Assembly (NCBI GenBank): GCA_021780225.1
Contig: JAJXZF010000060.1
Location: 1-39,121 of the forward strand
DNA: 39,121 bases
Direction: 5' to 3'
From: Deltaproteobacteria bacterium
Lineage (GTDB): Bacteria > Desulfobacterota > Binatia > Binatales > Binataceae
Shown here piece after piece: positions 1 through 39,121 of this stretch. The position numbers were made by a program, and so were the translations under genes. The notes beneath the pieces were generated by a model that saw only the letters and a program-made list of their open reading frames with translations, did not search any database and had not been told where the DNA came from. Every line of letters starts with the position of its first letter. Position 1 is the stretch's first letter.

Positions 1-2
1 GG

Positions 3-122
3 TGGTATAACCCCCGCCGTCGCCATTCCGCGCTCGACTATCTGTCGCCGATCAACCACGAGAGGCGTCATTCAGCGGAGGCTGATTACCGCAGCCCAAC
101 ACCGTCAACTGAAACGGGTTAG
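3..122 (+). mobile_element. C-terminal end of an IS3-family transposase (OrfB), partial
   Basis: Reading from base 3, the frame gives WYNPRRRHSALDYLSPINHE, the characteristic C-terminal end of IS3-family DDE transposases (the usual form is YNxxRRHSALGYLSP), and it runs to a TAG at 120-122. The rest of the transposase lies outside the window. In IS3 elements the transposase stop is close to, or inside, the right terminal inverted repeat, so the element probably ends at about 120-130. The next readable codons belong to the hdrB-like gene, so the element sits directly on that gene's 5' end. The stretch is too short to name a subgroup. Confidence 0.85.
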
Positions 123-125
123 GTC

Positions 126-1139
126 CACACCACCGTCGATCTTTGGCAGCACAAGTCGTGCGGCCAGTGCGGCCACATCCCGGGCTACGTGACCGCGCTC
201 TACTGGATAATGTCCGAACTGGGCGTGCCGTTCGTTGACGACACCAATCAGACCTCGTGCACGGCGTGGAATTACTACGGCTCGGGGACTTCGAACCCGG
301 TCGCGCTCGCGGCGGTGTTTGTGCGCAACATGCACTCCGCCTGGCAGAAAAACGCTTACCCGCTGATTCACTGCGGAACGAGCTACGGCGACTACAAGGA
401 AGTCCGCTATCTGCTGGTGACCAACGACGAAATGCGCCATCGCGTGCGCGCCATCCTGCAAAAGATTGGCCGTGAGCTGGTTATTCCCGAGGAGCTGGTC
501 CACTACAGCGAGTGGCTGCACGTGATTCGCGAGCGGCTCGCCGAGCGGCGCAAATTCGACGTTTCGAAAATTAAAGTCGTCGTCCATCCGGCCTGCCACT
601 GTTACAAACTGATGTCCGAGGACTTCACCTACGACGACGGCATCCTCGACGGCCGCCGTCCGGCGCCGACCACCAGCGTGGCGCTCGCGCTGGGCGCGCA
701 AATCGCCGACTATTCAAACTGGTACGACTGCTGCGGATTCGGCTTCCGCCACATCCTGACCGAGCGCGAAATGAGCAGGTCGTTCGCCTATTTCCGCAAA
801 ATCCAACCAATCATGAGAGAGACGCAGGCCGACGTCCTGCTCACTCAGGACACGGGCTGCGTCACCACGCTCGACAAGAGTCAGGTTGTACCGTTGGCGC
901 ACGGGTACAAGGAAACCGTGCCGGTGCTTTCCGACGCTCAGTTCGCGGCCCTGGCGATGGGCGCGCATCCGTTTATCGTCTGCCAGGTGCACTGGCACGT
1001 CTCGGACTGGCGGCCGCTGCTCGAAAAGATGGGTATCGACGCGGAGCAGGCTTGGAATGAATACCGAGAATACGTCGAGAACGTGAAACGCGGGATGAAG
1101 CCGTACTTTATCCAGTCGCCGCCGAGGGTACACGCATGA
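126..1139 (+). CDS. hdrB: HdrB-like subunit (CCG-domain iron-sulfur protein) of an sHdr-type complex, start codon lost to an IS
   Basis: This is a heterodisulfide-reductase subunit B homologue. HdrB proteins carry two cysteine-rich CCG domains that bind an unusual Fe-S cluster where disulfide or persulfide chemistry occurs. The frame is open from 123 and encodes HKSCGQCGHIPGY (about 150-188), then SCTAWNYYGSG, IHCGTSYG, HPACHCYKLM and YDCCGFGF, which together form the CCG-type cysteine pattern. The first in-frame start codon is a GTG at 189, but starting there would cut off the CGQC motif. No ATG, GTG or TTG occurs in frame between 123 and 189, so the native start appears to have been replaced by the IS element. 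The stop overlaps the hdrA start (ATGA at 1136-1139). Family assignment is firm; whether the gene is still translated is uncertain. Confidence 0.85.
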   Translation, partial: HTTVDLWQHKSCGQCGHIPGYVTALYWIMSELGVPFVDDTNQTSCTAWNYYGSGTSNPVALAAVFVRNMHSAWQKNAYPLIHCGTSYGDYKEVRYLLVTNDEMRHRVRAILQKIGRELVIPEELVHYSEWLHVIRERLAERRKFDVSKIKVVVHPACHCYKLMSEDFTYDDGILDGRRPAPTTSVALALGAQIADYSNWYDCCGFGFRHILTEREMSRSFAYFRKIQPIMRETQADVLLTQDTGCVTTLDKSQVVPLAHGYKETVPVLSDAQFAALAMGAHPFIVCQVHWHVSDWRPLLEKMGIDAEQAWNEYREYVENVKRGMKPYFIQSPPRVHA

Positions 1140-2188
1140 ATGAATCCGTGCTGGTGATCGGCGGAGGCCCTGCGGGCCTGCGCGCCGCGGCCGATCTCGC
1201 CGATCTCGGCACGTCCGTCGTTCTCGTCGAGAGACGGAACGAGCTGGGCGGCGCGCCGATTCGCTGGAAGTACAAAACGCTTGCGCCGGAGTTGCGTCCA
1301 ACCGAGGAAGTGATGGATCCGATGATCGCCGCGGTCGAATCGCATCCGTTGGTCAAGGTGTATCGCGACTCCGTGGTCGAACGTGTTTCCCGCGCCGCCG
1401 GAAATTTTCACATAACGCTGCGGACCAATGGCGCCGGCGCGCGCGAAATCCCGGTCCGCGCGATCGTCGCGGCGACTGGCTTCGAGCACTTCGATGCGAG
1501 CCGCGACCCGCGCTACGAGTACGGACGCGCCGCCAATGTGATCGGAATCCACGAGCTTGAGGGGATGCTCAAGGAAAGCCGGGTGGTCTGCAAAGACGGC
1601 CGCAAGCCAAAGCGCATCGCCTTCATCTTTTGCGTCGGCTCGCGCGATCGCGCCACCAACCCATGGTGTTGCACGGTGTGCTGCGGCGTCAGCATCAAGC
1701 AGGGCATCGAGTTGAAGCGGCTGCTCGGCGACGTCGAGATCTACAACATCTATATCGACATCCGCACCTTCGGGCTCTGGGAGCAGCTCTACTGGACGAG
1801 CATGGAGGAATACGGCCTCAACTTCATCCGCGGGCGTGTTTCGCAGATCTATGACACCGGGACGCAACTTCTGGTGAAGGGCGAAGACACGTTGGTGCGC
1901 GGGCCATTTGAGGTTCTGATGGACATGGTGGTTCTGGCGGTCGGAATTGCGCCCGGCGAGGGCACCGCGCAGGCGGCCAAGGTCCTCGATCTCAACTGCA
2001 ACAGTTTCGGTTTTCTCCAACCGCGCCATCCCAACGTGCATTACGACTCCGGCAAGGAGGGCGTCTTTCTCGCCGGCGCGTGCGTGGCGCCGATGTCGAT
2101 CGAAGAAGCGATTCTCGCGGGATCGGCCGCGGCGATGCAGGCGGCGAAATTTGTGCGCGAGCCCGCGCTTCAGGGGGCGGCGGATTAA
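1136..2188 (+). CDS. hdrA: HdrA-like FAD/Fe-S oxidoreductase subunit (sHdrA type)
   Basis: A 350-residue flavoprotein. It has an N-terminal dinucleotide-binding motif (VIGGGPAG, residues 7-14) and a C-terminal FAD-binding segment (GVFLAGACVAPMSIEEA, about 309-325). Between them is a cysteine cluster, FCVGSRD followed by WCCTVCCG (C166, C178, C179, C182, C183), typical of HdrA iron-sulfur binding. The length of about 350 residues matches the short sHdrA of sulfur oxidisers rather than the longer methanogen HdrA with extra ferredoxin domains. It overlaps hdrB by 4 bp and ends 2 bp before hdrC, so translation is probably coupled. In sHdr complexes this subunit carries FAD and passes electrons from the lipoate/disulfide site; that role is inferred from the family. 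Confidence 0.9.
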   Translation: MNESVLVIGGGPAGLRAAADLADLGTSVVLVERRNELGGAPIRWKYKTLAPELRPTEEVMDPMIAAVESHPLVKVYRDSVVERVSRAAGNFHITLRTNGAGAREIPVRAIVAATGFEHFDASRDPRYEYGRAANVIGIHELEGMLKESRVVCKDGRKPKRIAFIFCVGSRDRATNPWCCTVCCGVSIKQGIELKRLLGDVEIYNIYIDIRTFGLWEQLYWTSMEEYGLNFIRGRVSQIYDTGTQLLVKGEDTLVRGPFEVLMDMVVLAVGIAPGEGTAQAAKVLDLNCNSFGFLQPRHPNVHYDSGKEGVFLAGACVAPMSIEEAILAGSAAAMQAAKFVREPALQGAAD

Positions 2189-2190
2189 TC

Positions 2191-2649
2191 ATGGCGGACG
2201 CGCGGGCGAAAGCTGAAGAGACGGGCCGCTTCATCGTCGAGCGCCAATACGTCGACGATCGCCGGATTCACGAGCCGAAGAAGCTCGATGCGGGAGGCAT
2301 CGACATTTCGGGGCGCTGGGGCGTCCTGATCGAACCACGAACGATCACGACATTCGATCACACTCTGATGCGCCAGGTGCAGCGCGAATCTGGCGGCGAG
2401 TTCATCCACCGCTGCTTCCAGTGCGGCAACTGTACGGCTGCCTGCCCGACGGCCGAAGAGCATCCGATGTTCAACCCGCGCTACTTCATCCATGTCGTGC
2501 GCATGGGATACAGCGCCGAGCTCGAGAACGTTCGCAAATATGTCTATCTGTGCGCGAGTTGCGGGCGCTGCACGGAGGCCTGCCCGCGCGAAGTCGATCC
2601 GAGCGGCGTGATGGCGGCGATCGGAACCGTGGTGCGCAAGTTGTCATGA
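2191..2649 (+). CDS. hdrC: HdrC-like 2x[4Fe-4S] ferredoxin subunit
   Basis: A 152-residue electron-transfer subunit. Two CxxCxxCxxxCP motifs are visible: CFQCGNCTAACP (C75, C78, C81, C85) and CASCGRCTEACP (C121, C124, C127, C131), which bind two [4Fe-4S] clusters as in HdrC. The start is the ATG at 2191, two bases after the hdrA stop; the frame is open further upstream but that part overlaps hdrA. The last codons overlap the next gene (ATGA at 2646-2649). In family terms it relays electrons between HdrA and HdrB. The neighbouring membrane protein suggests a possible route to the quinone pool. Confidence 0.9.
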   Translation: MADARAKAEETGRFIVERQYVDDRRIHEPKKLDAGGIDISGRWGVLIEPRTITTFDHTLMRQVQRESGGEFIHRCFQCGNCTAACPTAEEHPMFNPRYFIHVVRMGYSAELENVRKYVYLCASCGRCTEACPREVDPSGVMAAIGTVVRKLS

Positions 2650-3446
2650 AACAGGGCCGCGCCTATCAATTGCTGTCTTGGAGTGTCGCGGCGGCGGTCG
2701 CGATTGCTCTGATCGCCGAGTGGGCAGCGCTCTACCGGCTGCATGCGGATTCGATAGTTGTGCAGATAGACCGCCGGTCCATCATTGCGAAGAGCTGGGT
2801 TGAGTTAATTGGCTTCGGCGCGCTCGGCATTCTCGCGCTGGGCGTTCTGTGGCGCGCGTGGCGGCGGAGCGCTCCGATCCTCGTGCGGGAGAATCTGGAA
2901 GCGGCGGCGGCGCTGACGCGCCACTCATCAATCAAGGCCGCCGGCGCGGCGGCCAGGGAGATCGCCCTGGGCGGAGGGATGCGCGAATGCGAAGACATTC
3001 AGCAATGGTTTGCGCATCAGCTCATCATGTGGGGCTTCCTGGGACTGTTCGCCACGACCTCGCTCGACACGCTGATGAATCCGACAGCCGCTCCGTTGCC
3101 GCTGCTGCATCCGGTGCGGCTGCTTGGGAACCTGACCAGACTTGCGTTCATGACCGGCCTGACCCTGGCGATCGCGCGTCGCGCCCTGCTTGCGCGGGTC
3201 CGCGCCGCCAGCCAACTGCGCGACTGGACGTTCCTGGTCTCATTATGAGGAACCGGCGCGACCGGCTTCGCCGTGCAATGGGCCGCGGACGCCGGCTCGT
3301 CGCACGGTACGACATGGCTCTATCCGACGCATCTCGTTTTCATCGTGCTGATTCTGGCCTCCGCGCCGTGGACGAAGTTCGTCCACGCGGCGTGGCGGCC
3401 GACGTGGGTGCTCTACCGCTCGTTGATTGCCGAACGGGGGTCGTGA
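2646..3446 (+). pseudogene. Cytochrome-b-like (DsrM/HdrE/NarI-like) membrane subunit interrupted by an in-frame TGA
   Basis: The frame starting at ATG 2646 encodes a hydrophobic protein that meets TGA at 3246-3248 (codon 201) and then continues in the same frame to a second TGA at 3444-3446, giving 266 codons in all. Both parts look like one protein: membrane segments lie near residues 8-29, 50-70, 122-142, 155-178, 195-212 and 226-242, with histidines H124, H155, H229 and H247 that could ligate heme b. The interruption falls inside a likely transmembrane helix (WTFLVSL, stop, GTGATGFAV). No frame change is needed to join the halves, so one base change, a sequencing error or readthrough would explain it. 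The 4-bp overlaps with both neighbours, one of which uses the distal stop, argue that the full-length frame is ancestral. A quinone-linked electron acceptor for the Hdr subunits is inferred. Confidence 0.7.
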
Positions 3447-3787
3447 GTTTCGCGGGCGAAATCGAAGCGCGACTGCGCGGGCGGCCACATGTAGGGGCCG
3501 TGATGCATTTCGACGGCGCAGGCGTACCGGAGCTGGCGGAGCGGCTCCGCCGGGATCTCGACGACGCCGGCCTGCGCCGAGTGGATGCGATCGAAGAGGC
3601 AAACGGGACGACGGTGTTCAACGCGGTTGCGGCGATTGCCGCCGGCGAAGGGATGGAACTGTGGCTTTCAGCGAGCGAACAGCAAGGCGTGGGCTGCAAA
3701 GTCGAGTTTCGGCTATTTCATGCGCTTGAGGACAGCGCCGAGGCCGACGAATATCTCTCGCGCTTCAGGGAGCGCGTAATCGGCTAA
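3443..3787 (+). CDS. Conserved-looking small soluble protein of the Hdr/lipoate operon, function unknown
   Basis: A 114-residue protein starting at a GTG that overlaps the preceding stop (GTGA at 3443-3446). The frame is open further upstream, but that part is antisense-like noise within the membrane gene. The protein is acidic, with no cysteine cluster and a single Cys in GVGCKVEFR near residue 89, no signal peptide and no membrane segment. I do not recognise the family. Its position between the membrane subunit and the DsrE-like gene, coupled by overlap, implies a role in the same complex or in sulfur carriage. Confidence 0.7.
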   Translation: MSFAGEIEARLRGRPHVGAVMHFDGAGVPELAERLRRDLDDAGLRRVDAIEEANGTTVFNAVAAIAAGEGMELWLSASEQQGVGCKVEFRLFHALEDSAEADEYLSRFRERVIG

Positions 3788-3797
3788 AGGAAAAACC

Positions 3798-4184
3798 ATG
3801 GAAGCGGAGACGACGCGCAAGAAGTTCCTCGTCGTGATGAGCACGGGCGCCGACGAGCCCAGGAAAGCCTTCACCCCTTTTTATTACGCCGCGGCGGCGG
3901 CATCGATGGATTTCGACACGACCATGTTTTTCCTCGCGGAATCGCCGTCGCTGCTGCGGCCCGGAGTCGCGGAAACGATCCGCACCACAGACGAAGGCGA
4001 GCCGTTGACGAAGGTCATCGATCTCGGCCGCAGGAACGGCGTCAAATTTCTCTGTTGCAGCGTTTCGGCCAAGGTTATCTGGAACCTCGGGGACCAGGAC
4101 CTGCCCGAAGGGATGGAGTTTGCCGGCGCCGCCACGCTGCTCGAGATGGCGGCCGATCCGAGCGTCGCGGTGCTCTATTTTTAG
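3798..4184 (+). CDS. DsrE-family sulfur-carrier-like protein
   Basis: A 128-residue protein with a DsrE/DsrF-like alpha/beta fold pattern: an N-terminal strand (KKFLVVMSTG), an alanine-rich helix, a strand (TTMFFLAESP), and a C-terminal half containing KFLCCSVSAKVIWNL. The adjacent C86 and C87 sit where DsrE-family sulfurtransferases carry their persulfide cysteine. DsrE proteins accompany rhodanese and TusA in sHdr and Dsr sulfur-oxidation loci, delivering sulfane sulfur. A ribosome-binding stretch (AAAGGAAAAACC) precedes the ATG, and the gap from the previous gene is 10 bp. Family call is good; the sulfur donor and acceptor are inferred. Confidence 0.8.
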   Translation: MEAETTRKKFLVVMSTGADEPRKAFTPFYYAAAAASMDFDTTMFFLAESPSLLRPGVAETIRTTDEGEPLTKVIDLGRRNGVKFLCCSVSAKVIWNLGDQDLPEGMEFAGAATLLEMAADPSVAVLYF

Positions 4185-4192
4185 GAGCCGTT

Positions 4193-4630
4193 ATGTCCAG
4201 CTATCGAGGGTTCAGCCTTCCCGACGATCTTCATTACGATGTCGGCTACCACGTATGGTTGCGGACGGAGGGCGAGCTTGTCGCGGTCGGCGCCACCGAT
4301 CCCGCTCAGGCTTATGCCGGCGAGATCGTCCACATCGGCATCAAGAAGGTCGGCGCGCGCGTCGAACGCGGCGGAATTCTCGCCACGGTGGAGAGCGCGA
4401 AGTTCATGGGGCCGATGCGCTCGCCGGTGGCGGGCACGATCGCCGAGATCAACCAGGAAGTCGCGAACAAGCCGGCGCTGATCAATGGCGACGCTTACGC
4501 AAACTGGGTCGTGCGTCTCAAACCGGAGAAGCTCGCGGCGGAACTCGCGCTGCTTTCCCCGGGAGTGGAAGCGGCGGAGAAGTACAAGCCGGTCATCGAC
4601 GACTGGGGTATCGACGGAACCCAAGGATAG
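4193..4630 (+). CDS. lbpA: Lipoate-binding protein, GcvH-like (LbpA type)
   Basis: A 145-residue single-domain lipoyl protein related to glycine-cleavage H protein. The lipoylation hairpin is GGILATVESAKFMGPMRSP, with K70 as the expected lipoyl-lysine, followed by a conserved GcvH-like segment, NQEVANKPALINGDAY. In sHdr-containing bacteria a dedicated LbpA carries lipoate that serves as cofactor for sulfur oxidation rather than for glycine cleavage. No gcvP or gcvT genes lie nearby, and the next gene is a lipoate ligase, so the LbpA role is favoured. The start is ATG 4193, 8 bp after dsrE-like, preceded by TAGGAGCC. A generic GcvH cannot be ruled out from sequence alone. Confidence 0.88.
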   Translation: MSSYRGFSLPDDLHYDVGYHVWLRTEGELVAVGATDPAQAYAGEIVHIGIKKVGARVERGGILATVESAKFMGPMRSPVAGTIAEINQEVANKPALINGDAYANWVVRLKPEKLAAELALLSPGVEAAEKYKPVIDDWGIDGTQG

Positions 4631-4636
4631 GCGTCG

Positions 4637-5290
4637 TTGACTCCGGCGAACACCGGCCGTCCGCGCTTCGAGATCCTCGTCACCGAGATCACCGATCCGG
4701 CCACGAATCTCGCCCTTGACCTGCGGCTTCTGCGCGAGGTCGATGCACGCACGCGGCCGGAAACCGTGCGCCTCTGGGTGAATGAGGAATGCCTGGTGCG
4801 CGGTCCTCATCGCAGTCGCAGCTCAGGCTGGTATTACGAGGAGCGCGCGCGAAAGTTCAACGTCCCCATCCACACGCGCACGACCGGCGGCGGATGCGTC
4901 TATCACGATCCCGGCAATCTCAACTGGAGCTTTTATGTCCGCCACTCCGATGGATACGTGGGCTGTGCGAGACTCTTTCGCTCGTGCGCGGCTTTCGTGA
5001 TCAAAGCCTTGAATGCGCTTGGCATCGACGCTTCGTTTGGCGCGCCCAATCGGATCGACGTGGCCGGACGCAAGGTGTCAGGACTCGCCGCGCGCGCCTT
5101 GCGCAACGCCGCTCTTGTTCACGGTACGCTGCTGATCGCGACGGATTTGGACCGCGTCAACGCGCTGTGCATACCGCCTCCGGGATGCCCGCCGGTTGCG
5201 CGGATCTGCGACTTCGATTCGAGGCTCACGGTTACAAACGTGATCGACAGCATCCTGCGGGCGCTCCGTTTCGCGGCGGTTTCACGATGA
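4637..5290 (+). CDS. Lipoate-protein ligase A family (sLpl-like)
   Basis: A 217-residue ligase of the LplA/LipB/BirA fold. It shows HTRTTGGGCVYHDPGNLNW (about 79-97), the adenylate/lipoate-binding loop, and NRIDVAGRKVSG with K146 as the catalytic lysine candidate, then VHGTLLIATDL. Lipoate ligases attach lipoate or octanoate to the lysine of carrier proteins via an acyl-adenylate; here the obvious substrate is the LbpA-like protein six bases upstream. Start is a TTG at 4637. It is the last gene of the Hdr operon. It lacks a clear separate C-terminal accessory domain, as in the split sLpl(AB) ligases of sHdr organisms. Confidence 0.85.
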   Translation: MTPANTGRPRFEILVTEITDPATNLALDLRLLREVDARTRPETVRLWVNEECLVRGPHRSRSSGWYYEERARKFNVPIHTRTTGGGCVYHDPGNLNWSFYVRHSDGYVGCARLFRSCAAFVIKALNALGIDASFGAPNRIDVAGRKVSGLAARALRNAALVHGTLLIATDLDRVNALCIPPPGCPPVARICDFDSRLTVTNVIDSILRALRFAAVSR

Positions 5291-5647
5291 ATAGCTCGTT
5301 AAGCCCGGCGTAATCGTTACTGTTCACATCTAAATCGCGGAGCGGCAAATTCATTGCCACGCCAGAAGCCGGGGCTCGCGCCACAATCGCAATTGCCAGT
5401 TGACCTGCTCATTTCGTCCGCAATTACGTCGATTGACCAAGTCGTTGCGAATTCCGCCAGGCGCCGTCAAATCTGTGGCCAGGTTTGTACAGCTCGAACT
5501 TTCCGTTGCCGGCGCGCGGCGCGGTCCGCGCCATCAACGCCGCGAGAAGGAGCGCCCGCGGGCCGACGAACAATCCCTTATCTTCCAGAGTAAATCGATT
5601 CATAATGAATATTCTGATATTTGGGCGATGCCAAGACTGATTGAGTT
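5291..5647. other. Intergenic stretch between the Hdr/lipoate operon and the cation ATPase, no gene seen
   Basis: About 357 bp. The short open frames here look like noise: Arg/Pro-rich, with no ribosome-binding site. A near-perfect palindrome (GGCGCGG-T-CCGCGCC, about 5517-5531) lies in the middle but lacks a T-run. The last 60 bases are AT-richer (5580-5645) and probably hold the ATPase promoter. Confidence 0.4.
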
Positions 5648-8383
5648 ATGAATAATACGGCCGCCGAAACGAGAGTCGGGATGAAAAACTGGCACGCGCT
5701 GCCATCCGAAACGGTCGCCGCCGAGTTGGCAGTCGATCCGGTCCGGGGGTTGAGTACGGATGAAGCGCTCCGCCGGCTCGCTGTCCATGGCCCGAATGAG
5801 CTGGCGCAGTTTGAGACGACCTCGGCGTTCACAATCTTCGCACGTCAATTTGCGAGTCTGGTGATCTGGATTCTAATTCTCGCCGCTTCCGTTTCGGCGG
5901 CGATGGGCGAGCGCGTTGACGCGATCGCGATCATCGCGATAGTTGTCCTCAATGCGGCGATCGGCTTCGTTCAGGAATACCGCGCGGAAAAGGCGGTCGC
6001 CGAACTAAAGCGCCTGACGGCGCCCAAAGGCCGGGTGCTGCGCGACGCAACGGCCGCTATCGTGCCGGCGTCCATTCTGGTCCCGGGCGACGTGCTGTTG
6101 GTCGAGGCAGGCGATCTGGTGGCCGCCGATGCGCGCCTGATCGAAGAAGCCGGGCTTGAAACGAACGAAGCCACATTGACGGGCGAATCCGAGCCGGTCG
6201 GCAAGTCGCCCGCCGCTTGCGCGTCCGATGCGCTGCTGCCCGAGCGCCGCAATATGCTTTACCTCGGCGCCGCGGTCACGCGGGGCAGCGGCCGAGCGCT
6301 CGTGGTGGCCACCGGCATGAATACCGAGTTCGGGAAGATCGCTCGGCTGCTCGAAACCGCGTCTGGCCAACAGACCCCCTTGCAGCGCCAGTTGGACCGA
6401 GTCGCGCGACGGCTGCTCTGGCTTTGTTTGGGAATCGTCACGCTGATTTTCACGCTGGGTATGCTGCGAGCCGAACCGATTTTCGAAATGTTTCTTGCGG
6501 CGATCGGTCTTGCGGTCGCCGCAATTCCCGAGGGCTTGCCCGCTATCGTAACCGTAGCCCTGGCTCTGGGCGTATCACGGATGGCGCGGAGAAATGCGCT
6601 GATTCGCCGGCTTCAATCGGTCGAAACGCTGGGCAGCGCCCAGGTCATATGCACCGACAAGACCGGCACGCTGACGGTCGGCGAAATGACCGCGCGCAAA
6701 ATTGTTACGCTGGATCGCGTTTTCGAAGTTACCGGCGAGGGTTACTCAACTGAAGGTGCGATCTTCACGGACGGCGATGTTCCCGAACCGCAGGATCGTG
6801 CGCTTGGCGATCTCCTGTCGGCTGCGATCGCCTGCAACGACTCGCATCTGGCGTCACAAAACGACCGCAACATCGTGGTTGGCGATCCGACCGAGGGCGC
6901 GCTGCTCGTGCTCGCGGCAAAGGCGCGAATCATGCGTGAACAACTCGCCACGCAATCGCGCCGGGTTGCAACTATCCCCTTCACGTCCGAGCGAAAGCGG
7001 ATGACCGTCGTCGTCGAGACGAGCCAGGGCCGGATCGCATACACCAAGGGCGCGCCCGAAATTGTGCTCGCGCGATGCTCGCAAGTGAGAACGTGTGAAG
7101 GAATTAAACCGTTGGGTTCCGACGACGTAGCACGGATAGCCGAGGCGAACGCTATGATGGCGAGCGAGGCGCTACGGGTCATCGCCTGTGCGGAGCGATC
7201 ATTCCCGCCTTCCGCCCAAGGCATGGAAGATCCGATCGATGCGACCCGGATCGAACACGATCTGGTGTTCCTCGGATTGATCGCGATGCAGGATCCGCCA
7301 CGGGCCGAAGCGCGCGAAGCGGTGCGCAAGTGCAAACTCGCGGGAATCCGCACCGTTATGATTACCGGAGACCATCCGCGAACCGCCGCCGCTATCGCGC
7401 GCGACCTCGGCATCCTCGGTCCGGGCGATCTGGCGCTTAGCGGCGCGGAGCTCGAAAACATTAGCGACGAGGAATTGGGCCGACGGGTCGTCGACGTTTC
7501 CGTTTACGGACGCGTGACCGCCGAGCACAAACTCAGAATCGTACGCGCCTGGAAGTCACGCGGCGCCGTGGTTGCGATGACGGGCGACGGCGTCAACGAT
7601 GCTCCAGCGTTGAAAGAGGCATCGATCGGCGTCGCGATGGGCATCGCCGGAACCGAAGTCACCAAAGAAGCCGCGGATATCATTATCGCCGACGACAACT
7701 TCGCGACTATCGTTGCGGCAGTCGAGGAAGGCCGGGGAATCTACGACAACGTGGTCAAGACGTTGCTGTATCTGATGGGCGGGAATTTCGGCGAGTTGAT
7801 GGTGATGCTGATCGCCGGGCTCGCCGGCTTGCCGCTGCCGCTTCTGCCGGTTCAATTGCTTTGGATCAATTTGGTTTCAGACGGGTTGCCCGCGCTCGCG
7901 CTGGCGACCGATCCGATCGACCACGATGTTCTGCGGCGCCCGCCGCGCCCGGCGAAGGCGGAAATCATCGGCCAGGGTTTCATGGGACGGGTTACGCTTG
8001 TGGGCTGTCTTTCAGCCGGCGTTACGCTGGCCGCTTTCGGCTACGCGATTCATAGCGGGATGTCGCTGGAGCGGGCGCGCAACGCGGCGTTCTTCGTGCT
8101 GGTCGTCGAGGAGTTGATGAGATCATTTGGCGCCCGTAGCGCGAACAAGCCGCTCTGGCGGATCGGAATGCTCACCAACCTGCGGTTGATCGCCGTCGTA
8201 GCCGCGACCTTGGTTCTGCAAATCGTGATTTCCACCAGTCCCGTTATGGAAAAAATGTTTCAGACCGCACGGTTAACGCCGCTCGAATGCGCTATCGGGT
8301 CTTTGCTGGGGCTGATACCACTATTGATCCTGGAATTGCTAAAGGTTCTCGGAATAGGATTGAAATCAAACCCCGCACTGTAG
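5648..8383 (+). CDS. P2A-type cation-transporting ATPase (Ca2+-ATPase-like)
   Basis: A 911-residue P-type ATPase. Visible hallmarks are an N-terminal cation-ATPase domain, the actuator TGES (178-181), PEGLP in M4 (294-298), the phosphorylation motif CTDKTGT with D337, MITGDHPRT, and the hinge TGDGVNDAPA near 643-652. M5 (GNFGELMVML), M6 (LWINLVSDGLPALAL) and the M8 glutamate in VVEELMRSF resemble the SERCA/PMR1 ion-site residues, which favours Ca2+ or Mn2+ export over H+ or Na+/K+ transport. Length is normal for P2 ATPases. A second ATG at 5681 has a better spaced GAGTCGGG; either start leaves all domains intact. It is apparently monocistronic. Confidence 0.92.
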   Translation: MNNTAAETRVGMKNWHALPSETVAAELAVDPVRGLSTDEALRRLAVHGPNELAQFETTSAFTIFARQFASLVIWILILAASVSAAMGERVDAIAIIAIVVLNAAIGFVQEYRAEKAVAELKRLTAPKGRVLRDATAAIVPASILVPGDVLLVEAGDLVAADARLIEEAGLETNEATLTGESEPVGKSPAACASDALLPERRNMLYLGAAVTRGSGRALVVATGMNTEFGKIARLLETASGQQTPLQRQLDRVARRLLWLCLGIVTLIFTLGMLRAEPIFEMFLAAIGLAVAAIPEGLPAIVTVALALGVSRMARRNALIRRLQSVETLGSAQVICTDKTGTLTVGEMTARKIVTLDRVFEVTGEGYSTEGAIFTDGDVPEPQDRALGDLLSAAIACNDSHLASQNDRNIVVGDPTEGALLVLAAKARIMREQLATQSRRVATIPFTSERKRMTVVVETSQGRIAYTKGAPEIVLARCSQVRTCEGIKPLGSDDVARIAEANAMMASEALRVIACAERSFPPSAQGMEDPIDATRIEHDLVFLGLIAMQDPPRAEAREAVRKCKLAGIRTVMITGDHPRTAAAIARDLGILGPGDLALSGAELENISDEELGRRVVDVSVYGRVTAEHKLRIVRAWKSRGAVVAMTGDGVNDAPALKEASIGVAMGIAGTEVTKEAADIIIADDNFATIVAAVEEGRGIYDNVVKTLLYLMGGNFGELMVMLIAGLAGLPLPLLPVQLLWINLVSDGLPALALATDPIDHDVLRRPPRPAKAEIIGQGFMGRVTLVGCLSAGVTLAAFGYAIHSGMSLERARNAAFFVLVVEELMRSFGARSANKPLWRIGMLTNLRLIAVVAATLVLQIVISTSPVMEKMFQTARLTPLECAIGSLLGLIPLLILELLKVLGIGLKSNPAL

Positions 8384-8671
8384 TCAATCCGGTCCGCAAA
8401 AGCGCTTCAGGGCGCGTTGTTCATTCGACCACTGCGGATCGTAGTTTCGGCGCCGGATCGACCCTTCCGTTCCGCGACTCCTGCGATTTATCAAACTGGT
8501 ATTTGCCCTGATTCCAGCAAGACGGAATGCGCGGGCGACGATTCTCGCGCGCTCATCTCCGACGGTTTGCAGAGCTGAAACATCAGACCGGCCGCGCGCC
8601 GGACTGGCTATTGCAGAAAGCGCGGCGAATCCGCACGATTCCTTGCGCCCCATGCGCGTTTCCTCGGCGCT

Positions 8672-10657
8672 TCATGGCGTGCAGACATTTTTCCCCTGTC
8701 GCAGGCAGGCCACCAGCGGCGTCAGCGTCGGGGCCGCGACGCCGACGATTTCATTCACGCTGTCGTCGTAATTGTCCGCTATCCAGATGTTGCCGCCGCC
8801 GTCGACCGCGATCGAGAATTCGCCCAGGAACGTCGGCCACGGTCCGAGATTGAATCCCAAACTGTAAGAACTTGCCGCGGTCAGCTCGCTCACGCTGTTG
8901 CCGACGTAGTTGGTGGCCCAAACGTTGTCGCCGGCGTCGATAGCGATCGAGTTGGGACTGTTGAATTGCGCGCCGGGAGTTCCCGTATTCGTATTGTTGA
9001 AATTGGCGGCGGCGCAGCTCGACGTCGTGCATCCGGCAGGCAATTCGCTGACGCTGTTGTCGTTCGAATTGATCGCGAAGATATCGCCCGCACCGTTAAC
9101 CGCTATCTCGACCGGACTGACGAATCCAGCGCCGGGAGAGCCGGTGTTGGAATTGTTGAAGTTGAAACCGGTACAGCTTGTGTTCGAGCATCCGACCGGC
9201 AACTCGCTGATGCTGTTGCCAAGGTAATTGACCACCCACAAATTGCCGAGTTCGTCTGGCGCGGAGGAAAATGGACCATTGAAGACAGCGCCTGGAGAGC
9301 CGGTGTTGGAATTGTTGAAGTTGACGCCGGTACAGCTTCCGCTGGAGCATCCGGCCTGCAGCTCGCTGACGCTGTTGCCAAGGTAATTGGTAATCCACAG
9401 ATTGCCCGCGGCGTCTATTTCTATCGAACTGGGGCCGTTGAAAGCCGCGCCGGACGGAGTGAAATTGAAGCCGCTCGCGTAGCCGCTGGCGGCGGTCAGT
9501 TCGCCAACGCTGTTGCCGGCGGAATTCGACACCCATATGTTGCCCGCCGTGTCGATAGCCAACCAGGTCGGGGATTTCAGGCCGGCGCCGGCTGGGGCGA
9601 AGTTTGCTCCCGTGGTATAGCCGCTCGCGGCGGTCAGTTCGCTCACGCTGTCGCCGGCCGCGTTCGCCACCCAGACATTGCCGGCTCCATCAACCTCAAT
9701 CGAGTAGGGCGAGTTGAAGACAGCGGCGGCCGGCGCATAGAGCAACGTCAGTTCCCAACTCAAGGGCGCGGCCGCGAGCGCGGGTGCGAAGGGCTCGCTG
9801 GCCGGCGACAAGGCGAACAAATCAGCCACGTTGTTGGCCGGATTGCGCGCGATATCCACTGCCGCCTGCAACGTGGTCGTCGGCGCGGCGCCGCCCGGCG
9901 GCGTGGCGGCGCTGAACAGATTCTGACATTCCGTGGAATTCGCGCCCGACGAATCCACGCAACTCGCAAGGATATTCGCCAGCGAATAAAGCGTCTGCGT
10001 CGGCGAAATAACGCCTGCCGGAAAAGTAATTGGCGCCAGCCCCGTCGCGGGGTCAACGAAGCTCGTCGCCGCGATCGTCGCCGCCGCGTTATGCAGGCTC
10101 GTCTGATTGGTCGAAGAGGTCCCGACCGTCTGCCCGGATGTATCGAGGAACTGATCGAGCGTCCATATCGTCGCGACCGTCGTAGCCTCGTTAACCACCG
10201 CCTCGTGCGAGAAACTGCCGCAAGTCCCGACCGCTGAAATCAATCCAATCGCGGCATTGGCGCCGCTCTGACCCTTGATCATGCCGCCCGTCGCCACCAG
10301 ATAAACCTGCTGCGAATAACCGCTGGTCTGGCAGGTGAAGGCGGGGATGTCGAAGGCGCCGTTGCTATCCGAGGTCGCCTGCGCAAGCTGAAACTCGCCA
10401 GCGCCGTAACCGGTCGCGCCCGCCTGATAAAGCGTGATTTGGGCGCCGCTGATTGGTTCGCCCACCTCCAAAGAGCCGCCGTAAACGTGACCGGCAATCC
10501 CCGGTCCCGGAGTGGGCGTGGGGGTAGGCGTGATCGCCGAGGAACTCGAATTCCCGCCACATCCGCAAAGCACGCACAAGCTCAGCAGGACTACGGAGAC
10601 CAAGCGGGCGCCAGTATCGATCTTGCTTAAAGCGTGGCTCACAATCGCGTTATTCAC
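8672..10657 (-). CDS. Secreted NHL-repeat beta-propeller lipoprotein
   Basis: A 661-residue exported lipoprotein. The N-terminus has a signal peptide ending in VLCGCGG, a lipobox-like site with the acylated Cys about residue 31-33, followed by a low-complexity TPTPTPTPG linker and a carboxypeptidase-regulatory-like segment (GGSLEVGEPISGAQITLYQA). The C-terminal half (about 310-645) consists of seven repeats of roughly 45-53 residues of the form SIEVDGAGNVWVANAAGDSV-SEL, typical of NHL/Vgb-like beta-propellers. Two blades are near copies at DNA level (159-bp period near 9136 and 9295), pointing to recent internal duplication. Blades carry a CSxxSCTG pair that may form disulfides. Start is a GTG preceded by GGGGAG. 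It is divergent from the CEMIP-like gene and may share its promoter region. Confidence 0.85.
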   Translation of the reverse strand: MNNAIVSHALSKIDTGARLVSVVLLSLCVLCGCGGNSSSSAITPTPTPTPGPGIAGHVYGGSLEVGEPISGAQITLYQAGATGYGAGEFQLAQATSDSNGAFDIPAFTCQTSGYSQQVYLVATGGMIKGQSGANAAIGLISAVGTCGSFSHEAVVNEATTVATIWTLDQFLDTSGQTVGTSSTNQTSLHNAAATIAATSFVDPATGLAPITFPAGVISPTQTLYSLANILASCVDSSGANSTECQNLFSAATPPGGAAPTTTLQAAVDIARNPANNVADLFALSPASEPFAPALAAAPLSWELTLLYAPAAAVFNSPYSIEVDGAGNVWVANAAGDSVSELTAASGYTTGANFAPAGAGLKSPTWLAIDTAGNIWVSNSAGNSVGELTAASGYASGFNFTPSGAAFNGPSSIEIDAAGNLWITNYLGNSVSELQAGCSSGSCTGVNFNNSNTGSPGAVFNGPFSSAPDELGNLWVVNYLGNSISELPVGCSNTSCTGFNFNNSNTGSPGAGFVSPVEIAVNGAGDIFAINSNDNSVSELPAGCTTSSCAAANFNNTNTGTPGAQFNSPNSIAIDAGDNVWATNYVGNSVSELTAASSYSLGFNLGPWPTFLGEFSIAVDGGGNIWIADNYDDSVNEIVGVAAPTLTPLVACLRQGKNVCTP

Positions 10658-10750
10658 TCCCCGACTCCCCGTGGCGGCAATTCCCTTGAAAACTGATGGA
10701 TTTTAATATTAGTTTTATCAATCAGACGCAACTCAAAGGGATGTTTATAA

Positions 10751-13700
10751 ATGACGCTTGAAGAGAAGATTGAGACTCCCACAATGAAATCTATAAAACT
10801 TTTGGTCGTCATTTTGAGCCTATCGCTACTAAGTTGCGCCATTTTTTCAGAACCTGCGATGGCCGCGACTTGCACCGGCGGCATCATCCAGCCAAACACG
10901 TACACGACCGGAGCGACTCCCGACGATCTCGTCGTCTCCGGGGCGTGCACGGTGCAAGGCTCAAACACCGACACGCCCGCCACGTATTACTTTCGCAACG
11001 TGAATATCGTTAGCGGCGGAAGCGTGACCTTTGCTGACGCCAATACTGATTTTTACGCGGAAAACATTCTGATCGAAAATCAGGGCAAATTACTCGCAGG
11101 TACGCTGGCCGCGCCGATCGGAACGGTGGCGAGCGGCAACGAAGTGACGATCCATCTGTGGGGCGCGCCCGCCGATCCCGGTGCGTTGTGCAACGCAACC
11201 AACTGCGGCATCCCGAGCTCTCCATGGAATGACAATTCCATGGATACGCTGAACCCGGGAACCTGCAAGTCATTCACGTTTCCGACCGGACAGAGCGACT
11301 GCTTTTACAACTACATGACGTTGGACAAGGCCGACGGGACCGCGCCCGCCTATTTCGGCCATAAGGTCCTGGGCGTCTCCTACGGCGGCACATTGCAACT
11401 CTATGGAAAAACCGGCGCGACCTATAACGACGCGTCGATTGGCGGATGTGCTGATCCGAAGAACACACCTGCGTCTTGCACGGGAACAAGCTGGGTTCGA
11501 TTGGCCCAAGACGCATTGCCCGGCGACATGAAAATCGTCGTCGCTGGACAGGTGGATTGGCAGAACGAAAGCCAAATTGTCCTCTCCACGACGGATTATC
11601 TGCCTGGTCATTCGGAGCTGCTGCAAATCAGCGGCGCGCCGAGTTACGACGGAAGCTCCAATACGACGACGATTAACCTCGTCAGCGCGGTTCAGTACCC
11701 GCACAACGGTAAATTATTCGACCTGTCGAATACGTCGTTTCCCGGAATTTCGAAGCTCGGAACGAACTTTCCAGCGTCCGGCGACCTGCGCGCCGCCGTC
11801 GGCCTGCTGTCGCGCAACATACGCATAATCTCGGACGGCGACACGCCGGGGGCGACTTTTGCCGTCAATCCGGGAAACCCCGACAACTACTTCGGCGGTC
11901 ATACCATCGTGCGCCAAGGCTTCGCCTCGGTGCAAATTCAGGGAGTTGAGTTCTACCAGCTTGGCCAGGGCGGCAGCATCATGCACTACCCGGTCCATTT
12001 TCACATGGTCCGCAAAACGCCCACGAATTCGCCAACGTTCGTAAAGGACAGCTCCGTCTGGGATTCGATGACGCGCTGGATTGTGCTGCATGCGACGCAG
12101 GGCGTCCTGCTCGCGCGTAACGTTGGCTATTTGTCTATAGGCCACGGCTATTATCTTGAGGACGGCACCGAAACCGACAATCAGCTTTACGCCAATCTCG
12201 GCGTTTTCGCGCGCGCCGCGGTGGCCAATGCGTCCGGCGGAACGGCGGCCGATGCGAATCCGCAGAATCCGCGCATGACGCCCGGCATTCTGACGGCTGT
12301 AGCCCCTGTGGATGACAACTGCAAAAAAAATGTTGACGTCTGCCCAAGCGGGTACAACAATCTTTCGCACTACTCGGACTCGGACAATCCGTCGGTCTTC
12401 TGGATCATGAACGGCATGAACGATTTCGAGTACAACATGGCCGCGGGCGCCGGCACATGCGGCGCATGCTACTGGTTCGTGCCCGGCGCGATTAGCGGCC
12501 CCTCGCAATACGAAAAGTGGTACGGCTACGCCAGCGAACAATTGACCCTCGGCCGGGCCGGAACCACTCCGCTTGAAACTTTCATCGGCAACACCTGCAC
12601 CAGCGCCATGGAAGGTTTCGTGGAGGTCGGCTCGATTAACGCGTGCAACGGCGTTAATCAGATAGACACTTCACGATTGCTACATAAAGGCAGCACGCTG
12701 GTGATGTTGCCCTCGCCCTCCGCGCCGCCGCTAAGCGACCCGCCGAGCGCCGCCGAAGCCAATTATTACCCGCAAATCACGGGGCTGCGGTACCCCACGC
12801 GATGCACCGCCGCTGACAGTGGCGCGGCCGATGCCGACTGTTCCACGGTTCAGGTATGCTCCGCCGGCAACGAATCCAATTGCGACGTGGTCGTGCTGAA
12901 CAAGTTCACGACCTCGTTCAATTGGGCGCATACCAATTTTGCGGCGGTCTGGTTGAGATCGCTATGGTCGCTGACGGTCAACAACGTGGTCAGCGATCCG
13001 CAGAACGCGGGAATCAATATGGTCACCAGCGGCGGCTACGACACCGCGTCGGTATTTCCCGGCTATTGGGGATTGGTGCGCCAGAGCGCAATGATTGGCA
13101 GTTCGCAATGGCAAAATCCGAATTACACCGACGGTCTCGCGAACAATCCCTACGTATCGAACGCGGGTCCATTCAATCCGTTTTCGGTGAAGATCGGAAC
13201 CAAAGAGATTAGCGGCCTGAAATGCGCGATCCCTCCGAATAACGTCATAGTTAACAACCTTTATTGCTTATCGCAGAACGACCAGGTCAGCTTTCAAATC
13301 ACCAACTTCGCCGGCTTTCAGCGGCTGTTCAGCGTATATGACGGCCCGATTTTCCAGGACACCAACGCTTATCTCAATATCCATCCCACATTCCTGACCT
13401 CCGACGGAACGATCAACGGCAATATCATAAAAACCGCCGCCGGCCCCTGTGAGGCAAATCCAGAAGCCGGAAGACCCTGCGATCGGGCAGGCTTCATCAG
13501 CGGCGGCGTTTCGGGCATTCGCGCTTATCGCCTCGGCGGCAAGAAATTATGTTTCGAGCCAAACGCGGCGATTGGATGGAAGCAACCCAACGGATTCTAC
13601 TATGCTCCCGCCTTTCATTCGTACAATCTTTTCTTCGGCGGCGTTGACATCCGCCATTTTGTCACTGAGCCGCTGTTTAAACCCGACCTCTTAAGCTTTG

Positions 13701-15028
13701 CGACGGATGTGGAGGCGGCCAAGAAGGAATACTGCAACTGGGATGATGGCATGTTCCAGGGCTTTACCGATATCGATCGCGAGACCGTGCTGAACGACGA
13801 CGACGGTTCGCTGACCGGCCTGAGCAGCCCGATCAGCGCCGCGCCAAGTCCTGCGCCAACTCCTTCGATAAATGAAACCATCTCGGTCAACAAAGAGACC
13901 TTCTTCAACGCGCCGACCGAGGCTTGGGAATGCGCTTCCGACTATCCGATCAACGCGCAAGGCGATGCGAAATGCCTGCCTGCGACAGCGAAGACCAGCC
14001 CTTACGAATATGTCAGTACGGTGGTCTATCCGGAATGCGCCAAAGCCGTGCCGGATAGCGACGCTCCGCTTAGGTTCTGCGCCGACAATAATTGGGGCAG
14101 TAACTGCACCTCATCCCCGCCGAACAATGGATGTATGGGCATACCAATTTATCGGCAACTGCTTGTCTCGGGAGAAAAGCAGGATCCCATCAAACAAATG
14201 AAACGAATGATGGGCCAGAACAACTTCCAGCGCAGCGCCTTGACCGCGAATCATGGTATCTATTATATCGACACAACGATCTCGAAAAAGACGCAGCAAG
14301 ACCACCAGTTCATCAGCGTCAATACATTCACTGGCGGAAGTTTGTATGACTTGTTTTTCCTCTTCACGAAAAGAGACACGTCCCAGACCTACATATTATT
14401 CGTCGGAAAGGGATTGCCGGAGAATTGGGACAAGCAGGCAGGAAATGTGAATCCCGGCTACGAGGGCCTGACTCTGAACTTCCAGTTCTCCGGCGCCGGC
14501 GCCGACGCGAGCAGCGGCGCGTGGAGCAGCAGCTACAGTCCATCGACGGGCTACCTGACGTTGAAGTTCGATGCGTCGAAAATCGCCACCCAGTACAGTC
14601 TGAGCACCGCGGTTCGGAACAGCAAGCCGCAGGTGACGCTCGGCGCTAAAGTTTGCCAGCCCGCCACGATGTGCACGTGGAGCGCCAACCAATGCCAGTG
14701 CAACTCAAGCGGCCCCTACGCTTCCATCTGCGCGCAATTAAACGCGGCAGGAAAGACCGTATGCGACTGGTCGGTGAAGGACCTCGACTGTCCGGCGGCG
14801 GGATGCCCGGCCTTTCAGATCAAATTCCCCTCCGAATGCGCTGATGGTAAAACCGAGGGCTGCTTCGTCGCCAACGATGTAAATCATCGCCCGGCGGCGG
14901 CTGAATTTGATTTCACCACCGACCCTTACTGGAACGCAAACTTCAATCTCGCAAGCGGCTCGGTCGCAGGTCAGCAGTGCACCTACACAAAGCAACCGAC
15001 CACATCCACGCTATGCCCCCTGCCATGA
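10751..15028 (+). CDS. Large secreted CEMIP/TMEM2-like protein (G8 domain plus right-handed beta-helix)
   Basis: A 1425-residue exported protein. A signal peptide (MKSIKLLVVILSLSLLSCAI...AMAA) begins at the internal ATG 10784; ATG 10751 has AAAGGG ten bases upstream, so either start is possible. Residues about 190-360 resemble a G8 domain: GGTLQLYGKT, SWVRLAQDALPGDMKIVV, VDWQNESQIVLSTTDY and LRAAVGLLSRNIRII, matching the AVGLLSRNI-type signature of animal CEMIP, TMEM2 and PKHD1L1. It is followed by a parallel beta-helix part with YFGGHTIVRQGF, GVEFYQLGQGG, YPVHFHMV, VLHATQGVLLARNVGYLSIG and HGYYLEDGTETDNQLYANLG, again the CEMIP order. The last 150 residues are Cys-rich. Animal relatives bind or depolymerise hyaluronan; a polysaccharide ligand here is inference. 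Confidence 0.8.
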   Translation: MTLEEKIETPTMKSIKLLVVILSLSLLSCAIFSEPAMAATCTGGIIQPNTYTTGATPDDLVVSGACTVQGSNTDTPATYYFRNVNIVSGGSVTFADANTDFYAENILIENQGKLLAGTLAAPIGTVASGNEVTIHLWGAPADPGALCNATNCGIPSSPWNDNSMDTLNPGTCKSFTFPTGQSDCFYNYMTLDKADGTAPAYFGHKVLGVSYGGTLQLYGKTGATYNDASIGGCADPKNTPASCTGTSWVRLAQDALPGDMKIVVAGQVDWQNESQIVLSTTDYLPGHSELLQISGAPSYDGSSNTTTINLVSAVQYPHNGKLFDLSNTSFPGISKLGTNFPASGDLRAAVGLLSRNIRIISDGDTPGATFAVNPGNPDNYFGGHTIVRQGFASVQIQGVEFYQLGQGGSIMHYPVHFHMVRKTPTNSPTFVKDSSVWDSMTRWIVLHATQGVLLARNVGYLSIGHGYYLEDGTETDNQLYANLGVFARAAVANASGGTAADANPQNPRMTPGILTAVAPVDDNCKKNVDVCPSGYNNLSHYSDSDNPSVFWIMNGMNDFEYNMAAGAGTCGACYWFVPGAISGPSQYEKWYGYASEQLTLGRAGTTPLETFIGNTCTSAMEGFVEVGSINACNGVNQIDTSRLLHKGSTLVMLPSPSAPPLSDPPSAAEANYYPQITGLRYPTRCTAADSGAADADCSTVQVCSAGNESNCDVVVLNKFTTSFNWAHTNFAAVWLRSLWSLTVNNVVSDPQNAGINMVTSGGYDTASVFPGYWGLVRQSAMIGSSQWQNPNYTDGLANNPYVSNAGPFNPFSVKIGTKEISGLKCAIPPNNVIVNNLYCLSQNDQVSFQITNFAGFQRLFSVYDGPIFQDTNAYLNIHPTFLTSDGTINGNIIKTAAGPCEANPEAGRPCDRAGFISGGVSGIRAYRLGGKKLCFEPNAAIGWKQPNGFYYAPAFHSYNLFFGGVDIRHFVTEPLFKPDLLSFATDVEAAKKEYCNWDDGMFQGFTDIDRETVLNDDDGSLTGLSSPISAAPSPAPTPSINETISVNKETFFNAPTEAWECASDYPINAQGDAKCLPATAKTSPYEYVSTVVYPECAKAVPDSDAPLRFCADNNWGSNCTSSPPNNGCMGIPIYRQLLVSGEKQDPIKQMKRMMGQNNFQRSALTANHGIYYIDTTISKKTQQDHQFISVNTFTGGSLYDLFFLFTKRDTSQTYILFVGKGLPENWDKQAGNVNPGYEGLTLNFQFSGAGADASSGAWSSSYSPSTGYLTLKFDASKIATQYSLSTAVRNSKPQVTLGAKVCQPATMCTWSANQCQCNSSGPYASICAQLNAAGKTVCDWSVKDLDCPAAGCPAFQIKFPSECADGKTEGCFVANDVNHRPAAAEFDFTTDPYWNANFNLASGSVAGQQCTYTKQPTTSTLCPLP

Positions 15029-15037
15029 GTTAAATTC

Positions 15038-15080
15038 GGCGCGAGCGCGCAGGTGATTCGATTCGCCGCGTGCTCGCGCC
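15038..15080 (+). terminator. Long GC hairpin after the CEMIP-like gene
   Basis: The arms 15038-15050 and 15068-15080 (GGCGCGAGCGCGC / GCGTGCTCGCGCC) pair over 13 bases with one wobble, around a 17-nt loop. It begins 10 bp after the stop. There is no clean T-run, only TCAATTTG, so termination is likely but not certain. Confidence 0.55.
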
Positions 15081-15184
15081 GCTCAATTTGAAAATTCAAA
15101 TTCCGAACGCAGGCCCCGCCTGCCCTGTTCCCTGGCCCGCGTTTCTCGAACTCGCCGCCGGAAGCGCAACGGAACCGACGCCCG

Positions 15185-16987
15185 TCACTTGGTTCGTCCG
15201 GGCCGGCGAACGCTCCTCACTTTGCCGCTGCTTCCCCCGCCGCAAAAGAATCGATCGCCGCCGTCGGACTCGAGCCCCGATACCATCAGTCCGGGCGGCA
15301 TCTCGAGCTTCTCCAGTACTTCTCCGGTTTGCGGATCTACTCGCCGCAATTCGCTCATCTCATCTTCCCAGGCGCCGTGCCACAGCTCGCCGTCGACCCA
15401 GGTGACCCCGGTGACGAAGCGATTCGATTCGATAGTCCGAAGAATAGCTCCGGTCGCGGGATCGATTTGATGGATCTTCCGGTTTCGATACTGACCGACC
15501 CAGAGCGTCCCTTCGGCCCATGCAAGCCCCGAGTTGCCGCCGGCCGGCGCCGGGATTGTGGCGACCACGCGGCCGGTCTTCGGATCGATTTTCTGAATGC
15601 GATCGCCGGCGAGTTGATGCAGGTGCTCGCCGTCGAAGGCCGTTCCCGCGCGCGCGGCGACCTCGATGGAGCGCAACGTTTTGCCGCTCGCAGGATCGAA
15701 GGCGTTCAGCTTCGCTCCGCACGCAATCCAGACGCGCCGGCCGTCAAACGTGACCCCGTGCACATGGTCGGCATCGGGAAACGGTCCATACTCGCAAAGT
15801 ATTTCGGCCGGCGATCGAATCATGCCGCAATCCTGGCCGCTCGACAGCGACGTGTGGAACAACAGGGTCGTGGTGAATCCCGGCGCCGGCGGCGTTATCC
15901 ATCGGCGCGCTCGCCCGCGGCCATACGATTGCGCCTTGCCGGCCACGGCCAGCGAGCCGAGTCCCCGCTCAACGGTGCGCTGGCTTGCTCCAAGCGCCAG
16001 CGCCGAACTCGACCAAGCCTCGCCGTCGGCGAGCAAGGCGAGCACGGCCGCATGCTTGTCTTCGACCGGCGGCGCCAACACCACAACCTCGCGGCCACGG
16101 CGCGGCGCCAGCACAAACCCACGCCTCGTCGCGCTCACGCGGGCCGCCGCTCGAAGTATCGCGCGCAGGCGCCCGACTTCGACCCGCAACCGCGCACGAT
16201 GCGATTCGTCGGCGCGCCTTGCTCCGAACGCCCGCGCAAGGAGCATCTCTCTTGGCGCATCTCCCGGCCACGCCTCGCCCAACGCACGCGCCAGCGCGAA
16301 CAACACGGGCCGCCTCGCGAGCGAGATCGATGTGCCGGCGTAACGCACGACATGACGGCACGCGTCCACGACAAACGCTGTCGAGGCATGCAACGCCTCG
16401 ACCTCTTCAAGCCGCAAGAGTCGCTCCGCGCCGCTCGCAATCAGGCGAGCCGCGGGCGTGTTCAGAACGAGAGACGCGCTTTCCACCTCGGCCATCAGCG
16501 CGGGGATGCCGGCATGGCGCGCCGACCGCTCGGCGCGAACGAGAGCCGCGCGCGCGGCCTTCGTTCTGAGACGCCGGATCGCGATGCCCGCGATTAGCAA
16601 CTCGTGGGCGGTCCGCAACGCGGGCGGGAATGGCGCGGGATCGAGCGCGGCGAGCCTGCGCTCGGCCTCGTCGAGACGCCCGATAAGCAGGAGCCGCCGC
16701 ACCTCAAGGTAGCGGGCATACGCGGCGTTGACGCGGTCGCCGTGCTCTTCGAGCGTCGCCCGCGCCGCATCGAGCGCCTGCGCGGGCCTGCCAAGATCGC
16801 GCGAGACGAGCGCAATCTCGGCGTCGGCGACAACGCATCGCGCGCGGGCCACGGCTTCTTTCGGATCGAAAGCGCGCACGGCGCGCTGAAGGATGGCCTT
16901 TGCTCGAACGAAATCGCCGATCTGCGCCATCGCGTCGTCGCGCAGCGCGAGCGCCGGCGCGTCGTCGCGCAAAGCGACGCGGTTCAA
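15185..16987 (-). CDS. TPR-like/winged-helix regulator joined in frame to a YncE-like beta-propeller
   Basis: One open frame of 600 residues that appears to hold two proteins. The first 380 residues are Ala/Arg-rich helices resembling TPR-type repeats (RAKAILQRAVRAFDPKEAVA, LGRPAQALDAARATLEEHGD), then a winged-helix-like part and an HTH-like segment, ALGASQRTVERGLGSLAVAG, ending in WITPPAPGFTTTLLFHT. The last 212 residues begin at an internal ATG (15823) and form a small propeller: HVHGVTFDGRRVWIACG, KLNAFDPASGKTLRSIEVAA, KIHQIDPATGAILRTI and LRRVDPQTGEVLEKLEMP, with C-terminal FFCGGGSSGKV. I think the propeller is an independent gene whose upstream stop is absent, or a true fusion. The N-terminus is also frameshifted (see 16988-17051). 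It lies beside DUF899 genes, transcribed divergently. Function unknown; regulation by the HTH part is inferred. Confidence 0.65.
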   Translation of the reverse strand: MNRVALRDDAPALALRDDAMAQIGDFVRAKAILQRAVRAFDPKEAVARARCVVADAEIALVSRDLGRPAQALDAARATLEEHGDRVNAAYARYLEVRRLLLIGRLDEAERRLAALDPAPFPPALRTAHELLIAGIAIRRLRTKAARAALVRAERSARHAGIPALMAEVESASLVLNTPAARLIASGAERLLRLEEVEALHASTAFVVDACRHVVRYAGTSISLARRPVLFALARALGEAWPGDAPREMLLARAFGARRADESHRARLRVEVGRLRAILRAAARVSATRRGFVLAPRRGREVVVLAPPVEDKHAAVLALLADGEAWSSSALALGASQRTVERGLGSLAVAGKAQSYGRGRARRWITPPAPGFTTTLLFHTSLSSGQDCGMIRSPAEILCEYGPFPDADHVHGVTFDGRRVWIACGAKLNAFDPASGKTLRSIEVAARAGTAFDGEHLHQLAGDRIQKIDPKTGRVVATIPAPAGGNSGLAWAEGTLWVGQYRNRKIHQIDPATGAILRTIESNRFVTGVTWVDGELWHGAWEDEMSELRRVDPQTGEVLEKLEMPPGLMVSGLESDGGDRFFCGGGSSGKVRSVRRPGRTK

Positions 16988-17051
16988 TGCGCCGAGCGGA
17001 TCGCCCGTGGCGAGCGAGCGCGCGCGCCGCGGCCGTGATCAGCGGGTCCAT
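16988..17051 (-). pseudogene. Out-of-frame N-terminus of the regulator, caused by a 4-bp tandem duplication
   Basis: Reading leftward from ATG 17051 gives MDPLITAAARALA, then a different frame gives TGDPLGALNRVALRDDAP, which runs straight into the 600-residue frame. The switch lies at CTCGCTCG (plus-strand 17011-17018, CGAGCGAG). Deleting one CTCG unit joins the two parts into a plausible protein start. The downstream frame has a stop before any normal start, so the current gene would have to begin inside, near 16987. Confidence 0.6.
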
Positions 17052-17192
17052 CGGCAACCCGTCACGTTTGTTACTCCTTCCATTGGAATCCCGCCACACT
17101 TGTAACTCACACCTTCCGGCGCGCGGCGCTAAATTTACCATGCCGGATCGAGAACGAACGCAGCAGCGCACCTGCGACAGGGGAGCAAGGCG

Positions 17193-17960
17193 ATGACGAA
17201 ACACACCATCGGCACACGCGAAGAATGGCTGGCCCAGCGGCTGGAGCTGCTGAAGGCGGAAAAAGAGATCACGCGGCGGAGCGACGAGCTGGCGCGGCGG
17301 CGGCAGGAACTGCCGTGGGTCCGGATCGACAAGGATTATCGATTCGAGACCGACGAGGGAGGCGTCTCGCTCGCCGATCTCTTCCGGGGGCGCTCGCAGC
17401 TCCTCGTCTATCACTTCATGTTCGGTCCCGACTACGCCGCGGGATGCCCCTCCTGCTCGTCGATCGCCGACGGCTTCGACGGTTTCGCCGTCCACCTTGC
17501 GAATCACGGCGTGATGCTCTGGGCGGTTTCGCGGGCGCCGCTCGCCAAGCTGCGCGCGTACCAGCGGCGGATGGGCTGGACCTTCGATTGGGCGTCGGCG
17601 CTGAGCAGCGACTTTAACTTCGATTTCAACGTTTCGATCACCGAGGAACAACAGCGCGCGGGCGGCATTGAATACAACTACGCGCGCGGCCGCCATCCGC
17701 TGGACGCCGAACAAATCCCGAAGCCGGTTACCCAGTTCGCGGCCACATGCGGAACCGACGCGCCCACCTACAGGCGGGAGCGCTCGGGAATGAGCGCCTT
17801 CGTGCGCGAGGACGGCGCCGTCTATCACACCTATTCCACTTACGCGCGCGGGTTGGACGGCCTCTGGGGCATGTATCAATGGCTCGACCGGGCTCCGCAA
17901 GGGCGCAATGAACCGAACGGCCCATGGTGGCGCCGGCATGACGAGTACGACCCGCGCTGA
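17193..17960 (+). CDS. DUF899 family thioredoxin-like protein
   Basis: A 255-residue protein of the DUF899 family, thioredoxin-fold-like proteins common in soil bacteria. Conserved pieces are WLAQRLELLKAEKEITRRSD near the N-terminus, LPWVRIDKDYRFE, FRGRSQLLVYHFMFGPDY, GCPSCSSIADGFDG with a CPSC pair at about residues 88-91, WAVSRAPLAKLRAYQRRMGW, and the C-terminal YHTYSTYARGLD and MYQWLDRAPQGRNE. No signal peptide is seen, so it is cytoplasmic. GGGAGCAAGGCG precedes the ATG. It is divergent from the regulator/propeller gene and followed by a paralogue. The biochemical role of DUF899 is not established; a thiol redox function is suggested by the CxxC. Confidence 0.88.
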   Translation: MTKHTIGTREEWLAQRLELLKAEKEITRRSDELARRRQELPWVRIDKDYRFETDEGGVSLADLFRGRSQLLVYHFMFGPDYAAGCPSCSSIADGFDGFAVHLANHGVMLWAVSRAPLAKLRAYQRRMGWTFDWASALSSDFNFDFNVSITEEQQRAGGIEYNYARGRHPLDAEQIPKPVTQFAATCGTDAPTYRRERSGMSAFVREDGAVYHTYSTYARGLDGLWGMYQWLDRAPQGRNEPNGPWWRRHDEYDPR

Positions 17961-18026
17961 ACGTTCAAACTGGATGAAGCAAGCGATGATGATTGGCCCG
18001 CATCGCTGGCCGATAGAGGCGGAACG

Positions 18027-18773
18027 ATGAATGACCCCACAAATGAGAAATTCGCAGCACCTGCGATCGTCGATCGAAGCGCTTTCCAAGCCGAGTTGGA
18101 CGCGCTGCGGATTAGGGAGAAGGCGCACACGCGCGAGGGTGACGCGATCGCGGCGGCCCGCCGACGGTTGCCGATGGTGGAAGTGGACTCCGCCATATCG
18201 CTGATTGGCCCGCACGGCCCGGTAACTCTTCTCGATGTGTTCGAGGGCCGCCGACAGCTTATCGCATACTACTTCATGTGGCATGCTGGCCGTCCTGCGC
18301 CAGAGCAATGCGAGGGATGCACGTGGGTTACATCGCAGATCCGTGAGCTGTCCTATATTCATTCCCGCGACGTAACCTACGCCGTCTTGTGCCAAGGCCC
18401 CCATGAAGAGAGCGCCCGGTATCGCGACTTCATGGGATGGGAGATGCCCTGGTACTCGGCCAAAGACTCACTCGACACTCTCCTGGTTGGACGCCGGGTG
18501 GGAAAGTTTCATCTCGTTTGCTATCTGCGAAAAGGATCCAAAGTGTTCGAGACTTACTGGACGACGGGGCGCGGCGCCGAGGCGATCGATAACAGCTACG
18601 ATTTGCTCGATTTGACAATCTATGGCCGGCAGGAGACGTGGGAAGACTCGCCGCCCAGATGGCCGCAACGGTTTGAAGGCAAGCGGAATTTCCGAGCCAA
18701 TGGACGTCCCACCGCTCAGTGGTCGCGCCTTAAAGCCGGGTATTCCGACGACCTCGGATCCGGCAGGCGCTGA
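18027..18773 (+). CDS. Second, divergent DUF899 family protein
   Basis: A 248-residue paralogue of the upstream gene. It keeps the layout: an N-terminal helix with EGDAIAAARRRLPMVEVD, FEGRRQLIAYYFMWHAG, QCEGCTWVTSQI with a CxxC pair (about 98-101), YAVLCQGPHEESARYRDFMGW, then VFETYWTTGRGAEAIDNSYD and DLTIYGRQETWEDSPPRWPQ. It differs from the first copy in having no long insert before the C-terminal part and in replacing SRAP by CQGP. It starts 66 bp after the upstream stop with GAGGCGGAACG before the ATG, and is probably cotranscribed. Cytoplasmic; function unknown. Confidence 0.82.
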   Translation: MNDPTNEKFAAPAIVDRSAFQAELDALRIREKAHTREGDAIAAARRRLPMVEVDSAISLIGPHGPVTLLDVFEGRRQLIAYYFMWHAGRPAPEQCEGCTWVTSQIRELSYIHSRDVTYAVLCQGPHEESARYRDFMGWEMPWYSAKDSLDTLLVGRRVGKFHLVCYLRKGSKVFETYWTTGRGAEAIDNSYDLLDLTIYGRQETWEDSPPRWPQRFEGKRNFRANGRPTAQWSRLKAGYSDDLGSGRR

Positions 18774-19051
18774 GACGCGCCGTGCAGTTCACCGAGCTTG
18801 TGGCCAAAGGTCGCGATGAGTACCGACTCACATTCTCAATCGAGCGGACGCTCCGGCCCAATCGGCATTGATGTGCGCTGCGCACGCCGCTCGATAATTC
18901 TGCGCTCGACGGCAAAAGCCCGGCCGGAAACTTCGCGCAGGATTTAACCATTTTAGTCGGCATAAGCGGCGCGATTGAAACGATCAATTACCTCTGCGGC
19001 GTGCATAACAAAATCTCTTCCTTCAGCAGTGGGAAACGGCGCGTTGGCGCT

Positions 19052-19903
19052 TCAACGGTTTTTCCCAGTATCGAATATGCGCAGGAGAGCGTGGCCAAAG
19101 AGCGGAACTCCCGCGCACAGGCACGTGCGCTCAGTGACTACTCGCCCACCAAAGCCCGCTTTGAAGCGATCAATCCCCTCGGCAGACGGGTTTTCACCGT
19201 GGGCTATTCCTCCGAGGTCATAGACTGAAAAGCCTTGCTCCTTATATGTCAGAATCTCATGCCAGTGGAGATAGCAGTTCAGAATTCCCGCGATGCGGGC
19301 CATCTCTCTGTCTTCAAAGCGGCGGCTAGCCGAAAAAAGCAGACGCACGCGGCCGCCATGTTCGTCGCGCAGATTTACGTGGCCACATATGGGCTTGCCG
19401 TCGAAATGCGCTACAAGGATGTCAGAACATCCCGAGTACCTATCGAGGACCGCACGATTAACCGGCACGACTTTGTCGGCTTTAACCGCGGCAAGCCCTG
19501 CGTAGAGATCGAGAAATTCATCGACCGCAGCCGGGTGATTGAGCTTTATAGCGACTCGCGATCCGAGCCTCTCCGCTTTGCCGATCTTATTACGCGTGCT
19601 GGCCTGCATCGATCGAAACAATGCATCGCGATCTTCGTTTAAATCCAGACAAATTGTCGCGCCGGCTTCTTGTCGCAAGACTTTTCGCGCAGCGGAGGAG
19701 TCGAGTGTGGAAAAAAAGAAGAGTCGCGCCATCCAGCCAATCGTCAAAGTGTCAATTATCGCGCGGACGTCTTCTGTAGTTGGGAAAAACACCATGCGGT
19801 ATGGTATTATACAGGCGATTTTTCGCTCGATGACCACCATAAACGTTGAATCCTCAATCTGATTACCTGTGAATGTTATCGCTTCGGCGTGCAGGTTTTT
19901 CAA
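19052..19903 (-). CDS. FemAB/GNAT-like acyltransferase, N-terminus probably frameshifted
   Basis: A 283-residue protein of the FemAB-like GNAT superfamily (often linked to peptidoglycan bridge or exopolysaccharide/wax synthesis). Recognisable parts are LFRSMQASTRNKIGKAERLG, DEFLDLYAGLAAVKADKVVP, DILVAHFDGKPICGHVNLRD and YKEQGFSVYDLGGIAHGENP followed by GIDRFKAGFGG, the usual C-terminal tail (YDLGG...FK..FGG). The only start is a TTG at 19903 with no ribosome-binding site. Just upstream, another frame reads NLWLKYLQAFEK, a typical FemAB N-terminal segment, and joins at a run of five As (plus-strand TTTTT 19896-19900). The gene is therefore likely truncated or decayed. Base composition here is clearly more AT-rich than the flanks, which suggests transfer. 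Confidence 0.7.
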   Translation of the reverse strand: MKNLHAEAITFTGNQIEDSTFMVVIERKIACIIPYRMVFFPTTEDVRAIIDTLTIGWMARLFFFSTLDSSAARKVLRQEAGATICLDLNEDRDALFRSMQASTRNKIGKAERLGSRVAIKLNHPAAVDEFLDLYAGLAAVKADKVVPVNRAVLDRYSGCSDILVAHFDGKPICGHVNLRDEHGGRVRLLFSASRRFEDREMARIAGILNCYLHWHEILTYKEQGFSVYDLGGIAHGENPSAEGIDRFKAGFGGRVVTERTCLCAGVPLFGHALLRIFDTGKNR

Positions 19904-20516
19904 AAGCTTGTAGATATTTCAACCACAAGTTCGGCGTGAGCGTGCCGTCAGCTAGTCAAAACATAGAGTTGTCAGCCACACCACTCCTGTTGGATTATTA
20001 GATGTTCTGGCTGCCTGTTATTGTTCACCTCGCCAGCCCGTTTCCGACGCAATATGCATGCCCTGGCGATACGCGCCGCTATAGACGAATTTTGACAGAC
20101 AGGACTCTGGAAAATAGATGCCTGCCTGATAGAGCGGGGAGGGAAATAATTACATAGACAGAGTGCTGTTACACGGAATTGAGAGAAGCTGAAAGCAGCA
20201 GGATCATTGCGGCGCCGGCAACGGAATGAACGAAGAGCAGCCGGTTCAGCGCGGCGGAAGTTCCGGGAACAATGCGCACACGGGGCGGTGAGCGAAGACC
20301 CAGGAAGTACGTCGGTCGGCGCGCGCCCTCGATCGCGGCTTTCGATACAAGGCGCGGTAATCCTGGCCGACCTGAAGTAACGGAAATATGCCAGATGGGC
20401 CGCCGGGAGAGCGAGGATCGGCGGCTCAAGTAGCCGCGGCGGATCGGGCGGTCGATTTTCTCCCGCTCGATACCGTAATGGCCAAAAGAGGCGGCTGAAT
20501 ACGAGGTTCGCGGCCT
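19904..20516. other. Gene-poor, AT-richer stretch with possible gene remnants
   Basis: About 610 bp. On the minus strand, 19901 to about 19955 continues the FemAB N-terminus out of frame. Further upstream, a minus-strand frame between stops (about 20020-20150) reads LFPSPLYQAGIYFPESC and FVYSGAYRQGMHIASETGW, protein-like but with no start. An 86-codon minus-strand frame at 20169-20429 ends in NRLLFVHSVAGAAMILLLSA, a possible membrane helix, but its N-terminal half is Arg-rich and I cannot support it as a gene. Confidence 0.35.
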
Positions 20517-21140
20517 TTATGCGTCGTTCTGGAGATAAGCTTCGACGGATCGTTCGGTGATTACGTCCTGCGAATTCGCGCCGCGCAGCAGCAGAAAAAT
20601 ACGGCAGCAGTCTTCGAGCAACAGCGTTCGATAAAGCGCCTGGTCCAGCGAATTTCCGGTGGTGAATGACCCATGGCCGCGAATCAGCAGCGACGGCGAT
20701 TTTTTTAACGCTGCCACGATCGCAGCCGGATCTTCGCCCGATTCTTCGCCGGGCACGCTCGTATCAATAATTGGAATCGATTGAAGACCGATTATCGCTT
20801 CGTTATGAACCGGTCGAATCCTATCGGTCTTCGAGCTGATCGCGGCGGCGATCGCATGAACGCCGTGAACATGAACGATCGCTTGCGCCGCCGTGGAATT
20901 ATACAGAGCGCGATGCACCTGCGCTTCGCATGACGCTTCGACCGGAATCGCCAACCCGTCGTTCAATTCGACCAGAATCAGATCGTCGTCTGAAAGCCGG
21001 CCCAGATTCTTTCCGGTTCGAGTGATGAGAAACCGGTCGCCGATTTTAACGCTCAGATTGCCGCCGCGCGTCGTAACCAATCCGCGCGCATACAATTCCT
21101 TGCCGACTGCAATCAACTGTTCGGAGTATCTCTCAGTCAT
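20517..21140 (-). CDS. Class II aldolase/adducin family protein (fuculose-phosphate-aldolase-like)
   Basis: A 207-residue zinc-dependent class II aldolase-fold protein. Features include TTRGGNLSVKIGDRFLITRTG (about 23-43; substrate phosphate-binding GGNLS), the conserved acid E72 in SCEAQVHRALY, H90 and H92 in VHVHGVHA, and H156 in RGHGSFTTG; the three His residues are the expected Zn ligands. Length is normal for FucA-, AraD- and MtnB-like enzymes. Substrate cannot be told from sequence; nearby genes do not build a clear sugar or methionine-salvage pathway. Start ATG 21140; apparently monocistronic. Confidence 0.88.
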   Translation of the reverse strand: MTERYSEQLIAVGKELYARGLVTTRGGNLSVKIGDRFLITRTGKNLGRLSDDDLILVELNDGLAIPVEASCEAQVHRALYNSTAAQAIVHVHGVHAIAAAISSKTDRIRPVHNEAIIGLQSIPIIDTSVPGEESGEDPAAIVAALKKSPSLLIRGHGSFTTGNSLDQALYRTLLLEDCCRIFLLLRGANSQDVITERSVEAYLQNDA

Positions 21141-21566
21141 CGAACGCTCCGCTCGGAAAGGTGACCACCGGCAAAATTAACCAACTTTATCCCGCGTTTC
21201 TCGCCATCTTAGTCTCAGCGGGCACAACGGCAAAGTCAATCCGAATTCGCAAAGCAAGGCTTAAATTAGCATGCGACAGAGCCGAAGTTCGCTCCGTTCA
21301 GCGATTTGGGCGGCGATTTCACGCTCCAGGTCCATTGAGCCAAGCCAGTGGTGGAGAATTATTTCAGATTATTAGAATTGCTTAATAAATCTAAGAAAAA
21401 TTCTAATCCTATTGCACTTGCGGAATTATTGGACGCTGCAAGGTCAGGAAACGGCTCCGCCGGACGCCTTCATCGCCGCTGGCGGCGTAGCGTCAAGCTG
21501 CAAATCCCTCCTGTTCGCGCCGGTCGCGCCGATCAAACCCGTGATTTCTCCGTCCTCTGAGACCTG
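21141..21566. other. Intergenic stretch between the aldolase and the CocE-type hydrolase, no gene seen
   Basis: About 426 bp, lying behind two leftward genes. An AT-rich core at 21345-21425 stands out against the GC-rich surroundings and could hold the aldolase promoter or a terminator remnant. Open frames crossing it are short and uneven in composition. I find no convincing gene, repeat or RNA. Confidence 0.35.
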
Positions 21567-23360
21567 TTACCTCGGCACGACGGGCAACGAAACGTACGAG
21601 GCCATCGCACGCTCATGGTACACCGATTGCCTCGCGACGATTCCTTTCACGCCCTCGCCAAAGGCCTCGCCGGTGTTCAAATTGCGATCGAAGCGCGGAA
21701 AGTTGCTGGAGCTGATTTCGAGCCGAATTCGATGGCCGCGCAGAAAAAGATTGCTGGTCGCCCAAAGATCGATGGTGAATTGGTATGGCCTGCCGGCGTC
21801 CATCAACTGCGGGCGGCTCGCCGATTCGCGATACCGGGCGCGGATGATCCCGTCGAGGAGATTCTGCGCGTATCCGTCGGGATGCACATCGACCAGTTTT
21901 GCGGTGAAGTCGGTGTCGACCGCTGAAGACGCCGCCCACAGGACCACGCTTACCGGTCCGGTGATTTCCAGCGGCTGCTCAAGGGGTTCCGAGGTATAGA
22001 CCAAAACGTCGTCCCGATCCTCGACCGTCCGCTGATCCTGAACGCCCATATCGATCGCGAGATTGCCGCCGCCGAGGCTCGGAACCGGATCGTCGGGATC
22101 GTAAACGAAGCTATCAGCGCTTTCCTGGTCTGGGGGCACGGTCGAAAGCGCGCCGTCGCCGCGAATCGAATTGGCTCCTCGCTTGCTATGCAGATAATAC
22201 GGCGTTGGGCGAGCGTTCGGCGGCGGCCAATCGGACAACGAGCGCCATTTGTTCTCGCCGAGCGTAAATATCGTTACCGGAGGCTCATCCATGACGCCGT
22301 TCTCGACATCCTTGAGCCAGTAATCAAACCATCGCGCCAACGTTTCACTGAGGTCGATAAGCGCTTCGGATCCGAAATCGATTTCGCCGGTTCCGCGTGA
22401 ACTTGGAACGGTGTACGGCAACAGGTGGCCCCAAGGCCCGATTATCAGGCGCTGGCCGTCGCGCGCCTTCTGAAATCCGCTCCGCGTTTTGATGCTTCGA
22501 TACGCGTTCTGCGCGCCTTCGCCGAAGATGTCATACCAGGAGGTGACGTGCAGCATCGGCACGCTGACGCTCGCCGCGTGCCGGTTAACGTTCGCGCGAT
22601 ACCAGTATTCGCCGTCGTCGGCATGCGCGATGTGATCGGCGAGGTATGGAGCGGTCTCCTTGAGCAATTCAATCCAGTCTTTTATCGGCAGATGCCGGTA
22701 CCATTTGTCGGTAAGGGGCGTGAACGCATTGAAGCCGAAGCGGGTCTGGCGGAGCAGCGGAAATTCTCCGCCCTCGACATATTCTTTCATCTTTTCGAAA
22801 AGATCGTTGCGATGCTTGCGCTTGAGCGTGTTCAAGCCCTTGAAAATCGCATACGGGACTATCCATCCCCACAGCGACGCGCCGCCGGTGTGATAAATCC
22901 AACTGGCGTGGTAATCCGATGACGCGGATACTGGAGCCATCACCTGCAATGAAGGCGGCATCGGGTCGTTACACGCAATCATGTATTGCGTAAGCCCGAG
23001 ATATGACTGGCCCGTCGTGCCGACGCGGCCGTTCGACCACGGCAGGCGCGCCGACCACTCAACCGCGTCGTAGCCGTCCGCGATCTCCTGGAAAATCGTG
23101 TCGTATTCGCCTTCGGACTGAAATCGCCCTCGACAATCCTGCACGACGGAGACGTACCCGTAACGCGCAAAGAGAAAATTCGGGCCGTTCGGATCGTCGG
23201 TGCCTTTCTTGTTGTATGGCGTGCGGCTGAGAAGAACCGGGAAGCGCCCCGGTTCGTCGGGCCGGATAACGTCCGCATACAAGGTAACGCCGTCCCGAGT
23301 CTTCATCGGAACGTTCTTTTCCGTCACGACTTTGCAGGTTTTCCGGGCGCGAACGATCAT
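21567..23360 (-). CDS. CocE/NonD family serine hydrolase (X-Pro dipeptidyl-peptidase S15-like)
   Basis: A 597-residue alpha/beta hydrolase with a C-terminal jelly-roll domain. The S15/CocE layout is visible: MKTRDGVTLYADVIRPDEPG at the N-terminus, the nucleophile motif GTTGQSYLG (Ser119), the acid in TSWYDIFGEG (Asp277), and the base in IIGPWGH (His312). The C-terminal domain has DDVLVYTSEPLEQPLEITGP and DTDFTAKLVDVHPDGYAQNL, typical of PepX_C. Start ATG 23360 has GGAGG upstream; an upstream in-frame start (23396) is less likely. No signal peptide. Family members hydrolyse acyl esters, amides or beta-lactam side chains; substrate unknown. Confidence 0.9.
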   Translation of the reverse strand: MIVRARKTCKVVTEKNVPMKTRDGVTLYADVIRPDEPGRFPVLLSRTPYNKKGTDDPNGPNFLFARYGYVSVVQDCRGRFQSEGEYDTIFQEIADGYDAVEWSARLPWSNGRVGTTGQSYLGLTQYMIACNDPMPPSLQVMAPVSASSDYHASWIYHTGGASLWGWIVPYAIFKGLNTLKRKHRNDLFEKMKEYVEGGEFPLLRQTRFGFNAFTPLTDKWYRHLPIKDWIELLKETAPYLADHIAHADDGEYWYRANVNRHAASVSVPMLHVTSWYDIFGEGAQNAYRSIKTRSGFQKARDGQRLIIGPWGHLLPYTVPSSRGTGEIDFGSEALIDLSETLARWFDYWLKDVENGVMDEPPVTIFTLGENKWRSLSDWPPPNARPTPYYLHSKRGANSIRGDGALSTVPPDQESADSFVYDPDDPVPSLGGGNLAIDMGVQDQRTVEDRDDVLVYTSEPLEQPLEITGPVSVVLWAASSAVDTDFTAKLVDVHPDGYAQNLLDGIIRARYRESASRPQLMDAGRPYQFTIDLWATSNLFLRGHRIRLEISSSNFPRFDRNLNTGEAFGEGVKGIVARQSVYHERAMASYVSLPVVPR

Positions 23361-23584
23361 GCGAACCTCCGGGCGTTGGGCGCGACCGATGCGCATCGCT
23401 GGGAAGCCGGAACTGGAGTCTTGGTCGGCGATGCTTTAACGCCCGAACGGAACAATCGCAAAAAACCCGCGCCGGTGGCAACGCTCCGGGCATCAGGGCA
23501 GGCGCGCCGCGATCGTTCGGACGGAACGCGGCGCTTGCGCGATTCCCGCCGCCAAGCCGTCGCCGGCCGGCCGGTTCGACGAAT

Positions 23585-24844
23585 TCAGACCGCGGTCGCC
23601 GTAATCGCGGGGAGAAATCGATTGCGGAAATCCTCCGCTCCAAGCCCCGTATAAACGGCGATTCGCGACAGGGCCGGTTCCTTAAGATCGCGCGGCTCGA
23701 GGCGAATCATATAGGAGCGCGCGACGCGATAGGACTCGGTCGAAACGTCAACAAATCGCACCTTGATGCGTCCGGTTTCAGGATCGAGCAATTGCGGCAA
23801 CTCGACCGGCGCCACACGCCCGCCGGTGATCGCAATCAACGCGCCGGACCCTCCTTCGAGGAGATAGCGGACCGCGCCGTACCCCAGCGTGCGCGTGTAT
23901 TCCGTGTCGAAAGGAACCGGCTTGGCGCAGCGCAGCTCGTAACCGATATCCTTCGCGACCACATTCGCCGTCACGCCGATCTCTTTGAGGCAATCGCGCA
24001 CGCGCTCTCGCAACAGCGCGCCGAGCGGGATATCGGCGATATGGATGTGGCCGTAAGAATCGCGCTCCAAACCGGAGGCAGCCGGCAACGTTTCGGGATC
24101 GAGCCGCTCGGCGATGCCCTCCGCGACGATCGCGACGCCGTTGTCATGGCCCATCGAAGCGCGCTTCACGATCGCTCCCACGATGGTGTCGACGACCAGC
24201 GAAAAATCGAACTTCTCGCCGCGAAATTCCTCTGGAATCACCGCGAGCGTGGCGCCCGCGGACTTGCACATGCTGAGCGCGAGAAAGCCCGCCTTGCGCC
24301 CCATCGACACCGCCAGATACCAGCGGCCGGTGGTTCGCGCGTCTTCCATCAGCGACTCGATAATCGCCGTTCCGGTCGCGCGCGCGGTCTCGAAACCAAA
24401 AGTCGGCGCGTTTTCCGGCAGCGGCAAGTCATTGTCGATCGTTTTCGGAACCGTCGCCACGCCGATGCGTCCGCGCGCCCGTTCCGCGATTTGCGCCGCG
24501 CCGAAGGTGGTGTCGTCGCCGCCGATGCACAGCAGATAGCGCACGCGCAGCCGTATCAGCGTATCGATCACGCGCTGCAAAGTGGCTTCGTCTCGCGCCG
24601 GATTCGTCCGCGACGTCCGCAACACCGACCCGCCCGTAAAATGAATCCGGCTGACATCCGCGATGCGAAGATCGACGGTGTGGGATGTATCGCCCTCGAC
24701 CAGCCATCGGTACCCGTCGCGCAAACCGATGACGCGCAGGCCGTTATTGATCGCTTCGATGGCGGCGGAGGCGATCACGCCGTTGATTCCCGGCGCCGGA
24801 CCGCCGCCGACCAGAATCGCCAGGACCGGAAGACCGTCGCTCAT
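23585..24844 (-). CDS. pfp: Pyrophosphate-type 6-phosphofructokinase
   Basis: A 419-residue PfkA-superfamily enzyme that phosphorylates fructose 6-phosphate in glycolysis (reversibly when PPi-dependent). Signatures are an N-terminal VGGGPAPGINGVI, CIGGDDTTFGAA (GGDD at 108-111) and VPKTIDND (132-139), followed by MGRKAGFLALSMCKSAGAT. An Asp after GGD and a Lys in PKTIDND are the residue choices typical of PPi-dependent enzymes; ATP enzymes usually have GGDG/S and PGTIDND. The start is ATG 24844 with GGGAGG six bases upstream; the frame continues to 24877. It is divergent from pstS. Confidence 0.88.
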   Translation of the reverse strand: MSDGLPVLAILVGGGPAPGINGVIASAAIEAINNGLRVIGLRDGYRWLVEGDTSHTVDLRIADVSRIHFTGGSVLRTSRTNPARDEATLQRVIDTLIRLRVRYLLCIGGDDTTFGAAQIAERARGRIGVATVPKTIDNDLPLPENAPTFGFETARATGTAIIESLMEDARTTGRWYLAVSMGRKAGFLALSMCKSAGATLAVIPEEFRGEKFDFSLVVDTIVGAIVKRASMGHDNGVAIVAEGIAERLDPETLPAASGLERDSYGHIHIADIPLGALLRERVRDCLKEIGVTANVVAKDIGYELRCAKPVPFDTEYTRTLGYGAVRYLLEGGSGALIAITGGRVAPVELPQLLDPETGRIKVRFVDVSTESYRVARSYMIRLEPRDLKEPALSRIAVYTGLGAEDFRNRFLPAITATAV

Positions 24845-25090
24845 CACAAACCCTCCCGCTGATTTTTCAACTACCACGCTTGCCGCGGCGAACGAATAGG
24901 CCGCGCTCGGCCAGGCGTGTCCGGCCGCAGAAGCGCTAATGTCCGGCGATGCGCTGTGTAAGCGTGTTTAATTAGCCCCGCGTTAATTGCGGCCTAACCG
25001 AAATGTAACAATTGCTGCCTAAACTCGCCCAAGCGAAGTCTGATGGATTCCAACGGGAAGCAAGTTTTCAACAGTGCAAGAGGAGGAACG

Positions 25091-26131
25091 ATGGTAAAGG
25101 TCAGGAATTTTGTTGCGCTCGGTCTGTTGGCGCTTTTGGCGTTCGCGGGGCCGCAAATCGCCCACGCCCAGATGCTGATCAACGGAGCCGGCTCAACCTT
25201 CGGCTACCCCATCTATTCAAAATGGTTTGACGCTTACACCAAGGTCGATCCGAGCGTGCGGTTCAACTACCAATCCATCGGCTCAGGCGGCGGAATCATG
25301 ATGCTTCGCAACCAGACCGTCGCGATTGGCGCGAGCGACGCGCCGTTGAGCGACGCGCAGGAAAAGCAGATGCCCGGACCGGTGCTGCATTTTCCCTCCG
25401 TCCTCGGCGCCGTCGTGATGTCCTACAACCTTCCGGAAGTTAAGAGCGTCATCAAACTCACCGGTCCTGCGATCGCCGACATTTATCTCGGCAAGGTGAC
25501 CAAATGGAACGATCCTGAGATCGCCAAGCTGAATCCGGGCGTGACTTTTCCGGACAAGCCTATCCTTGTGGTCCATCGTTCCGAGGGCAGCGGCACCACC
25601 TACATTTTTGCCGATTACCTGTCCAAAGTGAGCCCGGAATGGGCCAAACAGGTCGGCAAAGGAACATCAATCCGATGGCCGGCCGGGCTTGGCGGCAAAG
25701 GCAGCGAAGGCGTTACGGGTTTGGTTCAGCAAACCCCGGGCGCGCTCGGTTACGTCGAATTAACCTACGCCCTCGCGAACAAAATCTCCTTCGCCACCGT
25801 ACAAAATCATGACGGCGCATGGATCGTTCCCAGCCTGCACGGAGTCACTAAAGCCGCGGCCGGAGCCGCCGCGAATATGCCGGCTGATTTTCGCGTGTCG
25901 ATCACCGACGCGCCCGGCGCCGAATCCTATCCGATTTCATCGTTCACCTGGCTGCTCATCTACCAGACCCAGGCGAGCAAGGCGGCCGGAACGCAGGTCG
26001 TTAATTTTCTGAAATGGGCGCTGACCGACGGTCAAAAGTACGCGCCAGCGCTCTATTATGCGCCGCTGCCGAAATCCGTCGTCAAAAAGGAACTGGCGCA
26101 ACTTGCCGGAGTGTCGATTCCCGCGAACTGA
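25091..26131 (+). CDS. pstS: Phosphate ABC transporter substrate-binding protein PstS
   Basis: A 346-residue periplasmic phosphate-binding protein. It has a signal peptide (MVKVRNFVALGLLALLAFAG...AHA), then the PstS motifs INGAGSTFGYPIYSKW, YQSIGSGGGI, GASDAPL, VVHRSEGSGTTYIFADYL and GSEGVTGLVQQTPGALGYVE, which contact phosphate. AGAGGAGGAACG precedes ATG 25091; the frame runs to 25043 but that start lacks a site. The pstC, pstA and pstB genes are not in the window. It heads a rightward group with two small exported proteins and a porin. An AT-rich stretch upstream (24960-25015) could hold a Pho-type promoter but I see no clean PhoB box. Confidence 0.93.
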   Translation: MVKVRNFVALGLLALLAFAGPQIAHAQMLINGAGSTFGYPIYSKWFDAYTKVDPSVRFNYQSIGSGGGIMMLRNQTVAIGASDAPLSDAQEKQMPGPVLHFPSVLGAVVMSYNLPEVKSVIKLTGPAIADIYLGKVTKWNDPEIAKLNPGVTFPDKPILVVHRSEGSGTTYIFADYLSKVSPEWAKQVGKGTSIRWPAGLGGKGSEGVTGLVQQTPGALGYVELTYALANKISFATVQNHDGAWIVPSLHGVTKAAAGAAANMPADFRVSITDAPGAESYPISSFTWLLIYQTQASKAAGTQVVNFLKWALTDGQKYAPALYYAPLPKSVVKKELAQLAGVSIPAN

Positions 26132-26165
26132 CGCGGCCGGCAAACAATCACAGGAGATGAAGGCA

Positions 26166-26474
26166 ATGGATGTTCAAAAGCACGTTCGATTTCGACGCTT
26201 CGCCGGCCTCACCGCCGGCGCCGCCGCGCTTTTGTTGGCGAGCGGTCCGGTGACGTCGTATGCGCAAACCGCCGGCAACCCGACGGTGATGGCCAGCGCA
26301 CCGGCCGATCCGCCAATGAAGGTCTCGGCCCGTAACGACGCGCCGCCGCCGAAAGCCGAGGATTGCGCGATCGTCACGGTCTCGACGCCCATGAAGTACG
26401 CCTGCAACGGCAAGGTCTATACGAGTTACGAACTGCAGCATCTTCGCGAAAAGTGGGAGGCGGCGCATAAATGA
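26166..26474 (+). CDS. Small exported protein of the pstS-porin group, function unknown
   Basis: A 102-residue protein with a signal peptide (basic MDVQKHVRFRRF, hydrophobic GAAALLLASG, cleavage near SYAQ) and a short mature part containing two cysteines, EDCAIVTVSTPMKYACNGKV, likely a disulfide in the periplasm. AGGAG lies nine bases before ATG 26166; an ATG at 26157 directly abuts that site and is less likely. It lies between pstS and a porin, so an envelope role in phosphate uptake is plausible. I do not recognise the family. Confidence 0.75.
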   Translation: MDVQKHVRFRRFAGLTAGAAALLLASGPVTSYAQTAGNPTVMASAPADPPMKVSARNDAPPPKAEDCAIVTVSTPMKYACNGKVYTSYELQHLREKWEAAHK

Positions 26475-26623
26475 TGAACCGTTCCGGGTGGTTTGAAGCG
26501 GCGGGAGGAGACCAGCCGCGGACGCACGGTGGCGATGTCGCCGGCGGCGAGCGGACGCTTCGGGCGTCCGTCCGCCGGCGCGCGTTTGCCGGCCAAATAA
26601 TTCGATATTTTTGGAGCTACCGA

Positions 26624-28294
26624 ATGAAATTATCCACTGGCTTGACGATTGCTGCCGCAGGCCTCGCGCTGTTCCTGGCGGCGTTCAACGGAACGGGCGG
26701 CGTCGCCTACGCGCAAGCCTCGCCATACGCTTCCGGGGGGATGAGTGTTTCGTCCGGCGGACTCTCGCCAATCAGCGCGAGTTCCGGGATGACGCTGTGG
26801 ACGGATCCGGCGACCGGCGAAGTTTTCACCCGTCCGGGCCCCGGCCGCACGCCGCTGAATCTGCCCGTCGCGAGTCCGCAAAGCCAGCAGGATCTGATGC
26901 AGAAGCTGCAGCAGCAGGAGCAAAAGACCGCTGAGCTGGAACAGCAGGTTCAAACGATCGAACCGGCTTGGCAGGATTATCTCGGCAGTTTCAAGAACAA
27001 GGTCAGCATCGGCGGACAGTTCTGGGGCGACTGGTCGATGTACACGCATACGAGCTGGGCGCCTCAGTTGCTGACCCAGATCAATCCTCCGGGTCCCGGA
27101 AACAATCTTTACAACTCGTTCGATATCACGCGCGCGTATATCAACGTCTTTTTCAACCCGACCTCTGACTGGACGATGCGGCTTACGCCGAACATCTATC
27201 GCACCACCGGCACCACGGCGAATCAGGGCTACGGCAAGACCGGCGGCATCGGCAGCGATTTGCAGGGCAATCTCGGTTTCCGCCTGAAGTACGGTTATGT
27301 CCAGTGGAACACTCCGTTCGAAAATCTGGGCATCGACCCGATCAAGAAGGACGTAATCGTCCTCGGCCAGCAGCCCCAGCCGCTCACGGCCTGGGAAGAA
27401 GATCTGTACGGCTATCGTTTCGTGAACCTGACCACCTGGAACATGAGCATCTCGTCAACCTTCCCCGGCGTGAGCATCCAGGGTCCAATCACTTTCGGTC
27501 CCGAGAATCTGCAGTACATCGATTACAATATCGGCGCGTTCAACAACGCCAGCTTTCACGCGCTCGAGCAGACCAACACCAAGGAGGTCATGGCGCGCGT
27601 ATCGCTCTATCCGTTTGGCGCGCGCTGGCGTTTCGACGGACTTGGCTTGACGACGTTTTACGATTATGGATACGGCAACGTCACGCCCGACAACCTCGAT
27701 ATTCCGTCGAACCTGAAAGGCCCGAACGCGCGAATCGAACGCCTCGCGGAAATCGTGCACTACACGGCGGACAATTGGGGCCTCGCCTTCGAGTACGACT
27801 GGGGCAAAAATGCGTGGACGCCCGGCAACCAGTATTCGGGTTCCGGTCCGGCCGAGATCTTCGGAGAAACGCCGAGCCTGCCGCCGGCCGCCACGCTCAA
27901 CCAGGAAGCGTTCGCGAATCTCGCGAGCGCACTGCTCAACAACGGCCGCACCACGCAGCAGGCGTTCAACCTGTTCGGCCATTACCATATTCCCGACACG
28001 AAGTTCACGCTGTTCGGATGGATCAACCAGTTCAACACCAATACTGACGTGAATAACAATCCGTTCGACTGGCAGCGGTATGTCGTCGGCATAGCCTATC
28101 AGTACAATGAATACCTGCGCTTCGCGATCGATGAACAGGCGATTCTGTACTATCAAAACCAGTACAACTTCCCGGTCTCGTACGCCAAGCAGTTCAACTT
28201 CGTGGCGCCGAAGGGCTTCAAGGGCAAGACCATACCCAACGTAGTACTGCCCGACATGCATACGACGATGGTCAACATCGAGTATATGTTCTAA
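26624..28294 (+). CDS. Outer-membrane porin (phosphate-porin-like)
   Basis: A 556-residue beta-barrel protein. It has a signal peptide (MKLSTGLTIAAAGLALFLAA...AYAQ), a Gln/Glu-rich coiled segment (QQDLMQKLQQQEQKTAELEQ, about 90-115), then a barrel of alternating aromatic strands, e.g. VSIGGQFWGDWSMYTHTSW and FDITRAYINVFFNPTSDWTM, ending in MVNIEYMF with the C-terminal Phe used by the Bam machinery. The architecture, coiled segment followed by a 16-18-strand-size barrel, resembles OprO/OprP-like porins. ATG 26624 follows TTGGAGCTACCGA; the frame opens earlier (26471) but without a signal peptide at its start. Its place after pstS supports phosphate or anion passage, which is inferred. Confidence 0.87.
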   Translation: MKLSTGLTIAAAGLALFLAAFNGTGGVAYAQASPYASGGMSVSSGGLSPISASSGMTLWTDPATGEVFTRPGPGRTPLNLPVASPQSQQDLMQKLQQQEQKTAELEQQVQTIEPAWQDYLGSFKNKVSIGGQFWGDWSMYTHTSWAPQLLTQINPPGPGNNLYNSFDITRAYINVFFNPTSDWTMRLTPNIYRTTGTTANQGYGKTGGIGSDLQGNLGFRLKYGYVQWNTPFENLGIDPIKKDVIVLGQQPQPLTAWEEDLYGYRFVNLTTWNMSISSTFPGVSIQGPITFGPENLQYIDYNIGAFNNASFHALEQTNTKEVMARVSLYPFGARWRFDGLGLTTFYDYGYGNVTPDNLDIPSNLKGPNARIERLAEIVHYTADNWGLAFEYDWGKNAWTPGNQYSGSGPAEIFGETPSLPPAATLNQEAFANLASALLNNGRTTQQAFNLFGHYHIPDTKFTLFGWINQFNTNTDVNNNPFDWQRYVVGIAYQYNEYLRFAIDEQAILYYQNQYNFPVSYAKQFNFVAPKGFKGKTIPNVVLPDMHTTMVNIEYMF

Positions 28295-28320
28295 CGCATT
28301 CGGAGAAAGAGAAAATTATA

Positions 28321-28689
28321 ATGCCGATAAAACGCAATTACGGACGTGACGGCGCCTCAAACGGCCGCGGCGGGCGATTTTCGTCCGCCGTGCGGACGGG
28401 TGCGGCCGCCCTCGCCGCTCTCGCCCTGCTCGCATTCGCGGCGCCGAATTGCCGGGCGCAATCCGGCGCCTCCGAAGGCTCCGCGCAAACGCGAAGCTCC
28501 GGCGATATGAGCAAGTGGATTGGGATGACCACGCATCAGGTGCGCAAGAAGCTCGGAGAACCGACTTCCTCGCAAATGCTGCAGGAAACCGGCGGGCTCT
28601 TGATGGTCTACGCCAAGCCCGGCAAGCCCCACTACGTGTTCGAGTTCGGGCCTAACGGCAAGGTCGATAAGGCCACTGTACTCCACTAA
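28321..28689 (+). CDS. Small exported SmpA/OmlA-like protein
   Basis: A 122-residue protein with a long basic N-terminus and a signal peptide (TGAAALAALALLAFAAPNCRAQ). The mature domain, WIGMTTHQVRKKLGEP followed by GGLLMVYAKPGKPHYVFEFG and NGKVDKATVL, has the helix-turn then beta-sheet pattern of the SmpA/BamE-like fold (G-M-T...V...LG.P). There is a Cys near the cleavage site but no proper lipobox. It closes the pstS-porin group and is followed by an intrinsic terminator. BamE-like domains help with outer-membrane protein assembly; its role here is inferred. Confidence 0.78.
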   Translation: MPIKRNYGRDGASNGRGGRFSSAVRTGAAALAALALLAFAAPNCRAQSGASEGSAQTRSSGDMSKWIGMTTHQVRKKLGEPTSSQMLQETGGLLMVYAKPGKPHYVFEFGPNGKVDKATVLH

Positions 28690-28695
28690 ACGCTT

Positions 28696-28735
28696 GGGCC
28701 GTCGGACGGATTGACCCGTTCGGCGGCCCTTTTTT
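28696..28735 (+). terminator. Rho-independent terminator after the pstS-porin group
   Basis: GGGCCGTCGGAC pairs with GTTCGGCGGCCC around an ATTGACCC-type loop and is followed by TTTTTT (28730-28735). It lies seven bases after the stop of the SmpA-like gene. A second hairpin (GCGCCCGCG, T-run, CGCGGGCGC) follows immediately. Confidence 0.85.
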
Positions 28736-28779
28736 GCGCCCGCGTTTTTTCGCGCGGGCGCCTGCTACGATAGAAAACG

Positions 28780-29127
28780 GTGACGCCCAATAAACTACAT
28801 GCATCCGTCTCGATTTTGGCCGCGGCTCTGCTTGGACTTTGCTCCTGCGCGGCGCCGGGATCTCCTGCCGAGGGCTATCCTCCTCCGCCCGGCTTGTCTC
28901 CCGCTCGCACCGCGTTGATAGCCAAGCTGGAGCAAGCCGAGGAATCCGACGTGGGCAACTCCCAAGCCTACACCTGGAGCAACCCCGATCTCGACAACCG
29001 CTACAAAGAAAAAGCGAAAGAAGTACAGGCGCTGATCATAGAACTAGAGGCCGGGGATAACGTCCCGCCCCAAGAGATAAATGACGCGCTCGATAATTCT
29101 TCCTTGCGCGGGCTTGGCGGCTACTGA
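28780..29127 (+). CDS. Small lipoprotein, function unknown
   Basis: A 115-residue protein with a lipoprotein signal (SILAAALLGLCSCAAPG; acylated Cys near 22-24), then a proline-rich linker (PPPPGLSPAR) and a helical part, LIAKLEQAEESDVGN and NRYKEKAKEVQALIIELEAG, ending in LRGLGGY. It begins with GTG at 28780; the ribosome-binding site is weak. No family recognised. It sits alone between two terminators. Confidence 0.6.
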   Translation: MTPNKLHASVSILAAALLGLCSCAAPGSPAEGYPPPPGLSPARTALIAKLEQAEESDVGNSQAYTWSNPDLDNRYKEKAKEVQALIIELEAGDNVPPQEINDALDNSSLRGLGGY

Positions 29128-29187
29128 TTAATCCAAACGCGCGCGCGCGCCGAGTGCGCCGGCTTTCCCGTTAATTTCCAAAAAATT

Positions 29188-29217
29188 GAGCGAGGCGGCC
29201 CGCCGGCCGTCTCGCTC
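29188..29217 (-). terminator. Rho-independent terminator of the LLM/MaoC operon
   Basis: The stem GAGCGAGGCGGCC / GGCCGTCTCGCTC (13 pairs with one G-T) has a CGCC loop. On the minus strand it is followed by CAATTTTTTGG (plus-strand 29178-29187), a proper T-run. It lies about 35 bp past the stop of the MaoC-like gene. Confidence 0.8.
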
Positions 29218-29250
29218 TCATGATGCGTAAGCGTAATGCCGGCGCTTGCG

Positions 29251-30390
29251 CTAACCGCGCGACGGCAGCCGCACTGTCGCCTTCGCCCGCACCGACAATT
29301 CGCCGTCCTGCTGCGCCGCGACCTGTTCGATCTCGGCGTAATGCTGGCCGTCCTGAGCGAAGGTCCGCTTGACTTCGCCGTTGATGTACAGCGTGTCGCC
29401 GACCGGATTGTGCCGGCGGATCTGCACCTCGATATGGCTCAGGAAGCCGGCGTCGCCCATCCAGTTGGTCACGTGATGCGTCATCCAGGAGCATCGCTCC
29501 GGCCCGTAGTCGTAGGCCGCCGGCGTGCCCACCAGTAACGCCAGATCATCTTCCCAGTGCACGCGCTCCGGTATGTCGGGGATGCCGAACTTGTTCGGAA
29601 TTCCGAGTCCCGGATGTTTCTGCAATTGCCGCCAGGCGAGCTTGTTCGCCCGTATATACAGTCCGCCCCAGCCCTGCGCGAAGGCGATAAATCCGGTCGC
29701 GGTCATCGGCCCTTTGACCATCGTCGGCAGCTTCTCGCCCGCTTTTACGTCCTCGATATAGCGGGGCGTGGCGCCGCGGACCTCCTCGGCCTCATACAGC
29801 GCGAAGATTTTCGTCAAATCGTCGCGCGAGTAATGGACCGGTTTTTTCGCCTTCACTTCCGTGTATTTGGTGCCGCGCTCGCGCGCGGTGTCGCGCTCGG
29901 TGCGAAAGCACCAGCTATCGCCCTCGGCGACAACCTCGTCGCGTTGATTGATGAATTCGCAGCGATAGATCTGCTGGATCGAGCGGCCGGCGAAGCGGGT
30001 ATCATGCTCGATCAGATCTTTCAGCCAGACGCGCGTCCGAAACTCGTCGCCGTGCAGCATCGGCCGCCGCCACGTCACGTCGATCCCTGCGAACATCGCA
30101 TGTACGCCCGGCAATCCGCCCACGTAGCCGCTGAAAACCCGGTCGAGCGGGAAGATAAAGGACGGCGGCGCGGCCAGCCGGCCATACGCCGCGCCGCGCG
30201 CATAGGCCGGATCGCACCACAAGGGATTGTCGTCGCCGATTCCATGCGCCCAGTGACGGATATTGTCGCGGCTCGCCTCATGGCACCACGGTTCGAGCGT
30301 GTCCTCGATCGCCACGCCGATCAGCTTGCGCAGATCGGCGACGCTCTTGTCCGTGATAAGTGAAAAACGCTGTTGTGGCGATGCTGCCAT
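29251..30390 (-). CDS. MaoC-like double-hotdog hydratase
   Basis: A 379-residue protein with two MaoC-type hotdog halves. The first half has HEASRDNIRHWAHGIGDDNP, the usual R..I..FA..IGDxNP hydratase motif, followed by YGRLAAPPSFIF and WRRPMLHGDEF. The second half has the matching VHWEDDLALLVGTPAAYDYG, TNWMGDAGFLSHIEVQIRRH and NPVGDTLYINGEVK. Related proteins hydrate enoyl-CoA or act as FAS1-like dehydratases. The start is ATG 30390; the frame is open to 30543 but that region overlaps the upstream gene. It lies 53 bp after the LLM oxidoreductase and is probably cotranscribed. The substrate is not evident. Confidence 0.87.
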   Translation of the reverse strand: MAASPQQRFSLITDKSVADLRKLIGVAIEDTLEPWCHEASRDNIRHWAHGIGDDNPLWCDPAYARGAAYGRLAAPPSFIFPLDRVFSGYVGGLPGVHAMFAGIDVTWRRPMLHGDEFRTRVWLKDLIEHDTRFAGRSIQQIYRCEFINQRDEVVAEGDSWCFRTERDTARERGTKYTEVKAKKPVHYSRDDLTKIFALYEAEEVRGATPRYIEDVKAGEKLPTMVKGPMTATGFIAFAQGWGGLYIRANKLAWRQLQKHPGLGIPNKFGIPDIPERVHWEDDLALLVGTPAAYDYGPERCSWMTHHVTNWMGDAGFLSHIEVQIRRHNPVGDTLYINGEVKRTFAQDGQHYAEIEQVAAQQDGELSVRAKATVRLPSRG

Positions 30391-30443
30391 TACTGAGTTC
30401 CCGTCGCTCCTTGTGTTCCGCGAATTTCGGCCTGCGAATCGCT

Positions 30444-31673
30444 CTATTTGAAACGCGGGATGATCTTCTCGCCGAAAGCGCGAATCTGATTCTTGACCAC
30501 TTCCGCTGGCAACAATCCCTGATCGCCCTGCCACATGAACCATTCCGGATTGACGTTTTCGGCGAGCGCGTCCATCTCCTTGCGCACGCCGTCAACGTTG
30601 CCGAAAAAGGCGAACTTCGCTTTTTCAACGCGCTCGAGCGTGCATTCCTCGACCGGCAGCATCCGGCCCGCATACTTCGCGTCGTCTTCGGGGAAACGCC
30701 ACGCCTCCCAAAACCCGAAATGGTAGAAGAATTTCCGGAAGCCGACGCCGACCGCGCCGTCCTGCGCCATCCGCATCGCCTGCTCGCGGTTCTCGCCGAT
30801 ATTGACGCAACGCAGCACGCCGATGCCCTCGCCGAGGTTGAGCTTGCGCCCGTGCTCGGCCGATTCCTTGCGATAGATCTCCGCCAGCTCCCGCACCCGC
30901 TTCGGTTCTGAAATCAGGATGCTCGGCGTGATCCGCTCGCGCGCCGTCCAGCGCACCGTCTCTTCGCTCACCGAAAACGCCTGAAACAGGGGCGGATGCG
31001 GCTTTTGATAGGGCTTCGGAATCAGGTTGATTGCGCGGATGTTGCCTTTCTCGTCGACCTCGCCCGGCGCGCCGAATTCGCGCGTCCACTCGTGCGGCGC
31101 CCACGGCGTGCCGGTTTCGAAAGGATACGGAAATTCGTAGTGCTTGCCTTTGAAACGAAACGGTTCGTCGCCCCACGCCAGCTTCAGGATGCGAAAAACC
31201 TCTTCAAACGCCTCGCGATTCGTCCGATCGACTTCGCTCTTGTCGCTGACTGTGGCGGAAACGTGAATCTTTTGCGCCATGTTGTTGAGCCAGCGCGTTT
31301 GATAGCCGCGCGCGAACCCAATCAACGTGCGCCCCTTGGTCAACTGATCGAGCCATCCGATTTCCAACGCCAGCCGCATCGGATTCCATCCGGGCAGCAC
31401 ATAGCCGATCGGCCCGACCTTGATATGCCTGGTGTTGTGGATCACATGCTGGGTCAGCAGCGGCAGGCTGCCCATCTCCAGCCCCTCGCCGTGCAAATGA
31501 TGCTCAGGAAAGGCGACGGCGTCGAAACCGACCTCTTCGGCCAAGCGCGCCATTTCCACAACTTCATCGATCATCTTCTGGAAATATTCCGTGCGGTTCG
31601 AGATCGGCCGCAGCTTGCGCCGTTCGTCGAGCGTCGCCGGAATTGTGGGTAGAAAAAAGAACAGAAACTTCAT
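30444..31673 (-). CDS. LLM-class flavin-dependent oxidoreductase (luciferase-like)
   Basis: A 409-residue bacterial-luciferase-family monooxygenase. It has the TIM-barrel features of the family: MARLAEEVGFDAVAFPEHHL, HIKVGPIGYVLPGWNPMRLA, GRTLIGFARGYQTRW and REAFEEVFRILKLAWGDEPF, then RFKGKHYEFPY and KPHPPLFQAFSVSEETVRWT. These enzymes use reduced FMN or F420 for oxygenation or hydride transfer on organic substrates. It is the first gene of a two-gene leftward operon with a MaoC-like hydratase, suggesting joint degradation of a CoA-linked or alicyclic substrate (inferred). AGGAGGACAG precedes ATG 31673. Confidence 0.92.
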   Translation of the reverse strand: MKFLFFFLPTIPATLDERRKLRPISNRTEYFQKMIDEVVEMARLAEEVGFDAVAFPEHHLHGEGLEMGSLPLLTQHVIHNTRHIKVGPIGYVLPGWNPMRLALEIGWLDQLTKGRTLIGFARGYQTRWLNNMAQKIHVSATVSDKSEVDRTNREAFEEVFRILKLAWGDEPFRFKGKHYEFPYPFETGTPWAPHEWTREFGAPGEVDEKGNIRAINLIPKPYQKPHPPLFQAFSVSEETVRWTARERITPSILISEPKRVRELAEIYRKESAEHGRKLNLGEGIGVLRCVNIGENREQAMRMAQDGAVGVGFRKFFYHFGFWEAWRFPEDDAKYAGRMLPVEECTLERVEKAKFAFFGNVDGVRKEMDALAENVNPEWFMWQGDQGLLPAEVVKNQIRAFGEKIIPRFK

Positions 31674-31842
31674 GCGCTGTCCTCCTTTAGCAGCCGTTGC
31701 GCGCAGTCACGGCGGCTATTCATAGCACCAATCGATCGCTTGGCGTTAACCGGCCGAGCGGCCGCCTTGGACTTGGCCCCGATCTTCGCGCAGATTAGAT
31801 TGGGGAGCCGCGGCGGCTCCCCGCGGAAAAGGAGCAACTCCG

Positions 31843-32859
31843 ATGCAAGTGGGAATGGTTGGATTGGGCCGGATGGGCGCGAACATGGTTCGCCGCCTGC
31901 TTCGCGCCGGTCATCAATGCGTGGTCTTCGACGTAAGCCCGGCGACGGTCAAATCGCTCGCCGACGAAGGCGCGGTCGGAGCCGCGTCGCTGGATGATTT
32001 CGCCGCGCGGCTGACCAAGCCGCGGGTTACCTGGATGATGGTTCCGGCGGCGGTGGTCGAACGCACCGTAACCGATCTCGCCAACCGCTTCGAGTCCGGC
32101 GACATTATCGTCGATGGCGGCAATTCCTGGTACGGCGACGACATCCGACGCGCCGCCAACCTGCGAAAAAAGGGCATTCACTACGTCGATTCCGGAACCT
32201 CCGGCGGCGTCTGGGGATTGGAACGGGGCTTTTGCCAAATGATCGGCGGCGAACCCGAAATCGTCAAACACCTCGATCCGATCTTCGCCGCGCTCGCTCC
32301 GACGGTCGAAAGCGCATCGCGCACTCCCGGCCGCGAAAAGATCAAGGGCAGCACCGCCGAACACGGCTATCTGCATTGCGGTCCGAACGGCGCCGGCCAT
32401 TTCGTCAAGATGGTCCATAACGGCATCGAATACGGATTGATGGCCGCCTACGCCGAGGGTCTGAACATCCTGCGCCATGCCAATGCCGGAAAGCGCCGCG
32501 AGAGCGTTGACGCCGAAACCACCCCGTTGCGCGATCCCGAGCTATATCAATACGACCTCAACCTGACCGAGATAACCGAAGTTTGGCGGCGTGGCAGCGT
32601 AATTGGTTCGTGGCTGCTTGATCTGACCGCAAACGCATTGCTTGGCGACCCCGACCTGACGAACTTCGCCGGCCGCGTCTCCGATTCCGGCGAAGGGCGA
32701 TGGACTGTCGACGCGGCGATCGACGAAGGCGTGCCGGCGAACGTCCTGACCGCCGCGCTATACGAGCGTTTCAGTTCGCGCGGCCAGGCTGAATTCGCAA
32801 ATCGAATTCTGTCGGCGATGCGCTATGAATTCGGCGGCCATTTGGAAAAAAAATCCTGA
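31843..32859 (+). CDS. gnd: 6-phosphogluconate dehydrogenase, decarboxylating, NAD-type short form
   Basis: A 338-residue enzyme of the pentose-phosphate pathway (6-phosphogluconate to ribulose 5-phosphate and CO2). Motifs are the Rossmann GLGRMGANM (7-15), [32 protein letters not shown], and the catalytic [16 protein letters not shown] with the conserved Lys and His-Asn-Gly. Length around 335 residues and the [12 protein letters not shown] start match the short, usually NAD-preferring GndA/YqeC group rather than the 470-residue NADP form. AAAAGGAGCAACTCCG precedes ATG 31843. A GC hairpin follows the stop. Confidence 0.92.
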
Positions 32860-32861
32860 GG

Positions 32862-32891
32862 CCCCGCCGGCGCCGAATATCGCCGGGCGGG
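32862..32891 (+). terminator. GC hairpin just after gnd
   Basis: CCCGCCGGCG pairs with CGCCGGGCGGG (one bulged base) around CCGAATAT-type loop bases, two bases past the stop. No T-run follows, so strength is uncertain. Confidence 0.5.
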
Positions 32892-33028
32892 AGTCGCATC
32901 GGGCCTGGAGGATTCGACGCCGGATGCGGAAAAAATCCATTCGCGCGCGGCGCAACTAGATAATGCGCAATATTGCACGAACCAAAATCGAATCGGATGA
33001 ATCGGATGAATCGTCGGACGGCGGGCGT

Positions 33029-33214
33029 CTAGTCGCCTTCAATAATTGATTCGGGGTCGGCCAGTCCGGTTTCGACCGTGGTCGCCGTGCCGCGCGCGGC
33101 GATCTGATGTGGACGCATCGCTTCGACGCGCGCAATCGCCTCTTCGGGCGATTGCGCTTGCACCGGCACTTCATACCACGTGATGATTTGTACGCGAATG
33201 CGATACTGTGCCAT
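33029..33214 (-). CDS. Small conserved-looking protein, function unknown
   Basis: A 61-residue protein, MAQYRIRVQIITWYEVPVQA followed by SPEEAIARVEAMRPHQIAAR and ending ETGLADPESIIEGD. The strand-strand-helix layout with alternating charged residues looks like a real small protein, and GGAAG lies seven bases before ATG 33214. No signal or membrane segment. It stands alone at the edge of an AT-rich region; I do not recognise it. Confidence 0.65.
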   Translation of the reverse strand: MAQYRIRVQIITWYEVPVQAQSPEEAIARVEAMRPHQIAARGTATTVETGLADPESIIEGD

Positions 33215-33748
33215 GAATCAACTTCCGCCAATATTAACGCCTTCGATACGCATCCCCTCGAAGCATGGGGTCAATCACAGCAATAATCCCAAGATATGTA
33301 AACAATTATTTAAATTTAACAGACTTTGACTTGCAACTTATTCTCCAGAATCACCTACGCTTATTTTTGCGAATTTCAGTCTTTAATCAGTTTATAAAGT
33401 CAAAATTAGGCACAAACTGGCTTAGCCAGTCGAATGTGTGAATTGATTTATGAGTTCCACACCCGGAAAAGATCAACCCGGCGGCCCGCCAATTCGCGTT
33501 ACCGCTAATGAGAAGACCGTAACGCCAGCGCCGCTGCGTTGTTTTACCGCGTCACGTTCACGTTTCCGGGATTTTTGAAAATATCTATTTTCCGAACGGA
33601 CGCATCGAATCGCTCGGCCTCCAAATCAAGCCTGCTGGCGCACCGCCATAGACGCATCCTCTCCGCGACGTGCGCGAAATTCTTGTTTGACGCGCGACGA
33701 GACGTGGTTCAATCATAGCTCTGACCGATCGCGAACCGAGCTTTTGCA
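33215..33748. other. AT-rich gene-poor island with a possible broken short gene
   Basis: 33290-33450 is markedly AT-rich compared with the rest of the window (e.g. AATTATTTAAATTTAA at 33302-33319). From ATG 33450 a frame reads MSSTPGKDQPGGPPIRVTAN and goes on to about 33580. Another frame (33523-33651) reads GIFENIYFPNGRIESLGLQI and ends at TAG 33649. They may be halves of one shifted gene, or chance. No promoter or RNA feature can be named. Confidence 0.35.
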
Positions 33749-34408
33749 ATGAGCCGAATCTTCACCTGCACGTGGGCGCCGACTACTACCACTCTGCCGC
33801 GCCTGATGGAGCCGATTTCGCCCGTCTATGCGAACCGCGCAATCCGCAACCGCCGCCGCCATTACGAGCGATGGAGCGAACGGCTCGACGGCTTTATCGC
33901 GATCGGCGACTCCTTTTGCGCCTACAATCCCGTTTACGCCCAAGGGATGACCGCGGCGGCGATGTCGGCGACGATGCTGCGCGGATGCCTTGAACGGCTC
34001 GGCCCGGCCGAGAGCGCGCTCGCCCGCGAGTTCCATCGCGCCGAAGCTGAAATCCAGCATGGCCCATGGATGCTCTCCGCGGGCGTCGATTTGCGTTTTC
34101 CGTTTACCGCCGGCGACCGGCCGCTCTCGCTCAAACTATTCAATCAATACCTCGATCGGGTCGGCGCCGCCGCGAGCGATCCGGTCGTCCGCACCCGCCT
34201 GCTCGAAGTCGCGCAACTGGTGCGGCCGTTCGACGACCTGTTCGAGCCGTCGATTATGATGCGCGTCGGCGCGCGAACCCTCGCGCACGCCGCCGCATCG
34301 CTCTCCCGCATCTTTTCGATTAACGGCGCGCGGAACATTCCGCCGATGCCGCCTCCGCCGGCACGCCCGGAGCCGCCATCCGCCCGCGCCGCGCAATCGA
34401 TATCCTAA
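33749..34408 (+). pseudogene. C-terminal fragment of an FAD-dependent monooxygenase/oxidoreductase
   Basis: The 219-codon frame matches only the second half of an FAD-dependent monooxygenase-like protein. NRRRHYERWSERLDGFIAIG and GDSFCAYNPVYAQGMTAAAM form the well-known GD...NPVxGQGM FAD-pyrophosphate/ribityl contact motif. The N-terminal GxGxxG FAD domain (about 250 residues expected) is missing, and I could not find it in the 500 bases upstream, which are AT-rich. The first 20 codons (TCTWAPTTTTLP) are not family-like, so the break is probably near 33800. A Pro-rich C-terminal tail (PPMPPPPARPEPP) follows. Likely a deletion remnant. Confidence 0.7.
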
Positions 34409-34566
34409 TTAACTTCTTTTCAGCACCAGTCAGTATCCGCTAATCTCAGTCCGGCATGGTTAATTTATATGCCTGGATGTGCAGACAATGACAGGATGAC
34501 AATTACATAACCAGTGTGGTGTCCCGCAAATAACTTCCATCTGATGCCTTATCGGCTCAGCGCGCA

Positions 34567-34665
34567 GGTCGCCCACCGCGGGGCGACCAGGGATGGATTG
34601 CCGGGTCCGGGCCCGGCAATGACGAACAGAGTTGGTCATGCCCGGACTTGATCCGGGCATCCACG
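34567..34665. repeat. REP-like inverted palindrome pair
   Basis: Three palindromes lie in a row in an intergenic region. GGTCGCCC-accgc-GGGGCGACC is at 34568-34588. GATGGATTGCCGGGTCCGG-GCCCGGCAATGAC is at 34592-34623. GGTCATGCCCGGACTTG-ATCCGGGCATCCACG is at 34634-34665. The last two are inverted copies of a GTCATGCCCGG-type unit that is widespread as an extragenic palindrome in many proteobacteria. The pair resembles a BIME/REP doublet. Confidence 0.75.
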
Positions 34666-34739
34666 CGGAGCGCAAACCTATTCAGGGGACGCCGCATTAG
34701 AATATGTATAATCTCATTGAAGCGGAGGGAATTCGAGCG

Positions 34740-35543
34740 ATGGAAGCCAAATTGATTCAGGAAAAACTGCCTGTTTGGCGCACCGCGTGGGCCGCGGTTC
34801 GGTCGCCATTCGAACAATGGTCCGACTTCGTACGACTCGCGACAATTCCTTTCTTGATCATGCTCGCGGCCGGTATCGTCTCGGCGCTCTTCGCATGGAT
34901 GCTGGGCGATTCAACCAACTCCGCGCTTCGCGGCATCCGTGGACTATTCGCGTTAATCGGCGGGCTTGCCGGGATCGTCGCCTACACCTCGCTTCACGTT
35001 GCGTGGATCAGGCTGCTGGTGCTCGGCGGAAAAGATCCGCGAACGCAACTGGCGTTCGCCTTCGGTTGGCTTGAAACGCGCTTCCTTTTGATTCCAATCG
35101 GGTTGGGCTTGGCTCTTTTCTCTCCCGCGATTGTGATGATGGTAATCTCGGTCGCTGCGGCGTCGTCTGTGGTGAAAGCGCTCGCAATACCGTTGGGAAT
35201 CGTCACCGGCGCTTTAGCAAGTTGGGCGATGGTGCGTTTCGCGCTGCTGGCGCCGGCAATCGCAGTGGAACGTTTCGCCAGTTTGCGCGCCGTCTGGATT
35301 CCCACTGAGGGATTTTGCTGGCGAATCGTCGGCATATTCGCACTCGCGGTCTTTCCAATTTCGCTGATCGCCGGGATATTTGGGGGGATCGCGAAGGCGT
35401 CGCATTCCGAGTTTCTAATTCGAGTATTCGCGTGGGGCGTGATGATGGCGATCCAAACCGCAACCATCGGAATTACCGCCGCCGCGGCGGCGATGATCTA
35501 TCGCGCGCTCATCCCGCCCGAGCCTGCCTCAGCCGCCGCCTGA
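34740..35543 (+). CDS. Integral membrane protein, about six transmembrane segments, function unknown
   Basis: A 267-residue hydrophobic protein. A short cytoplasmic N-terminus (MEAKLIQEKLPVWRTAWAAV) is followed by membrane segments near 33-55, 68-95, 117-137, 140-160, 200-222 and 232-255, with charged loops (GGKDPRTQLAFAFGW). GCGGAGGG lies ten bases before ATG 34740; the frame is open to 34704. Layout resembles uncharacterised bacterial membrane proteins with a YIP1/DUF-type helix bundle, but I cannot assign a family. Confidence 0.75.
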   Translation: MEAKLIQEKLPVWRTAWAAVRSPFEQWSDFVRLATIPFLIMLAAGIVSALFAWMLGDSTNSALRGIRGLFALIGGLAGIVAYTSLHVAWIRLLVLGGKDPRTQLAFAFGWLETRFLLIPIGLGLALFSPAIVMMVISVAAASSVVKALAIPLGIVTGALASWAMVRFALLAPAIAVERFASLRAVWIPTEGFCWRIVGIFALAVFPISLIAGIFGGIAKASHSEFLIRVFAWGVMMAIQTATIGITAAAAAMIYRALIPPEPASAAA

Positions 35544-35567
35544 GAATTAGGTACGCGTACGCTATTC

Positions 35568-36656
35568 TTGCTTCTTGGTTTGTCGATCTATTTTGTCTTT
35601 TGCTCTAGCTCGGCTATGGCCGCGCCGCCAGACCTTGCATCCGCCGATTGGTCCGTGAAGCAGGCTGAAACGCTAAACGGCGAACCGAAGCAGATTGTTT
35701 GGAGATTTATAAACGCTCTCTGGGGTATAGACGATGTTCAGCCCAATATGGGCAAACTTTGCTACTTTCGCTTTGTTAACCTTCGTGACTCGGTGGAGCT
35801 ATCTCTGGTGACTTCTTATGATGCTGGCGGGATGGCAGATTGTAATTGGGTCGACGTTTTCGACAAGGTTCCTCACGGGATCGAAGATTACAAGTTTCCA
35901 TCTCAAGGACCAGCAGCATATTCCGATGATATTAAAGATATCAACAGCAGCGGAAGTTACGAACTGATCGTGGACGAAGTTTTTGATTCAGTCAGTTCGC
36001 CTGATCACTGTATCGCGACATGGCCGGTGATCTACGCTTGGACCGGCAGCGGCTACGGCGACGTGAGCAGCAATTTCAAACACTATTACGAACAACAACT
36101 TGCCGTCCTGCAAAAGCGCAACGCCGCGGCCGAGGCCGAGAAGCAGCGGGCGCAAATAGCGGCTTCCGCGCCTGCGGCCCCCGTCTGGAACTGCCGACCC
36201 CAAGCCGCCAGTGGCGGGGAAAGCCCGGCGCCTGCGGCGCCGGAGACCAGGATCGGAGCGGGAGTGTCTTTCGATGGCGTCGGCGTCGCGAGTATATGCT
36301 CGCCGGCGCCTCCGCCGGCCATGCCCGAGCCGGACCGGCTCGGGCTGGATTGTGACAAGGCGGAAGTCGCCAAGCTCGAACGCTTCATCGGCGTTTCGCG
36401 CGACGCCGGGATGAGCGACGCGATCAAATGGGCCAACAGCGAGAACCCCCACGACCGCGAATTCGCCGCCGATGTGCTGGCCGACATCGGTACGCCGCAG
36501 GCGATCGAATATCTGAAAACCCTGAGCCATGACTCTAACCGCGCAGTTGCGGTGAATGCGAAATCCTCGATGCAACAACTAGGCAAGCTGTCCAACCCGC
36601 TTACCGTCACAGAACAGACCATCCCCTTTGGCGCGCTCGCTCCGTCGAGCAAATGA
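35568..36656 (+). CDS. Exported protein with Ala/Pro linker and HEAT-like C-terminal repeat
   Basis: A 362-residue protein starting at TTG 35568, with a signal peptide MLLGLSIYFVFCSSSAMAA. The N-terminal 170 residues are an unrecognised globular domain (IVWRFINALWGIDDVQPNMG; Cys at KLCYF, DCNW and DHCIATW). A helical and Ala/Pro-rich linker follows (NAAAEAEKQRAQIAASAPAA, then PAPAAPETR and APPPAMPEPDR). The C-terminal part, DREFAADVLADIGTPQAIEY followed by LKTLSHDSNRAVAVNAKSSM, looks like a HEAT-type helical repeat. The N-terminal half is less GC-rich than the rest. It starts 24 bp after the membrane protein and may be cotranscribed. Function unknown. Confidence 0.7.
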   Translation: MLLGLSIYFVFCSSSAMAAPPDLASADWSVKQAETLNGEPKQIVWRFINALWGIDDVQPNMGKLCYFRFVNLRDSVELSLVTSYDAGGMADCNWVDVFDKVPHGIEDYKFPSQGPAAYSDDIKDINSSGSYELIVDEVFDSVSSPDHCIATWPVIYAWTGSGYGDVSSNFKHYYEQQLAVLQKRNAAAEAEKQRAQIAASAPAAPVWNCRPQAASGGESPAPAAPETRIGAGVSFDGVGVASICSPAPPPAMPEPDRLGLDCDKAEVAKLERFIGVSRDAGMSDAIKWANSENPHDREFAADVLADIGTPQAIEYLKTLSHDSNRAVAVNAKSSMQQLGKLSNPLTVTEQTIPFGALAPSSK

Positions 36657-36716
36657 GTTTCCACTGACGGCCGGCTATCCGCCCGCCAATTGACGGCCCT
36701 CGCGGACGGCTTGTAC

Positions 36717-37925
36717 TCACTCGCCAAGGGCGGCGCGGATCGAATCGTGAAAGTGTTCGAGCGCGGGTTCATAGCGGCCGTAAAAAACATTGCTTAAGAC
36801 GCCCGTCTCGAAATTGCGCTGAATCGTCTCGCCGACCTCGAAATCCTGTTCGACCACGCCCACCAGCAGCTCCATCACCTTGTCCCATCCCGGAGCGCCC
36901 GGCAGGCCCCAGCGCCGCTCGTAGCGATCGGCGGCGGCGCCCGCCGGTCCCAGCACGTTGATTTCCGTAACCGACTCCGACGGATTGTCGGGCGCGGGAT
37001 AGATCCGATAGGCCTCCGCGTGATCGCTCTGCATCACGAACACGGTATTCGGAAATAGATTCATCAGAATCGTCGCGTGCGGCAGCAGGTCCCATCGCTC
37101 CGGCGGCAGGCCGCGCAATTTTTCGATCGACGTGCGGATTCCAACCAGCCGATGGCACAGCCCGAACGGATCGAACAGCGCCAGATTCCGCACGAACATC
37201 GGCGCGATCGTCGTGCGATGGAGAAACTTTATATGGTAGGCCTCCCAGAATGTGTCGCTGACCAGCTTCCAGTTCATCCGGCGCCGCACGACCCGCCGTT
37301 CGCGCAACTCGAAATCCTCAAGCCCGCAGGATTCGAGGTCGCGCGCGAGCAGTTCAAGATGAATATCCAGATCGATCTCGCCGTCCGTGCGCGGCGTCAC
37401 CCACACCATCCCGTACCGCTCGGCGACCGGAAATTGGACCAGGCCGTGGGATTCGCGGTCGAGATGGGCAAAGCCGAAATCGTCGGGAATCGCGCGCAGG
37501 CGGCCCTCCGTATCGTAGCTCCATGAATGATACGGGCAGACGAACCGCGCGCCAGTCCGGCCGCATCCGTGCGCGAGGCGCGAACCGCGATGGCGGCAGA
37601 TGTTGGCGAAGGCGCGCAAGACGCCATCCTCGCCGCGCACGACCAGCAGGGGCGTGGGGCCGAGTTCGTCGGTGAAGTAGTCGCCCGGATTGCGCACCTG
37701 CGAACTGAAACCGGCGACCAGCGGAAAATCGTGGAAGAGCGTGGCGCGCTCGCGTTCCGCCCATTCGCGCGAGGTGTACACCGCCGGATTGTTGCGCGTG
37801 AACGATTCGGTCAGCGGCGGGCTTCCGGCATCGATCGCATCAAGCGCCTGTTCGATCAGCCGCACCTGCGTCGCATGTTCCGTCGCATGTCGATTCTGGC
37901 TTGGGACGTTCGCGGAGGTAATCAA
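36717..37925 (-). CDS. Rieske non-heme iron oxygenase, alpha subunit
   Basis: A 402-residue ring-hydroxylating-oxygenase alpha-subunit-like protein. The Rieske [2Fe-2S] ligands are CRHRGSRLAHGCG (C110, H112) and CPYHSW (C130, H133). The mononuclear iron site is SDTFWEAYHIKFLH (H231, H236; bridging D224), with the distal acid in VEQDFEVGE near 366. These enzymes oxygenate aromatic rings, sterols, or quaternary amines using electrons from a reductase, which is not encoded nearby. The start is a TTG at 37925; a GTG at about 37865 (QVRLIEQ) is an alternative. Substrate unknown. Confidence 0.9.
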   Translation of the reverse strand: MITSANVPSQNRHATEHATQVRLIEQALDAIDAGSPPLTESFTRNNPAVYTSREWAERERATLFHDFPLVAGFSSQVRNPGDYFTDELGPTPLLVVRGEDGVLRAFANICRHRGSRLAHGCGRTGARFVCPYHSWSYDTEGRLRAIPDDFGFAHLDRESHGLVQFPVAERYGMVWVTPRTDGEIDLDIHLELLARDLESCGLEDFELRERRVVRRRMNWKLVSDTFWEAYHIKFLHRTTIAPMFVRNLALFDPFGLCHRLVGIRTSIEKLRGLPPERWDLLPHATILMNLFPNTVFVMQSDHAEAYRIYPAPDNPSESVTEINVLGPAGAAADRYERRWGLPGAPGWDKVMELLVGVVEQDFEVGETIQRNFETGVLSNVFYGRYEPALEHFHDSIRAALGE

Positions 37926-38110
37926 TCGCGGCCGGCGGCCTCAAAGAAAACCGGCGCGGCTTGATTGGCGTTTGATTCTTGCAGCGGCGTCGGCGGGTCG
38001 CGCTCGGAATTCCGGCGAAAGCGCGGTTTACTACATCCGGAGTCGCGCTACCCGCTTACGGCTGCCGAGGGCCGTTCAACTACATGATCGGCGCGATTAC
38101 GCGTCGGCGG

Positions 38111-38896
38111 TCAGGGTGAAACCGTGATGATATTGGTGCCGATTTCGAGTCCCGGCGCGACGCCGAGCGCGACCGTTTGCGCGCGCTGTTTATCGACCGC
38201 GTTCGAGACCGCGCCGCTCAGATAGACGGTCTTGCCGATCACTTTGGCGCTTACCTGCTTAAGACCCGCCTGCTGAAGCGCCTGATTGATTTTGATTTGC
38301 GTCCGCAGCCAAACCAGCGTCTGCGTGGACAGCGCGTCGATTACCTGTTTGACCCCGCCGACGTTGCGGGCGACGCGCTCCGCTTCGGCCTTGGTCCGGT
38401 CGTCGAACACCGTCCCGCGCAGCACCACCACCCCCGGCCGCGTGATTTCCACCGACACGTTGCTGAAGCGGGCGTCGGAATGCATCGCGAGCTCAACCTT
38501 CGAGCGCAGCACCCATTCCGGCGGATTAGCCGGCTTGCGCCGCGCGACATGCCGGCGCTTCACCGTGCGCGCAGGCGTGGCCGCGGCCTCCGGAGCCTGC
38601 TTGCTCGGAGCAGGCGTGTTCGCGGGCGTGGGCGCGACGCTGGGCGCCGCGGCCGGACTGATCGGCGCCGCCGCGCTCGACGGCATCGATTCCTCCGTCA
38701 TCGCCGGCGTGCTCGCAGCCGCGGGCGAATTTTCCGCGCCCTGCGCCGGTCGCGCGCCAATCAGCCAAATCAAACTTGCCAGAGCGGCCACCGATGCGAA
38801 AAATCGTCCGGCTCGGCGAGTTTTCGCGATCCAAAACGAATCCAGCCGAAGTTTCACGCGGTCAATCTCATGCGGCGCTGTGGAACAATCGAGCAT
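38111..38896 (-). CDS. Exported double-BON-domain protein
   Basis: A 261-residue envelope protein. It has an N-terminal signal or membrane segment (RFFASVAALASLIWLIGARP), a long Ala/Pro/Thr-rich linker (APSVAPTPANTPAPSKQAPE), a basic patch (RTVKRRHVARRK), then two BON domains: RSKVELAMHSDARFSNVSVE followed by VVVLRGTVFDDRTKAEAERV, and INQALQQAGLKQVSAKVIGK followed by TVYLSGAVSNAVDKQRAQTV. BON domains bind phospholipid surfaces and occur in osmotically induced and secretin-associated proteins. The start is ATG 38896, with TTG 38908 also possible. Confidence 0.85.
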   Translation of the reverse strand: MLDCSTAPHEIDRVKLRLDSFWIAKTRRAGRFFASVAALASLIWLIGARPAQGAENSPAAASTPAMTEESMPSSAAAPISPAAAPSVAPTPANTPAPSKQAPEAAATPARTVKRRHVARRKPANPPEWVLRSKVELAMHSDARFSNVSVEITRPGVVVLRGTVFDDRTKAEAERVARNVGGVKQVIDALSTQTLVWLRTQIKINQALQQAGLKQVSAKVIGKTVYLSGAVSNAVDKQRAQTVALGVAPGLEIGTNIITVSP

Positions 38897-38967
38897 TGCC
38901 GTCGCCAAGGTTTTGAAGTGACGCCCGCAGTGTCATCGATCGGCGGCATTCAGAGGTCGAAGTTACG

Positions 38968-39002
38968 CGGCCGCGATTCCCGTCAAGCAGGAATCGCGGC
39001 CG
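38968..39002. terminator. Perfect 13-bp inverted repeat
   Basis: CGGCCGCGATTCC (38968-38980) and GGAATCGCGGCCG (38990-39002) pair fully around CGTCAAGCA. It lies between the OmpA-like and the BON genes, both leftward. It may act as a terminator or a protein-binding palindrome; there is no T-run. Confidence 0.5.
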
Positions 39003-39017
39003 TGGCTGAGGGTTGAC

Positions 39018-39041
39018 GCGGACCGGCCTGCGCCGGTCCGC
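39018..39041 (-). terminator. GC hairpin downstream of the OmpA-like gene
   Basis: GCGGACCGGC and GCCGGTCCGC pair perfectly around CTGC, ten bases past the stop of the leftward OmpA-like gene. No T-run is present. Confidence 0.5.
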
Positions 39042-39051
39042 GCGCCGCCGC

Positions 39052-39121
39052 TTATTGGTCGGCCGGCAGCAACTCCACCCGCCGGTTCTGCGCCCGTCCC
39101 GCGGCGGTCCGGTTGGTCGCC
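39052..39121 (-). CDS. C-terminal end of an OmpA/MotB-domain protein, partial
   Basis: The minus-strand frame entering at the window end reads ATNRTAAGRAQNRRVELLPA and stops at TAA (39054-39052). GRAQNRRVEL is the closing motif of OmpA-family peptidoglycan-binding domains (usually GRAxNRRVEL). The rest of the gene is outside the window, so nothing can be said of its N-terminus. Confidence 0.8.
   Translation of the reverse strand, partial: ATNRTAAGRAQNRRVELLPADQ

Follow-up and report, generated by a model that had tools for sequence, protein, structure and literature searches.

We describe a bacterial locus that, judging from its sequence, probably represents a third sHdr architecture, called type III here, in a copy that decayed recently. 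Beyond this single copy, we lean towards a wider reading in which Nitrososphaerota-like archaea hold a third, undescribed sHdr type. In this type, a split QmoC made up of HdrC2 and a cytochrome b would link the HdrC1-B-A core directly to the quinone pool, U114 would join as a new small protein, and H, HdrB2/B3, and EtfAB would be lacking. The set would have entered the bacterium as a gene island that is now being lost there. To our knowledge, the electron destination in type I sHdr sulfur oxidation is not settled. A natural sHdr form that has a cytochrome-b-like exit of its own would allow this question to be tested directly. It would also widen sHdr to archaea beyond the Sulfolobales-like group. 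A search pipeline that, as in PMC12345210, requires HdrC1, B1, A, HYP, C2, and B2 in order would miss type III because of that demand.

Organization of the bacterial locus

The window, i.e., the whole stretch of 39,121 nucleotides that was analyzed, starts with the first base of contig C13 of a bacterial metagenome-assembled genome (MAG) and carries eight consecutive + strand genes (126–5290): hdrB, hdrA, hdrC, a QmoC-like membrane gene, U114, dsrE, lbpA, and lplA. Upstream, hdrB is split by an insertion sequence, probably of the IS3 family, whose right end (1–127, + strand) comprises the end of a transposase frame (3–119) and the terminal inverted repeat. Only the 3' part of hdrB, which is sHdrB1-like, is left (128–1139). 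It encodes a CCG domain, and its product is 75–78% identical to HdrB of the loci L037, L038, L039, and L081, all of which are archaeal. The open frame of hdrA (1136–2188) is intact and encodes a protein of the short sHdrA type (350 aa; 67–71% identity to archaeal HdrA). It is followed by hdrC2 (2191–2649), coding for a 4Fe-4S dicluster protein that resembles the N-terminal part of QmoC (58–60% identity to archaeal orthologues), and by the membrane gene (2646–3446), which resembles the C-terminal, cytochrome b type part of QmoC and contains an in-frame TGA at 3246–3248 (codon 201 of 266). U114 (3443–3787) is a small soluble protein with 32–41% identity to its counterparts in L037–L039 and 33% to that of L081. 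The remaining genes encode a DsrE-like sulfurtransferase matching the DsrE families (3798–4184; 64–69% identity to L037–L039), a GcvH-like lipoate-binding protein (lbpA, 4193–4630; GCV_H 1.5e-26, 59–66% identity), and the catalytic domain of a lipoate-protein ligase (lplA, 4637–5290; LplA-B_cat 1.4e-37, 43–49% identity). A gene for a P-type cation ATPase further downstream (5648–8383, + strand) belongs to the same accessory island by position. An Rfam search gave no hit in the window and one tRNA on L048.

The initial annotation had thus named these gene families correctly as a tandem array, and the tight coupling that it described holds at six junctions, with overlaps of 4 bp at hdrB/hdrA and hdrC/membrane gene and gaps of 2 bp at hdrA/hdrC, 10 bp at U114/dsrE, 8 bp at dsrE/lbpA, and 6 bp at lbpA/lplA. 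It does not hold between the membrane gene and U114, where the open frame stops 194 bp short and a 4 bp overlap exists only under readthrough of the TGA. In all eight genes, the GC content is 0.72–0.81 at third codon positions and 0.41–0.53 at second positions, which indicates that they were coding until recently.

Lesions in the bacterial copy

Homology of the hdrB fragment begins around base 132, and the missing N-terminal part of about 90 codons is found on the minus strand of another contig (G000:C48:82–267). This contig, assigned to the host genus just like C13, opens with the remaining half of the locus: arsR, a frameshifted tusA, hdrC1, and the N-terminal part of hdrB. The alternative offered in the initial annotation, that the IS had cut a larger locus in two, is therefore borne out, and of the extra genes that it proposed to look for, C48 holds hdrC1 and tusA, both damaged, along with the rest of hdrB. 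The frameshifted tusA is also truncated, and a deletion joins it to hdrC1. Together, the lost end of tusA and start of hdrC1 amount to about 128 codons, including all eight cysteines of hdrC1, which has thereby lost its cluster-binding part. Searches of the genome itself turned up hdrA, hdrB, hdrC1, and the membrane gene only once each. In the membrane gene, which starts at 2646, the same frame continues beyond the TGA to 3446, and the stop precedes two of three invariant histidines. Recoding of this TGA was considered and rejected, as the aligned position is variable, with tyrosine in all four archaeal orthologues and a total of 11 residue types across the 35 rows other than the window.

The sulfur-oxidation chain in this bacterium is cut at several places and very probably not working. 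With tusA frameshifted and truncated, hdrC1 bereft of its cluster-binding part, hdrB split, and the membrane gene interrupted by a stop, the proposal of a working compact operon finds no support, and calling sulfur oxidation in this MAG from this operon would probably be wrong. Against decay speaks that we are dealing with one MAG without reads, in which stop and frameshift are small changes that assembly could have introduced, that both hdr fragments sit at contig ends, and that the IS lacks a clean target-site duplication (the left flank ends ATCCC, the right flank begins CACC). The operon might then be functional in the bacterium, with the IS, deletion, frameshift, and stop either introduced by assembly or carried by only a minority of the sampled population. 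In line with this, the remaining open frames are well kept with strong codon periodicity, the HdrB cysteines, HdrA, LbpA, and the ligase appear intact, and each break either coincides with a contig end or involves a single base. However, we consider this unlikely, given that separate lesions strike several genes of one operon, that the ca. 128 codons of tusA/hdrC1 are missing from the rest of the genome despite its estimated completeness of 96.9%, and that the IS end is backed by related copies in the genome. Recent decay of a type III locus remains our preferred reading.

The insertion element and the island

Over 39 residues, the transposase remnant has weak matches to rve_3 (E 9e-4) and IS3 transposase (E 0.002) that do not reach the curated cut-offs, and four of five other matches to the IS end in the genome stop exactly at base 127. 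The inverted repeat partner lies on C48, and the middle of the element is without assembly. The island was seen in one of seven genomes of the genus; synteny with G002 and G004 ends at window positions 8646–8665. We do not regard G002 as a clean empty site: it lacks the island and has both flanks on one contig, yet these are ca. 21 kb apart with other genes in between (a transposase-like ORF and cobalamin-type genes, named by eye). A plasmid search with HdrA gave two records at 31–38% identity that were not of this kind.

Archaeal relatives

The close relatives that we found are all archaeal. Four archaeal loci (L037, L038, L039, and L081) carry hdrC1-B-A-C2-membrane-U114, followed by dsrE, lbpA, and lpl in L037–L039, while the contig of L081 starts at hdrC1 and these three genes are out of view there. 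The contig scan catches close relatives only and missed L081, so the archaeal type is under-counted. Window and archaeal loci form one clade in the trees of HdrA (support 100/100) and HdrB (99/99), with long-branch warnings for 6TJR in the former and the window row in the latter. In the HdrA tree, rooted on methanogen HdrA, the sHdrA rows including 6TJR, the best solved full-length relative of the window HdrA, are separate from methanogen HdrA (100/100). Hence, the affiliation with sHdr and LbpA proposed at the outset stands, and neither of the two outcomes named as evidence against it occurred: HdrA and HdrB group apart from non-sulfur Hdr, and all four archaeal loci combine the membrane gene with this gene set. 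Three general hallmarks of sHdr-LbpA loci are likewise present, namely the C1-B1-A order (in all four archaeal loci and, split into fragments between C48 and C13, in our genome), linkage of lbpA to a lipoate-protein ligase gene (window and L037–L039), and an sHdrA of ca. 350 residues that groups with known sHdrA.

Further sulfur genes surround the archaeal loci. These are aprA and aprB beside L038 and L039, where another QmoC-like membrane gene accompanies aprAB, and TauE, Sulf_transp, and an FCSD/SQR-like protein or Soe-like enzyme in their place at L037 and L081, besides molybdopterin oxidoreductase, NrfD, and tusA. In the host genus, none of seven genomes has an AprA match over the cut-off, and the weak matches in five of them recur in five of 14 control genomes.

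The membrane subunit and U114

HdrC2 matches the N-terminus of QmoC (60 bits) and the membrane protein its C-terminus (85 bits for the window, 104 bits for L038), neither reaching the curated QmoC cut-off of 300 bits. A cysteine and three of the four histidines that are candidate ligands of the b hemes in QmoC are invariant in all 36 aligned rows (five type III and 31 QmoC-like, after leaving out three of 34 QmoC-like loci that were below threshold). The remaining candidate, which comes first in the sequence, is histidine in 21 of the 36, all of them outside the five type III rows. By sequence, no solved relative of the membrane protein was found, and its fold model (pLDDT 43) was not used. 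Similarity to QmoC and the conserved histidines suggest quinone reduction. Where the locus is intact, the membrane protein and HdrC2 most likely act as a split QmoC that would pass electrons from the oxidation of LbpA-bound sulfur to quinone. An sHdr variant that delivers electrons to quinone, as suggested at the outset, is thus plausible for the archaeal family on anatomical grounds alone and improbable for the bacterial copy.

U114 is kept beside the membrane gene in the archaeal loci. Its AlphaFold2 model has a mean pLDDT of 91.2; Foldseek gave no match at E ≤ 0.001, and since VIA-align scored many unrelated proteins alike (Z of 8 to 10), no function follows. A form of the H protein was tried as a candidate and rejected (hhalign probability 0.2%).

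Proposed function of the intact form

From genomic context, we infer that type III would oxidize sulfane sulfur to sulfite. In the full order arsR-tusA-hdrC1-hdrB-hdrA-hdrC2-membrane-U114-dsrE-lbpA-lplA, TusA and DsrE would deliver sulfane sulfur to LbpA, which the ligase would lipoylate, and HdrC1, HdrB, and HdrA would oxidize the LbpA-bound sulfur to sulfite. Electrons could then pass from the HdrA flavin via HdrC2 to the cytochrome-b-like subunit and on to quinone, with these two proteins replacing the fused QmoC, and an adjoining AprAB or Soe-like enzyme might oxidize sulfite further. Points that count against our reading are the low QmoC scores, the missing first histidine of type III, the membrane partner that type II has as well, and the lack of AprA in the host genus.

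The archaeal complex could also be reductive and, as in Qmo or methanogen Hdr, use quinol to reduce a disulfide or a sulfur species bound to lipoyl, since its membrane module resembles QmoC, quinol is the electron donor of Qmo in sulfate reducers, and the aprAB found beside L038 and L039 can run in either direction. We think this improbable, however, because LbpA, the lipoate ligase, TusA, DsrE, and the sHdrA clade belong with sulfur oxidation (PMC10332631, PMC11582611), and because L037 and L081 have TauE, Sulf_transp, and FCSD/SQR-like or Soe-like enzymes, not aprAB. The second QmoC-like gene of L038 and L039 indicates that such proteins also partner other enzymes, but there is similarly little chance that the membrane gene and U114 are a neighboring unit sharing the operon (e.g., for sulfite oxidation) rather than Hdr complex components, given that the gene directly follows hdrC2 in all five loci, matches the QmoC half absent from hdrC2, and stands where hdrB2 would be expected and is missing.

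Comparison with known Hdr systems

PMC11582611 defines type I by shdrC1B1AHC2B2 and type II by shdrC1B1AHB3 plus etfAB, each in one cluster, and the gene set of the window agrees with neither. Type I loci (L082–L085; four of 19 type I HdrB loci were fetched in full) share the C1-B1-A order, short sHdrA, HdrC2, and a nearby dsrE with type III but have H and, after C2, a second CCG subunit, HdrB2, where type III has the membrane gene and U114 (identity of HdrA 43–45%, HdrB about 52%). H is absent from the type III loci. The type II B2-domain profile proved invalid as a negative test, as it also missed B2 of type I locus L084; the cysteine-motif scan that replaced it, which does not detect type II B3, found a second CCG subunit in all four type I loci and in none of the five type III loci.

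Type II loci (L053–L055, from the same class) resemble type III in combining C1-B1-A with dsrE, lbpA, and ligase and in having a large hydrophobic partner at the cluster end. They differ by H, the C2-B2 fusion (B3), EtfBA, and a 724-residue CCG/4Fe-4S protein (HdrA 42–44%, HdrB 55–56% identity); EtfA, EtfB, and the B3 fusion were found neither in L037, L038, L039, L081, and L048 nor in the window. In all three type II loci, EtfB and EtfA are followed by the 724-residue protein, whose CCG and 4Fe-4S domains and N-terminal hydrophobic stretches refer to L054 only. The view that known sHdr loci lack a dedicated membrane subunit therefore fails for type II, and a membrane partner as such does not set type III apart.

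Methanogen HdrABC shares the Hdr subunit families, but its HdrA has 643–671 residues with extra domains and does not fall into the sHdrA group to which the window protein belongs. QmoC of QmoABC resembles type III in that HdrC2 and the membrane protein match its two halves with the cysteine and three histidines in common. However, QmoC is one gene instead of two and partners with QmoA/QmoB, whereas the type III pair, scoring far below the QmoC cut-off and lacking the first of its four histidines, is tied to sHdrB, sHdrA, and LbpA.

A split operon, probably in decay

The window opens contig C13 of a 3.80-Mb MAG with 118 contigs and begins with eight plus-strand genes (ca. 128-5290): the 3' part of hdrB, hdrA, hdrC2, a membrane gene, a gene for a 114-aa protein (U114), dsrE, lbpA, and lplA. 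The named families of these genes are backed by Pfam and NCBIfam, while U114 has no significant match in either. At 350 residues, HdrA aligns over nearly its full length with 6TJR, the sHdrA of H. denitrificans, which is the best solved relative. HdrC2 and the membrane protein, whose genes overlap by 4 bp, have the N-terminus and the C-terminus of QmoC as their respective top matches, both with scores far under the QmoC cut-off.

The initial annotation had described a compact operon; its genes are real, but the set is incomplete, with the rest of hdrB, an hdrC1 remnant, and tusA lying on contig C48 of the same MAG (locus L048). The alternative offered there, half of a larger locus cut by an IS, proved correct. 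Bases 1-127 of the window give weak transposase scores over 39 residues, and four of five other genome matches stop exactly at base 127; this segment is the right-hand terminus of an insertion sequence, probably of the IS3 family. An archaeal HdrB query located the N-terminal portion that hdrB lacks in the window on the minus strand of C48 (82-267). There hdrB breaks off behind ...RRAKRIP against the left end of an IS, and the inverted repeat of this IS is similar to that in the window; no clean target-site duplication was seen at the IS.

Of the additional genes anticipated beyond base 1, an hdrC1 remnant and a frameshifted tusA were present, but the hdrB there is the missing part and not a second copy. 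Residues 117-253 of hdrC1 were recovered just upstream of the hdrB piece with an archaeal HdrC1 query. Further upstream follow tusA, which begins in one frame and goes on in another, and an arsR-type gene. tusA is joined to hdrC1, with the remainder of tusA and ca. 128 hdrC1 residues missing at the joint, before which all eight cysteines of archaeal HdrC1 (positions 64-122) fall. The "CW" that appears in the alignment at the joint belongs to tusA-derived DNA. Searches of the host genome found a single copy each of hdrA and the membrane gene, hdrB once in its split form, and a lone hdrC1 remnant; the hdrC1 search also matched hdrC2 and three weak ferredoxin-type sequences.

The membrane gene is itself damaged: its frame opens at 2646 and meets a TGA at 3246, while the same frame and its homology run on to 3446. 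All 36 aligned rows (31 QmoC-like and five type III, as we call the architecture described below) share three invariant histidines, and two of these lie beyond the TGA. The bacterial copy is probably a pseudo-operon, and the strong codon periodicity kept in its remaining frames argues that the decay is recent.

An accessory island in the host genome

The split locus belongs to the host genome and is an island. Window positions 21.6-32.9 kb are 86-87% identical to the genus-mate genomes G003 and G004 across 11 kb, and the C48 flank is 74-92% identical to both. Synteny ends at 8646-8665 in the window (with G002 and G004) and at L048 1637 on the C48 side (with G003 and G004), so the operon, a P-type cation ATPase (window 5648-8383), and arsR-tusA are accessory; genus-mate synteny resumes only beyond the ATPase. 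The membrane protein had no match at E <= 0.001 in any of the six other genomes of the genus. HdrB relatives occur in four of 148 genomes of the class, host included, and the other three (55-56% identity) belong to type II loci that also encode H, B3, EtfBA, and a protein of 724 residues. A QmoC-like match is found in 128/395 genomes of the phylum sample, host included, the best-scoring one outside the host being 32% identical.

Two repeats were seen in these contigs. One of ca. 210 bp lies at window 34514-34675 and at L048 9331-9545 and 18714-18932, with dozens more genome matches (84-93% identity in the listed rows); it matches no Rfam family at gathering thresholds, and one copy has a predicted RNA fold of -98 kcal/mol, calculated without a shuffle control. 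L048 also carries inverted copies of a 123-bp sequence (1461-1583 and 15734-15857; 97% identity) with related short matches in G004.

Archaeal relatives

The close relatives found are archaeal. Of the four relatives that an HdrA pattern scan of genome_contigs returned, three are archaeal loci with 67-70% identity, L037 (Calditenuaceae), L038 (archaeon), and L039 (Nitrososphaerales), and one is a Chlamydiia record with a 57-residue match at 39% identity. All three loci carry hdrC1-hdrB-hdrA-hdrC2-membrane-U114 on one strand, with dsrE, lbpA, and lpl adjoining divergently. HdrB occurs in 22 of 398 genomes of the phylum that holds the L039 genome, at 71-100% identity in those of L039, L037, and G711 and at 50-53% in 19. 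G711 has the same six genes directly at a contig start (L081), and the four of the 19 fetched in full are type I, showing C1-B1-A-H-C2 together with a second CCG subunit.

In the HdrA and HdrB trees that the initial annotation had proposed, the window groups with the four archaeal rows (100/100 among 15 rows and 99/99 among 27 rows, respectively), apart from types I and II. Its distribution makes transfer of the operon from archaea to the bacterium likely, though not proven because the window's place within the clade lacks resolution (HdrB 91/47).

A possible route from sulfane sulfur to quinone

As an account of the archaeal family, the initial reading of an sHdr variant holds in part; for this copy it is probably wrong. 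The type III system would oxidise sulfane sulfur to sulfite, as indicated by LbpA, the ligase, DsrE, the sHdrA clade, and neighbouring sulfur genes; we infer this direction, and any role of U114 would be putative. The predicted model of U114 is confident (pLDDT 91.2) and gave no telling relative on comparison. aprA and aprB adjoin the L039 locus, each above its curated cut-off, and ORFs in L038 match them by eye. A second QmoC-like membrane gene lies beside aprAB in both (L038 14435-15178; L039 3117-3737), 25-29% identical to the L038 type III membrane protein. A molybdopterin oxidoreductase, accompanied in L081 by a ferredoxin-NrfD partner, is encoded in L037 and L081; we read it as a candidate Soe-like enzyme. 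Next to the type III genes, L037 encodes a Sulf_transp protein as well as an FCSD/SQR-like one, L081 encodes TauE, and L037-L039 carry tusA.

Because HdrC2 matches one half of QmoC and the membrane gene the other, they may form an electron exit to quinone that would replace HdrB2/B3 and EtfAB. The membrane protein retains three of the four QmoC histidines and one cysteine, which makes one b heme plausible from the sequence. The first histidine is missing in the type III proteins of L037-L039 and L081 and absent in 15/36 rows, including some other QmoC-like rows; the cysteine near its position is invariant (36/36).

Comparison with published sHdr types

No description of a third sHdr form was seen in searches of an open-access library or in passages of PMC6067878, PMC11582611, PMC10332631, PMC10547907, PMC11094006, PMC12345210, and PMC12423496. 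A profile of H had no hit, even at E values as high as 1, in L037, L038, L039, L081, L048, or the window and recovered the controls L054 and L084, both of which had gone into the profile. EtfA and EtfB queries had no match at E 1e-4 in type III loci and recovered the other two type II loci. The type II locus L054 (genome G021) has a 118-aa ORF between hdrC1 and hdrB1 (8492-8848) whose end resembles part of hdrC1 by eye (ELFLIWHMTGEM vs ELYLIWHVTGVM), perhaps a partial duplication of hdrC1. The present gene set matches neither the published definition of type I (shdrC1B1AHC2B2) nor that of type II (shdrC1B1AHB3 with etfAB) given in PMC11582611, and a single CCG subunit is found in each of the five type III loci, against two in each of the four type I loci.
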